From Candidatus Woesearchaeota archaeon CG10_big_fil_rev_8_21_14_0_10_44_13 (GTDB lineage: Archaea; Nanobdellota; Nanobdellia; Woesearchaeales; UBA12501): 64,000 nucleotides of DNA. The stretch's first letter is position 1. Every line of letters starts with the position of its first letter. Made by a program: the position numbers and the translations under genes. Below are positions 1-64,000 of the stretch, piece after piece. A model generated the notes under the pieces. It ran no database searches. It worked only from the letters and a program-made list of their open reading frames with translations, and was not told where the DNA came from. The stretch lies in the NCBI GenBank assembly GCA_002762985.1, contig PCXZ01000016.1, positions 1 to 64,000 on the forward strand, read 5' to 3'.

Positions 1-62
1 CCGAGATACGGCAAGACCGAGCGTAGCGAGGGCTTGACGAGGAGGGAGGCGGAAGGGGATTA
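1..62. repeat. Tail of a possible GC-rich structured element
   Basis: The window opens in GC-rich non-coding sequence. Bases 12-36 form a hairpin (CAAG..CTTG arms with GA-GCGTAGC-GA at the tip). The 14-mer GGCGGAAGGGGATT near 48-62 recurs at about 57998-58011 in the GC-rich island before the MGMT gene, so this may be the end of a second copy of that element. Most of it lies outside the window. Confidence 0.35.
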
Positions 63-84
63 TAAGGGGTCGCAACCCCTTATT
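63..84. terminator. Inverted repeat at the 3' end of the first gene
   Basis: AAGGGGT-CGC-AACCCCTT is a perfect stem with a 3-nt loop that overlaps the stop codon of the minus-strand gene ending at 80. It is a plausible 3' end signal for that gene. This is inference from structure only. Confidence 0.35.
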
Positions 85-403
85 TCATAGGGTGCAGTTT
101 GGTATTGAATCCTTCTTGCCCGTGTTTATCAAGGAGTTTTCGGTCATTAACGCGGTATATCAGCTTTTTTCCTTTTCTCTCGACTCTTTTCTCCCGAGGA
201 ACTTCTTCCTCGCTCACTTCTATCCTTAGGGGGTAAAGCTCCAGAACGCCGTCCAGGACATTATTCTCATAAATCTTTTTCAGGCCTTTCCCAGTTTTGG
301 TCATTGCTCTGTCTAATGTAGAAACAACCCCCTCCAACAAAACAGAAGGGTTGTGCGTTTCCCACTTTATCGGCTGGAAAAGAAACTCTTTCAGGCTGCT
401 CAT
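80..403 (-). CDS. Unknown 107-aa protein
   Basis: I do not recognise this protein. It is charged, has no signal peptide or membrane segment, and opens MSSLKEFLFQPIKWE. The ORF track starts at an upstream TTG, but the ATG at 403 is preceded by GGAG at a good distance (GGAGAGAAC-ATG), so I use it. The gene is transcribed away from the rRNA operon, whose leader region it borders. Real coding is likely but not certain. Confidence 0.55.
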   Translation of the reverse strand: MSSLKEFLFQPIKWETHNPSVLLEGVVSTLDRAMTKTGKGLKKIYENNVLDGVLELYPLRIEVSEEEVPREKRVERKGKKLIYRVNDRKLLDKHGQEGFNTKLHPMK

Positions 404-424
404 GTTCTCTCCATCTAGACCCAA

Positions 425-882
425 GATGAAGGGGGTTTATAAATCTTACGTTAATTTACTACTATCAAGTTATACTATTTTTAGAGGGGGGACAATCAAA
501 AACTTAAACTTCTTCCCCTTCGCTTTCATACAAGATTTAATTTATGCCCCCAAAAACCCTCCAAAATCCGATACCTTTAAATACCACCTCCAAATTTCTA
601 TATATTACTAATATATAAGACATATTAGCAGATATTCTGTGTATCGAAGCTGAAAAAGGCCGGAACATAGGCCTGGAAAAGCTTATCTCCTCCATAAACC
701 TTTTTAGGGGTCTAAATCCTCTATCTAGAGTTATGTTTTCATGCTTGATTCGAAATCAAGTATGCTGAGTTAGCAGAACCAAAAATTCTTTTACTAAGTT
801 AGTTAATAGTCTTACGACCTAAATAAAAATAGGATCGATTGATGATCAATCATTGATTGGCTGAATAAGCCGGTCAATACAA
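425..882 (+). other. rRNA operon leader and divergent promoter region
   Basis: No gene is supported here; the 104-aa plus-strand ORF at 297-611 overlaps the first gene and looks like chance. The AT-rich region contains the likely rRNA promoter (TATA at 576) and a leader of about 270 nt. Leader hairpins are visible, for example CTTGATT-CGA-AATCAAG near 745. Such a leader normally contributes the 5' half of the 16S processing stem. Confidence 0.5.
576..583 (+). promoter_or_regulatory. Probable rRNA operon TATA box
   Basis: TTTAAATA preceded by a purine/A-rich stretch resembles an archaeal BRE/TATA. Transcription would start near 605, leaving a long rRNA leader. Placement is by pattern only. 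Confidence 0.4.
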
Positions 883-2466
<1,584 letters not shown>

Positions 2467-2629
2467 TAAACTTTAATGGTTTTGTCAGGCCTTCGGGTCT
2501 GGCGAAATTATTTAAGTTAAAATCAGAAGTTGAAATTCGTGTAGAAGGAAATAAGGTTCTGCTGCTCATTTTTTTTATTTTTATTCCATTTTCATTTTCA
2601 AGGATAAAAAATTCAAAATTCACAAAAAC

Positions 2630-2703
2630 GGGCCTGTAGCTCAGCCCGGTAGAGCATCGCCCTTGCAAGGCGGGGGCCGCGGGTTCAAATCCCGCCGGGT
2701 CCA
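2630..2703 (+). tRNA. tRNA-Ala(TGC)
   Basis: A full cloverleaf: acceptor GGGCCTG/CGGGTCC with the alanine-defining G3:U70 pair, anticodon loop CTTGCAA giving TGC, T-loop TTCAAAT and A73. It lies in the 16S-23S spacer, the classic position of tRNA-Ala in archaeal rRNA operons. No intron; CCA is not encoded. Confidence 0.96.
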
Positions 2704-2934
2704 TCGAGGTCATTGATACGCAATTTTGCCATGCAATATTTCGAGGTGGGATTTGCACGCCAAAAAAAACAGAAGCAAAAAAGAGACAATCAAGAAAAGA
2801 CAAAAACAGAAATCGCAATCAAAAATCAATCACAGATTATAATCACCAATTTTTCCGATTCGTTATGTGACCATAGCGAATCGTTGGGTGAAACATGAAT
2901 TACTGATCTTACGGTTCATGTTGATGAAACCATG

Positions 2935-5839
2935 CATAGGTAAAAAATACGCTATTAGGTGGATGACTTGGCTCTGGTGCCGAAGAAGGGTGTGACAAGC
3001 TGCACAAAGCTTTGGCGAGATGCACGTAATCTTTGAACCAAAGATCCCTTAATGAGACTTCTCGTAAAATCCGAAAGGATGGGGAACGCAGGGAATTGAA
3101 GCGTCTTAGTACCTGCAGGAAAAGAAATCAATCGAGATGCTGTGAGTAAAGGCGATCGAAAACAGCAAAAGGCAAACTGAATCCGTTGCAGTAATGTAAT
3201 GGAGATGTGGTGTGATGGACTGTTTTTTAGGCCTAACCGAAAGATTCGAAGTTTTCTGGAAAGAAACGCCGTAGAGAGTGATAGCCTCGTAGAAGAACGT
3301 CGGTGGCCGTAGCAGTATCCTGAGTACTGCTTATCGGATATTAAGCAGGAATTTGGGAGGCACTAACTTCCAACCTTAAATACAACCAGAGACCGATAGC
3401 AAACGAGTACAGCGATGGAAAGTTGAAAAGAACTCTTGACAGAGATTCAAAAGAGCCTGAAACCTAATAGTTATAGTGTGGCAGTGCTCTACGGAGTTCT
3501 GCCGCGCGTTTTGAATAACGTGCCGGGGAGTGTATTTGAGTGGCGAGGGTAATTCTGCAAAGATGCACCCAAAGCGAAAGCGATAGCTCGCAAGCAATGA
3601 GGAGCAAGGTATGAAAGTGCCTTGAGTCACTTGGATACGACCCGAAGCCAAGCGATCTAACCCTGGGTAAGGTGAAGCGCGGGTAAAACCGCGTGGAGGC
3701 CTGCAGAGGTTCTACGTGCAAGTGTTCTTCTAACCTGGGGCTAGGGGTGAAAAGCCAATCGAGCTTGGTGATAGCTGGTTCCTACCGAAGTTGGCCGCAG
3801 TCAAGTCTTGAATGAGACAGCCACGATTGTAGAGCTACGGATCAGGGGCTTAGGGAGGGAAACCTCTCGGCCCTTTGTCCAACTCCGAATGTTTTGGCGT
3901 CATAGACTTCAAGAAATGGGGATCCGGGGTAACCTTGGATTCCGAGAGGGGAACAACCCAGACTGCAGTTAAGGTCCCAAAATATCAACTAAGTGTGAAA
4001 GGGTGAAAAGTGTCTACAGCCTAAGACAGCGAGGAGGTTGGCTTAGAAGCAGCCATCCTTTAAAAAGTGCGTAACAGCTTACTTGTCAAGGTTGTAGGCC
4101 TTGAAAATGGACGGGGCTAAGTTGATTACCGATACTGTAGACATCCGAAAGGATTGTGGTAGGTAGGCGTTCTGCTAGGGCAGAAGCATTTCCGAGAGGA
4201 AGTGTGGACCTGGCAGAAATGAGAATCCCGGTCAAAGTAAGATCATAGCAGAGTGAGAATCTCTGCCACCGAAAGGGCAAGGGTTCCTTGACAATAAAGG
4301 TTAGTCAAGGGTTAGTTGGTCCTAACTGAACTCCTAACAGGAGGGATGGAAAGGGAAACAGGTTAATATTCCTGTACTGCTTTAGTATGTGCGGCAACGC
4401 AAGTTCAGTTTCCGACATTTTGGGCTAGATCAACATGAAACGTCTTTTATGTTAACCAAGATAAATCTGGGGAGTATCGTAATGATGAGATCCAGATTAA
4501 ACTTGGGAATAGTATTCCTTATGGAGTATTTGATTGATGCCTGGAGTCCATGAAAAGGGAACTGAAAAAAATCTTCAGCATCCATACCCAGAACCAGCAC
4601 AGGTGCCCCTAGGTGAGAAACCTAAGGTGTCAAGGCGATAATCCGATTAAGGGAACTCGGCAAATTGGCCCCGTGCCTTCGGTATAAGGGGTCCCTGCGT
4701 TTGTTAGCTAAGCTAGCGATTGCAGGGTGCAATGACTAAGATGGTCCGACTGTTTAACAAAAACACAACTTTCTGCTAGCCCGTAAGGGTGCGTACAGAA
4801 GGTGACGTCTGCCCAGTGCCAGTACTTCAAACTCCTTTTCAAGGGAGCTAAGAGCTGGTAAACGGCGGGAGTAACTATAACTCTCTTAAGGTAGCGTAAT
4901 ACCTTGCCGTTTGAATGACGGCTTGCATGAATGGCGTAACGAGATTGTCACTGTCCCTAATCGGAAGCCTCTGAAAACTTATTCTGGTGCAAAGGCCAGA
5001 GATATCCAGTGGGAAGCGAAGACCCCGTGAAACTTTACTGTAGCTTGTAGCTGTGATGTAGATCCTGATGTGCAGCGTAGATGGTAGTTGCTAAAGCTTA
5101 GCCGCTAGGTTAAGTGTAGACGACAATGAGACACCATCCTTTGGGATTTACATTGCTCACTTTAGAAATAAAGAACAACTATTGGCGGACAGTTTGGCTG
5201 GGGTGGCACGCCGCTAAAAAGATATCAGCGGCGCCCAATGGTTGGCTCAACCCGGTTGGAAATCGGGTGTTGAGTGCAAGAGCAAAAGCCAGCCTGATTG
5301 GATTGTCAAAACTAAGCAATCCAAAGACGAAAGTCTGGTCTAGCGAACCTTTACATCTCCTTAGTGGGGGGTAGAGATGACTGAAAAGTTACTCCGGGGA
5401 TAACAGAGTTGTCGCGCCCGAGAGCTCCTATCGACGGCGCGGCTTGCTACATCGATGTCGGCTCTTCCTATCCTGGTCGTGCAGAAGCGGCCAAGGGTGA
5501 GGGTGTTCACCTATTAAAAGGGATCGTGAGCTGGGTTCAGAACGCTGTGAGGCAGTTTGTTTGATATCTACTGGATATGTCGATGTCTGAGGGGAAGGAA
5601 CTTCTAGTACGAGAGGAACGAAGTCTCGAGGCCTCTGGTCTAACGGTTGTCCGACAGGGCAGGCCGTGCAGCTACGCCTTTTGGGATAAGTGCTGAAAGC
5701 ATCTAAGCACGAAGCCCTCCTCGAAAAGAGACATCATAGAACCGCCGCAGAAGACGGCGTTGATAGAACTGGTGTGTACGCACGAAGGCAACGACGTGTT
5801 CAGCACGCAGTTACTAATAGTTCATACCTTTACCTATGC
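2935..5839 (+). rRNA. 23S rRNA
   Basis: Conserved 23S landmarks are present throughout, including AACTATAACTCTCTTAAGGTAGCG (read in parts), the domain V core (GGGATAACAG, GTGAGCTGGGTTCAGA) and the sarcin-ricin loop AGTACGAGAGGAAC. The ends are set by a perfect 16-bp terminal stem: ACCATGCATAGGTAAA at 2929-2944 pairs with TTTACCTATGCATGGT at 5829-5844. About 2.9 kb is the usual archaeal size, and I saw no obvious intron. No 5S gene or tRNA-Cys follows. Confidence 0.95.
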
Positions 5840-5844
5840 ATGGT

Positions 5845-5980
5845 TAATCTTTTTTTTCTTAAACCATATATTATGCAATCACAAAAAACACTTGATAGCT
5901 TCAGCTATGGCATTTGTCATGCTGTTATGCGTTTTTAACGAGCGATAGCTTCAGCTATGCGATCATGATCTTGTTAGTTA
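5845..5980 (+). other. Spacer after 23S with duplicated hairpins
   Basis: This starts with a T-rich run that could terminate the rRNA transcript. Two copies of the palindrome GATAGCTTCAGCTATG occur at about 5893 and 5945. No gene is supported; the short ORFs called here overlap the 23S 3' end. Confidence 0.45.
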
Positions 5981-5981
5981 T

Positions 5982-6060
5982 TTCTGAACCCAGCTCACTT
6001 TTTTAGAACACCCTCACCCTTTAACCAGTCATCTCTACCTAACGCCAGAATGCAAGCCGG
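5982..6060 (+). ncRNA. Sequence antisense to several 23S core segments
   Basis: Read on the plus strand, 5982-5998 is the exact reverse complement of 23S positions 5526-5542 (17 nt). 6006-6021 matches 5493-5508 (16 nt) and 6026-6039 matches 5370-5383 (14 nt). About 6043-6060 matches the segment near 4922-4943 with small differences. The order is antiparallel and collinear, so all could pair with 23S at once, looping out the material between. It may be an rRNA-binding RNA or a decayed inverted rRNA fragment. Whether it is transcribed is unknown. Confidence 0.5.
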
Positions 6061-6063
6061 CAA

Positions 6064-6738
6064 CTAATTAGAATTGTGTTTTTTGGCAGGATCCGGCAGG
6101 AAAGCGCATACCCCGAAATAAAGGTCAGACATGGCAAGCCTGAGCATGCTGTTGTATTCAAACGAATCCATGCCTTTGCTGCGCTGCCTTTCCAATATCT
6201 TATATCTCTCTTCAGCGCGGCCTATAAGGCCCGTCAATTCCCCGAAACCATTATCTGCAAGCTGTTTTGTCGCATGCACAAGAAGGTGAAAATCCTCCTT
6301 TTCCTTATTCTCCCTCAGGTCCCTGATGGGGAACTGCATGACATGCTCTGCAAACCTTTTCCACGCAAAAGGCAGATAGTCTTTGCCAAGAGCAGATTCG
6401 TAATGTGTTTTTATGAAAGAATCGTCAGGGAAAAACCGGCCTGTGAGCAGGCATCCATCAAGATAAAGATCTTCTTTAGGGAGTTTTTCCAGATTGTAGG
6501 GTTTATCCTCCACGCTATCTCGCGGTCCGATAAGATGTGGCCTCAAGTCCTCACTGCCAGTTTTTGATTGCAGGAACTCGCTTATCTCACGGGAGAATTG
6601 AGGTGTGCATTGGAGAGTATTTCTCCCTCCTTTGGTAAAAAGCATGAAATCTATGTCTGTGGCAAATTCAGGGGCATAGACAGAACTACCAAGAATAGCT
6701 ATTTTGTTGCCTTCTGCGAAATATCCTTCCAATGCCAA
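6064..6738 (-). CDS. Nucleotidyltransferase-fold protein
   Basis: The first 35 residues hold GSS followed nine residues later by DIDFM, the GS...DxD signature of the polymerase-beta nucleotidyltransferase superfamily (MNT/KNTase type), with the two metal-binding aspartates intact. The remaining 190 residues look helical and charged and give no further hint. At 224 aa it is longer than minimal MNT antitoxins, and no HEPN partner lies beside it. The substrate is unknown. Confidence 0.6.
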   Translation of the reverse strand: MALEGYFAEGNKIAILGSSVYAPEFATDIDFMLFTKGGRNTLQCTPQFSREISEFLQSKTGSEDLRPHLIGPRDSVEDKPYNLEKLPKEDLYLDGCLLTGRFFPDDSFIKTHYESALGKDYLPFAWKRFAEHVMQFPIRDLRENKEKEDFHLLVHATKQLADNGFGELTGLIGRAEERYKILERQRSKGMDSFEYNSMLRLAMSDLYFGVCAFLPDPAKKHNSN

Positions 6739-6788
6739 ATAACACCAGCCACCCCTTTAATTAAAGAAAATATGATCAGTATATAAAC

Positions 6789-6890
6789 CTACTTCTTCGC
6801 CCTTCTCCTCTTCTCCTTCTTCATCCTCTTACGCTGCCATTTCCATCTCATCTGGCCTTTCTTCTTCCATCTTCGTGAGCTTCTTTTCAT
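6789..6890 (-). CDS. rpl41e: Ribosomal protein eL41
   Basis: This 33-codon gene is too short for the ORF track. It encodes a peptide that is about two thirds Lys and Arg with spaced Trp (MKRSSRRWKKKGQMRWKW, ending RRRAKK). This is the composition and length of eL41, the small basic large-subunit protein of archaea and eukaryotes. ATG start and TAG stop are clear. It is the only gene between the nucleotidyltransferase and the zinc-ribbon protein, on the same strand. Confidence 0.8.
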   Translation of the reverse strand: MKRSSRRWKKKGQMRWKWQRKRMKKEKRRRAKK

Positions 6891-6953
6891 AGTATCGTTT
6901 GTTTTTCGGGTTATTTATAAAGTTTGCGGGTTTTTAGGTCATTAAACCACGTT

Positions 6954-7244
6954 CTAACCCCCATATTTTTTGTCAGGGGAATAGGCTTTTGTCTCGTTAT
7001 AACTGCCTTTTTCAGAGGAAGCGTCCTCGACGACATCCTCCTCTGTCATGTCATCTGCATGGTCATCATATTCCGTATCTTCGGCACCATCTGCGTCAGA
7101 TTCCAGCTCACCTTCTTCCTTGGCCACCTGCTCGTCAACAAGCTTCTCGAGCTCTTCATTGAACTCCTTCTGCAGTTCGCAGTCGCAGACCCACTCATCA
7201 TCCTTGAGGTACATCTCCTTCCCGCATTTCTTGCATCGTGGCAT
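6954..7244 (-). CDS. Small zinc-ribbon protein with acidic tail
   Basis: The N-terminus has CKKCG near residue 4 and CDC near residue 20, forming a short Cys4-like zinc knuckle. The remaining ~75 residues are strongly acidic (runs of E and D). No family is recognised. Its position next to eL41 on the same strand hints at a housekeeping role, but this is only context. Confidence 0.6.
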   Translation of the reverse strand: MPRCKKCGKEMYLKDDEWVCDCELQKEFNEELEKLVDEQVAKEEGELESDADGAEDTEYDDHADDMTEEDVVEDASSEKGSYNETKAYSPDKKYGG

Positions 7245-7293
7245 AGGTTCACCGAAATATCATCATAAAAAAATCATAAAAGACCCGGAGCGC

Positions 7294-7815
7294 TCACTTC
7301 GCCAGATAGCTCATCTCTTTCTGGGCTATGTCCTCATTGTTCTTAATGGCATCCCTCAGGATGGCCTTTATCAATGCAGGCCTTACAGGATCCTCAATCC
7401 TCATGTCTATGCTCTCTGTCTTTATCATCTTATAGCCTGCTGGCAGCTCATCATAATCGAATCTCTTCATATCCCCCTGGCTTCCGCCGCCGATGTAGAA
7501 TATGACGACTGGCTTTATCGGATTGCTGCCGAAATTCTTTATCGTGAACGTGGCGAAATCTATCTGCGCAGAATCCTCATTGTTCACAGTATACCTGAAC
7601 TCTATCGCCCCTGGCGAATCAGTCGACAGTATCTTGTAAGTGTCTGCAGGGACCTTGATATCCTGCCTGCTTTCTGCAGGTGTTTTCTCTATCTCTTTTA
7701 TCTCATTCCCCGTTATATCCCCCATCGAAGGCTGCTCAACATCCGCTTTCTTGCAGGCTGTTACCAGCAGCATCGCTGCCAAAAAAAGACATATTATGCT
7801 TAATATTTTTTTCAT
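7294..7815 (-). CDS. Predicted lipoprotein, 173 aa
   Basis: MKKILSIICLFLAAMLLVTACKK is a lipoprotein signal peptide with lipobox LVTAC. The mature part begins with a short polar linker and a globular domain of unknown family. The ORF track extends 42 residues upstream, but that extension runs into tRNA-Glu. The ATG at 7815 has GGAG a few bases before it, so I start there. It is one of several lipoproteins in this window. Confidence 0.8.
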   Translation of the reverse strand: MKKILSIICLFLAAMLLVTACKKADVEQPSMGDITGNEIKEIEKTPAESRQDIKVPADTYKILSTDSPGAIEFRYTVNNEDSAQIDFATFTIKNFGSNPIKPVVIFYIGGGSQGDMKRFDYDELPAGYKMIKTESIDMRIEDPVRPALIKAILRDAIKNNEDIAQKEMSYLAK

Positions 7816-7844
7816 GTTCTCCCCCCTTGAAATTATTATCAGGA

Positions 7845-7919
7845 TGCCCCGGCCGAGATTTGAACTCGGGTCTTCGGCGCGAAAGGCCGAAATGATTGGC
7901 CGGACTACACTACCGGGGC
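7845..7919 (-). tRNA. tRNA-Glu(TTC)
   Basis: On the minus strand the acceptor GCCCCGG pairs with CCGGGGC, the anticodon stem TCGGC/GCCGA closes the loop CTTTCGC (anticodon TTC), the T-loop is TTCAAAT, and the discriminator is A. There is no intron. It sits 30 nt upstream of the lipoprotein gene. Confidence 0.95.
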
Positions 7920-8045
7920 ATATTAGGCCAGATAATACCAAATAAATGCCCCTTTTTAAATATTGCTATCTATATTGCCGTCTTTATATCAGTCAGAAAA
8001 GGGTCATAAAGCTCTATGAAAGCTGTATGGATAAGCAAGAACCAC

Positions 8046-8750
8046 TCATCTCAAGAACTTGATGCTATTGAGGAACTGCACAGCATCTACTACATTTGTA
8101 TCACCGAGCGTAAACTCATCGTCTGGCAGCTCTGCATCCACGCAGAGGGCCTGGCTCTCATTTATCAACCTCAGATCAGACATGGAGAATGCGGAATTCA
8201 TGTACAAATCATCAGAGATCGCCATGTTTTCATCATAAGGAAACATCGCCCATACATTGTACTGCGGGTGATACATGTACATCTTGTCTTCAAGGAAGAT
8301 CACGCTTAAATTATACCCGCCTCTTGTTACCTCCTCTCTCATCAGGTCCCCTCTTTTTTTGAGTGCTATTATCCCCCTGTGCGTCGTAATCGTGCAGATA
8401 TAATCGTTTGAGCTGCTTGAAAGCACTTCATCCTTGGGCACGGGTTTTTCCCCTAAAGCGACCATCTGCTCAACTGTGTCCCTTATGGCCTGGATCTGGG
8501 TGCCGTTTATCGCCTTATCATATTCAAATGATCTTCGCTCAATGCCCCTCTTTTCCCTTATCTTGCCGACTTCTACGAAAGCGATGCCTGAGATTACTGC
8601 AGCCAATATGAGCACAAAAGCTATCACCCCTATCCTTCTCCAGAAGAAATACATTGTGTCTTTTTTTCTGGCAGGGCGGACTGGCAGCGGAACTTTTAGC
8701 TCGCGCTCTCTTGCCGCTTCAACCCTCTTTTTTCCCATCTTTTCTGCCAT
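8046..8750 (-). CDS. Single-pass membrane protein of unknown function
   Basis: The first 35 residues are basic (KKR, RPARKK), followed by one transmembrane helix (about residues 38-60, IGVIAFVLILAAVISGIAFV). About 170 outward-facing residues follow, with no recognised domain. The positive-inside pattern suggests an N-in type II topology. The gene is in a run of minus-strand membrane genes but well separated from them. Confidence 0.65.
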   Translation of the reverse strand: MAEKMGKKRVEAARERELKVPLPVRPARKKDTMYFFWRRIGVIAFVLILAAVISGIAFVEVGKIREKRGIERRSFEYDKAINGTQIQAIRDTVEQMVALGEKPVPKDEVLSSSSNDYICTITTHRGIIALKKRGDLMREEVTRGGYNLSVIFLEDKMYMYHPQYNVWAMFPYDENMAISDDLYMNSAFSMSDLRLINESQALCVDAELPDDEFTLGDTNVVDAVQFLNSIKFLR

Positions 8751-8776
8751 TTAATAAAAAGAAAATAAAGAATAAT

Positions 8777-9142
8777 TTAAATCTTTAGTTTTTCGCCGTA
8801 TTTCCCGATTATAGGTAGCTGTTTCTCTTTACCCTGAAATGCATAGATTATGCCGATAATATCAAAAATCATCGGTACCCAGAACAACAGGCTCAACACC
8901 CATATTATCATCCAGCCGAGCAGGGGGATGAATCTCAACGGGAAGGTGATTATAGTGAACACTATACCATAAGCAACGAAGAAGCAGAACCCGAAAACAA
9001 GGGACACAAGCCCCTGCTGGACATGGAATTTCACAAACTGGTTCTTCTTCATCTTGTCATCGACAAAATACCATATGATGCCTATCAGAAGATAAGCAAG
9101 AATTGCGCAAACTTTTCCCTCTTCAATCCCTTTATCTGCCAT
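8777..9142 (-). CDS. DUF4870/Tic20-like small membrane protein
   Basis: Four hydrophobic segments are arranged as in DUF4870 proteins, with the motif VKFHVQQGLVSLVFG after the first helix (family pattern KFHaxQaL). It ends in a short soluble tail, YAFQGKEKQLPIIGKYGEKL, also typical. Length 121 aa fits the family. The function is unknown. Confidence 0.7.
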   Translation of the reverse strand: MADKGIEEGKVCAILAYLLIGIIWYFVDDKMKKNQFVKFHVQQGLVSLVFGFCFFVAYGIVFTIITFPLRFIPLLGWMIIWVLSLLFWVPMIFDIIGIIYAFQGKEKQLPIIGKYGEKLKI

Positions 9143-9303
9143 ACCCGCACCCCTCTGTATTTTTTAGATTTATTTTTAGATTTATGGATAGTATGCTGAT
9201 TTGGGTTGTTTATATAAAAATATTTCTTTTTTATGGCCTTCTTGCCCTTTTTCTGCCTAAGGGTTTGTCATTGATTTTCCCTATTCCCCACTCATAACAA
9301 ACC

Positions 9304-9311
9304 TTTATAAA
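9304..9311 (+). promoter_or_regulatory. TATA box of ppsA
   Basis: TTTATAAA lies about 75 nt before the ppsA ATG. Transcription would start near 9333, giving a ~45-nt leader that contains the AGAGGTG ribosome-binding site. Confidence 0.5.
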
Positions 9312-9380
9312 TAAACTTCGCCTAAACTGCTCAAATCAGGCTTAATGGTCAATTAAAAGAGTTTTAAAAGAGGTGCATTC

Positions 9381-11810
9381 ATGGCAGAAGACTGGAAAAA
9401 TAGCGCTTTCATTCTATGGTTCGATCAGCTTGGCATTGAGGATGTCCCGCTTGTCGGAGGAAAAAATGCTTCTCTTGGCGAGATGTACCGCGAGCTCACA
9501 TCAAAAGGCGTGAAGATCCCCAATGGTTTTGCCGTAACAGCCTATGCTTACAGGTATCTCATCGAAAAGGCAGGAATCAGGGACAGGATAGCAGATATCC
9601 TCAAGGACCTGAACACAGGCGACATGCAGAACCTTTCTGAAAGAGGCCATAAGGTCAGAGAGACTATCAGGACTGCAGAATTCCCTCCTGAACTCAGGGA
9701 AGCCATAGTAAAAGCGTACAGGGACCTATGCAGCGCCTACAACAAGGAAAGGAAAGATGTCGATGTCGCAGTGAGGTCCAGCGCAACTGCTGAGGACCTT
9801 CCGGATGCGAGCTTCGCAGGACAGCAGGAGACTTATCTCAACATAAAGGGTGACGATCAGGTGATCGATGCATGCAAGAAATGTTTTGCCTCATTGTTCA
9901 CGAACAGGGCGATCTCATACAGGCAGGACAAGGGCTTCGACCATTTCTCAATAGCTCTTTCTATAGGTGTGCAGAAGATGGTGAGGTCAGACAAGGCATG
10001 CTCAGGCGTCATGTTCTCTATTGATACAGAATCAGGGTTCAAGGATGTCGTTTTCCTGACAGGGGCTTATGGATTAGGCGAGAACGTAGTGCAAGGCGCA
10101 GTCAATCCTGACGAATATTATATCTTCAAGCCTACATTGAAGCAGGGATTCAGGCCGATAATCTCGAAATCTGTCGGCGAAAAAGCGATAAAGATGATCT
10201 ACGATGTGCAGGGGAGCAAAGGCACGACAAAGAACATCTCTGTGCCTGAAGAGGAAAGGAAGAAATTCGTGCTCAATGACGAAGAGATCCTCACGATGGC
10301 GAGATGGGCATGCATAATCGAGGATCATTACTCCAACAAGGCAGGCCACTTCAAGCCTATGGATATGGAGTGGGCGAAAGACGGCGAGACCAATCAGCTG
10401 TTCATAGTACAGGCAAGGCCCGAGACAGTCATGTCAAGGAAGGACGTGACAAAGATGGAGGAATATATCCTGAAGGAGAAAGGCACCATCATTGCAGAGG
10501 GCAGGTCTGTAGGCCAGAAGATAGGCCAGGGGCCAGCTCATGTGATAAAGGATGTGCATGACATAGGCCAGTTCAGGAAAGGCGAAGTCCTTGTCACAGA
10601 GATGACGGATCCTGACTGGGAGCCTATAATGAAGATCGCTTCTGCGATAGTGACTAACAGGGGAGGAAGGACATGCCATGCAGCGATCATCTCGAGGGAG
10701 CTTGGGATACCATGTGTCGTCGGAACGAACAACGGTACTGAAAAGATAAGGTCAGCGCAGAAGATAACAGTGAGCTGCGCAGAAGGTGACGAAGGATTTG
10801 TATATGACGGCCTCCTGAGATTTGAGAAGAAAGAGACAGACCTTAAGAAGCTGCCTAAGCTCAAGACATCAATCATGATGAATGTAGGGAACCCTGAAGA
10901 GGCATTCGAACTGAGTTTCCTGCCTAATGATGGTGTAGGGCTCGCAAGAGAGGAATTCATAATAAACTCATACATCAAGGCCCATCCGAGGGCGCTGATA
11001 GACTTCAACAAGCTCAAGGATGAGAAATTAAAGAGCCAGATCGAGGCATTGAGCTATGGCTACAAGGACAAGAAGGAGTTTTTCGTAGACAAGCTTGCCC
11101 AGGGCATCGCCACTATAACTGCAGCATTCTACCCTAAGAAGGTCATACTCAGGTTCTCTGATTTCAAGACCAATGAATATGCCAATCTGCTGGGTGGAGC
11201 AGATTACGAGCCCAAGGAAGATAACCCCATGATAGGCTGGAGAGGGGCATCCCGTTATTACAAGGAAGGCTACAGCGAGGGATTCGCCCTTGAATGCAAG
11301 GCCATCAAGAAAGTCAGGGATGACATGGGACTGATAAACCTTGAAGTGATGATTCCCATGTGCAGGACAATCGATGAGGGAAAGAAGGTATTGAAGGAGA
11401 TGGAAAAGAACAACCTGAGAAAAGGAGTCAATGGGCTGAAAGTGAATGTGATGTGCGAAGTCCCGAGCAATGTCCTTCTGGCAGATGATTTCCTCGACAT
11501 ATTCGACGGCTTCAGCATAGGGTCTAATGACCTGACACAGTTCACGCTCGCATGCGACAGGGATTCACAGCTTGTTGCGGACATCTATGACGAGAGGAAT
11601 CCTGCAGTGAAGAAGCTTGTAAAGATCGCGATAGAGACAGCGAACAGGAAGAAGAAATATATAGGCATATGCGGGCAGGCCCCTTCAGATTACCCTGAGT
11701 TCGCCCAGTTCCTTGTCGAGGCAGGCATACACTCGATCTCCCTGAATCCTGACACTGTCGTGAAGACGATGATCAAGATCGCTGAGACCGAGAAGAAGCT
11801 GGGGTTGTAG
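9381..11810 (+). CDS. ppsA: Phosphoenolpyruvate synthase
   Basis: This converts pyruvate, ATP and water to PEP, AMP and phosphate for gluconeogenesis. The 809-aa protein has the full layout. The N-terminal PPDK/ATP-grasp region carries GGKNASLGEM and RSSATAEDLPDASFAGQQ. The swivelling phosphohistidine domain carries GGRTCHAAIISRELG with His433. The PEP-binding barrel ends ICGQAPSD with catalytic Cys764. The start ATG follows AGAGGTG. It stands alone on the plus strand with its own promoter. Confidence 0.96.
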   Translation: MAEDWKNSAFILWFDQLGIEDVPLVGGKNASLGEMYRELTSKGVKIPNGFAVTAYAYRYLIEKAGIRDRIADILKDLNTGDMQNLSERGHKVRETIRTAEFPPELREAIVKAYRDLCSAYNKERKDVDVAVRSSATAEDLPDASFAGQQETYLNIKGDDQVIDACKKCFASLFTNRAISYRQDKGFDHFSIALSIGVQKMVRSDKACSGVMFSIDTESGFKDVVFLTGAYGLGENVVQGAVNPDEYYIFKPTLKQGFRPIISKSVGEKAIKMIYDVQGSKGTTKNISVPEEERKKFVLNDEEILTMARWACIIEDHYSNKAGHFKPMDMEWAKDGETNQLFIVQARPETVMSRKDVTKMEEYILKEKGTIIAEGRSVGQKIGQGPAHVIKDVHDIGQFRKGEVLVTEMTDPDWEPIMKIASAIVTNRGGRTCHAAIISRELGIPCVVGTNNGTEKIRSAQKITVSCAEGDEGFVYDGLLRFEKKETDLKKLPKLKTSIMMNVGNPEEAFELSFLPNDGVGLAREEFIINSYIKAHPRALIDFNKLKDEKLKSQIEALSYGYKDKKEFFVDKLAQGIATITAAFYPKKVILRFSDFKTNEYANLLGGADYEPKEDNPMIGWRGASRYYKEGYSEGFALECKAIKKVRDDMGLINLEVMIPMCRTIDEGKKVLKEMEKNNLRKGVNGLKVNVMCEVPSNVLLADDFLDIFDGFSIGSNDLTQFTLACDRDSQLVADIYDERNPAVKKLVKIAIETANRKKKYIGICGQAPSDYPEFAQFLVEAGIHSISLNPDTVVKTMIKIAETEKKLGL

Positions 11811-11823
11811 CCGAAGTGAGATC

Positions 11824-12465
11824 TTAAGAAATTGTCGTTTTTTCTTCAAGCGATAAGATGGCATTAGTTTGGTACCCCAAAGGATTCCTTTCTGGTGTCA
11901 TAATAATGCTCTTATCTTTGCTTTTAATGAATTTTAGGCGTCTTTCTGCTCCATCTATTGTTACAGGAGGCAATACTGACAGGTATTCCATGACAATTTT
12001 ATCACATCTTCCGGCCACATCAATCTTATCAGCATGAAATCTTGCAAGAAAATTTGAAAGTTTTTGAGGAAAATCTGAACCAGACATTAGTTCTTTTTCC
12101 CCGACAGAGATAATATAAGATTCTTCCATACCATATTCTGCCCTGAGATTTATGAATGGTATTTGAGCCCAATCCTTAACCCTATCAGCTTCCTCAAGGA
12201 TTACTACAGGCCATTCGCAGAATGCAAGTAAGGACTTTATTGCAATCTCATACATTCTGGCTTCTTTTGCAGGGTCGCCAAGCTCATAAAGCCGACCCAC
12301 ATACCTTTGCATACCTTCCCTGTCAAGGGGGATGCCGACAAACGGCTGAACCAAAAGAACAACTCCTTCTGAAGGAGCAGGTTCTTGTATGAAGGATTTC
12401 CCGCATGGAAGATGACCAGCTATGGAGAATATGCCCGGTTCTATTTCAAAAAATTCTTCTGACAT
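11824..12465 (-). CDS. Unknown soluble 213-aa protein
   Basis: There is no signal peptide, membrane helix or motif that I recognise. The sequence is mixed alpha/beta with a normal composition, and the gene converges on ppsA with a 13-nt gap. Codon use looks like its neighbours. Nothing supports a specific role. Confidence 0.6.
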   Translation of the reverse strand: MSEEFFEIEPGIFSIAGHLPCGKSFIQEPAPSEGVVLLVQPFVGIPLDREGMQRYVGRLYELGDPAKEARMYEIAIKSLLAFCEWPVVILEEADRVKDWAQIPFINLRAEYGMEESYIISVGEKELMSGSDFPQKLSNFLARFHADKIDVAGRCDKIVMEYLSVLPPVTIDGAERRLKFIKSKDKSIIMTPERNPLGYQTNAILSLEEKTTIS

Positions 12466-12540
12466 ATCAATACCTGAAAATGGGATTTTTTATAAATCTT
12501 TCTTTTTTTACCCCCACCCAGTAACTACAAAACCGAAACA

Positions 12541-12592
12541 TTTATATAGCAGCATTGTTTTCTAACATAAACTTAACCACTATTCAGTGGTT
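12541..12592 (+). promoter_or_regulatory. Promoter and 5' hairpin of the surface protein gene
   Basis: TATA-like TTTATATA at 12541 would start transcription near 12570, exactly where the inverted repeat AACCACT-ATTC-AGTGGTT (12575-12592) begins. The mRNA would therefore carry a stable 5'-terminal hairpin and a leader of about 125 nt ending in GCGGAGG before the ATG. The same palindrome could instead be an operator. Confidence 0.4.
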
Positions 12593-12699
12593 ATAAATCA
12601 ATGATTAAAACGCATTAAAAGACCTTTATCAGGCTTTTTAGGCCCAAATAAGGCAAAACACAGTCAAAATTACAGATATATGATCCGCGGAGGAAAAAA

Positions 12700-15600
12700 A
12701 TGAAGGCAGGCAAACTTTTCGGAATATTGTTCACAGCGCTAGTCTTAGTTCTCATGATAGCAGAATCGGGTATGGCAGCCACTCCAAGGAGAGCTCCTGA
12801 TAACCTGTTTTTGCCTCTGAACCTATCGGATCCTGTCTCAGTCTCAAACGAAATGGGGCCTGTATGGTTTCCTGACAGGGATATTGTATCATATGAGGAA
12901 AAGACCTTCCAGATCTATAATGCTTCAACATCTTCAAGAAGGATATGGAAAAAAGGCCACGAGATTGCGAATGCAAGCCTTAATGGAATATTCATAAATT
13001 CTGATTTTGATTCAACTATCTACGGCAAGATAGACACCAAGTTCCCATTCAGGGGAGAGAATTATGTCTTCTTCGGGAAAATAAAGCTGTCAAATGAGTT
13101 CGGTGAGATCACAGCAGACAATGTCTTCTGCGAGATACCTGCTTACCCCAGGAGAAATGATGCAACATGCATAATATCTGACGGACAGGAAGGCGACGGG
13201 ACAGCATACAAGATCACATTCAACAGGATTGCGAAGAGAGATAGGGACATAATCCTGATCGACAGCATAGAAGATATTGATGTGACAAAGCAGAATGTGC
13301 AGCACACCACAGATATCCTCGGTTTCGGCACAGTCCAGGGCACACATTTCCAGATTAATGATAATGAGAACAGCATGATATACCTGAAAGGAGCAGGCGC
13401 TGTAGAGGACAGCATCAGGCTTGGCAGGACACAGACAGAAGGGATATACCAGTATTTCTGCATGGGGAATGTTTCAGAAGCAGGATGTTATCTGATAAAT
13501 AAGCAGCCAGTCCCTGTTATTTCAGTGATAGGAAACACAACCGTTTATGAAGGGGAAGCGGTCAGCCTTGATATACTCGCAAGAGAGGATTCTGATCTGA
13601 TCCCGGTAACTGTCTCAAATATGCCCCAGGGAGCAGAGACAACGACCTCTGCTGACAATTCAGCAATATTCAGCTGGCAGACAGATTATGAGGATGCAGG
13701 AAATTATACTCTTGATATAGAGGCAGACACAGGAGTTTATGCTTATAGGGAAACAGTAACCATCTCAGTGATAAATGTGAACAGATGCCCTGAGTTCGTT
13801 GAGCCTTCTGAAGGTTCTTTCACAATACAAGAGAATGGGACATTGGACATACAGGTCAGTGCTATTGATCCTGATGGAGATGAGGTATCTTACGGAGCAT
13901 ACGGCACTCCATTCACACTAGGAGCAGTATTCGACGAATCAACAAATGTTTTCTCATGGACGCCTGGATTCAATGATGCAGGAAGCTATGAGGTGGATTT
14001 CAATATCACAGACGGCCAAGGCACAGAGTGCGAAGGGCTTGCTGTCATCATAGATGTATTAGACACTAACAGGGCTCCTGTGATAGAGCCTATGAACGAT
14101 TTTGTAATAAATGAGAACGAGACATTAAGCATAGTTGTAAATGTTTCTGATCCTGATGGAGATGCGCTTGATATAGGACTGTCAGGGATTGTCCCCCTGG
14201 GAGCAGTCTTTGACGAGGCGACAAGGACATTCACATGGACACCTGATTTCAGCCAGTCCGGGGATCATACTGTGACGTTCAGCGTTACAGACAAGCCGGC
14301 AAATGGCGCAATAATCACTATTTCAGAGGATGTCTTGATAACAGTCATCGATGTCGATAATCTCGCACCAGTTGTGCAGATAATCTCGCCCCAGAACGGC
14401 GAAGTGATAACATCAAGCAATGTGACAGTGCAATTCACAGCATCTGATGAGACCTCTTCAAACCTCACATGCGCAGTCTTCACGATGAACAATGGGGATG
14501 CAGTGCAGGCAGGAGATGCATATAATGTTACAAACGGCACAATGGCCTCGATCAGCTTCACAGATGTCGCTGACGGGACATACATATGGAATGTTTGGTG
14601 CATTGATGCAGCATGGAACATAGGGACAAACCCAGAGAATTTCACAAACACGATCAACGCTACAGGCACAAGTCCAATATCATACCAGTGCAATGACGGG
14701 ACAGACAATGATGCAGACGGCCTTGTCGATTTCCCAGCAGACCCTGGATGCATGGATGCTGACGACGATAACGAGACAGATGAAGCAACACCTGACTTTT
14801 ATGTGACATTGACAGCAAACCCTGTCGCAGGAGATTCTCCTTTAGAGGTAAATTTTGTATGCGAAGTAGTCGGAGGCACATCACCTTATAATTATATGAT
14901 AGCACAGATAACAGAAAATGGCGGCGGAGCCGGAATGGTGCCAAATGTGGCTGAAAATGTATTTGAATTCAGCAACACATACAGCGCAGGAATCGCAAAT
15001 GTGACATGCAGCGTGACAGACAGCGAAGGAATTACAGGTTCAGACTCAGTGATGATAAATGTAACCGAAGCAGTGCAGCCTTTGCCGCAGTGTTCAGACG
15101 TAACAGACAACGATGCAGACGGCCTTGTCGATTTCCCAGCAGATCTTGGATGCATTGACGCAAATGACGATAATGAGACAGACGAGACAGTCATACCTCC
15201 TGTCACAATCAATGATACAATAGCACCGATAGTAAGCATAATCTCGCCCCAGAACGGCGAAGTGATAACATCAAGCAATGTGACAGTCCAGTTCACAGCA
15301 TCTGATGAGACCTCTTCAAACCTCACATGCGCAGTCTTCACGATAGACGGCACAGATGTGCAGCAGGCTAATGAAGCGCAATCAGTGCTCAATAACACCC
15401 TGACATCATTCTATTTCACAGATGTCGCAAACGGCGAATACACATGGAACGTGGCATGCATCGATGCAGAGTGGAACCTCGGCATGAACCCGGTGAATTT
15501 CACGAACATCGTCAATGTTACTGTCGAAACGCCAGTCAATGACACAAACCAGACACAGAACCAAGCGCCAGTCTTCAATCCATTGGACAATGTGGCAGTC

Positions 15601-17319
15601 GATGAGTCGCAGATAGTGATGCTGTTCCCATCAGCAAGCGATCCTGACGGAGACAACATAACAATCACAGCGTCAAACATGCCAGCAGGAGCTGAATTCA
15701 ATTTCGGCATATTGGGTTTCGGCGTGTTCTCATGGGTGCCGGCATACGGGCAGGCAGGGAATTACACAGTCACATTCACTGCAAGCGACGGCCAGCTTGA
15801 GAGCTCAATAGAAGTCACAATAACAGTGAACAGCGTTCCGGTTGATCAGCAGATGAGAGTCATACTCACAGCAGATACAATCTCAGGAACTGATCCCCTC
15901 AATGTGAGCTTCACATGCGCAGTAGAGAACGGCGAAGCGCCTTATGCTTACACATCTGCGATGGTCAATGCGAATACAACTGATTCGCATACATATTTCC
16001 ACTGGCCCGTAGGAGAAGCATCTGAAAATTACAACGAGACGCTCAATGCAGGGAACTGGATTGCATTATGCGCAGTTACAGACAACCAGGGAAGGTTTGT
16101 CGTGTCAAACAACATCACAATAACAGTCGATAGCCTGCCAGACGGAAACGAGACGGGCAATCAGACTAACGGCACCAACAGCACAAACCAGACAACAAAC
16201 AATGCCCCTGTGATGGACACAATAGGCAACATGGTCGTTTATGAGAACTCAACTCTTGTCTTCAATGTCGGAGCGACAGACGCAGACAATGACACATTGG
16301 CATTCACAGCTTCAGGCTTGCCAGCAGGGGCAGGATTCGATGCTTCAACGCATACATTCATATGGACACCAGGGTTTGACCAGTCAGGAGAATATGATAT
16401 CACATTCATTGTGACTGACGGGACTGATTCAGACTCAGAGACGATTACAATAACGGTATATGATGCTGCAAACAGCAATACGACCAATGTCACTGATATG
16501 GCCCCGATAGTCGCGATAATCGCGCCTGCAGACGGGACAGTCTTCAATACGACAAACAATGTGACGGTCCAGTTCATAGCAGTCGATGACATCTCAGCGA
16601 ACCTCACATGCGCAGTCTTCACTATAAACGGCACAGATGTGCAGGTAGCGGGACAGGGACAGACTGTGGCAAACAACACTCTCACAGGAATAAGCTTCAC
16701 GGATGTGGCCGACGGAGTGTACATCTGGAACGTAGCATGCTTTGACCAGGTTTTGAATCTTGGGATGAACCCGACAAATTTCACAGCGACATTCACTTTT
16801 GCAGGAAGCCTTGCCGGAAACAGCACAGGCAACTCAACAGGGAATAGCACAGGCAACTCAACGAATGATGATGACCAGGGAGAAGACAGCAATAACCAGG
16901 GCAATAATGACGGCGGAAGCATCAGCGGACATGGTTCAGGAGGCAATAACGGCCATCACAGCACAGGCAGCGGGATATGGTGGATAGACGGCAACATACC
17001 TGAAGAGCCAGCGCAACCGGCTGCAAATCAGAATAGTGAGCAGGACAACGAGATGGAATCAGGACATGATTCAGGATTGCTCGATAACAGCGGGATACTT
17101 GGCGGACAGGACGGCGGCAGGATCATTGAAGGAGAGCTCAAGATAACAGGCAATGCAGTATCAGAGCCGCAGAGCCAGAACGCAGATTTCGGAAAGACAT
17201 TTTTCGGATTGACCTTGCTGATAGCGGCAATAGCATGCATAGTTATGGCGCTATACAGGATGCATGTCTACAGGACAGAGAGGATACATATAACAGAGAT
17301 TCCGCAGACCAATCTTTAA
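12700..17319 (+). CDS. Anchored surface protein with Ig/cadherin-like repeats
   Basis: The 1539-aa protein starts with a signal peptide (about residues 1-26, ending MAA) and ends with a transmembrane helix (FGLTLLIAAIACIVMALY) and a basic tail, so it is type I anchored. An N-terminal domain of ~250 aa is followed by repeated He_PIG/cadherin-like modules with the signature FDxxTxxFxWTPGFxxxGxY. Two Asp-rich motifs (DNDADGLVDFPAD) look calcium-binding. A ~110-aa Gly/Asn/Ser linker precedes the anchor. Many N-x-S/T sites suggest glycosylation. GCGGAGG precedes the ATG. A role in the cell surface layer or adhesion is inferred. Confidence 0.85.
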   Translation: MKAGKLFGILFTALVLVLMIAESGMAATPRRAPDNLFLPLNLSDPVSVSNEMGPVWFPDRDIVSYEEKTFQIYNASTSSRRIWKKGHEIANASLNGIFINSDFDSTIYGKIDTKFPFRGENYVFFGKIKLSNEFGEITADNVFCEIPAYPRRNDATCIISDGQEGDGTAYKITFNRIAKRDRDIILIDSIEDIDVTKQNVQHTTDILGFGTVQGTHFQINDNENSMIYLKGAGAVEDSIRLGRTQTEGIYQYFCMGNVSEAGCYLINKQPVPVISVIGNTTVYEGEAVSLDILAREDSDLIPVTVSNMPQGAETTTSADNSAIFSWQTDYEDAGNYTLDIEADTGVYAYRETVTISVINVNRCPEFVEPSEGSFTIQENGTLDIQVSAIDPDGDEVSYGAYGTPFTLGAVFDESTNVFSWTPGFNDAGSYEVDFNITDGQGTECEGLAVIIDVLDTNRAPVIEPMNDFVINENETLSIVVNVSDPDGDALDIGLSGIVPLGAVFDEATRTFTWTPDFSQSGDHTVTFSVTDKPANGAIITISEDVLITVIDVDNLAPVVQIISPQNGEVITSSNVTVQFTASDETSSNLTCAVFTMNNGDAVQAGDAYNVTNGTMASISFTDVADGTYIWNVWCIDAAWNIGTNPENFTNTINATGTSPISYQCNDGTDNDADGLVDFPADPGCMDADDDNETDEATPDFYVTLTANPVAGDSPLEVNFVCEVVGGTSPYNYMIAQITENGGGAGMVPNVAENVFEFSNTYSAGIANVTCSVTDSEGITGSDSVMINVTEAVQPLPQCSDVTDNDADGLVDFPADLGCIDANDDNETDETVIPPVTINDTIAPIVSIISPQNGEVITSSNVTVQFTASDETSSNLTCAVFTIDGTDVQQANEAQSVLNNTLTSFYFTDVANGEYTWNVACIDAEWNLGMNPVNFTNIVNVTVETPVNDTNQTQNQAPVFNPLDNVAVDESQIVMLFPSASDPDGDNITITASNMPAGAEFNFGILGFGVFSWVPAYGQAGNYTVTFTASDGQLESSIEVTITVNSVPVDQQMRVILTADTISGTDPLNVSFTCAVENGEAPYAYTSAMVNANTTDSHTYFHWPVGEASENYNETLNAGNWIALCAVTDNQGRFVVSNNITITVDSLPDGNETGNQTNGTNSTNQTTNNAPVMDTIGNMVVYENSTLVFNVGATDADNDTLAFTASGLPAGAGFDASTHTFIWTPGFDQSGEYDITFIVTDGTDSDSETITITVYDAANSNTTNVTDMAPIVAIIAPADGTVFNTTNNVTVQFIAVDDISANLTCAVFTINGTDVQVAGQGQTVANNTLTGISFTDVADGVYIWNVACFDQVLNLGMNPTNFTATFTFAGSLAGNSTGNSTGNSTGNSTNDDDQGEDSNNQGNNDGGSISGHGSGGNNGHHSTGSGIWWIDGNIPEEPAQPAANQNSEQDNEMESGHDSGLLDNSGILGGQDGGRIIEGELKITGNAVSEPQSQNADFGKTFFGLTLLIAAIACIVMALYRMHVYRTERIHITEIPQTNL
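14379..15336 (+). repeat. Near-identical module duplications in the surface protein gene
   Basis: A stretch of about 105 nt starting ATAATCTCGCCCCAGAACGG occurs near 14382 and again near 15240 with only a few changes. A second stretch coding for DNDADGLVDFPAD occurs near 14705 and 15107. The DNA-level identity shows recent duplication or gene conversion within the gene. Confidence 0.8.
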
Positions 17320-17411
17320 TTTTTTAATATTTTTTCTATCATTCTCTTTATTATCTTTCATCATGTCTTGATAACCAAAAGATATAATAAAAAAGAAATA
17401 AGCCAAAACCC

Positions 17412-17963
17412 CTAGACGCAGTTAGTATTGGGTATCACGACGAGCTGTTTGTTCGAGCAGATCTTGCCTCCCTCGACAGGATGCACGTCCACTTTTTTCG
17501 TCTCATCATATTTCGATAAGGGGATTGTGTACTCTTTTGTTTCCCCGACTTTTAATCCCATCATCTCCTGCTCTTCCCCTATCAGGACATAATTCACATC
17601 ATAAAACCTGTAAACAATGCCCTCAAGATTATCCCTGCCTGCATTCTTCAGTTCTATGGAAAGGTCATTGTCTTTATACACGCAGGAGATCTTGCCCAAT
17701 GTTGCTGCCTCGCCGCAGGTATTGTCGCTGAGCTCGACTTTAGGCTTTGCTTCCTGCACAGGGGCCGTATTTTCCTGCGTAGCATTCTGCTGCACAACCT
17801 CTTCCGGTTTCTCATCCAAAATCTCGGTTTCAGCCTGCTGCGGAGTCTGAGAGTCTATGACCATATTCACAGGTTTAGCCTCCTGCTGCCCTGCTTCCTG
17901 CACCTTGCACGCCGAGACCAGCAGAATAGAAAGAACAAATGCCAGATAAACCAGTTTCCTCAT
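17412..17963 (-). CDS. Predicted lipoprotein, 183 aa
   Basis: The signal peptide MRKLVYLAFVLSILLVSACK has lipobox LVSAC. A Gln/Glu/Pro-rich linker of ~65 aa leads to a C-terminal domain of ~95 aa with four cysteines (near CGEAA, SCVY, ICSNK, NCV), probably a disulfide-stabilised beta domain. The ATG at 17963 is preferred over the track's upstream GTG because AGGGGTGAT precedes it. It converges with the surface protein gene. Confidence 0.75.
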   Translation of the reverse strand: MRKLVYLAFVLSILLVSACKVQEAGQQEAKPVNMVIDSQTPQQAETEILDEKPEEVVQQNATQENTAPVQEAKPKVELSDNTCGEAATLGKISCVYKDNDLSIELKNAGRDNLEGIVYRFYDVNYVLIGEEQEMMGLKVGETKEYTIPLSKYDETKKVDVHPVEGGKICSNKQLVVIPNTNCV

Positions 17964-18023
17964 CAAAATCACCCCTTTAGGCTTAAGAATAACCTTATGC
18001 TTATAATTTTTTCTGTTTTCCGG

Positions 18024-18449
18024 CTACCATTTCTTCAATATCTCGACAGCTGCGCCAGCAACTGCTGCAGGCAAGAAAAGCCCAGATGCGAGATTGAGTA
18101 TCTCAGCTTGAGTGAGATAATTGTTTATGCCGTAAAGATATATCATTATGTACAGGCTTATGAAAGAGGAGATTGTTATTGCAAAAAACCTCTTTGCCCA
18201 GAATTCATAGAAAGGCCTTTCTGCCTTGTCATGCACATACTTGTAACTCAGGCCATATATCTCCAGAGTGACTATTATGCATGTGAGCATGATGATGAGG
18301 ATTATATTGGTGGTTTTCATCTTTGCTGCATATTCAATCATAGATCCCTTGAACATAAAGGTGAGCCCTATGATGAACGAGCCGAAGAGAGCCCTTATGA
18401 AATCACCAAATGTGAAATGATGCGGTTCTCTTGCCATAAAATGCTTCAA
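18024..18449 (-). CDS. DUF2391-like integral membrane protein
   Basis: The 141-aa protein has four hydrophobic helices and a short polar N-terminus (MKHFMAREPHHFTFGDFIRALFGS). The pattern GDFIRALFGSFIIGL near residue 15, the length and the helix spacing resemble archaeal DUF2391 proteins. The function is unknown. Confidence 0.6.
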   Translation of the reverse strand: MKHFMAREPHHFTFGDFIRALFGSFIIGLTFMFKGSMIEYAAKMKTTNIILIIMLTCIIVTLEIYGLSYKYVHDKAERPFYEFWAKRFFAITISSFISLYIMIYLYGINNYLTQAEILNLASGLFLPAAVAGAAVEILKKW

Positions 18450-18481
18450 TAGAGGCTTATTTTTAAAGGTTATGGAAAAAA

Positions 18482-18700
18482 TTAGCTGATATGTTTAAAG
18501 CGCTTGACTTTTTTGCCTTTCACATTCACTGATCCCAAGAACATCTCCTTCGGCCTGACCCACAATGCGTTTTTTCCGAATCTCTTTGAATTGTACAATG
18601 CCTTATACACTACCATCTCCTGCAGCGTTTCGCTGTGCCTTGCAATGCCTATGACTTTGTAGGATTTCCCTTTGTAATGCTTATATTTTCCTAATTTCAT
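18482..18700 (-). CDS. DUF1653 domain protein
   Basis: The 72-aa protein has the DUF1653 signature YKHYKGKSYKVIGIARHSET followed by MVVYKALY and WVRPKEMF. Nearly the whole chain is this domain. The family is common in bacteria and scattered in archaea, and its function is unknown. It lies between the membrane protein and tRNA-Ser on the same strand. Confidence 0.8.
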   Translation of the reverse strand: MKLGKYKHYKGKSYKVIGIARHSETLQEMVVYKALYNSKRFGKNALWVRPKEMFLGSVNVKGKKVKRFKHIS

Positions 18701-18725
18701 CTTACACTTCTTTAAAATAATAAAA

Positions 18726-18752
18726 CGTCGCGACCCGGATTGAAATGATATC
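18726..18752 (-). pseudogene. Partial copy of tRNA-Ser 3' end
   Basis: CGTCGCGACCCGGATTGAAA repeats the acceptor and T-arm of the tRNA-Ser gene located 100 bp further on (CGCCGCGACCCGGATTTGAA) with small changes. It then diverges and cannot form a tRNA. It is either a remnant of a tandem tRNA or a footprint of integration at the tRNA 3' end. Confidence 0.55.
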
Positions 18753-18792
18753 TGCCGGAGATTTTTAAAAAAATCTCGTAAAAACTCAGGCG

Positions 18793-18818
18793 GCTCCTAG
18801 TGCTTCGCACCGGAGCCA
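18793..18818. repeat. Palindrome with GCGAAGC tip
   Basis: On the minus strand GGCTCC..GTGCGAAGCAC..GGAGCC makes a stem with a GCGAAGC tip. It lies between the tRNA-Ser gene and its partial copy and belongs to the hairpin class described in the findings. Confidence 0.6.
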
Positions 18819-18824
18819 CCAATA

Positions 18825-18921
18825 CGCCGCGACCCGGATTTGAACCGGGATATCCCGAAGGAAACCAGCTTTCTGTCCTAATACTCAAGGCTGGCGCAGT
18901 ACCGGGTTGTGCCATCGCGGC
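18825..18921 (-). tRNA. tRNA-Ser(TGA) with 13-nt intron
   Basis: The acceptor is GCCGCGA/TCGCGGC with discriminator G73, as in archaeal tRNA-Ser. Anticodon stem CCAGC/GCTGG encloses CTTGAG, a 13-nt intron (18871-18883), then A38. The anticodon is TGA. A long variable arm (TCC-TTCG-GGA) confirms a class II tRNA. The intron is at the canonical 37/38 site. Confidence 0.85.
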
Positions 18922-18926
18922 ATGAA
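18906..18926. repeat. 21-bp direct repeat, copy 1 (tRNA-Ser 5' end)
   Basis: GTTGTGCCATCGCGGCATGA plus A covers tRNA-Ser nucleotides 1-16 and five upstream bases. An exact second copy is at 19059-19079. The DNA between contains a piece of the tRNA-linked repeat family, so the pair looks like a duplication made on insertion. Confidence 0.8.
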
Positions 18927-18984
18927 AGCACTGTCCTGATTATGACTTTGATTGAATATTTGATGATTTAACTTATGATTTTAG

Positions 18985-19058
18985 CATTATTCGGTCCATT
19001 CAACGAAGTTGAATGGACCTTGTTGTTGCGCTCGAGATGCGCGTAACCATCTCCGGCA
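18985..19058 (+). repeat. tRNA-linked repeat family, copy R5 (3' part)
   Basis: This holds the palindrome GGTCCATTCAACGAAGTTGA (continuing to ..ATGGACC) and then GTTGCGCTCGAGATGCGCGT followed by AACCATCTCCGG. The last part matches the 3' hairpin of copies R1 and R2. The family's 5' blocks are absent, so this copy is truncated. It is flanked on one side by the duplicated tRNA-Ser start. Confidence 0.6.
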
Positions 19059-19079
19059 GTTGTGCCATCGCGGCATGAA
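19059..19079. repeat. 21-bp direct repeat, copy 2
   Basis: Exact repeat of 18906-18926, i.e. an orphan copy of the first 16 nt of tRNA-Ser and the five bases before it. No further tRNA sequence follows. Confidence 0.8.
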
Positions 19080-19170
19080 TATAAGTGGTTTATAGGCATT
19101 TATAAATATTTTGATAAGAATTGGCATGATAAATGAACTGTTTAAGGCTTAAAAAAGCATTAGGCCTGCC

Positions 19171-20175
19171 TTACCTCCATTTCACAATAACATCATCTGT
19201 CCTTTCGTAAGGCTTTATATCCAGCTTATCAGCATAACTCTTGATCCCTGCCTTGTGCTCAAGTATGCCCAGCCATGCGATCATGGCAGCATTATCCACA
19301 AGGAACTGGTTCTCGGGGACAAAATATTCCGCATCCCTCTCTTTGCACATTATCTTTGCCATCTCCTGCAGCCTTTTGTTGCAGGCAACCCCTCCTCCGA
19401 GAAGAAGCTCTTTTTTTCCTGTGTGTGCCATCGCCCTTTCAGATACCTCTATCAGCATCGCAAAGACGGTCTCCTGCATAGAATATGCCAGGTCTTCCAT
19501 GGCATATTTTTTTGAATCGAATTTCTGCTTCAGGTTGGTGAGCAGACCGCCGAAACTGACATCCGTTCCTTTCACTACATAAGGCAGTTCGATTATCTTT
19601 CTTTCTTTTTTCATCTTTGATTCTGCTGCAAGCTTTTCTAGCTTAGGCCCGCCCGGGAAACCTAATCCGCAGTGCCTTGCGAAGCTGTCGAGGAAATTTC
19701 CGACGCCTATATCTAATGTTTCGCCGAAAATCCTGTACTTGCCACCTTCATAGGCTATCACCTGGGTATTGACTCCTGAAGCATAAAGCAGGACAGGGTC
19801 TTTTGATTCTGTCACAAGATTGCCTATCTCAAGATGCGCTATGCAGTGGTTAACGCCTATGACAGGGATACTGTTTTTCTTTGCCAGCTCCTTCGCCGTC
19901 TCCATGCCGACGATCAATGAAGGAGCAAGGCCCGGTGCATTCGAGAAGGAGATGAGCCCTATATCCTTCATAGCCTTCCCTGATCTTTCAAGGGCCTTTT
20001 TTATGACCTCATCCTTATGCTGCCTGTGGTGTTTTGCAACCTCTCCAGGGATCATGCCGCCTTCGCCTTCTTCCGTCGTGAAGACAGCCTTCTCATTAGA
20101 CAGGACTTTCCCCTTGCCATCCACCACACTCGCCCCGAACGTGTGGGCTGTTGATTCGATGCCTAGGCAGAGCAT
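19171..20175 (-). CDS. kae1: KEOPS subunit Kae1 (tRNA t6A synthesis)
   Basis: Kae1/TsaD transfers threonylcarbamoyl to A37 of ANN-decoding tRNAs. The 334-aa protein has the ASKHA-fold start LGIESTAHTFGASVV, the metal-binding HCIAH motif (His110, His114), the GG-rich LLLGGGVACN and the C-terminal FLVDNAAMIAW metal aspartate. It matches the length of stand-alone Kae1 and is not fused to the Bud32 kinase found in some euryarchaea. Other KEOPS genes are not nearby. Confidence 0.95.
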   Translation of the reverse strand: MLCLGIESTAHTFGASVVDGKGKVLSNEKAVFTTEEGEGGMIPGEVAKHHRQHKDEVIKKALERSGKAMKDIGLISFSNAPGLAPSLIVGMETAKELAKKNSIPVIGVNHCIAHLEIGNLVTESKDPVLLYASGVNTQVIAYEGGKYRIFGETLDIGVGNFLDSFARHCGLGFPGGPKLEKLAAESKMKKERKIIELPYVVKGTDVSFGGLLTNLKQKFDSKKYAMEDLAYSMQETVFAMLIEVSERAMAHTGKKELLLGGGVACNKRLQEMAKIMCKERDAEYFVPENQFLVDNAAMIAWLGILEHKAGIKSYADKLDIKPYERTDDVIVKWR

Positions 20176-20273
20176 TTTGTAGAGAGAAAGGGAATTTATT
20201 TATAAAGATTAGCGATAATATCCTTCAATGATGGAGATGTGGGAAGCCGATAGAAATCCTTTAAACTGCCCAT

Positions 20274-20627
20274 TTACGGCCTGCTTTCTGTTTTTTTCTT
20301 AACACCTATTCCCTCGAACATCTTCCCGAAGCTCGCTATCTTGACAGACACAAAACATGAGAAGATGATCGACAGGAACATCAGTGCATACCATGCGATC
20401 TCGGCCTTTTCAGCGAATTCAGTGCCATCCGTAAAGTGGTATATTGTCATCGAAGTCACGCCGATCAGGATCATGAGTATGAACAAGAATGATCTCATGA
20501 TGATCTCCCTGAAAGAATCCTTGGCAAGCTTTCTTGCAGATATGAAAAGGAGCGCAGCAGCCAATAATCCTGACAGCGTCGTGAGTGTTGCGCTCGCCTT
20601 TGTTATGAGGAGTATTAAGTCTGCCAT
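20274..20627 (-). CDS. Small membrane protein, downstream member of a pair
   Basis: The 117-aa protein has three or four hydrophobic segments and a basic C-terminal tail (GVKKKTESRP). It starts 3 nt after the stop of the 105-aa membrane gene and shares its general plan, so the two are likely co-translated and may form a complex. No family is recognised. Confidence 0.65.
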   Translation of the reverse strand: MADLILLITKASATLTTLSGLLAAALLFISARKLAKDSFREIIMRSFLFILMILIGVTSMTIYHFTDGTEFAEKAEIAWYALMFLSIIFSCFVSVKIASFGKMFEGIGVKKKTESRP

Positions 20628-20630
20628 TTT

Positions 20631-20948
20631 TTACCTGAACCAAAACTGTTTTGATGATTTCAATATCCTTTTTGCAGATACGACAAATATGAGGAATGAC
20701 GCAAAAAGTATCACATGAGCAATGCTTTCCATTATCATGCCTGTCCTGACAGAATCATACAGTGTCTCAACAAGATCCCCTGCAGTGTGCAGGCTGAAAC
20801 CGATGCAGGTTATCAAGACGCCTGCAGAATAGAATTTCAGGAACTCCTTATTCTCGTCTATTGCTTTCTTTTTTGCATAGAATGCGAGTAGAGAAGCTAT
20901 CAAACCGAGAATTATCGATCCTGCAAAAAATATGTATACACCTCTCAT
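20631..20948 (-). CDS. Small membrane protein, upstream member of a pair
   Basis: The 105-aa protein has three transmembrane segments, with charged clusters (AKKKAIDENKE, SAKRILKSSKQ) at the probable cytoplasmic loops. It is the first gene of a two-gene unit with the 117-aa membrane protein. The function is unknown. Confidence 0.65.
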   Translation of the reverse strand: MRGVYIFFAGSIILGLIASLLAFYAKKKAIDENKEFLKFYSAGVLITCIGFSLHTAGDLVETLYDSVRTGMIMESIAHVILFASFLIFVVSAKRILKSSKQFWFR

Positions 20949-21030
20949 GATGAGGGCATAATCCTTTTTGAGTTTATAAAGTTTTTTATAGTCTAAATCA
21001 CCCTATATATGTCCTTTAGTTAAGAAACCT

Positions 21031-21038
21031 TTTTATAT
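21031..21038 (+). promoter_or_regulatory. TATA box, near-leaderless DUF2156 gene
   Basis: TTTTATAT is centred about 29 nt before the ATG at 21064. This is the spacing expected when transcription starts at or next to the start codon. Confidence 0.5.
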
Positions 21039-21063
21039 GACCCTTTAAAGAATACAATCCAAG

Positions 21064-21942
21064 ATGCCAGACAAAGCAGGTGAATTAGGTTTTAAGCCCA
21101 TACAGCTTGAAGACAAGAAGCTATTTGATGATTTCTTCAGGAGATTCCCTCCTTCAATATCCGAACTCACATTCACTAATCTTTTCTGCTGGAGACTCTC
21201 TAAAAAACACGAGTACACAGTATTCAATGACCATCTCCTAATCTCTTTTTTTGATGGAGAGGGCAATAGGAGGTTCTATCAGCCGGTCGGAGAATCGCCT
21301 GCCATGATCATAAAAGAGATACTGGAAATGTTCCCTGAAAGCTCTTTTGAGAGGGTTGAAAAGAACATAGTTAATCATCTTGACGTCAGCCTGAATGCTG
21401 TTTTCGACAGGAACATGAGCGATTATATCTACAGCCTGCATGAGCTCAGGGAGCTTAAAGGCGCAAAATACGACGCAAAAAATGGGCTCATAAAGAAATT
21501 CATGGGCTACTATCCTGAATTCTGCGCCCTTGATGATGAGGCGGTCGCAGGATTCCTCAAGCTTCAGGAGGGATTATTCGGAGTTAATGATAATGATTCA
21601 GGCAGGAGCATCAGCGATGAGGATATCGCAATAAGGGAAGCTCTCGCTAATTTCAAGTCGCTGGATCTTTTCGGGATATGCATAAAAGTCTGGGGAGAGC
21701 TCAAGGCTTTCGCAATAGGCGAATCCCTGAACGAAGGCACATTCGTGGATTATTTCGAGAAAGCGAACCCGAGCTTCAATGGCATATATCAGGCGCTCCT
21801 GCATGAATTCGCAAAGAAAATACCCGGCAATTTCACTTTCATGAACCGCGAGCAGGATATGGGCGTTGAAGGCCTGAGGAAGGCGAAAGAGAGCTATCAT
21901 CCCCTCAAGCTCGTTGAGAAATACAGAGTGACAAGAAAATAA
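21064..21942 (+). CDS. DUF2156 / lysyl-phosphatidylglycerol synthase C-terminal-like
   Basis: The 292-aa soluble protein resembles the DUF2156 (LPG synthetase C-terminal) family, a double GNAT fold. Visible features are the early SELTFTNLFCWR segment, FYQPVGE, the central YIYSLHELRELKGAKYDAKN (the family's typical LxxLxGKKYxxKRN region) and the late FTFMNREQDMGVEGLRKAK ending YHPLKLVEKY. Family members transfer aminoacyl groups to lipids or other acceptors. No membrane domain is attached, so the acceptor is unknown. Confidence 0.8.
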   Translation: MPDKAGELGFKPIQLEDKKLFDDFFRRFPPSISELTFTNLFCWRLSKKHEYTVFNDHLLISFFDGEGNRRFYQPVGESPAMIIKEILEMFPESSFERVEKNIVNHLDVSLNAVFDRNMSDYIYSLHELRELKGAKYDAKNGLIKKFMGYYPEFCALDDEAVAGFLKLQEGLFGVNDNDSGRSISDEDIAIREALANFKSLDLFGICIKVWGELKAFAIGESLNEGTFVDYFEKANPSFNGIYQALLHEFAKKIPGNFTFMNREQDMGVEGLRKAKESYHPLKLVEKYRVTRK

Positions 21943-21944
21943 TA

Positions 21945-22145
21945 AATATCTTCGGCCTAAAGGTTACAAAAACCAAAGGTTTTTGGAACTAGGAAAATTG
22001 AAAATTTTCCGTTGCCGAAGTATTTCCAAAAATCGCATGAAACGAAAAAAGACCTCGGCATAAATGCAGAGGTACTGCAAACCAAGGGTTTGCAGGCCTG
22101 GAAACGCTTTGCGTTTCCAGTATTCTGCGATTTTTGATAAAAAAA
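21945..22145. other. Structured spacer between convergent genes
   Basis: Several stems nest here. An outer AAAAATCGCA/TGCGATTTTT encloses ACCTC..GAGGT, CTGCAAACC..GGGTTTGCAG and CTGGAAACGC..GCGTTTCCAG. A separate CTTCGGC/GCCGAAG stem precedes it. It may act as a two-way transcription end or be a structured RNA. Confidence 0.45.
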
Positions 22146-22164
22146 GAAAAATAATATCAGTTTT

Positions 22165-22836
22165 CTAAGAATAGTCCACAAGCTCCATGACAACATTGCC
22201 GTTATCTGATGAGATCTTGATCGGCAACGGCACATTGATTCCTATCCAGTACTGCCCGCCTTCGCCCTCATACTTGTCAGCTGAGAACGTGCCTGCAGGC
22301 ACTGTCACGGATTCTTTGCCTATGCGCTCGAATTCAGGCGCTTTTGTGCCTGTCGCTGCATTCGCTCCTGTCGTAGGGCATGGTGTTTCCTGCGCCGGCA
22401 TCTCCTGTCCGCCAGCCTTTATGACCGATACAATCTTAAGGCATTTCTGGGTTGCCTTCTCAAGCCACATCTTCGTGATGACTTCGGATCCCTGCGATGT
22501 CATTGTCTGCTGCTGCAGCCATGCATCCACTCCATCCACTGAATCAGAGCTTATGCTGTATTTTATGTTGACAACATTCCCGCTGGAAGTGAGCCTGTAT
22601 TCATAGCTCTTTACGCTCCCATAATGGAATATCTTGTCCAGGCTCAGCTTTGACGATGAGTCAGACGTATCTTCAGCTGCTTCATCTGTTGTCGTATCTG
22701 CTGCAGCCTGCCCTGTGCCTGCCGCTTTCTCTCCTGCGGCTGCCTGCTGTCCATCTGTCTCTGTCCCTGTCTTGCTGCACCCTATCACAGCCAGCAAAGC
22801 AAAAACCAAGAATAAAGCTAAAATCTCTTTTTTCAT
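22165..22836 (-). CDS. Predicted lipoprotein, 223 aa
   Basis: The signal peptide MKKEILALFLVFALLAVIGC ends in a lipobox (AVIGC). A Thr/Ala/Glu-rich linker (~45 aa) leads to a ~150-aa beta-rich domain containing YEYRLTSSGNVVNIKYSIS and PAGTFSADKYEG. That last pattern is reminiscent of DUF3108-type outer-surface domains, but weakly. It ends close to the structured spacer and is divergent from the RelA/SpoT gene. Confidence 0.75.
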   Translation of the reverse strand: MKKEILALFLVFALLAVIGCSKTGTETDGQQAAAGEKAAGTGQAAADTTTDEAAEDTSDSSSKLSLDKIFHYGSVKSYEYRLTSSGNVVNIKYSISSDSVDGVDAWLQQQTMTSQGSEVITKMWLEKATQKCLKIVSVIKAGGQEMPAQETPCPTTGANAATGTKAPEFERIGKESVTVPAGTFSADKYEGEGGQYWIGINVPLPIKISSDNGNVVMELVDYS

Positions 22837-22912
22837 TATTTACACCTCCTGATGACCTCATACCCCCCAAGGAGTTATATAAATTTTTGGGTTTAAGCTG
22901 CAGTCAATAACA

Positions 22913-22920
22913 TTTAAATA
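22913..22920 (+). promoter_or_regulatory. TATA box, leaderless rel gene
   Basis: TTTAAATA is centred 27 nt before the ATG at 22944, giving a leaderless mRNA. The surrounding 19-mer CAATAACATTTAAATATAA is identical to the ftsZ promoter at about 29916. Confidence 0.6.
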
Positions 22921-22943
22921 TAAAGGCAGGCATTCTCCTGTCT

Positions 22944-24887
22944 ATGAAGCCTTCCAATACAGACTATGACTCCTTCATAGAGGACGTCCTTAAGGCCAAT
23001 CCAAAGGCAGATATAATCCTTATAAAGAGGGCATTTGATTTCGCAAGGAAATGCCACGAAGGGCAGAAAAGGGAGTCAGGGGAAGAATATTTTGTCCATC
23101 CCCTGGAAACAGCAAGGGTCCTCATAGACCTCAGCGCTGATTCTGCGACCATAGCATCAGCATTGCTGCACGACTGCAGCGAAGACGCGCACATAACGAT
23201 AGAGCAGATAAAGAAGGAATTCGGGGATGAAGTTGCTTCTCTTGTAGAAGGCGTCACGAAAATACAGGGCGTGCAGTTCGGCTCAAAAGAGGAGTACACG
23301 ACCGAAAACCTGAGAAAAGTACTTCTGGCGACTGCCAAGGACATCAGGGTGATGATGATAAAGCTTGCTGACAGGCTCCACAACATGCGCACGATAAAAT
23401 ATTTCAGGGAAGACAAGCAGAAGAGGATAGCAAAGGAGACTCTTGAGATCTATGCGCCGATAGCGCACAAGCTTGGGATAAGGTCGATGAAAGGCGAGCT
23501 TGAGGACCTGTCATTGAAAGTCCTTGACCCGGAATCATACCAGCTGCTGAGGAAGAAGATAGCCGAGAAGAGGGAGGAAAGGGAGAAGAGGACAAAGGAA
23601 TTCATCAGCATAATAAAACAGAAGCTGCAGGAAAGGGGGATAAATGCCGAGCTTGAGGGGAGGGCCAAATATTTCTATTCGATATATGAGAAGATGAAGA
23701 AAGAGGGCAAGGAATTCAACGAGATATACGACCTAATCGCCATAAGGATAATAACAAGCACAGTCCCGGAATGCTATGCTGCGCTGGGCATCGTCCATGA
23801 GCTCTGGAAGCCTATACCCGGAAAATTCAAGGATTTCATCTCTGTGCCGAAAGAGAACGGCTACCAGTCATTGCACACATCCGTCGTAGGGAGCCATGGC
23901 AAGATCCTTGAGATACAGATAAGGACGAAAGACATGCACAATATCGCCGAGTATGGGATTGCAGCGCACTGGAGATACAAGGGCACAGAGAGGGACAAGC
24001 ATTTTGACAGGAGGATAAGCTGGATAAAACAGTTGCTGGACTGGAAGCAGGACTCAAAAACGCCTTCTGAATTCATCGAGACGCTGAAAGTGGACCTGTT
24101 CGAGAATGAGATAGTGGTCTTCACGCCCAAAGGGGATCCGATCTCATTGCCTGAGAACGCGACACCCATAGATTTCGCATATGAGGTTCATTCGAACATA
24201 GGCGATCACTGCTCAAAGGCACTGGTGAACAACAAGATAGTGTCCCTCGAATACCCCTTGAAAAGCGGAGACATAGTCGAGATAATCACGCAGAAGAACG
24301 CAAAACCTTCAAGAGGATGGCTCTCATTCGTGAAGACATCGAAGGCAAGGGGCAAGATAAGGGCTGCGCTCGGGATAAAAACGCCGGAAATAGAGAAGAA
24401 AGCGGAGGATGAGACAGGAGCAGACCTTGTCGAGGTGACTGAAATGCTCGGGAAGAAAGTGCCCGCCAGGCTGTCGAAATGCTGCACCCCCAGATACGGC
24501 GACCCCATAATCGCTTTCAGGACATCCGACGGAAAGGTCGCAGTGCACAAGAAAGACTGCATCCATCTTGAGACCTTTGACAAGAGCAAATCCGTTGTCG
24601 CGAGATGGAAGGAACGGGAGGAGAGCAAGACATTGAGCTTAAGGCTGACAGTGCTCGACAGGGTGGGATTGCTGGCAGAAGTGCTTAACATGATCGCGAT
24701 GGAGAAGATAAACATACATTCCATCTATACAAGGTCTAAGAAGAACAGGATCGTGATAACACTGAAGCTGGACCTGCCTCCAGAGGCTGACATGAAGAAT
24801 TTAGTAGCAAAGATAAAAGCCATAAAAGATGTCCTGGATATCAAGGTGATCACGGGGTTCTTCTCTTCGATGATATGGAGGCCGTGA
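22944..24887 (+). CDS. rel: Bifunctional (p)ppGpp synthetase/hydrolase (RelA/SpoT)
   Basis: The 647-aa protein has every domain of a long RSH. The HD hydrolase has its residues intact (His52, His76-Asp77, Glu80-Asp81, Asp143, Asn147). The synthetase domain has YSIYEKM, EIYDLIAIR, YQSLHT and EIQIRT. TGS follows (VVFTPKGDPISLP), then a Cys/His region (KCCTPRYGDPI, HKKDC) and a C-terminal ACT domain (VLDRVGLLAEVL). It should make and degrade (p)ppGpp. Long RSH proteins are bacterial in origin and rare in archaea, so transfer from bacteria is likely. It is leaderless with its own promoter. Confidence 0.95.
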   Translation: MKPSNTDYDSFIEDVLKANPKADIILIKRAFDFARKCHEGQKRESGEEYFVHPLETARVLIDLSADSATIASALLHDCSEDAHITIEQIKKEFGDEVASLVEGVTKIQGVQFGSKEEYTTENLRKVLLATAKDIRVMMIKLADRLHNMRTIKYFREDKQKRIAKETLEIYAPIAHKLGIRSMKGELEDLSLKVLDPESYQLLRKKIAEKREEREKRTKEFISIIKQKLQERGINAELEGRAKYFYSIYEKMKKEGKEFNEIYDLIAIRIITSTVPECYAALGIVHELWKPIPGKFKDFISVPKENGYQSLHTSVVGSHGKILEIQIRTKDMHNIAEYGIAAHWRYKGTERDKHFDRRISWIKQLLDWKQDSKTPSEFIETLKVDLFENEIVVFTPKGDPISLPENATPIDFAYEVHSNIGDHCSKALVNNKIVSLEYPLKSGDIVEIITQKNAKPSRGWLSFVKTSKARGKIRAALGIKTPEIEKKAEDETGADLVEVTEMLGKKVPARLSKCCTPRYGDPIIAFRTSDGKVAVHKKDCIHLETFDKSKSVVARWKEREESKTLSLRLTVLDRVGLLAEVLNMIAMEKINIHSIYTRSKKNRIVITLKLDLPPEADMKNLVAKIKAIKDVLDIKVITGFFSSMIWRP

Positions 24888-24927
24888 GGGAAATATTTTT
24901 AATATGCCTTGTTTTTTTGTGTCTCAA

Positions 24928-25000
24928 GGGGTTGTGGTCTAACTTGGTAGGATTGGCGGTTCGGGACCGCCAAGTCGGGGTTCAAATCCTCGCAACCCCA
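24928..25000 (+). tRNA. tRNA-Pro(CGG)
   Basis: The acceptor GGGGTTG/CAACCCC, anticodon stem GGCGG/CCGCC with loop TTCGGGA (anticodon CGG), T-loop TTCAAAT and A73 form a standard cloverleaf without an intron. It lies 40 nt after the rel stop codon. Confidence 0.95.
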
Positions 25001-25008
25001 TCAACCTT

Positions 25009-25028
25009 TTTGCTTCGCAAAGAGCTTG
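25009..25028. repeat. Short palindrome after tRNA-Pro
   Basis: CTTTTTGCTTCGCAAAGAG folds to CTTTG-CGAAG-CAAAAAG on the opposite strand, with the GCGAAGC tip seen in other spacers. It may also act as a tRNA 3' end signal. Confidence 0.45.
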
Positions 25029-25116
25029 GCCAAAAAAATCGTGGTATCGTGCAAAGCCCGATACCACTCAGGTTTGATGGACAGAATGATATAAACCTTT
25101 GATGTTCATAATTATT

Positions 25117-25308
25117 GGGCCTGTAGCTCAGTGGTAGAGCGCTGCTCTCGCAGAGCGTGTTACGCGACCCTCGGACGCAAACGCAAGGTGGGCATAAAAA
25201 CTGCGTTTTTAGCCCACCGAAGGATTCATATAAAATCGTCCAAAAAGGTATCAGATGTAACATGCTCGAGTCCAGCAGAGGCCGCGAGTTCAATTCCCGC
25301 CAGGTCCA
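25117..25308 (+). tRNA. tRNA-Ala(CGC) with ~120-nt intron
   Basis: The acceptor GGGCCTG/CAGGTCC keeps the alanine G3:U70 pair. The D-arm is GCTCAGTGGTAGAGC. The anticodon stem CTGCT/AGCAG encloses CT-CGC-A, then a long intron (about 25153-25272), then position 38. The T-loop is TTCAATT and the discriminator is A. The intron is long for an archaeal tRNA and contains a perfect 14-bp hairpin. Confidence 0.85.
25185..25219. repeat. Palindrome inside the tRNA-Ala(CGC) intron
   Basis: GGTGGGC-(A)-TAAAAAC pairs with GTTTTTA-GCCCACC around a TGC tip. It accounts for a quarter of the intron and resembles the palindromes found in spacers, so it may be a later insertion into the intron. Confidence 0.65.
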
Positions 25309-25370
25309 TAAAGTATATTTTTTAAGTTGGTTTTCTATTTTTTTAATTCCGCTTCTAGATTTTTAAGTAT

Positions 25371-25555
25371 TTTGCACCACCATCCTCATTCCATTCGCCT
25401 CCATCGCACAACCACTCGATATGGCTCATGGTTGCTTCTTTGACTAGCACAACCGAACACGATTAAATTTTTGTGCCCTCGTTTGCACTCGAGCACATTC
25501 GGGCAACGGGGCGGGACGTCCCGTTATTTTATCAGATGGGGGCGGGACGGTTTTT
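25371..25555 (+). repeat. tRNA-linked repeat family, copy R4
   Basis: It begins TTTGCACCACCATCCTCATT and CCATTCGCCTCCATCGCACA, followed by GATATGGCTCATGG, matching block A of copies R1 and R2. It starts about 63 nt after tRNA-Ala(CGC). After a GA-flanked palindrome (TGCCC-TC..TC-GGGCA, 25474-25505) it diverges into CGGGGCGGGACGTCCCG; the middle and 3' blocks of the family are missing. Confidence 0.6.
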
Positions 25556-25633
25556 GATTAAACAACTAATATCTAAATAGCTCCATCACCAATCTAAGAA
25601 AATATAAACTGATATGAACGCTCCCCAGAAACA

Positions 25634-25641
25634 TTTAAAAA
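25634..25641 (+). promoter_or_regulatory. TATA box deciding the start at 25665
   Basis: TTTAAAAA is centred 27-28 nt before the second in-frame ATG (25665) and lies inside the longer ORF of the track. A leaderless transcript would begin at 25665, so the first 17 codons of the track ORF are probably not translated. Confidence 0.6.
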
Positions 25642-25664
25642 CTGTCCTTGATTATTTAGCTACT

Positions 25665-26135
25665 ATGAAATGGTATATTGCAGCAAGAAGAAGATGTCAG
25701 GCTCCCGTCAGCCAACTCTTCGAGATCCTGGTAAAGGAAGGCCATGAGGTGATATTTAACTGGACAAAAATGGGCAAGGTCGGCCTTGCACATGAGAATG
25801 TGGCAAAAAACAGGAATTTGGCAGATTTGATGGGATATGCAATAACAAATTCTGACGTTTTTATGATGATGAGCGATGCAGAGGGAACAGACATGTATCT
25901 CGAGTTAGGGATGGCCATATTGAACAAGCAGAGAGAACAGAAGCCAAGGGTATACAGCATCGGAACATATGGTTATGGGTCGCTGATGCAGCACCACCCA
26001 TCAATCGAACATACTGCTTCTGTCATGGAAGTCTTTATGAAGGAATGTCCGGAGATCGCAGAAAAATATAAGACCGAAATCGCGACAATAGATGATACAT
26101 TAAGAAATGACCTCAAAACTCCCTCAAAAATTTAA
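25665..26135 (+). CDS. Nucleoside 2-deoxyribosyltransferase-like protein
   Basis: From the ATG at 25665 the protein opens MKWYIAARRRCQAP, the usual start of this Rossmann-like fold. It carries SDAEGTDMYLELGMA, the family motif with the candidate nucleophile Glu80 in ELG. Members swap bases on deoxynucleosides or hydrolyse nucleotides; the exact substrate cannot be told. Its last 23 nt overlap the convergent HTH gene. Confidence 0.75.
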   Translation: MKWYIAARRRCQAPVSQLFEILVKEGHEVIFNWTKMGKVGLAHENVAKNRNLADLMGYAITNSDVFMMMSDAEGTDMYLELGMAILNKQREQKPRVYSIGTYGYGSLMQHHPSIEHTASVMEVFMKECPEIAEKYKTEIATIDDTLRNDLKTPSKI

Positions 26136-27018
26136 TAAGTTCATCCGCCTCCTCGAACTCCATGAATTCCTGCTTCGTTATCGCAGGAATATCTCTTTCC
26201 ATAGGCTTTTTCCTGTCGAAGATCACGAGATTGTCAGCATCAATAAGCCTTGACAGCAGCCCTGCATCAGGATTTATCCTGTCGCCTACTCCCGTTATTA
26301 TCAGCTCATCATCTTTTTTTGCGATGATGTTGAAAGGGACTTTCCTCGTCTCAGAAGCTTCGAATCCCAGCTCTGAATATTTCCTTGTGATCGGCGCCTG
26401 AAGCATCGCCCTCTGCTCATTCTCCTGATTTTCAATATTCCTCTCCGCGCTCCTCCCGAAAACATCTATCTTCGTGAAGACATCATGGCCGAAAACCCTG
26501 TATATCTTCTCTGCTTTCGACATTGTGATCTGGGAGACCGCCTCTTCTGCCCCATACTTCACTATCATCCTTCTCGAGACGCCTATCTTCCTTGAAAGCT
26601 GCGCCAATGAAAGGCCCAGCTCGTCTTTTTTCTGCCGGATCTTCTCCCCTATTATCGTCGCAGTAAGCCCTGCATTCGTGCTTGCCACAAAAGGGAGCTT
26701 CTCATCAATGCAGTTCCTGAAAGTGTCAAAATTCAGAGTGTAGATGCCTTCCCTTGAATAGACGACATTCGTCTCAAGATTCTGGCCGGCTTTCTCTGCG
26801 ATCACAAGAGGGGATGCATTCATGTATCTGCTCAGGGATTTCATCTGGCCTGCATGATCCTCAGAGATTGCGTTTGCGTCCAGCAGGACCTTGATCAGGA
26901 GGATCCTGCTTCCCTTCCTTGCGATGCGGTCAAAGCAGCATTTTGACAGGCCTTTTACAGTATATCCCTTCTTGAACAGGCATAGGCCTATCTTCTCCAT
27001 AAGGTCGTTGTTTGGCAT
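26113..27018 (-). CDS. Archaeal HTH-type transcriptional regulator
   Basis: The 301-aa protein matches the plan of conserved archaeal XRE-type regulators. An N-terminal ~115-aa domain (KGSRILLIKVLLDANAIS) resembles an inactive nuclease-like fold. A central helix-turn-helix follows (GEKIRQKKDELGLSLAQLSRKIGVSRRMIVKYG, read in parts), and a C-terminal domain ends FEEADELIKFLREF. Targets are unknown. It diverges from the MaoC-like gene, so the 55-bp gap between may hold control sites for both. Confidence 0.8.
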   Translation of the reverse strand: MPNNDLMEKIGLCLFKKGYTVKGLSKCCFDRIARKGSRILLIKVLLDANAISEDHAGQMKSLSRYMNASPLVIAEKAGQNLETNVVYSREGIYTLNFDTFRNCIDEKLPFVASTNAGLTATIIGEKIRQKKDELGLSLAQLSRKIGVSRRMIVKYGAEEAVSQITMSKAEKIYRVFGHDVFTKIDVFGRSAERNIENQENEQRAMLQAPITRKYSELGFEASETRKVPFNIIAKKDDELIITGVGDRINPDAGLLSRLIDADNLVIFDRKKPMERDIPAITKQEFMEFEEADELIKFLREF

Positions 27019-27073
27019 AATATTAATATAGGTGCTGTTTTTATAAAGTTTTAGGGGTTTTGGAGTTGATCAT

Positions 27074-27898
27074 ATGGCTATGGACATGAGACAGGAGCAT
27101 GCACTGAAACAGACATTAGTCGAAAGACTTGAAGCCTGCCAGGTCATAGACACATTTATCGACAGATACAGATTATTTCTTACGACCACAGGAGACCTTA
27201 ACCCCCCCCATCTGGACCCAGACTACGCAAAAAATACGTTTTTTAAGGGCCCAATAGTGCCAGGACTTTTCCTGGGACTGATGGCAGAGGGCAACGGCGC
27301 AATCCCTAGACATGCTGTCGGGATAGACCTTAGATTCCATGAAGCAGTGATGTCTGGTAAAGGTGTAAAAGTGCTTGCTGATGGAGATGAAATCCTTCCT
27401 AAAAAGGAAGTAGGATGGTATGTAAGCAGTCAGGACTCAAGCCAGGAACCAAGACCTGTGATTACAGGCAAGATAAGCATGAATCCTGATCTCACGGAAA
27501 ACCCAAAAATCATAACAGAATGTGTGGCAGAAAAGGAAAAAATAAGGGTTTACAGCGGCAAGGTCAGAGAAGATGACATAAGGAACATGATTGCTGTAGC
27601 AGGGATGATAGGCGAATCAGAGACCGCACTGAAGATGCACGCTGCAGGATATGTCTCTCCTGCATTATTGATGTTCGGAAGGGAAGGCGTTACAGGGGCA
27701 TACACCTCGCAAAGTTTCATTTTCCACAACCCATTGAGACCCGATGATGAGTTCATGGTCATAGCGAAGAAGGCTAGAGAGAAGACATACAGGGGCCAGA
27801 ATTTCGCTACCATATCTTACAGCATGGTACGCAGCGATGAAAAACCGGTTGTCACAGGGACAGCGATGGTTGTTGAGGTCAGGTATGGCAACGCCTAA
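27074..27898 (+). CDS. MaoC-like double hotdog hydratase
   Basis: The 274-aa protein has an N-terminal MaoC-type hydratase motif TGDLNPPHLDPDYAKNTFF with the catalytic Asp and His intact, followed by GPIVPGLFLGLMAEG. A second hotdog-like half contains SQSFIFHNPLRPDDEF and ends TGTAMVVEVRYG. MaoC enzymes hydrate trans-2-enoyl thioesters. The acyl substrate in this organism is unknown. It is the first of three plus-strand genes with cmk and a methyltransferase. Confidence 0.75.
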   Translation: MAMDMRQEHALKQTLVERLEACQVIDTFIDRYRLFLTTTGDLNPPHLDPDYAKNTFFKGPIVPGLFLGLMAEGNGAIPRHAVGIDLRFHEAVMSGKGVKVLADGDEILPKKEVGWYVSSQDSSQEPRPVITGKISMNPDLTENPKIITECVAEKEKIRVYSGKVREDDIRNMIAVAGMIGESETALKMHAAGYVSPALLMFGREGVTGAYTSQSFIFHNPLRPDDEFMVIAKKAREKTYRGQNFATISYSMVRSDEKPVVTGTAMVVEVRYGNA

Positions 27899-27935
27899 TG
27901 GATAAAAATGGTAAAAAACCGAAGATAAAAAAAAC

Positions 27936-28466
27936 ATGATCATAACAATCTCCGGCAGGCCCGGATCAGGCAAAAGCGTCGTCGGAAAAGAGGTTGCGAA
28001 GAGACTCAATCTGAAGTATTATTGCGTAGGCGATTTCCAGAGGGAGATAGCAAAGAAACGGGGGATCTCCCTTGCAGAGCTCGGCAAACTCGAGGAGAAA
28101 GACAGGTCCATAGACATCGAAGTGGACAACATGCAGAAAGAGCTCGGCAGGAAAGGGGACGACATGCTCATAGACAGCAGGATAGGATTCCATTTCATAC
28201 CCAGGTCGATAAGGGTGTTCCTTGACGTGGATCCTGATGTAGGGGCGATGAGGATCTTCAGCCAGAAAAGGGACGATGAGAAGTTCTCTGATCTACTGAA
28301 GACAAAAGAGGAGATAAAGAAGAGGATAGACTCCGAAAGGAGAAGATACAAGAAATATTACAACATAGACCATTATGACCTGGAGAGTTATGACATGATC
28401 ATAGACACGACAAGGCTTGATCCAGAGCAGGTCGCCGATGAGATAGTAAAGGAGATTAAAAGGTAA
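27936..28466 (+). CDS. cmk: Cytidylate kinase, archaeal type
   Basis: The 176-aa protein has the P-loop GRPGSGKS near the N-terminus, YYCVGDFQREIAKKRGISLAEL, a conserved IDSRIGFH segment and an RIDSERRRYKKYY lid. These are features of archaeal (d)CMP kinases (COG1102), which phosphorylate CMP and dCMP. In many archaea it sits with ribosomal genes; here it lies between a MaoC-like gene and a methyltransferase. Confidence 0.93.
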   Translation: MIITISGRPGSGKSVVGKEVAKRLNLKYYCVGDFQREIAKKRGISLAELGKLEEKDRSIDIEVDNMQKELGRKGDDMLIDSRIGFHFIPRSIRVFLDVDPDVGAMRIFSQKRDDEKFSDLLKTKEEIKKRIDSERRRYKKYYNIDHYDLESYDMIIDTTRLDPEQVADEIVKEIKR

Positions 28467-28474
28467 AAAGTGAC

Positions 28475-29062
28475 ATGGAACCAGCCCACTCACCTTTAGA
28501 ATGTTCAGGACCCCAAAAGGTCACTTCATCCCATAAGAGAATGTGGGAGATTGTCAGGGAATTAAGCGCCAAGAATAAGATTTACAATATACTCGAGTTT
28601 GGGTGCGGCAACGGCAATTTTGTAACTTTCCTCAGGGATGAAAACTATAATGCATTCGGTATTGATATGCAGGAAAAAGGCATGTCAGAAACAGGAATCA
28701 ATGAAGGTTATCTGGCGGTTTGCAGCATAGAGAATTACCACGGGCTGTTTGGAGAGATCCCTTTTGATATGGTTATCGCAAACCACGTCATGAGCATTGA
28801 TGCCACAGTCACTGCCATCATGAATCTATCCAGGGGATCTAATTTGTTCTTGGCTCCCAGCCAATATATTGAAGCATGGGAAACAAATACATCCAAAATA
28901 CTTGAAATTGCCCACCATAATCTGAGGAAAGGCGGCTTTTTTGCTGATGTCGAATTCAAGGGAGAACAACTGTCGCCTAATATCAGAAGATATGCGCCTG
29001 GCTTGGGCTATAAATTAATTTCATACTCCCCTCAAGAGATTATACTCCAGAAGCAGGATTAA
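28475..29062 (+). CDS. SAM-dependent class I methyltransferase
   Basis: The 195-aa protein has motif I ILEFGCGNGNFV (about residues 38-50), motif II FGIDMQE and a motif IV-like region FDMVIANHVMS. This is the class I Rossmann fold. It starts 9 nt after cmk, so the two are probably co-transcribed. The substrate is unknown. Confidence 0.75.
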   Translation: MEPAHSPLECSGPQKVTSSHKRMWEIVRELSAKNKIYNILEFGCGNGNFVTFLRDENYNAFGIDMQEKGMSETGINEGYLAVCSIENYHGLFGEIPFDMVIANHVMSIDATVTAIMNLSRGSNLFLAPSQYIEAWETNTSKILEIAHHNLRKGGFFADVEFKGEQLSPNIRRYAPGLGYKLISYSPQEIILQKQD

Positions 29063-29082
29063 AGGCCCAAACCACCAAAACC

Positions 29083-29090
29083 TTTAAAAA
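29083..29090 (+). promoter_or_regulatory. TATA box, leaderless FKBP gene
   Basis: TTTAAAAA is centred 26-27 nt upstream of the FKBP ATG at 29113, the spacing of a leaderless archaeal gene. Confidence 0.6.
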
Positions 29091-29112
29091 ACAGGGCAAA
29101 AGATAGCATAAA

Positions 29113-29859
29113 ATGGCAGAGCAAAAGGCAGAAAAGGGCAATGAAGGGCAGAAAGAGCAGCCCAAGGAAGCGCCCAAGAAAGAGAAGATAAAGAAAGGCG
29201 ATTTCATAGAGATAGATTACATAGGTTCCTTGAAATCCGACGGGACGATCTTCGACACGACAGACAAGGGCGTCTCAAAAAAGGAAGGATTCTACAATGA
29301 GGGCCAGGAGTACGGCCCCGCGATAATCTGCGTAGGCGAGCACAACATAGTCAAAGGAATAGACAAGGAGCTCGAGGGCAAGGAGACAAAGACAGAATAT
29401 CTGATTGACATCTCACCCGAAGAGGGCTTCGGAAGAAAAAGCGCGAAGCTGATCCAGCTCGTTTCCACTTCAAAATTTCTCAAGCAGAACATAAATCCGA
29501 TGCCGGGCCTGCAGGTCAATATCGACGGAAATCTCGGAACGATAAAGAGCGTGAGCGGAGGGCGCACACTGGTCGATTTCAACCACCCTCTATCGAGCCA
29601 TGAGCTGAAATACAAGATAAGGGTCAACAGGATCGTGCATGATGACAAGGAAAAGCTTAGATCATTGCTTGCGATACAGCTCAGCATGAAGAAGAATGAC
29701 ATTGAAGTGAGCGAGATAAAAGAAGGCAAGGCGGCTGTGAAGACAAGAAAGAAGCTTAACATGCCGAAAGAGATCACAGAGATACTCTCAAAAAAGGCAA
29801 ACGAGCTCATCCCATCTGTGAAAACACTGGAATTCCACGAGCAGGCCAAGACAGCTTAG
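29113..29859 (+). CDS. FKBP-type peptidyl-prolyl isomerase, long archaeal form
   Basis: The 248-aa protein has a charged N-terminal ~27 aa and then an FKBP domain (GDFIEIDYIGSLKSDGTIFD, IVKGIDKELEG). Inserted in it is an IF/SlyD-type chaperone flap (SPEEGFGRKSAKLIQLV ... NPMPGLQVNIDG ... VDFNHPLSSHELKYKIRV, in parts). An extra ~90-aa C-terminal domain is typical of the long archaeal FKBPs. It helps protein folding in the cytoplasm. Confidence 0.92.
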   Translation: MAEQKAEKGNEGQKEQPKEAPKKEKIKKGDFIEIDYIGSLKSDGTIFDTTDKGVSKKEGFYNEGQEYGPAIICVGEHNIVKGIDKELEGKETKTEYLIDISPEEGFGRKSAKLIQLVSTSKFLKQNINPMPGLQVNIDGNLGTIKSVSGGRTLVDFNHPLSSHELKYKIRVNRIVHDDKEKLRSLLAIQLSMKKNDIEVSEIKEGKAAVKTRKKLNMPKEITEILSKKANELIPSVKTLEFHEQAKTA

Positions 29860-29923
29860 TTCATGCTTATGCCATGCTGATGGAATAGTTTATAAAATAA
29901 ACTACCCGGGAGAAGCAATAACA

Positions 29924-29931
29924 TTTAAATA
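29924..29931 (+). promoter_or_regulatory. TATA box of ftsZ
   Basis: TTTAAATA sits in the 19-mer CAATAACATTTAAATATAA, identical to the rel promoter. Transcription should start near 29958, and the ~80-nt leader begins with hairpin ACCCTG-TATAAG-CAGGGT (about 29961-29978). Confidence 0.55.
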
Positions 29932-30040
29932 TAAGTGATGTTTATCATCTATGAATATTCACCCTGTATAAGCAGGGTTGTTGGGGTTTATAGCTGTTAA
30001 AAACGGCTTAGACGATTTTAAAAAATTTTGAGGTGGGAAA

Positions 30041-31168
30041 TTGGAATTTACAGACCATTCAGCAGAAGATACAGGACGCTCAAGAGTTTCAGCGCCTATT
30101 GTCGAAGACATCATAAAAGCGAACATAGCTGATGCAGAGCTTGAGTCATACCTTCTCAAACAAAAGGCTTCTATAAGGGTTGTAGGCACAGGCGGTGCAG
30201 GGAACAACACGATCAACAGGATAACAGAGGTAGGAGTGAAAGGCGCTGAGACAATCGCTGTCAATACTGATGCGCAGGATCTCCTCTACACAAATGCCGA
30301 TAAGAAAGTCCTGATAGGAAAAGAGACGACAAAAGGCCTTGGAGCAGGCTCTATCCCAAAAGTGGGAGAGGAAGCTGCAAAGGAGAACGAATCAGAGCTG
30401 AAAGCCGTCCTTAAAGGCGCTGACCTCATATTCGTCACATGCGGACTAGGGGGGGGAACAGGAACAGGTTCTGCTCCGGTCATAGCGGACATCTCGAAGA
30501 AGATGGGCGCTTTGACAGTTGGCGTAGTCACGATGCCTTTCGCCATGGAGGGCAACAGGAGATATGAGAACGCCGTCATAGGCCTCGAGAAACTCGAGAA
30601 TGTCGTCGATACATTGATAGTCATACCGAACGACAAGCTTTTGGAGATCGCTCCTGACCTGCCGTTGCATACGGCATTCAAGATCGCAGATGAGATACTC
30701 ACGAATGCAGTCAAAGGCATTGCAGAGCTTGTGACAAAAGCAGGCCTTGTCAACCTTGATTTTGCAGACATAAGGACAGTCATGGGCAACGGAGGAGTCG
30801 CATTGATCGGAGTAGGCGAAAGCGACACAGCCAACAGGGCGACAGAAGCTGTCGAGAAAGCCATAAACAACCCTCTGCTTGACGTCGATATCAGCGGAGC
30901 ATCAGGGGCCCTGATAAACGTATGCGGCGGACCTGACATGACTCTTGATGAAGCCAGGAAAGTCGTCGAGGCAGTCTCAGAGAAGCTTGATGAGGATGCG
31001 AAGATAATCTGGGGAGCCCAGATAAGCGACGACCTCTCGAACACATTGAGGGCATTGCTGATCATAACCGGAGTGAAGTCAAGCCAGATATTCGGCAGGG
31101 ATACTACCGCTTCGACACACAAGAAGAAAGAGATAGAGAACGAGCTGGGCATAGAGTTCATAGACTGA
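30041..31168 (+). CDS. ftsZ: Cell division GTPase FtsZ
   Basis: The 375-aa protein starts at TTG with GAGGTG five bases before it. A ~43-aa N-terminal extension precedes the tubulin-fold GTPase domain. GTP-binding elements are [12 protein letters not shown] and the tubulin signature [10 protein letters not shown] (residues 137-146). The T7 synergy loop with [11 protein letters not shown] follows. It forms the division ring. It is followed by secE and spt5, a common archaeal order. Confidence 0.97.
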
Positions 31169-31224
31169 ATCAGACTGAACCCAAGTAGACTGAACCTCAG
31201 GACATGCTGAATTTTAATTAACTT

Positions 31225-31232
31225 TTTAAATA
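31225..31232 (+). promoter_or_regulatory. TATA box of secE
   Basis: TTTAAATA lies 44 nt before the secE ATG, giving a short leader of about 20 nt. Confidence 0.4.
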
Positions 31233-31275
31233 ACCGGCAAAACCCTACCATATCAGGGACGAATAGGCAATCAAA

Positions 31276-31461
31276 ATGGATTTATCTTCTTTAATGGCAA
31301 AACTGAAGGAGTTTATAGTAGAGTGCAGAAGGGTATTGATGGTGACCAAAAAGCCCAATGTGGCGGAATTCAAGACAATAGTCAAGGTTTCTGGCCTGGG
31401 GATAGGCATAATCGGCCTGGTAGGATTCATCATATTCTTCCTTAAGGAGATCCTATTTTAA
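31276..31461 (+). CDS. secE: Protein translocase subunit SecE/Sec61-gamma
   Basis: The 61-aa protein has an amphipathic N-terminal helix (KLKEFIVECRRVLMVTKKPN) and one C-terminal transmembrane helix (IGIIGLVGFIIFFLKEIL). The KKPNVAEF motif between them is the Sec61-gamma hallmark. It clamps the SecY channel. The ftsZ-secE-spt5 order supports the call. Confidence 0.95.
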   Translation: MDLSSLMAKLKEFIVECRRVLMVTKKPNVAEFKTIVKVSGLGIGIIGLVGFIIFFLKEILF

Positions 31462-31469
31462 AGAATCTG

Positions 31470-31625
31470 TTGAAGAATTTGTAAACGTGCTATAAAAGAC
31501 GGATATGATATAAAGGAAGTATAAGACTGTGCGAGGGCCGTACATTGGGCTGTATATTGCCAATATACACCTTATCTTATATACTCCCTCACCCATACCT
31601 TATCTTACCCATGTCTTATAAGTGG
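31470..31625 (+). other. Spacer secE-spt5 with repeated short motifs
   Basis: Palindrome GTATATTG-CCAATATAC (about 31552-31567) is followed by repeats of CTTATCTTA/CTTATCTTACCC. These could be a terminator or a regulatory site before spt5. No gene is present. Confidence 0.3.
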
Positions 31626-31630
31626 AAAGA

Positions 31631-31638
31631 TTTATAAA
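31631..31638 (+). promoter_or_regulatory. TATA box, leaderless spt5
   Basis: TTTATAAA is centred 28 nt before the spt5 ATG at 31663, giving a leaderless transcript distinct from secE. Confidence 0.6.
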
Positions 31639-31662
31639 TATTCAGTGGTGAAATCGTAAAAA

Positions 31663-32391
31663 ATGGCAGAAGAAAACACGGATTTCGAGGAATCAGACGG
31701 GAGCATGGTTGAAGTCTCAGAGAAAAAGCCCCAGAAATCAGAGAACAAGGAGAGATCCCAGGACAGCGCAGAGTCAAGGCTGGAGAGAGCGATGCTCGGC
31801 GGAAGGAAGAAGGAAGAGATAGACGAGCACGTAAAGAAAGTCCAGGAAGAGATGGAAGAGAAGTCCGAGGAAGACCGGGAAAAAGTCAAGGAGATAAAGG
31901 AAAGCAAGGAGAATTCCGAGAATGAACCGCCCATATTCGCTTTGAGGACGACAGCCAACAGGGAGGATCAGGTCATGGATTTCATCACAGGGAACCTTGT
32001 GAAGAAAACAGAGATAAGGGTCTATTCCGTGATAAGGCCGCATGGGATGAGGGGCTACATATTCGTCGAGGCTGAGACAAGGCAGGATGCAGAGCTTTCT
32101 GCACAGGGCATACCTTACGCAAGGGGGATACTGCCTGCTGTCGTGAAATACAACGAGATCGAGCACATGCTTGAGCAGGTCAAGCACGAAGTGGACATAA
32201 GGAAGAATGATATCGCTGAGATCATATCAGGCCCGTTCAAGAGGGAGAAATGCAAGATCACAAGGATTGACAAGGCGAAAGAAGAGGTTGTCGTCGAACT
32301 GCTTGAAGCGGCTGTCCCTATCCCCATAACAGTGAAGATGGATGCTGTCAAGGTTATAAGGAGAGATAACGAAGAGACGAAGGAAGAATAA
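31663..32391 (+). CDS. spt5: Transcription elongation factor Spt5 with acidic extension
   Basis: Residues ~85-180 form the NGN domain (PPIFALRTTANREDQVMDF, VIRPHGMRGYIFVEAE) that binds RNA polymerase. A KOW domain follows (SGPFKREKCKITRIDKAKEEVVVELLE, in parts). The first ~80 residues are a highly charged Glu/Lys-rich region, absent from typical ~150-aa archaeal Spt5 and reminiscent of the acidic N-terminus of eukaryotic Spt5. Leaderless. Confidence 0.93.
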   Translation: MAEENTDFEESDGSMVEVSEKKPQKSENKERSQDSAESRLERAMLGGRKKEEIDEHVKKVQEEMEEKSEEDREKVKEIKESKENSENEPPIFALRTTANREDQVMDFITGNLVKKTEIRVYSVIRPHGMRGYIFVEAETRQDAELSAQGIPYARGILPAVVKYNEIEHMLEQVKHEVDIRKNDIAEIISGPFKREKCKITRIDKAKEEVVVELLEAAVPIPITVKMDAVKVIRRDNEETKEE

Positions 32392-32440
32392 TCTTTTTTA
32401 TAAGGGAAGCCGGATCCTGCACAGACCCTAAATTCATAAA

Positions 32441-32448
32441 ATTTAAAT
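32441..32448 (+). promoter_or_regulatory. TATA box, leaderless lipoprotein gene
   Basis: ATTTAAAT is centred 27-28 nt before the ATG at 32472. Confidence 0.5.
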
Positions 32449-32471
32449 CATAATCTCATAAAACTCTTAAA

Positions 32472-33185
32472 ATGGCAAAAAAAGGGCTAACATCGATCTT
32501 TGCAGCATTCCTTCTTATAGCTTCACTCATCTCGATATCTGCACTGTCCGGCTGCAAGGAAAAGACGGCCTATGAGAAGACACTGGAAGGCATAGAAGAG
32601 ATAGACAATGCCCATGGGATGGATATAGATGATTATAAGTACGGGATGGATTACCTGTGGGAGAATCCAAGGTTCCCAAAACCGACAAATGCAGAAGACA
32701 TCCCTGCGATAGTGGACGAATTTTCAGAACTGAAGAAAGAAGCCCTGGAGGATGAGGCATCTGGTCTGCTTATCAATGGAAGGATAAGGCTTCTCGAGTC
32801 TGAGAAATTCTACAAGCTTGCTAAAAAATACCCGAGCAAAGGCTATGTAGAGGACGGCTTCAGCTGCGGCGAGGTCGATGAAGTGCTCGAGACTGCAAAG
32901 AACCTGAACACATCTGTCATGCACGGGAGGATAGCGATAGAGAATCTTGATATTCTCCAGAAAAAATACCCTAAAGAGGCAGATGTTGTGGACGTATCCC
33001 CTTTCTGGCTGAAATCAGTCAACAAGACTTTTGACAATCTTGCAGAGGTCTCATTGAAGAATGTGAATGTGATAAGCCATTTCTGCCTCAATGAGACGAC
33101 ACCTGATGATAATGAGCTAGAGCAGGAATTTGGCAAGGCAAATGATCTGATGAAAGAAGCGCAGCCAGAGATAAGCAGGACATAA
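32472..33185 (+). CDS. Predicted lipoprotein, 237 aa, helical
   Basis: The signal peptide ends in the lipobox ALSGCK (Cys at about 27). The mature part is almost all helical and charged, without recognised domains, and contains two cysteines (SCGEVDE, HFCLNE). It is separated from spt5 by its own leaderless promoter. Confidence 0.7.
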   Translation: MAKKGLTSIFAAFLLIASLISISALSGCKEKTAYEKTLEGIEEIDNAHGMDIDDYKYGMDYLWENPRFPKPTNAEDIPAIVDEFSELKKEALEDEASGLLINGRIRLLESEKFYKLAKKYPSKGYVEDGFSCGEVDEVLETAKNLNTSVMHGRIAIENLDILQKKYPKEADVVDVSPFWLKSVNKTFDNLAEVSLKNVNVISHFCLNETTPDDNELEQEFGKANDLMKEAQPEISRT

Positions 33186-33314
33186 TCTTTCTTTAGGCCA
33201 TAATAAAAACCTGCAGGCCATAATAACGGGCCATAATAAAAAACCTAAAAAACCTTTGGGCCATAAAAAACTTAAGATAAAAATAAACCTAAGAGAATAA
33301 AATCTTTTAAATGC

Positions 33315-34103
33315 TCACTCTTTCTTTGCAGCTTCTTTCTTAGGCGCTTCAGCGGCTTTTCCTGCTTCAGGCTTCTTCTCTCCGCCAGCAGCAGCTCCTG
33401 CTCCGGCAGCTTCAGTAGGCATGAGCTCCTTGATCATCTTCTCCGGGATCTTTGCCTCTCTCAATTTCGACCTGATTGCGCTTGGCTCCTTGCCAGTCAT
33501 GGAGTTTATGATCTCCTTTGCTTTTGCTTCGAACTCTGCTCTCCTTGCCTTCATCTCTTCCTCGAGCTTCTTCCTCTCTTCCTCGAGAGCCTTCAATTCC
33601 TCTGCTGTGAGCTCGGTCTTTCCTGCCTGTATCTTATCTTTGAACATCCCTTTGTTTATATCAGCGATAGTCTCCCTCGCCTGCTTGCCTTCGACAAGGA
33701 CGCCCATGGAATCGCATGTGCCTATTATCTCCTTGACTCTTGAGAAATTATCCTTGCCCAGCAAGGAATCCTGCTTCATCTTCGATATCTTGATTATCTG
33801 TTCGATCTTCAGGTCCGCAATCTTATCCATCAATGGGTTGCCTGATCCTTTCTCCACTCCTGCCTCTTTCTTTATCAGTGCTGATGCAGGCGGAGTGCCC
33901 ACAGTGACCTCGAATTTCTTTGTTTCAGAATCTATTATTACCTTGACAGGAACCTGCATTCCCTTGAATTCGGCTGTTTTCTTGTTTATCTCTGCGACTA
34001 CCTGGCCTATATTCACTCCCATCGGGCCTAAGGCTGGCCCTAATGGCGGGGCTGCAGTCGCCTTGCCGCCTTCAACCAATGCTTCTACGGTCTGTTTAGC
34101 CAT
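33315..34103 (-). CDS. rpl11: Ribosomal protein uL11 with long C-terminal extension
   Basis: Residues 1-160 are archaeal uL11: the N-terminal domain has GGKATAAPPLGPALGPMGVN and the rRNA-binding C-terminal domain has KISKMKQDSLL and EIIGTCDSMGVLVEG. About 100 further residues form a charged coiled coil (LKALEEERKKLEEEMKARRA), then a small helical piece (SAIRSKLREAKIPEKMIKEL) and an Ala/Lys-rich tail. Usual archaeal uL11 is ~160 aa. It faces spt5 from the opposite strand, so the usual spt5-L11-L1-L10 order is broken. Confidence 0.93.
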   Translation of the reverse strand: MAKQTVEALVEGGKATAAPPLGPALGPMGVNIGQVVAEINKKTAEFKGMQVPVKVIIDSETKKFEVTVGTPPASALIKKEAGVEKGSGNPLMDKIADLKIEQIIKISKMKQDSLLGKDNFSRVKEIIGTCDSMGVLVEGKQARETIADINKGMFKDKIQAGKTELTAEELKALEEERKKLEEEMKARRAEFEAKAKEIINSMTGKEPSAIRSKLREAKIPEKMIKELMPTEAAGAGAAAGGEKKPEAGKAAEAPKKEAAKKE

Positions 34104-34149
34104 ATTTTATGTTGGATTTGGAGGGTGTTTATAAAGATTTCTCTGTCTG

Positions 34150-34405
34150 GGTGCAGTCAAGTAGTGTGTGCCTTAAGGCCAATGCCACCTAGCGGAGTCC
34201 ACAATGATACCTCTATCTGCATATAAATCTGATGCCCGTTGAGATAAACATCGACCCGGAGCTTGGTATTGGCCTTAGTCAAAAGCCGCTACTGCGCTCC
34301 GTGCCAATGTTTAAATCGCTTCTTCGTCAGATTTATTTGTACCTGCTTCTTTAACCTTAAACTCCGCTAGGCAGTAGCGGCTTTGACACTTAACTTGACT
34401 GCACC
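34150..34405. mobile_element. MITE-like element with structured interior, copy 1
   Basis: 256 bp bounded by perfect 13-bp terminal inverted repeats (GGTGCAGTCAAGT / ACTTGACTGCACC) and flanked by a perfect 9-bp direct repeat CTCTGTCTG (34141-34149 and 34406-34414). The interior predicts hairpin 1 (AAGGCCAAT..ATTGGCCTT) and hairpin 2 (GCCGCTACTGC..GCAGTAGCGGC). Their loops complement each other twice: CTAGCGGAGT with ACTCCGCTAG, and AAATCTGATG with CGTCAGATTT. No ORF. It lies upstream of uL11 and of the ligase-like gene. Confidence 0.85.
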
Positions 34406-34469
34406 CTCTGTCTGGCAAGGTTCGGGCATAAATTAATATATCCTGGGGTTTACCTGTCCAGAGCAAAGG

Positions 34470-36449
34470 GTGGTTTCCATAAAGCAGTATATATCAGGCA
34501 TATATGGCAAAATGATGGAATATGGCTTAATGGCCCTTATATTAATCCCTCCCCTGATATTCCTAAAGACCTTACACCCTGAACTGATAAAGAGCGTGTG
34601 CATAGAAGTTATAGTGGCAGGTTTGTTTCTTGTCTGGCTGTGCATGAGCATCGAAAGGAGATACTTATCATATCCCTCAAATCCCTTAAATCTCTCAAAT
34701 CCCCCAAATCCTCCAATAAGGAAAACGCCTATGGATATCCCCCTGCTTTTGTTCCTTCTTGCTGCAGCCCTCTCAACAGTCTTTTCACGCTATCCCAAGC
34801 TGTCTTTGATAAGCCTGCTCCAGCTTTCCAGCTACATCCTCATTTTTTTCCTTGTTGTGAATTTTGCCGATGATAAAAAGAAGAGGGATAACATGCTCAA
34901 AGCCATGATGATACTCGCTTTCATAACGTGCATATACTCCTTCATGATCTATGCAGGATTCGACTGGACTGTTACATGGAGGGAAAACAGGCTTGCATCT
35001 ACATTTGCCAATTCAAATTTCTTTGCAGCATTCCTGATAATGGCCCTTCCTGTCGCATTCCATCTGTATTTCAGGAAGCAGAAGACTGTGCGTTCATCGA
35101 TATATCTCATATACCTCCTGATCATAGCCTTGATATTGAACAATCTGCTCTGCACTTTTTCAAGGAGCGCATGGATAGGATGCATCATCTCATTATTTTT
35201 TATCGCTGTTGCAGACCACAGGCACATCTGGACGCAGAGATCAAAACTTGCCATGATGATCATACTGCTCGCTTCTTTTTCAGCGCTTGTCTTTGCAAAA
35301 AATGTGAATCTTTGTCCTTTGTATCCCTCGTCTTCAGGCGCAACGAGCGAGGCAATAATGGCCAAAGCGGAGCAGTCTTTTACATACGGGAATGATTCCA
35401 GCTACAGATATTATACCCCAACTATGAAAGATTTTGAATACTATCAGATAAAGGACCTTGCAGGAGAGATGGGATTGAATGAGTCTGTCCCTTACCTCAG
35501 CATACATCTCGATCCCGCGAGAAAGCTGCATTATATCACTGCCCTAGACATCTTCTCTGATAATCTTGTAAGCGGCACAGGGATAGGCACTTATGGATTC
35601 ATGCTGCCGGATTATGTGCCCTCTAAGACTCCCCTTAACATATATTATTCCCCTGAAACGGTCCACACGCATAATGAATTCCTGCAGATAATGGCTGAGA
35701 TGGGGCTTCCTGGCCTGATAACCTTCTTATGGGTCATGCTTGTCTTCTTCTATGCATCATTTAGCATGATGATAAGCCTTGGGAAAAAAGCAGGAAAAAA
35801 AGAAAATGGATACAGTGAAAAGAGAAGCCTGATCATAGCCCTTGTTGCAGGCATAATAGCCTTATTGATCCAGAATATTTTCACAGTAAGCATGAGATAT
35901 CCTTCTGTCACGATCTTTTTCTGGGTGTTCTTGGGGATGGTCTTCGCTTCAGAAGATTCCGCAAGGGAAAGAGCGAAGAAACTTAAGAATAAACCTGATC
36001 AAAAAAAGTGGCTGAGAGTTCTGCTTGTCTCAGCAATAATATTAGGTCTTGCTTTCTTTGTCTATGCGGGCTCAAGGGTGCTGCTCTCTGACTTATACAC
36101 TTCATATCCTGTTAATGAGTATGGGCTGCGGAAAGCGATAGCGCTCAATCCTTACAATATGGATCCCTACCTATCGCTTGCAGTCAAGGCCAAGCAGGAC
36201 GGAAGGCCCGATATCGTGATAGAGTCCATGAAAATGCTTAACAGGACTTTCCCCGATTATTTTGCAGTCAATTACGTCCTGGGCCTCACTTATTGTCAGA
36301 CAGGAGATTATGTGAATGCGATAAGTGAATTGAACAAGGTCAAGAACAAGAGACTAGTTGAGAAATGGCTGATTTTTGCAGCTTACAGGAAACAGAATAA
36401 CATCCCCCCCGAGCAGGCCATAAACGCCACCATATACATTAATGGCTAG
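34470..36449 (+). CDS. O-antigen ligase/Wzy-like membrane protein
   Basis: The 659-aa protein has about 12 membrane helices. The periplasm-side loop plus VHTHNEFLQIMAEMGLPGLITF is the Wzy_C (O-antigen ligase/polymerase) signature. The C-terminal ~110 aa after the last helix look like TPR repeats (NPYNMDPYLSLAVKAKQDG, VLGLTYCQTGDYVNAISELN). Such proteins join glycans to lipids or proteins. Here it may glycosylate the surface proteins in this window, which is inference. Start is GTG after AAAGGG. Confidence 0.85.
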   Translation: MVSIKQYISGIYGKMMEYGLMALILIPPLIFLKTLHPELIKSVCIEVIVAGLFLVWLCMSIERRYLSYPSNPLNLSNPPNPPIRKTPMDIPLLLFLLAAALSTVFSRYPKLSLISLLQLSSYILIFFLVVNFADDKKKRDNMLKAMMILAFITCIYSFMIYAGFDWTVTWRENRLASTFANSNFFAAFLIMALPVAFHLYFRKQKTVRSSIYLIYLLIIALILNNLLCTFSRSAWIGCIISLFFIAVADHRHIWTQRSKLAMMIILLASFSALVFAKNVNLCPLYPSSSGATSEAIMAKAEQSFTYGNDSSYRYYTPTMKDFEYYQIKDLAGEMGLNESVPYLSIHLDPARKLHYITALDIFSDNLVSGTGIGTYGFMLPDYVPSKTPLNIYYSPETVHTHNEFLQIMAEMGLPGLITFLWVMLVFFYASFSMMISLGKKAGKKENGYSEKRSLIIALVAGIIALLIQNIFTVSMRYPSVTIFFWVFLGMVFASEDSARERAKKLKNKPDQKKWLRVLLVSAIILGLAFFVYAGSRVLLSDLYTSYPVNEYGLRKAIALNPYNMDPYLSLAVKAKQDGRPDIVIESMKMLNRTFPDYFAVNYVLGLTYCQTGDYVNAISELNKVKNKRLVEKWLIFAAYRKQNNIPPEQAINATIYING

Positions 36450-36541
36450 CTGCACATATAACTGGCTGGCATTTTAGCCGGTTTAAAGCATAAATTTTAT
36501 ATATGGCAATTTTTCTTCAACTCCTGCCAGGCAATATATAT

Positions 36542-36671
36542 GCGAGGGTAGCAAAGCCTGGTCAAATGCGCAGGACTCAGAAGTGCGAAACTTAAGACCG
36601 GCTTAAAGGTCTAAGCCACTAGGACATCCTGTCTCTTAGTGAGTTCGAGGGTTCGAATCCCTTCCCTCGCA
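36542..36671 (+). tRNA. tRNA-Leu(CAG) with 44-nt intron
   Basis: The acceptor is GCGAGGG/CCCTCGC with A73. Anticodon stem CAGGA/TCCTG encloses CT-CAG-A, a 44-nt intron (36582-36625), and A38. The variable arm TCTC-TTAG-TGAG is long as in class II tRNAs. The T-loop is TTCGAAT. Confidence 0.9.
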
Positions 36672-36672
36672 T

Positions 36673-36752
36673 TTCTGTCCCAGAAATGGGCAAAGATGGG
36701 AGCTGGGACAACATTCACTTCGTGAAGTTGTCCGAACTTCTCATCTTAATTC
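36673..36752. other. Nested hairpins after tRNA-Leu
   Basis: TGTCCCAG/CTGGGACA and AAGATGGGAG/CTTCTCATCTT interlock. Inside is GGACAACTTCACGAAGTGAA (minus strand), continuing to ..GTTGTCC, a palindrome with the ACGAAGT tip. The region is probably structured at the RNA level and may end the tRNA transcript. Confidence 0.4.
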
Positions 36753-36829
36753 ATATTCTTTTTTACATCCACGAAAATTAGCGTTTTCTAAGAAATATTT
36801 ATAAACACTCCAGAAAACCGAAACCTCAT

Positions 36830-36928
36830 GCCTCCGTAGCATAGCGGTGGTGCACGTCCTTGGTATGATCGGAAGAAAAATCGATTGCAATGAGGACGAG
36901 GTCGTGGGTTCAAATCCCGCCGGAGGCT
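36830..36928 (+). tRNA. tRNA-Thr(GGT) with 27-nt intron
   Basis: The acceptor is GCCTCCG/CGGAGGC with U73, as in archaeal tRNA-Thr. Anticodon stem CGTCC/GGACG encloses TT-GGT-A, a 27-nt intron (36866-36892) and A38. D-arm and T-arm (GTGGG-TTCAAAT-CCCGC) are normal. Confidence 0.88.
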
Positions 36929-36965
36929 TTTTTGATATTTTGATTTGAATGTGTTTTTCTAACAA

Positions 36966-37294
36966 TTTGTGCACCATACCCTACAATCCGTTCGCCATAA
37001 CCGCACAACATATTGATATGGCTCACTGAGGCACAACCTTAACTTGCTCAACTGACCTCTCACGACTGCTCTCTTGCCCAGCTCGGTGTAGGAGGGGGTA
37101 GGGGGGAAGTGGTACCCGCACAGTGTTCTTGGCCATTGACACCGCCATCAAGGAGGGTATCCTCACTTCGTTCGGAACCCTCCGAATAAAATGTAGGTCG
37201 TGGGGCTTTACGAAGTAAACGCCCCACTTAGCATTGCCCTCGAGATGGGCGTAACCATCTCTGGTCCGGAACGTAGTTCCCCCACTAATATTTT
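36966..37294 (+). repeat. tRNA-linked repeat family, copy R1
   Basis: It starts 38 nt after tRNA-Thr with TTTGTGCACCATACCCT and then AATCCGTTCGCCATAACCGC (block A). GCCCAGCTCGGTGTAGGAGG (block B), CCATTGACACCG (block C) and CTCGAGATGGGCGTAACCAT with CTC (block D hairpin) follow, ending in GGAAC-GTA-GTTCC and CCCCCACTAATATT. The minus-strand ORF here (37023-37319) has no start or composition of its own and reflects the repeat. Two palindromes (37152-37183, 37203-37227) are embedded. Confidence 0.7.
37152..37183. repeat. Palindrome with GA-ACGAAGT-GA tip
   Basis: On the minus strand GGAGGGT-TCC-GA-ACGAAGT-GA-GGA-ACCCTCC forms a long stem with one unpaired base. The inner TCC-GA-ACGAAGT-GA-GGA is identical to the palindrome at 54290-54321. 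Confidence 0.7.
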
Positions 37295-37376
37295 TGAAAT
37301 AACTTATCAATAAAAACATTTCATCAAAAACTATATAAACACCTAACCAAAATTACGCTTTAAGGGGGTGCAATAT

Positions 37377-38018
37377 ATGAAAAAGATAATCGCTATATTT
37401 ATGCTGGTTCTTTTGCTGGCTCTGGCAGGCTGCAAGGGGAAAGAAGTTGAAAAACAGGATGCCACAGCAACAGGCACAGGCGCTGCTCCATCCGCAGCAA
37501 GATCAGATGACACAAGTCCTGCAAAGGTCGGCAATGTGCCGCTGGAAAAGATGGGAAGCCTTTCCTCGATAACATGCGGTGACGGGGTCTGCAATAACAG
37601 GGAATATCTTTCCTCGACAAAGATGCTCGAATGCAGGTCATTGCTCGATTCATGCGCCATTGATGTGGATGGCCAGAAGATAGGCACAGAGAACTATTAC
37701 ATCTGCAGGAAGGATTGCTCAGCACAGTGCAGCCTTGATGTTGATATCGACGTATGCCTGAAATCAGAAGGAGTTTACGAGATAACGACAAACGACAATA
37801 AAGGCAACCTATACAATTATCTCCTGCTATACAGGGGCAAATTCCCTTTCCTGAAATACGGCCAGAAGGGAAAATGGACGCTTGACCTCAGCAGCATAGC
37901 CTCGGTCATAGGCGAGATGCAGAGCATCTCGATAACCCCTGGCATGATGAACAGCGACGGGACAGTGACAGACTGCCCGAATGATGAGAAGGTCTTCACG
38001 AGCGTAGAGAGCTGCTGA
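37377..38018 (+). CDS. Predicted Cys-rich lipoprotein, 213 aa
   Basis: The signal peptide MKKIIAIFMLVLLLALAGCK has lipobox LALAGC. After a Thr/Ala/Ser linker comes a domain with about 11 cysteines (TCGDGVCNN, CRSLLDSCAI, CRKDCSAQCSLD, VCLK, DCPN, SC). CGDGVCNN is a motif often seen in extracellular disulfide-rich modules. The ATG at 37377 has GGGGGTGC before it; the track start three codons earlier is less likely. TATA-like CTATATAA is at 37331. Confidence 0.78.
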   Translation: MKKIIAIFMLVLLLALAGCKGKEVEKQDATATGTGAAPSAARSDDTSPAKVGNVPLEKMGSLSSITCGDGVCNNREYLSSTKMLECRSLLDSCAIDVDGQKIGTENYYICRKDCSAQCSLDVDIDVCLKSEGVYEITTNDNKGNLYNYLLLYRGKFPFLKYGQKGKWTLDLSSIASVIGEMQSISITPGMMNSDGTVTDCPNDEKVFTSVESC

Positions 38019-38102
38019 AAGAAATTATCATAGCGGATATTATAGATGAGATATACATAATAAAAATGAGCCCAGGCAGGACCTGGGCAAAAAACCCAAC
38101 AA

Positions 38103-38621
38103 ATGAGAAAACTTACCCCGACAATACTGTTTTTTGCATTTTTTTCCTGCTTTGCGTATGCGCAGGAGGGCAACATAAGCGTGAGCGTCGAGAGGATAGA
38201 GAGCCATTCCTCCATCGTAAGCATAATCATAATGGCTGCGCTCATGCTTGCGCTTCTTGCGATCTTTTTCTTCCTCTTGAGGTATCTCCTTCTGGAGAAG
38301 AAGAAGAAAAGGGCGCTCAGGGAAAAAGTCAAAGTGATGGACAAGGACGAGGCCGATTATTACAAGGAGAACAGGGAGGACATAGAGAAGGAAGAGAAGA
38401 CATTCTCAGTAGACGAGGACGTCGACAAATACCTGAAAGAGGACGAAAGGGCTGTCGTCAATATACTAAGGCAGAGAGGGGGCATATGCTCGCAGTCTAC
38501 GCTCAGGATCGCCGGGAACTTCTCTAAGGCCACATTGAGCAGGCTTCTTGTCGAATTGGAGCAGAGGAACATCATAAAGAAGGAGAAAAGAGGGAAGAAG
38601 AATCTTGTGATATTGAGGTAA
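38103..38621 (+). CDS. Membrane-anchored winged-helix protein
   Basis: The 172-aa protein has a signal peptide (..FAYAQEG), a short outside segment, one transmembrane helix (IVSIIIMAALMLALLAIFFFLLRYLLL), a basic stretch and a cytoplasmic winged-helix domain (VVNILRQRGGICSQSTLRIA, FSKATLSRLLVELEQRNII). Similar archaeal proteins are thought to link membrane signals to transcription. The target and signal are unknown. Confidence 0.8.
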   Translation: MRKLTPTILFFAFFSCFAYAQEGNISVSVERIESHSSIVSIIIMAALMLALLAIFFFLLRYLLLEKKKKRALREKVKVMDKDEADYYKENREDIEKEEKTFSVDEDVDKYLKEDERAVVNILRQRGGICSQSTLRIAGNFSKATLSRLLVELEQRNIIKKEKRGKKNLVILR

Positions 38622-38734
38622 CTGAGCGAGGTCACTGAGGTCAAAAGCCAATATTTGGTCCATCTTGGCCTATCCCTTGTTTCATCAGTGCTTTCTTTTT
38701 GTTACCACTTCACTATACTCAATAAATAGAAAAG

Positions 38735-38742
38735 TTTATATA
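38735..38742 (+). promoter_or_regulatory. TATA box of the 493-aa gene
   Basis: TTTATATA is 42 nt before the ATG at 38781, with GGGGGTAA as a possible ribosome-binding site in the short leader. Confidence 0.45.
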
Positions 38743-38780
38743 TCTGGCGCGTTTCTTTTAAGGTATATCGGGGGTAAACA

Positions 38781-40262
38781 ATGCCTGGAGATAAACCTGG
38801 AGATAAAGATAATCCTAAAGGAATGCCAATCACTGAAGAAAGCCTGAACTTCTTATCCGAACTTATTGCAATCGTGGGAGGGGACATGCTGGATTCTATA
38901 TATGTGCCAAGGGATAAGGTCAATGTCTACGAACTGTTTGAAAACCCCGAAGCGATACCGCCTCACGTAACCGAAGATAATCTTAACGCTCTTGCTGTTT
39001 TTGCCGTCAATAACGCGATAATAAAGTGGAGAGGGGATGAAAACCTTGATGGGCTTGTTGACAAGATCGTCAACAGCATGACTGGCGTAAAAAATGAGAG
39101 GATGACAAGGGAAGATGCAGTGAAACTGGCAAAAAAAGTAGATGAGATGAAAAGATCCCCTGAAAAATATTTCTCAGCGCATTTCAAACCCGAAGATCTT
39201 GAGGACGGACTTAAGAAAGCTTACAATGATATGTTCAGGGAGATGGGTTCAACTGATGGTTTCGTGCACCAATTGCCTGTTCAGCTCATGCTTAAGGTCG
39301 AAGTGGCAAATAACCTTTTTTCATATTTCAAGAGAATCCCCAAGGATGATGTTAAAGATATCATAAGGAAGAGCCCAGGACTTGTCAAACTCCTCGAAAA
39401 ACATGATGGTTATGTCAGGCTTAAGACAATGCAGGCAAAAGAGGGTGCTGACGGATCAGCATATGAAGGCGGGCCAAAGCAGAATCCGCAGGATACCATC
39501 AATCCTTCAAGCGTCATCATCCCAAAACAGTCCCTGAAATACAGATCATTCAAAAACGAGACATTCTGGTCAGACTGGTGGGATCTTGGCTATATAAGGA
39601 AAGCCATAACAATGGAGAAAAAAACCGGGAAAAAATACAGGAAAGACATGCTCAAGAACAAGCTGAGAGAAGATAATGGTAAAAAACCCAAAAAAGTCAT
39701 GGACTACAGGCTGACTACATGCATGAAAGAGGATTATAACCTGACTCCGAAAGATCCGAAAAAAGGCGGCCTTTTCGAGCTCCTCGGATACAATACGCTC
39801 AAGGAAGCAGTTGAATCAGGAAGGTACAACAGGGAAGAGCTCCAATATTATAATGGCGTTTTAGAGACAATGAAGAAGAGATTGTTCAGGGAGGCTTTTG
39901 TAGCATGGAGCAGACAGGATCTGATTGAGTACGCTATCATCGGTCTGGTAGGATTGCTTATTGGGGTTGGTATCGGCCACAAATATCCTCCAAAACCTAA
40001 ACCATGTCCTCCCTGTCCTCCCCAAATCACATGTCCTCAAACAGCCGAAGCGCCAAGCCAACCTGTAAGCCCGCCTGTACAGCTTGAGCCTGAATATACT
40101 GAAAAAGGCTGCCAGGATAACTGCTCAGATTATTTCAAATGCGAACCTAAGGTAGAGTATAGGGATGTCATAAGATGGAGAGACAATCCTAGCTGCGAAG
40201 GCAGGAAAATCCCTAACACCCAGACATGTCCGGGAGAAGGCAGGAGAATAGCCCCAAGATAG
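38781..40262 (+). CDS. Unknown protein with C-terminal membrane helix and Cys/Pro tail
   Basis: The 493-aa protein has no N-terminal signal. About 390 soluble, mostly helical, charged residues come first, then one transmembrane helix (YAIIGLVGLLIGVGIGHKY, about 395-415). The tail is Pro/Cys-rich (KPKPCPPCPPQITCPQ) with nine or more cysteines. This is a cytoplasmic domain with a single anchor and an exposed disulfide-rich tail, if orientation follows charge. No family is recognised. It opens the surface-protein locus. Confidence 0.7.
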   Translation: MPGDKPGDKDNPKGMPITEESLNFLSELIAIVGGDMLDSIYVPRDKVNVYELFENPEAIPPHVTEDNLNALAVFAVNNAIIKWRGDENLDGLVDKIVNSMTGVKNERMTREDAVKLAKKVDEMKRSPEKYFSAHFKPEDLEDGLKKAYNDMFREMGSTDGFVHQLPVQLMLKVEVANNLFSYFKRIPKDDVKDIIRKSPGLVKLLEKHDGYVRLKTMQAKEGADGSAYEGGPKQNPQDTINPSSVIIPKQSLKYRSFKNETFWSDWWDLGYIRKAITMEKKTGKKYRKDMLKNKLREDNGKKPKKVMDYRLTTCMKEDYNLTPKDPKKGGLFELLGYNTLKEAVESGRYNREELQYYNGVLETMKKRLFREAFVAWSRQDLIEYAIIGLVGLLIGVGIGHKYPPKPKPCPPCPPQITCPQTAEAPSQPVSPPVQLEPEYTEKGCQDNCSDYFKCEPKVEYRDVIRWRDNPSCEGRKIPNTQTCPGEGRRIAPR

Positions 40263-40736
40263 GCCTTAATGCTCATAAACAAAATCAGAAGGCAATGGAA
40301 CTTTCTGGAACAAAAAGACGTGATTCTCAGCCTTATTTTCAGGCTATTGCATATGGTTTCATAGGTAATATATTTTTATTTGCCTCAATTTCCATGATCA
40401 AACCATAATCAAAAAGAGGGAATAGATATGGTGGATAAGAAATAAGTATATGGTGGATAGGATGGTATGGATATAAATCATATAAACACCCTAAAATCCA
40501 TAAAACCCCTTTATAGCAAGGGATTTGGTATTTAAGAGGGTATTTGAGAGGATAAAAATTTTTACCACTGGGGTATACTAAAAAACAAAAGATTTATATA
40601 GGTGGTATAATTTACCTACAAAATACTAAGTCTTGTATTATAAAAGGGGGATAGCAGGCAGAGGCCTGTGAAGGTTCAGAGGTATGATCATAAAGTGATC
40701 ATAAAGATAAAAAACTATTCCGGAAGGTACAAAAAA
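40263..40736 (+). other. Long spacer and leader before the barrel-like gene
   Basis: No convincing gene; the 60-aa ORF at 40226-40408 overlaps the previous gene and has a chance composition. Repeats of ATATGGTGGATA (about 40427 and 40450) and a TATA TTTATATA at 40593 are visible, implying a leader of ~110 nt that ends in GGAAGGT before the ATG at 40737. Confidence 0.5.
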
Positions 40737-42617
40737 ATGAAAATGTCTGATATGCCGAATGCAGCAAAGATTGTTTTTGGGATGGTCCCTGTAGCAGCAG
40801 GAGCCACAGTAGGAGCTATTGTTTTGGATTACCTCCTATCACCAGAAAATGCGATGGCAGCAGGCACAGAAGAAGTCGTAACATGCGACATGCCTTCAGG
40901 CGCAGATGCAACAATAAGGAACAGGGTTCTCGAATCAAAAAAATATTCTTTCCTCCTTGTCGTGAAGAAAGGTGAGTCGATAGATGAAGCAATCCATGCT
41001 TATGCTACAACATACAAGAAACCCGGACAACAGGGGATATTCATAACAGAAGCAACACAATTTTCAGATGGTATGAGATATAACCGCAGATCAAAATTTG
41101 ACGAAGAATGCGCAATACCAATGTGCGTTTCTATAGAAGGATGCAAACCTGATGAACTCATGGCGCTTGCAGCTGCAGGCCCGATACCTGCTGAAGCAGG
41201 AGCAGGACCGACAGAGACGTCTGAGACAGGCGCTGCAACAGCAGAAGCACCAATACCTCCTGCTCGTGTTTCGGCCCCTGTAAACCATCTCCCTACTGTC
41301 TCAGCAGGGAAAGACCTTGAAGGCATGGTAGGCCAGTCAATAAGGATCACTGCAGCAGGAAAAGATGAAGATAATGATGCTCTGAAATATGAATGGAGCC
41401 TTGTAAGCCAGCCTTCAGAAGCCGGAACAAAGCTTGATGGTGTTTCTACAGGAACCCTCTCATTCACTCCTAATATCCCTGGCCAGTACAAGTTCTCTGT
41501 GAAAGTGAACGACGGCAGGGGCGGAATCGCAACAGACGATGTCATCATCAATGTGAAACCCAGGCCATTCGATTACCTCAGGGAAGGTATGAACCCTGCG
41601 GCAATATTCAACATAGGCCTTGGCAATTATGTCGCTGCAAAAAACAAGAAGTTCGGATTCGAGATCGAAGCAGGACCATTGTTCGGCGTCGCGACAAGGA
41701 CAGACAATGACACTCTTACTATAACAGACCCTGTTACAGGCGCAGTCCTTGACACTGTTTCCATCAATAAGGTGCTCAAATCAGATGTTTCAGGATTCTA
41801 TGCGAATGCTTTTGCAAGGATAGGGGACATGACATTGATCTCCCTGAATTTCTCGAACATGACCGAGAACGGCAATTTCAAGGTCGATGGAGAAGATGTG
41901 AGCAGCTACAAGAAGAAAGACACATTCGTAGAGATGGGATTGAGGAGAGGAATATATCATGTGCCCGGCAAATTCATGTTTGCAGGAGACCTTTTCTTTG
42001 GATATATGGGCTCAGATGATACAGCTGAAGATGAGTATGGGACATACAACAGCAAGAGAGACATGTTCGGCGGCGGAGCCGGGGCAAGGCTTGCTTTCAG
42101 GCTGGAGAAGAAAGAGTTCCAGGCAATCCCAGGATTAGGGATGGCTTATCATTATTTCTCAGGGGGAGACAAGGACATGCACTCATTGCTTGTCACAAAC
42201 GGAGGAGTCTATGACATAAAGTGGAGCGAGTTCTTCTCCATGGGGATAGATTACAGGCTCAGGATGATAGGGGATGAGACATCAGACAAAGACCCGAGCA
42301 AGGCAGACGACGGCTTCAAGACAGAGCTCACACTGCACCAGATAGGATTGCAGATGATGTTCGGCAAGAGGAGAGTTGTAGGGTTTGACGGATCATACAT
42401 AATCTCAGGAGATTACAGCGAGAGCGGCGTAGGCAATCTAAGGGACCTGGAAGGCAGCGTCACTGGATTCGATCTTGGCCTTATGGGAAGAGTCCCTACA
42501 AGATGGGGAGGATTAGGCGTAAGGGCAGGATATGGCCAGAGAAACACCTCATTCAACAATAGCCAGGGCAAGAAGGAAGAGAGCTTTGGCAGCGCAGGTG
42601 TTTTTGTCCAATTTTAA
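40737..42617 (+). CDS. Secreted protein: Ig-like domain plus beta-barrel-like C-terminus
   Basis: From the ATG at 40737 (GGAAGGT upstream) the 626-aa protein has a signal/anchor segment (KIVFGMVPVAAGATVGAIVLDYLLSP, ending AMAAG). A ~90-aa Cys-containing domain follows, then an Ala/Pro/Glu linker, then a PKD/Ig-like domain (PTVSAGKDLEGMVGQSIRIT ... GQYKFSVKVNDGRGG). The last ~340 aa show alternating short amphipathic strands and Gly/Asn turns, ending GSAGVFVQF. That is the look of bacterial outer-membrane barrels, including the C-terminal Phe. This is unexpected in an archaeon. Confidence 0.7.
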   Translation: MKMSDMPNAAKIVFGMVPVAAGATVGAIVLDYLLSPENAMAAGTEEVVTCDMPSGADATIRNRVLESKKYSFLLVVKKGESIDEAIHAYATTYKKPGQQGIFITEATQFSDGMRYNRRSKFDEECAIPMCVSIEGCKPDELMALAAAGPIPAEAGAGPTETSETGAATAEAPIPPARVSAPVNHLPTVSAGKDLEGMVGQSIRITAAGKDEDNDALKYEWSLVSQPSEAGTKLDGVSTGTLSFTPNIPGQYKFSVKVNDGRGGIATDDVIINVKPRPFDYLREGMNPAAIFNIGLGNYVAAKNKKFGFEIEAGPLFGVATRTDNDTLTITDPVTGAVLDTVSINKVLKSDVSGFYANAFARIGDMTLISLNFSNMTENGNFKVDGEDVSSYKKKDTFVEMGLRRGIYHVPGKFMFAGDLFFGYMGSDDTAEDEYGTYNSKRDMFGGGAGARLAFRLEKKEFQAIPGLGMAYHYFSGGDKDMHSLLVTNGGVYDIKWSEFFSMGIDYRLRMIGDETSDKDPSKADDGFKTELTLHQIGLQMMFGKRRVVGFDGSYIISGDYSESGVGNLRDLEGSVTGFDLGLMGRVPTRWGGLGVRAGYGQRNTSFNNSQGKKEESFGSAGVFVQF

Positions 42618-42966
42618 CGATTTTAATTTACAATTTAATAAGGCTTACAGTCATTTTTGATTGTGCTTATTTCGGCAAAAGGGTGGTGAAAAGAGCTTAT
42701 TTATGGGAAAAGGCTGTTAAAAAGGCTTATTTTCCTTCAAAAAAAGAGATGGAACGGTTTGGAACAGCGAAAATTGCTGTGCGGGGCCATCCTGCACTAA
42801 GACATCATTGTTCCATCAATAATGTATTAATAAATAAGGCATTATTGGTATAAATTAGTATAATTTCATGCGGGGTACATGTGGGTGTGTATTCCAATAT
42901 CAGGCAGATTATCATTGAAATACATTGGAAATATCCATTGAAATCCGATATCGGGGTGTTATGAGG
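42618..42966 (+). other. Spacer before the giant gene with GCTTATTT repeats
   Basis: GCTTATTT-type words occur four times between 42640 and 42735, and a TATA-like TATAAATTAGTATAA is near 42850. No gene is supported. The ribosome-binding site GGGGTG precedes the start of the next gene. Confidence 0.45.
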
Positions 42967-45900
42967 ATGAATAAAAAGTCAGGAAAAAGTGCATTTTTCA
43001 CCGTTTTGTTAGTTTCTTTGCTAGTCTTTGCAGCTACAAGCGCAATCTTTGCAAGCGCATCTTCTGTCTACATCACGCCTAAACCCACTTTAGACAGCGA
43101 CAACATAGTCTGCCACGCAACAGGCGGATGCGCAGGATACCACTACATCTACTGGTACAGGAACTCAAACTTCGCAGGATCAGTTCTTACTAATGCCGCT
43201 TCTGTGATTGATGCTTCTCTCACAGCAGCAGGCGACACATGGGCATGCCAGGCATTCGATTACTGCAGCGGAAATTTCATAGGCCAGGATTCGACAGTTG
43301 TACAGGCAAACCCTGTGACAAACACTGCTCCTGTCATCTCGCCTAACATCCCTAATGTCAATCTTTCTGAAAATTCCGGATTCAATAACGATGTCCTTGA
43401 TCTCTGGGTATATGTAACAGATTCACAGTCAGCTGACAATCTTCTTTCATATGTGATAATCTCAGAAACAAACACAGGCATTGTTGACTGCACAATAGAC
43501 CAGAACAGGTATATTGACTGCACTGTACAGCCTAATATGGTGGGATATTCTGATGTGAGGGTGAGGATAACAGATCCTCAGGGAGCCTTTGCAGAAGATG
43601 TCTTCAGCGTCATTGTTTCTCCTATGAACCAGCTGCCTGTAGTGGTCATCGTATCACCTATATCATATCAGCAGTTCGCATTGTGCGAGAACATAACCCT
43701 CTATGTCAATGCAAGCGACAATGACGGCAGCATACAGAGCATAGTTTGGACTATTGACGGAATCATATATAATGGCAATAATATAACCTTGAGGGCAGTA
43801 GACCTCGGTGTAGGGACTCATCTCGGTTCAGTCGTCGTGACAGACAATGTGGGCGGATCAACAACATTAAACATCAATTTCACAATCCTCACGCATACGA
43901 ATCCAGTAGTTGCGATCACACAGCCCATAAACACGCCTGATCCTCTCATATTATACAATTTTGCCCAGGGCACAATGATGACATTCGATGCATTGGCATC
44001 GCCCACAGACACATGCTCGCCTTATGCGGGATTCCAATATATATGGAGAGAGAACGGCGTAAGCATAGTATCAGATGACCAGACATTCAGCCTCAACAAT
44101 CTCACTCTTGGCACACATAATATAACTGTATATGCGACTGACGGGATAGGGGGAGAGGCTTCAGCATCGATCAATATAAACATAACGCAGCAGCCGAACA
44201 CCTGCCCGACTGTCCAGATATTGGCCCCAGCAAGCACAGACATCTTCGCTGATCCATGCCAGCAGATAAACTTCAGCTCAAGCGCAGCAGATGCTGACGG
44301 CAGCATAAACTCATTATCATGGATATACAGCAGCAGCATAATCAACACGCAGTCAAATTTCTCATTATTGGCAAGCTATTTCGGAGTCGGCACGCACACT
44401 GTCGCTTTCAGCGCAACAGACAACAGCGGCTGCTCGGCAAATACAAGCGTATCATTCAATGTAGCCCCGCATCAGAACCCCACATGCACGATAACAATGC
44501 CGATAAATGATCCTGACCCCGCGACATACTTCACATACCCTGAAAATTCCCCGATCACATTCACTGCATCAGCAGCAGCAAATGATGCATGCGTTCCGCA
44601 GTCCTACTCATGGATATGGAGGGACAACAGCATACCTATAGTGACTGACTCAAGCTCATTCACATTGGACAACCTCAGCCTCGGACCGCACAACATGACT
44701 GTCTATGCGACAGACGGTTTCGGCGGAGAATGCTACGACACCATATTGATAAACATATCAGACACGAATCTTCCTCCTGTAGCTACAATACTCACTCCTT
44801 TCAATGACCAGCTATTCGTAAGGGAATGCGAGCTTATCACTTTCACATCAGATGTATATGACCAGAACGCAGGCGGATCGATAAACAGCCTGGTATGGCA
44901 GTGGAACGGGATCACGCTGAGCCAGCAGGAGGACTTCACGGTCAATGCGAGCACGTTCAACTTCGGCAATAATACAGTGACTCTTACAGTGACAGACAAT
45001 GAAGGCGTTCCTGCATCAGACTCTGTGACATTCAATGTTGTTGCGCATTCACAGCCCGCAGTAATAATCGTCTCGCCAGGAAATGGCTCAGTCTATATTG
45101 AAGGCTCGCCGGTGACTTTCTCTGCACAGGCAAACCCTACAGACGCATGCCAGGCAAACTATGACTGGATATGGACCAACAACCAGAATCCCTGGATATC
45201 AGGAGAGCAGACATTCACATTGAGCAATCTTTCAGCAGGCCTGCACGAGATAAGGGCTTATGCATATGACCAGTTCGGCCAGTCAAATTACAGCAGGATA
45301 TTCATAAACATAACAGATGTGCCTAACATCCCTCCGGCCATAACATCAATAGTATGCCTCAATTCGACAGGCGGCCCAAGGATAAAGGAATGGGACCCCA
45401 TAATATGCAATGCAGTTGCAGATGATCCTGACGGGATAATAACAAGCTGGATATGGAGCGTCAGTGGCCCAGGGACAAGCATAGGCCCGAACTCATCAAC
45501 GAGCCAGTTCACAATACTTGAAGGATTGAACGACGGCAATTATACAGTAAGCCTGATGGTGCTCGACAACGGCACGCCTGTCCTTAGCGCAACGGATTTC
45601 ATAGACATCCAGGTATTTGCGAACATCGCACCTGTTGTCGTGATAAGTTCCCCTGCAAACGATCCTCAGCAGAACATGGAGTTCTGCTCAATAAGCTTTG
45701 ATGCAGCAGCATCAGACATCGACGGCTATATACTCCAGCCATGGGACGAGATATTCACATGGAATATCGCTATGGCAAACGGCACGACAGCTTACCTAAC
45801 TGATAACCATAATTTCACATATCTGGGGAGGCTGCCAGCAGGATACAATATGTTCACTGTATCTGTCACAGATGATGACGGAGCCACAGGAACAGACACC

Positions 45901-48900
45901 GTTACAATAAACACTACTTCAAATATCCCTCCAACAGTCCAGATAATGCTGCCGATAACATTGCCTACATTCAATATAAGCGAAGGCAATAACATATCAT
46001 TCAGCGCAGATATCGTGGATGGCGACCAGGATGACTGCTCCAGCTGCACATTTAATGATTATAACTGGGCCTGGTTTGATGAGTATAACGGAGTCACGAC
46101 CCAGATCTCAACACAGAGATTATTCAATCTTATAAGGCCGGGAATAGGCATCCACAGGATAACTGTCACAGGGACTGACTGCTATGGCGCTTCAAACATA
46201 GACACCATCACAGTGAATGTGACAGAAGTGCCGAACAATCCTCCTGTTGTCACAATCTCACAGCCTGCAGATGCTGCAGTCGATTATTATATAGACCACT
46301 GCGAGAATGTCCCGTTCAATGCTACTGCAATTGATCCTGACGGAGACAACATAAACGCATGGATGTGGAATTATGAGACTCTTGCAGGAGTGCAGACAAT
46401 GACAGTGCCTTCATTCACAGTCAATGCGATGAATTTCTCAATAGGCAACCACACAGCTTATGCTTATGCATTCGACAACCAGACTCCTCCCGGACTTGGA
46501 TCTGACTCGATAACTTTCCAGATAAGGGAGCACTCAAATCCCCTAGCGGCAATAAGCTCGCCTCTTAACGGGACGCAATGGTTCATAGGGACGCCGATAA
46601 ATTTCAGCGGCAATGGGATAACCACAGACAGGTGCAATGCCAATACATTCTCATGGATATGGACAGAAGACGGCAACATAATGAGCACAAGCCAGGATTT
46701 CAGCTCGTACGCATTATCACTTGGATGGCATAAGGTGACCTTGTTCATAACAGACCAGTACGGCCATTCAAACTCGACATCAATATACATCAACATAACA
46801 GAAGTGCCAAACGCAGACCCGATAGTCACAATAACATCACCGGTCGATTCTGCAGCAGGCTATTATATAGACCATTGCGACAATATACCTTTCAATGCCA
46901 CTGCAATCGATCCTGACGGAGATGACATCTCTGCATGGATGTGGAACTATGAGACTATGCTTGGGCTGCAGACAAGGACAATACCTTATTTCACTGTCCC
47001 GGCCATTGAATTCTCAATAGGCAACCACACGGCAAATGTATATGCATTCGACAACAGGACAACGCCTGGCATGGGCACAGATTCCATCACATTCAATGTG
47101 ATCGAGCATACTAATCCTGTCGTCTCGATAGTCCAGCCCCTGAACGGCACATCATGGCTGTTGGGATCGCCTGTCAATTTCACGGCATCAGCTTCTGCGA
47201 CAGACAGGTGCAATGCATCGCAGTTCTCATGGATATGGACAGAGAACGGCAATCCTATGGGCTCACAGCAGAGCTTCACTACAAGCACGCTCACAAGAGG
47301 ATGGCACAAGGTCAATGTTTTCGTGACAGACCAGTACGGCCATTCAAACTCGACATTCGTATGGCTGAACATAACAGAGCTGGTCAACATGCCTCCTGTG
47401 ATCAGTGGCATAACATGCTATAACATGACGAACAACACGCCGATCATGGAGTTCGAGAACTTCTACTGCTTCGCAAACGCTTTCGACACAGACGGAAATA
47501 TCATATCATGGATATGGGACATAGACGGCGACGGAGTGAATCCTCAGCCGGCGACAGATACATTCGTGGCTCCAGTGACCCTGGCGAACGGCACATACAA
47601 CCTGAGCCTGACTGTCGTTGACAATGGGACAACAACGCCTCCATTGAGCACAACATACTCAATACCTCTTGTCATAGCAAACAACAGGCCGAATGTAACA
47701 TTGACGCCTGCAAACCAGAGCGGAAATGAGCCTTACAATGCAGTATTCACATGCTCTGTATCAGGAGGCAATAAGCCTTACATATACTCGTTCAACTTCG
47801 GCAATGGAGTCACCGATGTGCTGCCTTCAGGGAACACAACCTCTGCAATATTCAATATAACCTATGTGCAGAACGGCACTTACACAGTCTCATGCAATAT
47901 CACTGATATGGATGGTGATATAGGATTCGCGACAGGGACAGTGACGATAGGAGACACATTGCCTGCAGCAAACTTCAATTTCACGCCTTCACCTGCATAC
48001 GAGAACCAGACAATCACATTCACAGACCTGAGCACGTGGACAAATGATCCCATAGTGTCATGGTTCTGGGACTTCGGAGACGGAACGAACACCACCTCAT
48101 CTGTCCCTACAAATCCGACGCACAGGTATGCGCAGGAAAATCCAGTAGGGGCGCCAATAGGTTCATACACTGTTACATTGACTGTGGTTGATTCTGACGG
48201 CTCCATAAGCACATTCACGCAGACAGTCAATGTGCTCGATACTGTTCCTCAGGCATGGATAACAGCGCCCGCAACAGCAGTAGAAGGGACAAACGTCACA
48301 TTCGTAGGATTCGGGCTGGCTTATGATTCACCTTCCCTCAATTACTCATGGAACTTCGGAGATGGAGGAGTTGCGACAGGAAATGTAGTCGGACATGTAT
48401 TCGCACAGCAGGCGAACAGGACAGTGAGCCTTACTGTGACAGACAATGACGGCTCTCCTACAACAGTGACCCACACTATCATAATCACAGACACTGTGCC
48501 TACAGCAAATGCAGGCCCAGACCAGACGGTTTCAGAGTGCAGCGCAGTGCAGTTCAATGGAAGCCTAAGCACAGGCTATGATCAGCCTTTGACATACGGC
48601 TGGGATTTCGGCAATGGTGATTTCGGCTCAGGGGCAGCGCCTCTATATGCAGGATACGCCACACAGGGAACCTATCTTGTGAATCTCACAGTGACTGACC
48701 TTGGTCTTAGCGCAGCTTCAGACACCTTGACAGTTACAGTGCTTGACACACAGCCTATAGCAAATGCAGGCTCATCACAGATAGTCAATGAAGGACAGCT
48801 TGTGAACTTTGATGCATCTGCAACCATAGTCAATTCATGCGATGGTCCTCTGACCTATATATGGTATTTCGGAGACGGTTCGAACACATCAGGCATCACA

Positions 48901-51900
48901 ACAACACACACTTATAATACAACTGGAGACCAGACATTCACAGTGACGCTTGTCGTCAATGACACCGACGGAAGCACAGACAATGCGACAATAACAATAT
49001 TCGTGAATGACCTTGATCCTGTGATAACATCATTCACAGCAGCGCCTAACCCGGTAAATGAGAGCAGCCAGGTGAGCTTCAGCGTGATCGCAGCAGATAA
49101 TGCCCCTTATGACAGGATAGCAAACTATGCATGGAACTTCGGCGATGGAAGCGCCATACAGATGGGAGCAGCGCTCACTAATCCAGTCCATACATATGCT
49201 GACAATGGCACATATAATGTCACAGTGACCGTTTCAGACGAGGATTCAAGCACTATCCAGTCGATGCTTATCAATGTCCTGAATGTTGCGCCTACAGTGG
49301 CTATCCTCGGAGCGCCTTACACATGCATGCAGGGAACCACATTGTATCCTGTCTCAGCAGCAACTGATCCGGCAGGAGCATATGATCCATTGACTTATGC
49401 ATGGGATTACGATTATGATAATATCACTTTTGATACAAACTCGACACTGCAGCTGCCTGCGCTATTATGCGACATGCCTGTGGGGATCTATGCTCTAGCA
49501 GTAAGGGCATATGACGGCGACGGCGGCATGGGCCAGGCTACAGCCATCCTGAATATCACCACATCAGCGATCAACAATCCGCCGCAGTTCACGCCTGCAT
49601 TGATGGGCCAGTTCGTGGATGTGAACGCCACACTGATGTATGATATCAATGCGACTGATCCTGACGGAGATGCAATAAACTTCACAGTCGATGCGCCTTA
49701 TTCAATCGTTCCATCAGGCATATTTGGAGGATTATTCACATTCGTGCCGACAAACGCAACAAACTACACAGTCAATGTGACGATCTGCGATGATTCAGGG
49801 TTCACGAACGCATGCACGAACGGCACATTCGTGATCTATGCAGGGATAACAAACCTTCCTCCGATAGCATCATTCATAGCTGCGCCTTCATCACAGAATG
49901 AGGGAAGCATAATAACATTCGATGCTTCTGCTTCAACAGACCCTGTAGGGACAATAACAACCTACACATGGAACTTCGGCGACGGCAACACAGGCGCAGG
50001 CCAGGTGATAAACCACACTTATACAGACAACGGCATCTTCACAGTAAACCTCACTGTGACGGATAATGGCGGCCTGTCAAACTCGACGACAAGCACAGTC
50101 ACGATATTCAATGTGGCGCCTGCTGCTTCAATAATCGGCGGCGGAGTCACAGTGAATGAAGGTTCGACAGTCTCATTGAGCAGCACAGTCTCTGATGCAG
50201 GAACAAACGACACATTCACATATGAATGGGATCTTGGCACAGGAACATTTGTCGCAGGAAGCTCAACTGCAGTTTTCAATGCAACAAATAACATAGGAAG
50301 CCCGTTCACTATAAAGATAAGGGTGACAGATGATGATCTTGTACCGGTGATAAACACAACCATGATAACAGTCAATAACCTGCCTCCGACTGCAGTATGC
50401 TACGGACCATACACCGGAACAGAGGGCATCGCAGCTTTATTCAATGGCAATGCGACAGATCCAGGAGCATTCGACACATTCACATATGAGTGGGACATGA
50501 GCTATAATGGCTCGGGATTCGCATTGGACTCTTCACTCCAGAACCCATCATGGATATATACTGACAACTTCGCAGGGACTGTCGCTCTGAGGGTAAGGGA
50601 CAACAGCGGAGCATTGAGCGGCATCTGCACAGCAGCAGTGACGATAAGCAATGCAAATCCAGCAATACTTTCAGTCACACCATCACCGAACCCTGTCGAT
50701 GAGGGAAGCAGCTCGACAATTACAGTCATAGCAACAGATGTCCCGGCAGACCAGGGCACATTATTGTATGATTATGACTGCAATGGCGACGGCACTTATG
50801 AGGTGCAGAACATCTCGCTGAACAATTATGCCTGCAGTTTCAATGACAACCCGGGCAACACAGTCAATGTCAGGGTTAAAGACAAGGACGGCGGCATCGC
50901 ACTGGGTTCGACAGCAGTCATTGTGAACAATGTGGCTCCGACTGCAAATGCAGGCGGGCCATACGCATGCACGCAGGGAACTCCGATCAGCTTCAGCGGA
51001 AGCGCGACAGACCCTGCAGGAGCAGCAGACACGCTGTTCTTCGCATGGGATTATGACAATAATGGGGTTTACAATGATGCAGTAGGACAGACACCGTTCT
51101 ATCCATGCTCAGCTTCAGTCGGGCTCCACACAATAGGGCTGAATGTAAGCGATGGCGAAGGAGGATCAAGCACAGTTTCAACAACAGTCACGATATCAGC
51201 AGCACCGGTGAACAATGCCCCTGTATTCAATCCTGCTCTTGCAAACCAGAATGCAGTCGTGGGAGTGCCATTCACATACGACATAAATGCGACTGATGTC
51301 GATGCAGGGCAAGTGTTGAACTATACTGACAATTCGGCTCTTTTCGACATAAACCTTGCAACTGGCATGATAAGCTTCACGCCTACAGCAGGACAGGAAG
51401 GAGTATATTCAATAATGATAACTGTCTGCGATAATTCCACTTTCGTGAACGCATGCACACCAGGATTGTTCACATTGACTATATCGGCTGTAGCAAACAC
51501 ACCTCCAACACTGACAGGACTGCCTGACCAGAGCTATCTGCAGGGTTCAGGACTGTATGACAATGTGATGGACTTGTGGACTTATGCAAATGATTTACAG
51601 GATACCTCAGGTACAATGGCCTACACAATAATCTCTCAGACAAACTCAGGACTTGTAAACTGTGTTGTTGATTCGAACAGGTACATTGACTGCACTACAC
51701 CGGCAGGAACAGGATTTTCAGATGTAACAGTAAGGGTGACAGATACTGGGGGCTTATTTGCAGATGATATATTCAGAGTAAATGTATCTGCATCATTACC
51801 TCCAAACGTCCCACCAACAGCAAACGCAGGCGCAGACCAGAGTGTCCTTGTGAACACGCCTGTGGCATTGAACGGAGCAGCCAGCACAGATGACGGCTTG

Positions 51901-52434
51901 CCCAACCCGCCCGCTTCATTGACATACAGCTGGAGCCAGGTATCAGGCACGAGCGTCGTGATAACAGGATCAAACACAGCGGCTCCAACTTTCACATCGC
52001 CTTCAGCGACATCAGCATTAGTGTTCAACATGACAGTCTATGACGGGCAGTATTATGCCTCTGATCTCGTCACAATCAATGTCTACACTGTGACAGACTC
52101 AGTGCTGATAACAGGCCCGATATTCAAGAGCGTCCCTGGAGGAGCGACAATAACGACAACGCCTATGGGAAGCACATTCGATATAAGGCTGACAATAGAT
52201 AACATGATAGACAGCACATTGACAGGAGTATCCTCGACAATAACGCTTCCTGCTGGCTTCAACATAACAAGCAACAGCGACGGCACGACAAGCGCGACAA
52301 TATCAAGGAACCTCGATCCAATGGGATCGATAACGATAAACTGGAGAGTGACTGCACCTATGACAGCAAACACTTATGCAATAAACACCAATACTGCAGG
52401 AGTAGTCAAGACAAACAGCATACAAGTGATATAA
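42967..52434 (+). CDS. Giant secreted repeat protein, 3155 aa
   Basis: ATG at 42967 is 8 nt after GGGGTG and gives MNKKSGKSAFFTVLLVSLLV, a clear signal peptide; the track start 14 codons earlier lacks this spacing. The mature chain is a string of Ig/PKD-like modules. An N-terminal cap (LSENSGFNNDVLDLWVYVTD) is followed by alternating paired modules of ~190 aa (WIW..., FNATAIDPDGD). Many PKD domains (WNFGDG, YNWDFG-like) come next, and a C-terminal module repeats the cap. There is no membrane anchor. Adhesin or surface filament is inferred. Confidence 0.85.
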   Translation: MNKKSGKSAFFTVLLVSLLVFAATSAIFASASSVYITPKPTLDSDNIVCHATGGCAGYHYIYWYRNSNFAGSVLTNAASVIDASLTAAGDTWACQAFDYCSGNFIGQDSTVVQANPVTNTAPVISPNIPNVNLSENSGFNNDVLDLWVYVTDSQSADNLLSYVIISETNTGIVDCTIDQNRYIDCTVQPNMVGYSDVRVRITDPQGAFAEDVFSVIVSPMNQLPVVVIVSPISYQQFALCENITLYVNASDNDGSIQSIVWTIDGIIYNGNNITLRAVDLGVGTHLGSVVVTDNVGGSTTLNINFTILTHTNPVVAITQPINTPDPLILYNFAQGTMMTFDALASPTDTCSPYAGFQYIWRENGVSIVSDDQTFSLNNLTLGTHNITVYATDGIGGEASASININITQQPNTCPTVQILAPASTDIFADPCQQINFSSSAADADGSINSLSWIYSSSIINTQSNFSLLASYFGVGTHTVAFSATDNSGCSANTSVSFNVAPHQNPTCTITMPINDPDPATYFTYPENSPITFTASAAANDACVPQSYSWIWRDNSIPIVTDSSSFTLDNLSLGPHNMTVYATDGFGGECYDTILINISDTNLPPVATILTPFNDQLFVRECELITFTSDVYDQNAGGSINSLVWQWNGITLSQQEDFTVNASTFNFGNNTVTLTVTDNEGVPASDSVTFNVVAHSQPAVIIVSPGNGSVYIEGSPVTFSAQANPTDACQANYDWIWTNNQNPWISGEQTFTLSNLSAGLHEIRAYAYDQFGQSNYSRIFINITDVPNIPPAITSIVCLNSTGGPRIKEWDPIICNAVADDPDGIITSWIWSVSGPGTSIGPNSSTSQFTILEGLNDGNYTVSLMVLDNGTPVLSATDFIDIQVFANIAPVVVISSPANDPQQNMEFCSISFDAAASDIDGYILQPWDEIFTWNIAMANGTTAYLTDNHNFTYLGRLPAGYNMFTVSVTDDDGATGTDTVTINTTSNIPPTVQIMLPITLPTFNISEGNNISFSADIVDGDQDDCSSCTFNDYNWAWFDEYNGVTTQISTQRLFNLIRPGIGIHRITVTGTDCYGASNIDTITVNVTEVPNNPPVVTISQPADAAVDYYIDHCENVPFNATAIDPDGDNINAWMWNYETLAGVQTMTVPSFTVNAMNFSIGNHTAYAYAFDNQTPPGLGSDSITFQIREHSNPLAAISSPLNGTQWFIGTPINFSGNGITTDRCNANTFSWIWTEDGNIMSTSQDFSSYALSLGWHKVTLFITDQYGHSNSTSIYINITEVPNADPIVTITSPVDSAAGYYIDHCDNIPFNATAIDPDGDDISAWMWNYETMLGLQTRTIPYFTVPAIEFSIGNHTANVYAFDNRTTPGMGTDSITFNVIEHTNPVVSIVQPLNGTSWLLGSPVNFTASASATDRCNASQFSWIWTENGNPMGSQQSFTTSTLTRGWHKVNVFVTDQYGHSNSTFVWLNITELVNMPPVISGITCYNMTNNTPIMEFENFYCFANAFDTDGNIISWIWDIDGDGVNPQPATDTFVAPVTLANGTYNLSLTVVDNGTTTPPLSTTYSIPLVIANNRPNVTLTPANQSGNEPYNAVFTCSVSGGNKPYIYSFNFGNGVTDVLPSGNTTSAIFNITYVQNGTYTVSCNITDMDGDIGFATGTVTIGDTLPAANFNFTPSPAYENQTITFTDLSTWTNDPIVSWFWDFGDGTNTTSSVPTNPTHRYAQENPVGAPIGSYTVTLTVVDSDGSISTFTQTVNVLDTVPQAWITAPATAVEGTNVTFVGFGLAYDSPSLNYSWNFGDGGVATGNVVGHVFAQQANRTVSLTVTDNDGSPTTVTHTIIITDTVPTANAGPDQTVSECSAVQFNGSLSTGYDQPLTYGWDFGNGDFGSGAAPLYAGYATQGTYLVNLTVTDLGLSAASDTLTVTVLDTQPIANAGSSQIVNEGQLVNFDASATIVNSCDGPLTYIWYFGDGSNTSGITTTHTYNTTGDQTFTVTLVVNDTDGSTDNATITIFVNDLDPVITSFTAAPNPVNESSQVSFSVIAADNAPYDRIANYAWNFGDGSAIQMGAALTNPVHTYADNGTYNVTVTVSDEDSSTIQSMLINVLNVAPTVAILGAPYTCMQGTTLYPVSAATDPAGAYDPLTYAWDYDYDNITFDTNSTLQLPALLCDMPVGIYALAVRAYDGDGGMGQATAILNITTSAINNPPQFTPALMGQFVDVNATLMYDINATDPDGDAINFTVDAPYSIVPSGIFGGLFTFVPTNATNYTVNVTICDDSGFTNACTNGTFVIYAGITNLPPIASFIAAPSSQNEGSIITFDASASTDPVGTITTYTWNFGDGNTGAGQVINHTYTDNGIFTVNLTVTDNGGLSNSTTSTVTIFNVAPAASIIGGGVTVNEGSTVSLSSTVSDAGTNDTFTYEWDLGTGTFVAGSSTAVFNATNNIGSPFTIKIRVTDDDLVPVINTTMITVNNLPPTAVCYGPYTGTEGIAALFNGNATDPGAFDTFTYEWDMSYNGSGFALDSSLQNPSWIYTDNFAGTVALRVRDNSGALSGICTAAVTISNANPAILSVTPSPNPVDEGSSSTITVIATDVPADQGTLLYDYDCNGDGTYEVQNISLNNYACSFNDNPGNTVNVRVKDKDGGIALGSTAVIVNNVAPTANAGGPYACTQGTPISFSGSATDPAGAADTLFFAWDYDNNGVYNDAVGQTPFYPCSASVGLHTIGLNVSDGEGGSSTVSTTVTISAAPVNNAPVFNPALANQNAVVGVPFTYDINATDVDAGQVLNYTDNSALFDINLATGMISFTPTAGQEGVYSIMITVCDNSTFVNACTPGLFTLTISAVANTPPTLTGLPDQSYLQGSGLYDNVMDLWTYANDLQDTSGTMAYTIISQTNSGLVNCVVDSNRYIDCTTPAGTGFSDVTVRVTDTGGLFADDIFRVNVSASLPPNVPPTANAGADQSVLVNTPVALNGAASTDDGLPNPPASLTYSWSQVSGTSVVITGSNTAAPTFTSPSATSALVFNMTVYDGQYYASDLVTINVYTVTDSVLITGPIFKSVPGGATITTTPMGSTFDIRLTIDNMIDSTLTGVSSTITLPAGFNITSNSDGTTSATISRNLDPMGSITINWRVTAPMTANTYAINTNTAGVVKTNSIQVI
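46255..47395 (+). repeat. Tandem ~575-bp module duplication in the giant gene
   Basis: Sequences near 46310-46790 and 46885-47365 encode almost the same two-module unit (FNATAIDPDGD ... AWMWNYET ... SNSTSIYINITEVPN and its partner). The DNA is clearly similar, so this is a recent tandem duplication. Confidence 0.75.
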
Positions 52435-52435
52435 G

Positions 52436-53563
52436 ATGAAGAAAAACATATTTTTCGGACTGGCATTAATGTTCGTGCTTTCAATAGCTTCAGCTGTTGT
52501 GCTTGCAGGACCCATTGACGCTTCATCTTCAACACTTTACATAAAGCCCGAGAAGAATTTCACTATAAATGACACGGCTTATCTGTCAGTGCACGTGGTT
52601 TCAAGCAACGGCCCTACTCCATTCACATTCAGCATAACGCTGAGCGGCGGAGTGGCGAACATCACTTCCATATATATCTCGAATGTCACAGGCACATCAG
52701 GAGGATGTGACGCTGACAATGTCTGCTGGTTCAACAAGCTCGTAGGATTCAAGATACTCGGCGCAGGCCCGATAACCTTCAGTGGCAACCTGACAGACAA
52801 CTCAACTGTCCCTCCTAATTCAACGATCATAAACACGACAAACAACGGCACAGTGGATGTCGATGGAGACAGTTACCCTCCGGGAGCAGACTGCGATGAT
52901 ACAAACCAGGATGTCCATCCCGGCGCAACAGAGGTCTGCGGCAACGGGCTGGATGATGACTGCTCAAACGGAGATGAATCATGCCCGTCATCACCCCCTT
53001 CAAGCGGAGGCGGCGGCCATAGCGGAGGCGGCGGAAGGACAGCAGGCGGTTTCCTAAGCACACTAAATTATGACTGCACTAAAGGCAATATCAGCGTCGG
53101 AAAGAGCGACAAGATTATAATCGAATATAACCGGGTGAACTACACGTTTTTCGTGAATGATGTATTGGCAAGCGCAATACAGGTGAAGCTTTACCCTATC
53201 CCGAGCAGGGACTTCACAATAGAGGAAGGCAAGAACAAGGAGATGGACCTTGACAGGAACAACAGGAATGACTTCACTATCAGGGTAGATGATGTGAAGC
53301 TGGGAAAAGCCACTGTCACATGCAGAAAATCGACAGAGATAGGCGCTCCTGTAGAAGAGAAGAAAGAGACCATAATCGAGCAGGTCACAGAGGTCGCAAG
53401 CAATGTTAAGGAGGGGATCCTTAAGATAGCGAGCGAAGTTGTGCCGAACCAGAAGGCATCGCCTGTCGTGGGGTCATTGATAGCATTGGCGATAGTCGTT
53501 GCAGGATTGCTGATATACTTCATCACAAGGAAAGGCAGCGATGACGAGGAAGACTTCGATTAA
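52436..53563 (+). CDS. Anchored surface protein with Ca-binding motif
   Basis: The ATG lies one base after the stop of the giant gene, so translation is probably coupled. The 375-aa protein has a signal peptide (..SAVVLAGP), a ~110-aa beta domain and a MopE/dockerin-like metal-binding motif (DVDGDSYPPGADCDD ... EVCGNGLDDDCSNGDESC). A Gly/Ser linker, a second ~100-aa domain, a coiled segment and a C-terminal transmembrane helix with an acidic tail follow. It is a good candidate for holding the anchorless giant protein at the surface. Confidence 0.8.
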   Translation: MKKNIFFGLALMFVLSIASAVVLAGPIDASSSTLYIKPEKNFTINDTAYLSVHVVSSNGPTPFTFSITLSGGVANITSIYISNVTGTSGGCDADNVCWFNKLVGFKILGAGPITFSGNLTDNSTVPPNSTIINTTNNGTVDVDGDSYPPGADCDDTNQDVHPGATEVCGNGLDDDCSNGDESCPSSPPSSGGGGHSGGGGRTAGGFLSTLNYDCTKGNISVGKSDKIIIEYNRVNYTFFVNDVLASAIQVKLYPIPSRDFTIEEGKNKEMDLDRNNRNDFTIRVDDVKLGKATVTCRKSTEIGAPVEEKKETIIEQVTEVASNVKEGILKIASEVVPNQKASPVVGSLIALAIVVAGLLIYFITRKGSDDEEDFD

Positions 53564-53734
53564 ACTTCCATTTTTGTTTCCTTTATTATTTTTTACCTTT
53601 ATTATATTCTCACTTTTATTATTATATCTATCTCCCTCTTGATCATTCTTGTTTTTAGCCCAAAATCCATCAAAACCCATAAAAACGCCCTGCATTTTTG
53701 AGGTTAGAAAACACCCCATATGTTTTCGTCACAA

Positions 53735-53783
53735 GCAAAAAGCGAAGCTTTTTGGTGTTCTGGAAATCCCGTGGGGATTTCCA
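53735..53783. repeat. Two palindromes in the spacer
   Basis: AAAAAGCGAAGCTTTTT (GCGAAGC tip) and TGGAAATCCC-GTG-GGGATTTCCA follow each other between the surface gene and tRNA-Val. Confidence 0.6.
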
Positions 53784-53821
53784 TAACCTTTTTAAATAAA
53801 CTATCTTATTTTCCATCTCAT

Positions 53822-53929
53822 GGGCTCGTAGTCTAGCGGCTATGACACTGCCTCGACATGGCAGAGGTCGCCGGTTCGAATATGCTTGAGAACATCAGGC
53901 CTTGAGCAGCGGAAGTCCGGCCGGGCCCA
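53822..53929 (+). tRNA. tRNA-Val(GAC) with T-loop intron and C33
   Basis: The acceptor GGGCTCG/CGGGCCC, anticodon stem CTGCC/GGCAG and loop TCGACAT give anticodon GAC. The T-arm GCCGG-TTCGAAT is interrupted by 35 nt (53882-53916, or one base earlier) before CCGGC, placing a non-canonical intron at about 59/60. Position 33 is C instead of the near-universal U. Confidence 0.85.
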
Positions 53930-54244
53930 TAGATTTTATTTTTGGTTTTGAATTCTTTTAATTTGTATGTTTTATTTCCATACTTTTTGCACCATGACCC
54001 TCAACAGAAAATCTGCGGATTTTCTTAGTTGATTTGTTTCAAAATCAACAACAGAAACTTTTGGTTTTCTTAGTTGTTTATTGTATAAACAACAATCCAT
54101 TCGCCTCCACAGCACAACTGCCGGATACGGCTCATGGCCACACAACTTTGATCTGATTAACTGACTTGCCAAATGCTCCCCTGCCCAGCAACGCTGTAGG
54201 AAGGGGACGAGAGCAGTGGTTTCGTCCATTGACACCGACAGCTA

Positions 54245-54271
54245 GGACCATTTCGCTGCGCTCAATGGTCC
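54245..54271. repeat. Palindrome with GA-GCGCAGC-GA tip
   Basis: On the minus strand GGACCATT-GA-GCGCAGC-GA-AATGGTCC has perfect 8-bp arms. It sits between blocks C and D of repeat R2. Confidence 0.75.
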
Positions 54272-54289
54272 GAACTGAATGAATTATTC

Positions 54290-54321
54290 GGACCACTCCG
54301 AACGAAGTGAGGATGTGGTCC
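54290..54321. repeat. Palindrome with GA-ACGAAGT-GA tip
   Basis: GGACCAC-TCC-GA-ACGAAGT-GA-GGA-T-GTGGTCC. The inner 17 bases are the same as in the palindrome at 37152-37183 while the outer arms differ. Confidence 0.75.
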
Positions 54322-54524
54322 TTGCTGTTGCGTATCAAATGCGCGTAACCATTTGGGGCTGGAAACCTTGGTTTCCCCGCAAATATTGATGACTTAACTT
54401 TTTTATTAAACCTAGAAATAAAAAAATCTAAAACACCCAGCTATATCCACATATCCATCAATAGCTTTATAAATAAATATATACAAATACCCTATTAACC
54501 ATAAAAGACCAGTAAAAACCAGAG

Positions 54525-55634
54525 GTGAACATCATCCCTTTCAAGAAATATCAGAAAGAGATTTTCCTTGTTTCTTTTCTTGCAATCGCCATACTGTCTT
54601 TTCTTATAGTCAAGCCTTTCCTTGCAGCAGTCATCCTGGGCGCAGTGATCGCATATGTATTCTATCCCGTCTTCCTATGGGTCAAGAAAGGAATAAAAAA
54701 TCCCCAGATAAGCGCCGTCCTGACCCTCCTTATAATCACGCTCATCTTCACGCTGCCTCTGGTCTTCATATTGAATTCGATGATAGGCGAGATCTCAGAT
54801 TTCTACATAAAGACCGGCGAAAACATGCACGCAAAAGAGATCAAGGACATAAGCACTATTCTCACTGAGAAATGCATGGATGGCCATGACACGATCAGGT
54901 GCAGGGTAAACCAGCACATCGTAAGCCTGATCTCTGACGGGTATATGCAGGTAAGCTTCAGGGAATTCATATCCGATATCTACATGAAGCTGATAGGCTC
55001 TGCGCCTTCTCTCCTGCTCTCGATACCGGCGATGATATTATATGTGCTCATAGTGGTCTTTGTCATATTCTACCTTTTCCTTGACTGGGAGATGATACTG
55101 AAAGAGATAGATTTCGTGCTTCCGTTCAGGGAGGACATGAAAAAGGCATTTGCAAAGCAGATAAGGGATATAATCCATGCCACAATCTACGGCAATATAG
55201 TTGTAGTTATGATGCAGGGAGCGATAGCTGCAGTGGCTTTTTTTGTCTTCGACACGACCAAAGCGCCCATATTCTGGGGGGTCATCACCATGATAGCCGG
55301 ATTGGTGCCTTTTGTAGGGACAGCCCTTGTATGGCTGCCATTGGGCACTATGCAGGTCATAAACGGCGTCCTCCAGGGCTCTAACAGCATAATATGGAGA
55401 GGTGCAGGCATGATGCTTGTCGGGCTTTTCATAATATCTACCATAGACAATGTGATAAAGCCGAGGATGATAGGCAGAAGGGCGATGATACATCCCCTGC
55501 TCGTGCTCCTTGGGGTTCTCGGAGGGATAAATTTCTTCGGTTTCATAGGGTTCATATTAGGGCCGCTGATAATAGCCATACTTGTGACATTGGTAAGGCT
55601 GTATAAGAAGGAGAAAAATGAGATTATCAGTTAA
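54525..55634 (+). CDS. AI-2E family (PerM-like) permease
   Basis: The 369-aa protein has about eight membrane helices and the family's C-terminal signature LLVLLGVLGGINFFGFIGFI followed by GPLIIAILVTL. A soluble loop of ~80 aa after helix 3 is also typical. Family members export small molecules or ions; the substrate is unknown. The start is GTG within AGAGGTG, so the exact start is uncertain. The last 17 nt overlap the AMP phosphorylase gene. Confidence 0.85.
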   Translation: MNIIPFKKYQKEIFLVSFLAIAILSFLIVKPFLAAVILGAVIAYVFYPVFLWVKKGIKNPQISAVLTLLIITLIFTLPLVFILNSMIGEISDFYIKTGENMHAKEIKDISTILTEKCMDGHDTIRCRVNQHIVSLISDGYMQVSFREFISDIYMKLIGSAPSLLLSIPAMILYVLIVVFVIFYLFLDWEMILKEIDFVLPFREDMKKAFAKQIRDIIHATIYGNIVVVMMQGAIAAVAFFVFDTTKAPIFWGVITMIAGLVPFVGTALVWLPLGTMQVINGVLQGSNSIIWRGAGMMLVGLFIISTIDNVIKPRMIGRRAMIHPLLVLLGVLGGINFFGFIGFILGPLIIAILVTLVRLYKKEKNEIIS

Positions 55635-57111
55635 GGATATGGATGTTGCGACAGGCGGCCCGATGATCGCTGTCCTGAATGAGAAGGATGCCGTAAAGCT
55701 GGACCTGCACCTGCTTGACAGGATAAAGATAAGGAGAGGCAAAAGGGAAGCTGTCGTTGTTGTTGATTATGCAAAGTCAGAGAAGGCTGTTCCCAGGGGG
55801 GCGATAGGCCTTTTTGAGGAAGTTCTCGACAAGCTGAATGCAAGGAACAGGGATGAGGTGTCGATCCATTTCGAGGAGAAGCCGAAATCGCTCGGTTACA
55901 TAAAGAAGAAGCTTGACGGGAAAGAGCTGAATTATGACGAGATAAGGGCGATACTCAATGACGCGATCTGCAATAATCTCACAGAAGTCGAGCTCACTTA
56001 TTATGTTGCGGCAAACTATACGCGAGGGATGAGCCTGAAGGAGACTGTCGCATTGACAAGGGCGATGATAGACACAGGCGAGAAGCTTGACCTGAAGAGA
56101 AGGTATGTCGTAGACAAGCACTGCATAGGGGGCGTATGCGGGAACAGGACAACACCTGTTGTCGTTCCGATACTTGTTGCAGCAGGGCTGACTGTCCCGA
56201 AGACAAGCTCAAGGTCGATAACCAGTCCGGCAGGTACAGCAGACACCATGGAAGTCCTTACAGACGTCTCACTTTCAATGAAGCAGATAAAGAATGTTGT
56301 CAATAAGGTCGGAGGGTGCATGGTCTGGGGAGGAGCAGTCGATCTGGCTCCTGCAGACGACACGATAATCAACGTAGAGCATCCATTGAGCATAGATGCT
56401 GAAGGCCAATTGCTCTCTTCCATAATGGCGAAGAAAGGGTCTGTTTCAGCAACACACGTGATCATAGATATCCCTGTTGGCAGAGACGCAAAGATTGAGT
56501 CAAGGAAAGAGGCCATGCATCTTGGCAGGGAATTCCGGAAGATCGCGAAGTTCCTGAAGATGAAGATGGAAGTTGTGATAACAGACGGCTCACAGCCGAT
56601 AGGGAACGGGATGGGGCCTGCGCTTGAGGCCATCGATATAATCAAGGTCCTTAAGAATTCCCCCGATGCGCCGCAGGACCTCAGGAAAAAATCGCTCATG
56701 ATGGCAGGGGTTATATTTGAGATGACAGGCAAGGCCAGGAAAGGCCAGGGCAGGAAGATGGCCGAGGGGATAATCAATTCAGGGGAAGCATGCCATAAAT
56801 TCATGGAGATCATAAATGCCCAGGGAGCGAAGATAACAGATGAGAGGAAGATAAAGCTTGGCGAATACAAGTTCAATCTCAGGTCGAAAAGAAATGGAGT
56901 TGTGAAGCATATAAGCAACAAGGCGATGGCGAAGATCTCAAGGCTTGCAGGAAGCCCGAATGACAAGGGCGCAGGGATATACCTCTGGAAGAAGAAGTTC
57001 GACAAGGTGAAGAAAGGGGATGTGCTTTTCACGATCTATTCAGAGAGCAAGCAGAACCTGAAGTTTGCCGTCGAAGTGATGGGGCAGATAGACGGGTTTG
57101 TGGTTGGGTAG
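55618..57111 (+). CDS. AMP phosphorylase
   Basis: This splits AMP and related NMPs with phosphate to give ribose-1,5-bisphosphate, the first step of the archaeal AMP/RuBisCO pathway. The 497-aa protein has the archaeal N-terminal ~85-aa domain and then the thymidine-phosphorylase-like core with DKHCIGGVCGNRTTP and SSRSITSPAGTADTMEVL. The DDT[I/L]INVEH-like loop typical of AMPpase follows. RuBisCO and R15P isomerase genes are not in the window. Overlap with the permease gene implies co-transcription. Confidence 0.93.
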   Translation: MRLSVKDMDVATGGPMIAVLNEKDAVKLDLHLLDRIKIRRGKREAVVVVDYAKSEKAVPRGAIGLFEEVLDKLNARNRDEVSIHFEEKPKSLGYIKKKLDGKELNYDEIRAILNDAICNNLTEVELTYYVAANYTRGMSLKETVALTRAMIDTGEKLDLKRRYVVDKHCIGGVCGNRTTPVVVPILVAAGLTVPKTSSRSITSPAGTADTMEVLTDVSLSMKQIKNVVNKVGGCMVWGGAVDLAPADDTIINVEHPLSIDAEGQLLSSIMAKKGSVSATHVIIDIPVGRDAKIESRKEAMHLGREFRKIAKFLKMKMEVVITDGSQPIGNGMGPALEAIDIIKVLKNSPDAPQDLRKKSLMMAGVIFEMTGKARKGQGRKMAEGIINSGEACHKFMEIINAQGAKITDERKIKLGEYKFNLRSKRNGVVKHISNKAMAKISRLAGSPNDKGAGIYLWKKKFDKVKKGDVLFTIYSESKQNLKFAVEVMGQIDGFVVG

Positions 57112-57165
57112 GGAGTCTCTAACAGTAGCATTAATTTTATGAAATTGATTAATTTAATAATCAAA

Positions 57166-57320
57166 ACTCCCCAATCCATTCGCTTCCACAGCTGAACTTT
57201 CCGATATAGCTCATGCCCTCTTCTTCTTCCCGCTCAACCAATCTCTCAAATGTGCACCAGCCCAGCACAATGCAGGAGGGGGACGGGGGGCACCTTGGTG
57301 CCCCCGTAGATATTGTTGTT
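57166..57320 (+). repeat. tRNA-linked repeat family, copy R3 (short)
   Basis: It contains block A (AATCCATTCGCTTCCACAGC), block B (GCCCAGCACAATGCAGGAGG) and the terminal hairpin GGGCACC-TT-GGTGCCC with TAGATATTG, but lacks blocks C and D. No tRNA gene lies beside it; it follows the AMP phosphorylase gene by 55 bp. Confidence 0.62.
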
Positions 57321-57381
57321 TAGTTCACAAAAAATCCTCATTAAAAATTACACGCTTCACAACAAAAAACAGAACTCCATC

Positions 57382-57915
57382 CTAAAACCAGGAGATGACG
57401 CTCACAACAGCCTCAAGTATGCTCGTCTTCACAGAAGATGTGATCTTCTCGCCCTTATATTTTATCTCGCCGCTGTCAAGGGCATTGTTGAGCTCTTCTG
57501 CAGGGTCATCTGACTCCGAGATCCTCTTCATGGTGGATTCCCTTATCTCAAGCTGCATTGTTGGATCCTGCATCTCGCCAAGATTTATGCTGTCTACCTT
57601 CCCCCTCTTGGTCTTTATTGCGAGAAGAGTCCTGCTATTATCCATCCTTATCAGCGTGACATTCAGCCTCTCATTGCCGAAGACCCGTCTGAGGATAGCA
57701 GGCACTTTGTCAAGATTGGAATTGTACATATCTTTCATGCTGTCAAGGTCGCTGAGATATTGGTCCGTCTTCGTGGGATCATAGACCGCATATGTCGTAG
57801 GCATCTTCGCATAATCCAGGAGGAAGAATAGCGTTGCAAGGACGATGACTGCAAAAATTATATATACTGCATACCTCAATTTCAACCCAGGGTAGAGGTC
57901 AGCTTTTTCGTCCAT
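57382..57915 (-). CDS. Single-pass membrane protein, 177 aa
   Basis: A short charged N-terminus (MDEKADLYPGLKLR) is followed by a transmembrane helix (YAVYIIFAVIVLATLFFLLDY) and a ~140-aa domain outside. The latter half (TMQLEIRESTMKRISESDDP ... ALDSGEIKYKGEKITSSVKT) resembles a sterol-carrier-protein-2-like fold (pattern PDMTxxMSExTxxKIxxG...GKIKxxG), but only weakly. No partner gene is evident. Confidence 0.6.
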   Translation of the reverse strand: MDEKADLYPGLKLRYAVYIIFAVIVLATLFFLLDYAKMPTTYAVYDPTKTDQYLSDLDSMKDMYNSNLDKVPAILRRVFGNERLNVTLIRMDNSRTLLAIKTKRGKVDSINLGEMQDPTMQLEIRESTMKRISESDDPAEELNNALDSGEIKYKGEKITSSVKTSILEAVVSVISWF

Positions 57916-57984
57916 AAGGACGAAAATGGGCTGTTAATATATAAATTTAATGATTGAAAAGAGATTATGATAACAAGAAGGGTT

Positions 57985-58250
57985 ATGCGCCGCTAGTGGC
58001 GGAAGGGGATTTTTACCGAGAACGCCGCCATCACCGCGGCTCGACGGTCTGCTCACTGCGTTTGCAGCCCTACTCGGCAGCCCGGAGGGCCCAACCCCAG
58101 CCTCGCCGAGCGCGGTGGCGGCGTCCGTTTATCAAACACGCCGCCCTGGCGCAGATGCGACGGGGGTTGCCCCCTACTGGGTGTCGAGTAGGGCAAATCG
58201 AGCGAAGCGAGATTTGACCGTCTGCCGCCAATGGGGCGGCGTGCAAAAAA
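57985..58250. ncRNA. GC-rich island, probable structured RNA
   Basis: This ~260-bp stretch is far richer in GC than its neighbours and codes for nothing convincing. Nested stems are visible: ACGCCGCC (58022) with GGCGGCGT (58235), GACGGTC (58043) with GACCGTC (58216), GCCCTACTCG (58067) with CGAGTAGGGC (58185), and local GGCGGCGT..ACGCCGCC and GGGGG-TTG-CCCCC hairpins. I could not match it to SRP RNA, RNase P RNA or 5S rRNA. The strand is unknown. Confidence 0.55.
58194..58216. repeat. Palindrome with GA-GCGAAGC-GA tip
   Basis: CAAATC-GA-GCGAAGC-GA-GATTTG is a perfect example of the hairpin class, inserted in the GC-rich island. Confidence 0.75.
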
Positions 58251-58279
58251 GAATAATACCTAACTTAAAAATACAAAAA

Positions 58280-58576
58280 ATGAACTTCAATCAAAGAGTC
58301 TGGAAATTGACAAAAAGGGTCCCGAAAGGCAAGGTTTCCACATACAAAGAGATAGCCAGGAAACTAGGGACAAAGGCATACAGGGCAGTAGGCAATGCTC
58401 TCAACAAGAATCCCTATTCCCCTGAAGTGCCGTGCCACAGGGTCGTGAAGTCAGATGGTTGTGTTGGGGGGTTTGCGAGGGGAACAAGGAAGAAGGTTGA
58501 GATGCTGAAATCAGAGGGGATAAAGATAAAAAATAATAAGATAATTGATTTCAGAAAAAAATTATATAAGTTTTAA
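58280..58576 (+). CDS. ogt: O6-alkylguanine-DNA alkyltransferase, catalytic domain only
   Basis: The 98-aa protein has KGKVSTYKEIARKLG, YRAVGNALNKNP and the active site PCHRVV with Cys52, followed by GGFARG. This is the C-terminal half of MGMT/Ogt, without the usual N-terminal domain. It is either a minimal alkyltransferase or a DNA-binding relative that keeps the cysteine. The track ORF extends upstream into the GC-rich island; I use the internal ATG where homology begins. Confidence 0.88.
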   Translation: MNFNQRVWKLTKRVPKGKVSTYKEIARKLGTKAYRAVGNALNKNPYSPEVPCHRVVKSDGCVGGFARGTRKKVEMLKSEGIKIKNNKIIDFRKKLYKF

Positions 58577-58824
58577 TTTTTTACTTTTCCAAACATTTTA
58601 ATAAGAGCACATTTACAAATAAACCAATAACTCAGTCCAGCAACTAGATAAATTATGAAATCAATAAAAAAACTAGGATATTCCTTCTGTGTAAGATGAG
58701 GTATGATTGAAGTAAAAACCCAAAATGTTACTCCTGCCGCTATTCCCGCTAAAAAACTTATTGTAAAATCCTTGGTTATAATATCTGGGTTATACCTATT
58801 CAACTTATTTTTATTCGATGACAT
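58573..58824 (-). CDS. Small two-helix membrane protein
   Basis: The 83-aa protein has two hydrophobic segments (DFTISFLAGIAAGVTFWVF and FFIDFIIYLVAGLSYWFIC) and a basic N-terminus. It overlaps the convergent MGMT gene by 4 nt and starts 9 nt after the TFB stop codon, so it may be read from the TFB transcript. The function is unknown. Confidence 0.55.
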   Translation of the reverse strand: MSSNKNKLNRYNPDIITKDFTISFLAGIAAGVTFWVFTSIIPHLTQKEYPSFFIDFIIYLVAGLSYWFICKCALIKMFGKVKN

Positions 58825-58832
58825 AATCTTAT

Positions 58833-59762
58833 CTAATCCTTCTTCCTTTTCTTCGTCTTCTTGATCTCCTTCTCAAGCTTCAGCTTGTCAAGAAGCTCTT
58901 TGTACCTGTTCCTGATTGTGACCTCTGTGACCCCGGCGACATCAGCTACCTCTCTCTGCGTCCTCTTCTCGCCGTGTATCAATGCAGAGACATAAAGAGC
59001 AGCAGCAGCAATGCCTGTAGGCCCCCTGCCGGATGTCAATTCTGATTTCTGGGCCATCTCAAGTATCTCAATGGCCTTTGACTGCGTCTCAGCCGTAAGC
59101 TTCAATGAGGATGCGAATCTTGCGATATAATCTGCAGGATTGCTTGGCAATATAGAGATCCCAAGCTCCCTTGTTATGAACCTGTAAGTCCTTCCCACTT
59201 CCTTCTTCTCTATGCCAGAAGCATCGCTCAGCTCATCCAGTGTCCTCGGGACATCATGCCTTCTGCATGCTGCATATAATGAGCCTGCTACGACAGATTC
59301 CATAGACCTTCCCCTGACAAGGCCTCTCTGGACAGCCAAGGTGTATATCCTTGCTGCTTCCTCTTCCACTACTTTTGGCAATTTAAGATAAGAAGATACC
59401 CTCTTGAGCTCTGCAAGAGCGAGCTTAAGATTCCTTTCGATCGCTGTTGAGATCCTGTACTGCCATTTCCTGAGCCTGAAGAACTTGTTCTTGTCCTTGC
59501 CTTCAAGCTTGTAAAGATCAGCCTTCTGCCCGACTTCTGTGCCAAGGCCCATATCATACTGGGTATAGGTCATAGGGGCCCCTGTCCTTCTCTTGCTCTC
59601 CCCTTCGTCGCCGTTGAAATCCCTCCATTCCTGGTCGAAATCGATCATCTTCTCCTCGACGACCAGTCCGCAGTCTTTGCAGATCACTTCACCCTTCTCC
59701 CTATTGAAGAAAAGGTTTATGCTGCCGCATTCAGGGCATTTTTTCACGAATTCAGATGTCAT
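58833..59762 (-). CDS. tfb: Transcription initiation factor TFB
   Basis: The 309-aa protein has the TFIIB zinc ribbon (Cys9, Cys12, Cys28, Cys31), the B-reader/linker (EWRDFNGDEGESKRRTGAP) and two cyclin repeats, the second with ASSLKLTAETQSKAIEI. The C-terminal helix-turn-helix (TQREVADVAGVTEVTIRNRY) recognises BRE. It recruits RNA polymerase to TATA-bound TBP. GGTGG lies 5 nt before the ATG. Only one TFB is seen here. Confidence 0.97.
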   Translation of the reverse strand: MTSEFVKKCPECGSINLFFNREKGEVICKDCGLVVEEKMIDFDQEWRDFNGDEGESKRRTGAPMTYTQYDMGLGTEVGQKADLYKLEGKDKNKFFRLRKWQYRISTAIERNLKLALAELKRVSSYLKLPKVVEEEAARIYTLAVQRGLVRGRSMESVVAGSLYAACRRHDVPRTLDELSDASGIEKKEVGRTYRFITRELGISILPSNPADYIARFASSLKLTAETQSKAIEILEMAQKSELTSGRGPTGIAAAALYVSALIHGEKRTQREVADVAGVTEVTIRNRYKELLDKLKLEKEIKKTKKRKKD

Positions 59763-59951
59763 AGTACCACCGCTATTATCAGCTTAAAACGCCTTAATAA
59801 GGCCTTAAACCCCCCTTTTATAATCTATATATGATAGTTACAATAAATTTATAAATAAAAATAAGAGGATATATATAAAGCTTTCGTTTTTTGAAAAGCT
59901 TTATAAATGGGTTCTATCTGCTTTTGATAGAGGCTTATATATCAGTTTAAT

Positions 59952-60155
59952 ATGACACAAAAAAAGACAAGCGCACGAAAAGAGCCTATACCTAAGGAAT
60001 TATACGACGTTCTGGCATGTCCTATGTGCAAGTCAGATGTAAGGTATAACGAGGCAAAAACAGCCCTGATATGCGTCAAATGCGGCAATAGATACCCTAT
60101 CAAGGAAGGGATACCTGTGATGCTGCCGCCCGTCTGTTCTTCTGTCAATTCTTAG
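59952..60155 (+). CDS. Trm112-like zinc-ribbon protein
   Basis: The 67-aa protein has LYDVLACPMCKSDVRYNEAK followed by LICVKCGNRYPIKEGIPVML, the Trm112/UPF0434 pattern with four Cys. Trm112 proteins activate RNA and protein methyltransferases by stabilising them. No methyltransferase is adjacent; its partner could be the one at 28475, which is speculation. Confidence 0.85.
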   Translation: MTQKKTSARKEPIPKELYDVLACPMCKSDVRYNEAKTALICVKCGNRYPIKEGIPVMLPPVCSSVNS

Positions 60156-60218
60156 GTCTGCCAGGCATTACTGCCAGATATCTCTGTCGGATATCAGAAG
60201 CCATGGCCTGGTCATAGC

Positions 60219-62765
60219 TTAAAAATCATATCTCTTATAGAACAATCTCTTAGCTGCCTCTACACAGATAAGGTATACTGCCACAATGCCCGCTATGCTC
60301 AGGAGCACATAAGCTGGGAGCGGGACAAAACCGAAGAATTTTCCAAAGGGAGTGTAAGGCAATACCCACCCCAATGCAACGCACAATATGCTGCTTATGA
60401 TAAGGGACTTGCTTGCTGTGCTCTGGAAAAAAGGCATCTTCTTGGTCCTTATGACCTGGATCACCAATGTCTGCGTCGCCAATGATTCTATGAACCATCC
60501 TGTCTGGAATGCCCCTGCAGGAAGGTGGAACAGCCAGAACAACGCGAAAAAAGTCAGGAAATCGAATATCGAGCTCACAGGCCCGAGGAATATCATGAAT
60601 CTCTTTATGAACTTCATGTTCCATCTCTTGGGCTTTCTTATGAATTCATCATCCACATTGTCATTAGGGATGGTTATCTGCGAGAAATCATAGATGAAAT
60701 TATTCAGCAGTATCTGGGCAGGCAGCATCGGCAGGAAAGGAAGCACCAATATCGCCCCTGCTACGCTGAACATGTTGCCGAAATTCGAGCTCAGCCCCAT
60801 CATCACATATTTCATCGTATTGCCGAAAGTCTTTCTCCCCTCAAGTATCCCTTCTCCCAGGACTTTCAGGCTTTTTTGCGTCAGGACTATGTGCGCAGAT
60901 TCTTTTGCGACATCAACGCCGCTGTTCACAGATATGCCTATGTCCGCTGTCCTCATAGAGGGAGCATCGTTTATTCCGTCGCCCAAGAATCCGACAACGT
61001 GGCCGTTTGATTTCAGGGCATGTATGATCCTGTTCTTCTCATCAGGGGAGAATCTCGCGAAGATCGTCGTATTCTCGACCTTCACCTTGAGCGCGTCATC
61101 AGTGATATGCGAGATCTCATTCCCGAGGAGGATCCCCTTGATTGGTATCCTCAGGTCATCGCATATCTTCTTTGTTACAAGCTCATTGTCCCCCGTTATT
61201 ATCTTCACATCGACGCCTATGCTCTTAAGGTATTGGATCATCTCTCCTGCATCCTCTTTCGGCGGATCAAGGAAGGACATGAACCCGAGCATCATCATGT
61301 CCTTCTCATCATATTTTGTATATGATCTCTCGTGGGCGACTTCTTTCACAGCAACGCCCAGCACCCTGTAACCCTGCATGCTAAGATCATGGTAAAGTCT
61401 TGTTATCTCCTCTTTGGATTTTTGTGTGAGAGACACCTTCTTGCCCTTCAGCTTATAGTATCTGCAGGAGAGGAATATGCTCTCTGGCGCGCCTTTTGTG
61501 ATGAGATACCTCTTATTGGGCCTGCCTGCCTTTTCCACGACAACACTCATCTTCTTCCTTACGAAATCGAAAGGGATCTCGTCGATCTTCCTGTAGCCTT
61601 CTGCGCTTATGTGCTTGAATTCCATCACTGCTTCATCAAGGGGATTCTTTATCCCTGTCTGGTTTGAGCTGTTAAGGTAAGCGAAAGAGAGGACCTCTTC
61701 GGACTGCCTGCCCGAGATATCAGTGTATCTCACAAGCTTTATCCTGTCCTCTGTCAGGGTTCCCGTCTTATCAGTGCATAATATGTCCATGCTGCCGAAA
61801 TTGTTGATCGAAGAAAGTTTTTTTACGATGACCCCTTTCTTGGCCATGTTCATCGAGCCCTTGGCCATCGTTACGGACATTATCATGGGAAGGAGCTCTG
61901 GAGTCAACCCCACTGCGACAGCAAGGGCGAACATGAATGACTGCAGGACATTGTGCTTGACTATGGAATTGAAGAGGAATATGAAAAGGACGAGGAATAT
62001 TATCGCTTTCATTATCAGGCTGCCGAAGCTCGCTATCCCCCTGTCGAATTCTGTCTGTTCAGGGGCGGCAGAGAGCTTTGCAGCTATGCCCCCGAACTGG
62101 GTGTGCTTGCCTGTTTTTACCACAACTGCTGTAGCAGAGCCGCTTACTACGTTCGTCCCCATGAAGACGATGTTCCTCAGCTCGGTCACTGACATGTTTT
62201 CAGCGGCAATCCTTGCATTCGTCTTCTCGCTAGGGAAAGATTCGCCCGTAAGCGCAGACTGGTTGACGAAGAAATCCTTTTCAGAGATTATGCGCGCATC
62301 TGCAGGGACAAGGCTTCCTGCGCTCAGGAAGATGATATCTCCTTCGCAAAGCTCTGCATAGCCTATCTCTTTCTTGGCACCATCCCTCATCACATTGACC
62401 CTTGTCTTTACCCCTTCTTTCAGCTTTTCAGCTGCTTTGTGAGCAGTATGTTCCAGGAAGAAATCCATCATGACGCTGAGGATTATTATGACCCCTATTA
62501 TCGCGGCATCGACTATCTCATCAAAGAAAGCAGACACTATGGAAGCTATCAGGAGGATCAGGATAAGCGGGCTCTTGAAATGAGAGAGGAATTCGAGGAT
62601 TATGTGGAGTTCTTTTCTCTCTGCTATCTGGTTTTGGCCGTATAGGGAAAGCCTTCTCTCTGCTTCCCCTGTCGAAAGGCCCTGCAGGCTGCTGCCGAGC
62701 TCTTCCATTACCTCTTTTTCCTCAAGGCCTGCATAACCTGCCAGGCTCTTGTCCTTATATGGCAT
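60219..62765 (-). CDS. mgtA: Mg2+-importing P-type ATPase (MgtA-like)
   Basis: The 848-aa protein has a P-type layout: TGES actuator motif (NQSALTGESFPSEK), phosphorylation site DKTGTLT (Asp332), MITGDN-like IITGDNELVT and the hinge FLGDGINDAPSMRTADIGISV. The membrane motif VGLTPELLPMIMSVTMAKG is characteristic of the type IIIB magnesium transporters (MgtA/MgtB) rather than Ca2+ or proton pumps. It has ten predicted helices. Confidence 0.9.
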   Translation of the reverse strand: MPYKDKSLAGYAGLEEKEVMEELGSSLQGLSTGEAERRLSLYGQNQIAERKELHIILEFLSHFKSPLILILLIASIVSAFFDEIVDAAIIGVIIILSVMMDFFLEHTAHKAAEKLKEGVKTRVNVMRDGAKKEIGYAELCEGDIIFLSAGSLVPADARIISEKDFFVNQSALTGESFPSEKTNARIAAENMSVTELRNIVFMGTNVVSGSATAVVVKTGKHTQFGGIAAKLSAAPEQTEFDRGIASFGSLIMKAIIFLVLFIFLFNSIVKHNVLQSFMFALAVAVGLTPELLPMIMSVTMAKGSMNMAKKGVIVKKLSSINNFGSMDILCTDKTGTLTEDRIKLVRYTDISGRQSEEVLSFAYLNSSNQTGIKNPLDEAVMEFKHISAEGYRKIDEIPFDFVRKKMSVVVEKAGRPNKRYLITKGAPESIFLSCRYYKLKGKKVSLTQKSKEEITRLYHDLSMQGYRVLGVAVKEVAHERSYTKYDEKDMMMLGFMSFLDPPKEDAGEMIQYLKSIGVDVKIITGDNELVTKKICDDLRIPIKGILLGNEISHITDDALKVKVENTTIFARFSPDEKNRIIHALKSNGHVVGFLGDGINDAPSMRTADIGISVNSGVDVAKESAHIVLTQKSLKVLGEGILEGRKTFGNTMKYVMMGLSSNFGNMFSVAGAILVLPFLPMLPAQILLNNFIYDFSQITIPNDNVDDEFIRKPKRWNMKFIKRFMIFLGPVSSIFDFLTFFALFWLFHLPAGAFQTGWFIESLATQTLVIQVIRTKKMPFFQSTASKSLIISSILCVALGWVLPYTPFGKFFGFVPLPAYVLLSIAGIVAVYLICVEAAKRLFYKRYDF

Positions 62766-62882
62766 CTGAAGAAGTTTTAGCCATAAGAGTTTATATAGTT
62801 TGTGAAATGGATATGCGGCTTAATATGCACAATCGCTAAAAAAAGAATAATAAAAAATAATAAAAAAAATGAAAGAATCAAT

Positions 62883-63275
62883 TCATTTGCCCCAGGCCAA
62901 TATGCCCATGATGACCAGGTTCACTATCGGGACTATGAGCAATATCGCCCACCATCCTGGCTTGCCTAGTTTCTCTGCAATCATCCACCATATATATATG
63001 AAGAATGCCATCATTGCTATCCCGCCTATCACTGGTATCAGTCCTGCAATCAGGATCAGAAGCCAAACGGCCGGAAGATTCACGATCTTCAGCATCAGAT
63101 ACACGTTCAATATGGGTATGAATGCATACCACCCTTCTTTAGTCTTTGTCTTCTTAGCTATGGCCATCAATGCCAATGCAGCATAGATATAGAGCGCTAA
63201 TCCTACCAACATGAACAAAAGAAAGAACGCACCTATCAATGCCAGAACTCCGCCATCCATCATTCCTGCCATCAA
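62883..63275 (-). CDS. DUF5684-like membrane protein
   Basis: The 130-aa protein has four membrane segments, with the motif EGWYAFIPILNVYLMLKI and later GKPGWWAILLIVPIVNLVIMG, as in DUF5684/signal-peptidase-associated small membrane proteins. It starts within 50 bp of the second MITE-like element. The function is unknown. Confidence 0.7.
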   Translation of the reverse strand: MMAGMMDGGVLALIGAFFLLFMLVGLALYIYAALALMAIAKKTKTKEGWYAFIPILNVYLMLKIVNLPAVWLLILIAGLIPVIGGIAMMAFFIYIWWMIAEKLGKPGWWAILLIVPIVNLVIMGILAWGK

Positions 63276-63329
63276 ACACCTCCTTAGAGAAACTTAAAGC
63301 AGGATTTCTTTTTAAATTTTGCTGAAATG

Positions 63330-63725
63330 GGGTCAGTCAACTATTGTATTAAGGCCGGTAAAGATAATTCCGACTAAAGTCGAAATTATCAGACTTGCCT
63401 CGACAAGCTCGGCAAGCACCACCCAGCGCAGTATACAATTCTCTTTGATAAGCAAATAAATCTGACGCCCATTAAGTTATCATATCGGTACGGAGCGTGG
63501 TGCTGGCCTTACCCGAAAGCCGCTACTGCAAACGGAAAATCTGCTGATTTTCCTAGTTCCAAAAACTGCGTTTTTGGAACCTCCGTAATTATGTTTAACC
63601 GCTTCTTCGTCAGATTTGTCAAAATCAGAAATCGCCTTGCGGATTTCTGACATATTTGTAATTCTCTGTTTAGAACTTGGACTCCGCTAGGCAGTAGCGG
63701 CTTTCTCACTTAAGTTTACTATCTC
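63330..63725. mobile_element. MITE-like element with structured interior, copy 2
   Basis: This 396-bp copy shares the core of the element at 34150: the AAGGCC..GGCCTT and GCCGCTACTGC..GCAGTAGCGGC stems and the loop-loop pairs AAATCTGACG/CGTCAGATTT and AGCGCAGT/ACTCCGCT. It has degenerate ends (GGGTCAGTCAACT) and an 8-bp direct repeat CTGAAATG (63322-63329, 63726-63733). It is longer because several palindromes are inserted in its loops. It interrupts the end of the kinase gene. Confidence 0.78.
63394..63416. repeat. Palindrome with GA..GA tip inside MITE copy 2
   Basis: On the minus strand CTTGCC-GA-GCTTGTC-GA-GGCAAG. It is absent from copy 1 of the element, so it was gained after the copies separated. 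Confidence 0.7.
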
Positions 63726-64000
63726 CTGAAATGCGTCCTTTGGACCTTTCCCGAAACAACATCATGCAGGGAATAGCCTATATTGCTTATCACCATCTCG
63801 ATTCCGGACTGCATGAGCATCTTCGCCGCATCAAGCTTTGTCTGAAACCCCCCTGTTCCGTCGTTGGATACCCCATTGCACATCCTGTAAAGCTCATCAT
63901 TGACTTCATTTATCTCAGTTATCAATCCACCTTTCTTGTCCTTCATCCCGTCATATTTTCCGAGTATCACAAGCCTTTGCGCAGATATGTATCTTGCAAT
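63719..64000 (-). CDS. Amino-acid kinase family protein, 5' end beyond window
   Basis: The open frame continues past 64000; the GTG start in the track is internal. The visible part reads ISAQRLVILGKYDGMKD and NDGTGGFQTKLDAAKMLMQSG, the C-terminal ATP-binding region of the amino-acid kinase fold. It is closest in pattern to glutamate 5-kinase without its PUA domain. The stop codon and last two codons come from the MITE-like element; without it the frame would end THFSKI rather than THFRR. Confidence 0.75.
   Translation of the reverse strand: MARYISAQRLVILGKYDGMKDKKGGLITEINEVNDELYRMCNGVSNDGTGGFQTKLDAAKMLMQSGIEMVISNIGYSLHDVVSGKVQRTHFRR

Follow-up and report, generated by a model that had tools for sequence, protein, structure and literature searches.

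Among eukaryotic snoRNAs, snR190 and U3 are non-modifying chaperones that are complementary to distant strands of pre-rRNA and are proposed to guide its folding. Yeast snR190, a box C/D RNA, is predicted to pair with sites in domains I and V and, like the element described here, is directed to the vicinity of the peptidyl-transferase center (PTC) (PMC8536713). In archaea, the two guides of a C/D box sRNA can join distant rRNA strands, and a chaperone effect has been suggested for this arrangement (PMC7994747). The Pfam family PF05635 (23S_rRNA_IVP) occurs in intervening sequences of bacterial 23S genes (PMC11270868, PMC4990558), is described as functionally uncharacterized (PMC11270868) and resembles Avd of diversity-generating retroelements (PMC10053308). 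In the bacterial intervening sequences, the 23S gene encloses the ORF (S23), and the element is excised; in the Coxiella paper (PMC4990558), the word antisense occurs 0 times. Searches of an open-access library listed no description of PTC antisense adjoining archaeal 23S genes.

Downstream of a woesearchaeal 23S gene lies an element that, like snR190 and U3, is complementary to distant rRNA strands, and its complementarity to at least two such strands is conserved, as in non-modifying rRNA chaperone RNAs. Whereas snR190 is a box C/D RNA, this element is encoded beside the 23S gene, carries up to four to six collinear blocks and has no C/D boxes, and its protein neighbor differs from that of snR190. 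Unlike the archaeal C/D sRNAs, it has no C or D boxes placed around its blocks, and nothing points to a modification. It shares with the bacterial intervening sequences both the PF05635 family and the physical tie to 23S genes; however, the woesearchaeal ORF follows the 23S gene, has its own promoter-like box and stands beside PTC antisense, and is thus not an insertion of the bacterial type. The reverse transcriptase and the template/variable repeat of Avd systems were not noticed in an unsystematic reading of the flanks.

The window, by which we mean the whole stretch of 64,000 nt that was analyzed, contains an rRNA operon with an archaeal 16S rRNA gene (883–2464), a tRNA gene (2630–2703; both Rfam matches) and an archaeal LSU (23S) rRNA gene on the plus strand (2935–5838; RF02540, 2645.8 bits). 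When both flanks were co-folded, a 17-bp processing stem of the 23S was predicted from plus-strand positions 2928–2944 and 5829–5845. Directly after the stem is a T8 tract (5850–5857, plus strand), which from its sequence is a possible, perhaps partial, terminator of the rRNA transcript, and two copies of a small hairpin, GATAGCTTCAGCTAT, were recognized by sequence and co-folding at 5894–5908 and 5944–5958 on the same strand. Past the antisense blocks, a T6 tract (6079–6084, plus strand) may mark the 3′ end of the element. On the minus strand, a convergent ORF of 224 aa (6064–6738) stops beside the last block, in the position where most carriers among the relatives have a PF05635 gene; its 3′ untranslated RNA would hold sense PTC segments if extended leftward. 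Elsewhere in the window, Rfam matches to tRNA, 99 to 192 nt long, are present at 25117–25308, 36542–36671, and 36830–36928, where ARAGORN reported none; these long matches suggest tRNA genes with introns.

Four antisense blocks are present on the plus strand of the 23S trailer. Block 1 (5982–5998) is an exact complement of 17 nt to 23S 5526–5542 with a modeled duplex energy of −31.5 kcal/mol, block 2 (6006–6021) one of 16 nt to 5493–5508 (−30.2 kcal/mol), and block 3 (6026–6039) one of 14 nt to 5370–5383 (−23.7 kcal/mol). Block 4 (6042–6059) comprises 10 exact nucleotides (6050–6059, against 23S 4919–4928) and an imperfect extension that widens the target to 4919–4937 in domain IV (−28.8 kcal/mol). 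The plus-strand target of block 1 falls within 5526–5566, the stretch most covered among relatives, and we take it to be the 3′ strand of H90, the PTC ring, and the 5′ strand of H93. By the same helix naming, the target of block 2 is presumably the 3′ strand of H91 with the 5′ half of H92/A-loop, and that of block 3 the strand before the 3′ side of H74. The initial annotation of this DNA had reported exact reverse complements of 17, 16, and 14 nt and an imperfect fourth, which we recovered with coordinates within a base or two. It had also claimed that the order of the blocks permits simultaneous pairing; the four blocks are indeed antiparallel-collinear with their 23S targets, an order in which all of them could pair at once.

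Between 5839 and 64000, blocks 1 to 3 are the only antisense matches to the 23S of at least 14 nt. When domain IV was included in the target, the collinear chain scored 39.5, compared with a maximum of 27.5 over 1000 dinucleotide shuffles. As a target for the window's trailer, its own 23S outscores all 101 other 23S sequences; at L023 and L117, 10 and 11 of the 101 foreign 23S sequences outscore the own one. In the predicted folds, the unpaired fraction was 0.46 in the antisense blocks and 0.46 elsewhere.

Relatives were collected by means of a 14-mer of the 23S sarcin–ricin loop, the exact motif being present in 179 of the 352 genomes of the order. The 164 loci fetched are a subset of those with this 14-mer, and together with L199, L206, and L208 from PF05635 searches they make up 167 distinct 23S 3′ loci. 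Trailers were scored for collinear antisense to their own 23S, or to that of the window where the own 23S was cut off. In a first set of 128 trailers, 18 had scores reached by at most one of 300 shuffles, against 0.85 expected. A score of at least 15 was attained by antisense in 17 of these 128, compared with 0.29 for shuffles, 0 for sense, 1 for reversed, and 0 for reversed-sense targets; 400 to 730 nt downstream, it was attained in 2 of 128, both of which (L094 and L119) are displaced elements. A new hold-out set of 36 loci yielded 3 further carriers against 0.24 expected. Overall, significant discontinuous collinear PTC antisense was found in any of four search windows at 26 of the 167 loci, and in the first 330 nt alone at 22 (P ≤ 0.004; 0.7 expected), leaving 141 loci with no detectable element.

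Roughly one relative in seven among those examined is a carrier, and the carriers come from at least 12 families, with pairwise 23S identity between strong carriers as low as 75%. The locus of one carrier is identical to that of Candidatus Woesearchaeota NC_groundwater_261. At L108, at least six blocks run collinearly from the sarcin–ricin side to offset −156, and L107 has four; the subsets of target strands differ between carriers. Mapped on the 23S tree, presence of the element requires 17 changes, compared with 18.6 for shuffled labels, and this patchiness implies that it was often lost or gained, or often missed. Of 30 trailers that belong to the other orders in the class, 0 had significant PTC antisense, and in the spacer upstream of the 23S, the best antisense scores were 4.5 to 10 at the 9 scorable loci of 11. 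One of the 26 loci, L147, has its match inside the PF05635 coding region, probably by chance. L128 also has a PF05635 gene, 865 nt from the 23S, but the two weak blocks immediately ahead of it did not reach significance.

When the 88-nt element was compared by BLAST with 10 genomes of the family, it matched only itself and 23S genes; that result alone would have suggested a private remnant, an idea we rejected, and the apt comparison is of each trailer with its own 23S. The block 1 pattern together with a non-23S base matched in 4 of the 352 genomes of the order, all four in 23S trailers. The sole match to a fixed two-block pattern, L015, lies by eye at the start of a protein gene with no other antisense around it and was dismissed as chance. 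Across the whole collection, an 18-base pattern matched 16 times: L161 is the same locus as that of genome G287, L163 is an ordinary 23S variant, L167 is a chance match, and the 13 others are bacterial by title. As a side observation, the 23S genes of four genomes (G013, G038, G006, and G010; L032, L030, L029, and L035–L038) gave matches of 3.3 to 3.6 kb or in pieces, which suggests that some of the order's 23S genes contain insertions.

The blocks of the carriers concentrate on the PTC ring/H90–H93 and H91–A-loop strands and largely skip H89. For 91 trailers, target segments of 245 nt were moved along the final 1.5 kb of the 23S. The two segments that cover the PTC were hit by 13 and 14 trailers, compared with 2 and 0 for reversed controls; the two at the far end were hit by 8 and 9, compared with 8 and 3, and most others by 0 to 4. 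Coverage summed over 25 carriers peaks at 5526–5566 and around 5490–5515 and is nil over 5420–5453, which we take to lie inside H89. The longest exact antisense block across the 167 loci measures 20 nt, indicating that the elements are not recent inverted copies, and the remainder of the trailer is poorly alignable between carriers. Blocks were located with the consensus 23S of the order, a procedure that disfavors species-specific matches. The own 23S departs from the consensus at nine sites within blocks, and there the trailer agrees with the own 23S in six cases and with the consensus in three. A count of transitions made to look for G:U asymmetry gave 13 compatible and 6 incompatible ones, uncorrected for the C-richness of the blocks. 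The initial annotation had proposed looking for complementary blocks kept in relatives with compensating changes; such blocks are kept in the 26 carrier loci, and at six of the nine sites the trailers track variants of the own 23S. The PF05635 gene that is linked to the element in relatives had escaped that annotation.

In most carriers, the neighboring gene encodes a protein of 130 to 147 aa which, translated from the trailers, belongs to PF05635. The proteins of two relatives scored 127.8 and 101.2 bits against a curated cut-off of 33.8; among proteins of known structure, 2gsc and 2rld are relatives of the neighbor in sequence, and a weak bAvd match (E = 8e-4) stayed below the cut-off. The gene is present at 23 of the 26 antisense loci compared with 20 of the 141 others (Fisher p = 1.5e-13, phylogeny ignored). 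Removing the three loci that came from PF05635 searches left 22 of 25 compared with 18 of 139, and dropping L147 kept the linkage at p = 1e-12. In the hold-out (n = 36), the gene accompanied 4 of 4 antisense loci and 5 of 32 others (p = 0.002, phylogeny ignored). Across the order, 25 of 120 genomes have PF05635, and 15 of 26 genes above the cut-off lie within 1.5 kb of the 23S sarcin–ricin loop; PF05635 genes (L199–L225 and others) cluster directly after the 23S, including at loci with no detectable antisense. In most carriers the antisense is located upstream of the gene, but in L094, L119, and L246 it immediately follows the gene or what remains of it. In 0 of 30 loci from other orders of the class was a PF05635 gene found. 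Distances between PF05635 proteins correlate with those between the 23S sequences (Mantel r = 0.52, reached in 0 of 2000 permutations), so inheritance of the gene looks mostly vertical.

The antisense can occur without the gene. No PF05635 gene was found in the genome of the window, L108 and L075 have antisense and no such gene, and L079 retains a short piece from the start of the gene, with the next gene, presumably Kae1/Gcp-like, following directly and the antisense intact. The arrangement at L079 is likely a deletion that spared the antisense.

Runs of at least four T precede the antisense in 23 loci, and no fixed or dedicated promoter was found between the T-tract and the antisense. Because a T-tract follows the 23S with no fixed promoter beyond it, the antisense may be transcribed on read-through only. 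A TAG...CTA motif upstream of the block is also present in 8 aligned relatives. In aligned carriers, a TAGC...GCTA-like hairpin lies between the T-tract and the antisense and may be a terminator or processing signal; comparable motifs occur in the trailers of noncarriers. The PF05635 gene, for its part, has a TATA-like box whose position in 17 antisense-linked genes peaks at −28 to −30 from the ATG, with 10 of the 17 at −29, a position that makes its mRNA probably leaderless and leaves out the upstream antisense.

We propose that the PTC-antisense RNA beside the 23S is a folding chaperone or assembly checkpoint of the 50S subunit, usually acting with the PF05635 protein, a reading derived from sequence to which we give a probability of about 45%. 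The plus-strand RNA would pair at once with the strands that we take to be H90/H93, H91/A-loop, and the strand before H74, and in the window also with domain IV, while the self-contained hairpin H89 would be looped out and left to fold alone. The PTC strands would thereby be held open or together until the precursor is processed and late factors arrive, whereupon the antisense RNA would be displaced. In most carriers, the neighboring PF05635 four-helix-bundle protein would bind the RNA or act together with it, and in the species of the window the RNA would do without. Several observations weigh against this reading: the T-tract between the 23S and the blocks with no fixed promoter after it, which is the chief doubt, the blocks being no more unpaired than other sequence in predicted folds, the patchy distribution, and the 141 of 167 loci with no detectable element. 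The fuller version, in which Woesearchaeota possess a two-part assembly device made of a multi-block PTC RNA that loops out H89 and a PF05635 partner protein, is more doubtful.

The same complementarity could instead serve inhibition, the RNA blocking the PTC of the precursor or the mature 50S with or without the PF05635 protein, whether as a brake, as a hibernation device, or as a mark of read-through precursors. Pairing of the strands to which the blocks are complementary should abolish catalysis, and the location of the blocks beyond the T-tract is compatible with an RNA made on read-through or under special conditions only; however, a folded PTC would be hard to reach for duplexes of 14 to 20 nt, and we regard inhibition as unlikely. 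A two-part toxin device is further argued against by the retention of the antisense without the protein in the species of the window. The initial annotation had set a folding chaperone or assembly brake against a decayed rRNA remnant. The remnant has become unlikely because 26 of 167 loci of the order keep complementary blocks and the trailers follow variants of their own 23S at six of nine sites, whereas chaperone and brake are not separated by sequence. A decayed inverted rRNA copy would explain the complementarity as such and the 141 loci with no element, yet no exact inverted block exceeds 20 nt at any of the 167 loci, the same PTC strands are targeted in at least 12 families whose trailers otherwise align poorly, and neither the collinear order with H89 skipped nor the PF05635 linkage would be expected of decay, which makes such an origin very improbable.

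Two further explanations start from the protein gene. The antisense might be a captured piece of 23S, or a targeting aid, of a PF05635-based selfish or mobile unit that settles beside 23S genes. The presence of the gene at 23 of 26 antisense loci, the proximity of 15 of 26 above-cutoff genes to the sarcin–ricin loop, antisense on either side of the gene, the patchy distribution, and the occurrence of the family in bacterial 23S intervening sequences (PMC11270868, PMC4990558) all fit such a unit. We nevertheless consider it rather unlikely, since the Mantel correlation points to mostly vertical inheritance, the antisense persists where the gene is absent (the window, L108, and L075) or reduced (L079), and passive capture would not be expected to yield short collinear blocks tracking the 23S of the host. 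That the element regulates the adjoining PF05635 gene, sensing free 23S or precursor by pairing, would suit L246 and L094, where the antisense starts just past the stop codon or gene remnant and could be a 3′ untranslated region. In the common order, however, the TATA-like box of the gene itself implies a leaderless mRNA that excludes the antisense, and the genome of the window has antisense and no such gene, so that regulation of this kind is quite improbable. Least probable of all is a guide RNA for 2′-O-methylation (C/D) or pseudouridylation (H/ACA), which we hardly credit. Contiguous blocks of 14 to 20 nt would not be expected to fit an H/ACA pocket; ACA trinucleotides occur in the sequence, and no H/ACA match to Rfam was obtained. 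Archaea are known to carry modifications around the A-loop and PTC (PMC7994747); however, a C box within 12 nt 5′ of a block was found in 0 of 67 cases and CTGA within 10 nt 3′ in 3 of 67, which is about chance, and the window's trailer has no RTGATGA. Rfam yielded no sRNA match beyond an opposite-strand one to AgvB at 14 bits (E = 3.5).

A PTC-complementary RNA beside the 23S would be a candidate found from genome sequence alone, and its link to PF05635 gives that family a testable role. Should the two-part assembly device exist, its RNA would be the first in archaea to fold rRNA without modifying it, its protein would give the PF05635 family a first function, and the location of PF05635 at 23S genes in bacteria and archaea alike would be explained. 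The element would likewise offer a natural design for probing how the catalytic center folds.
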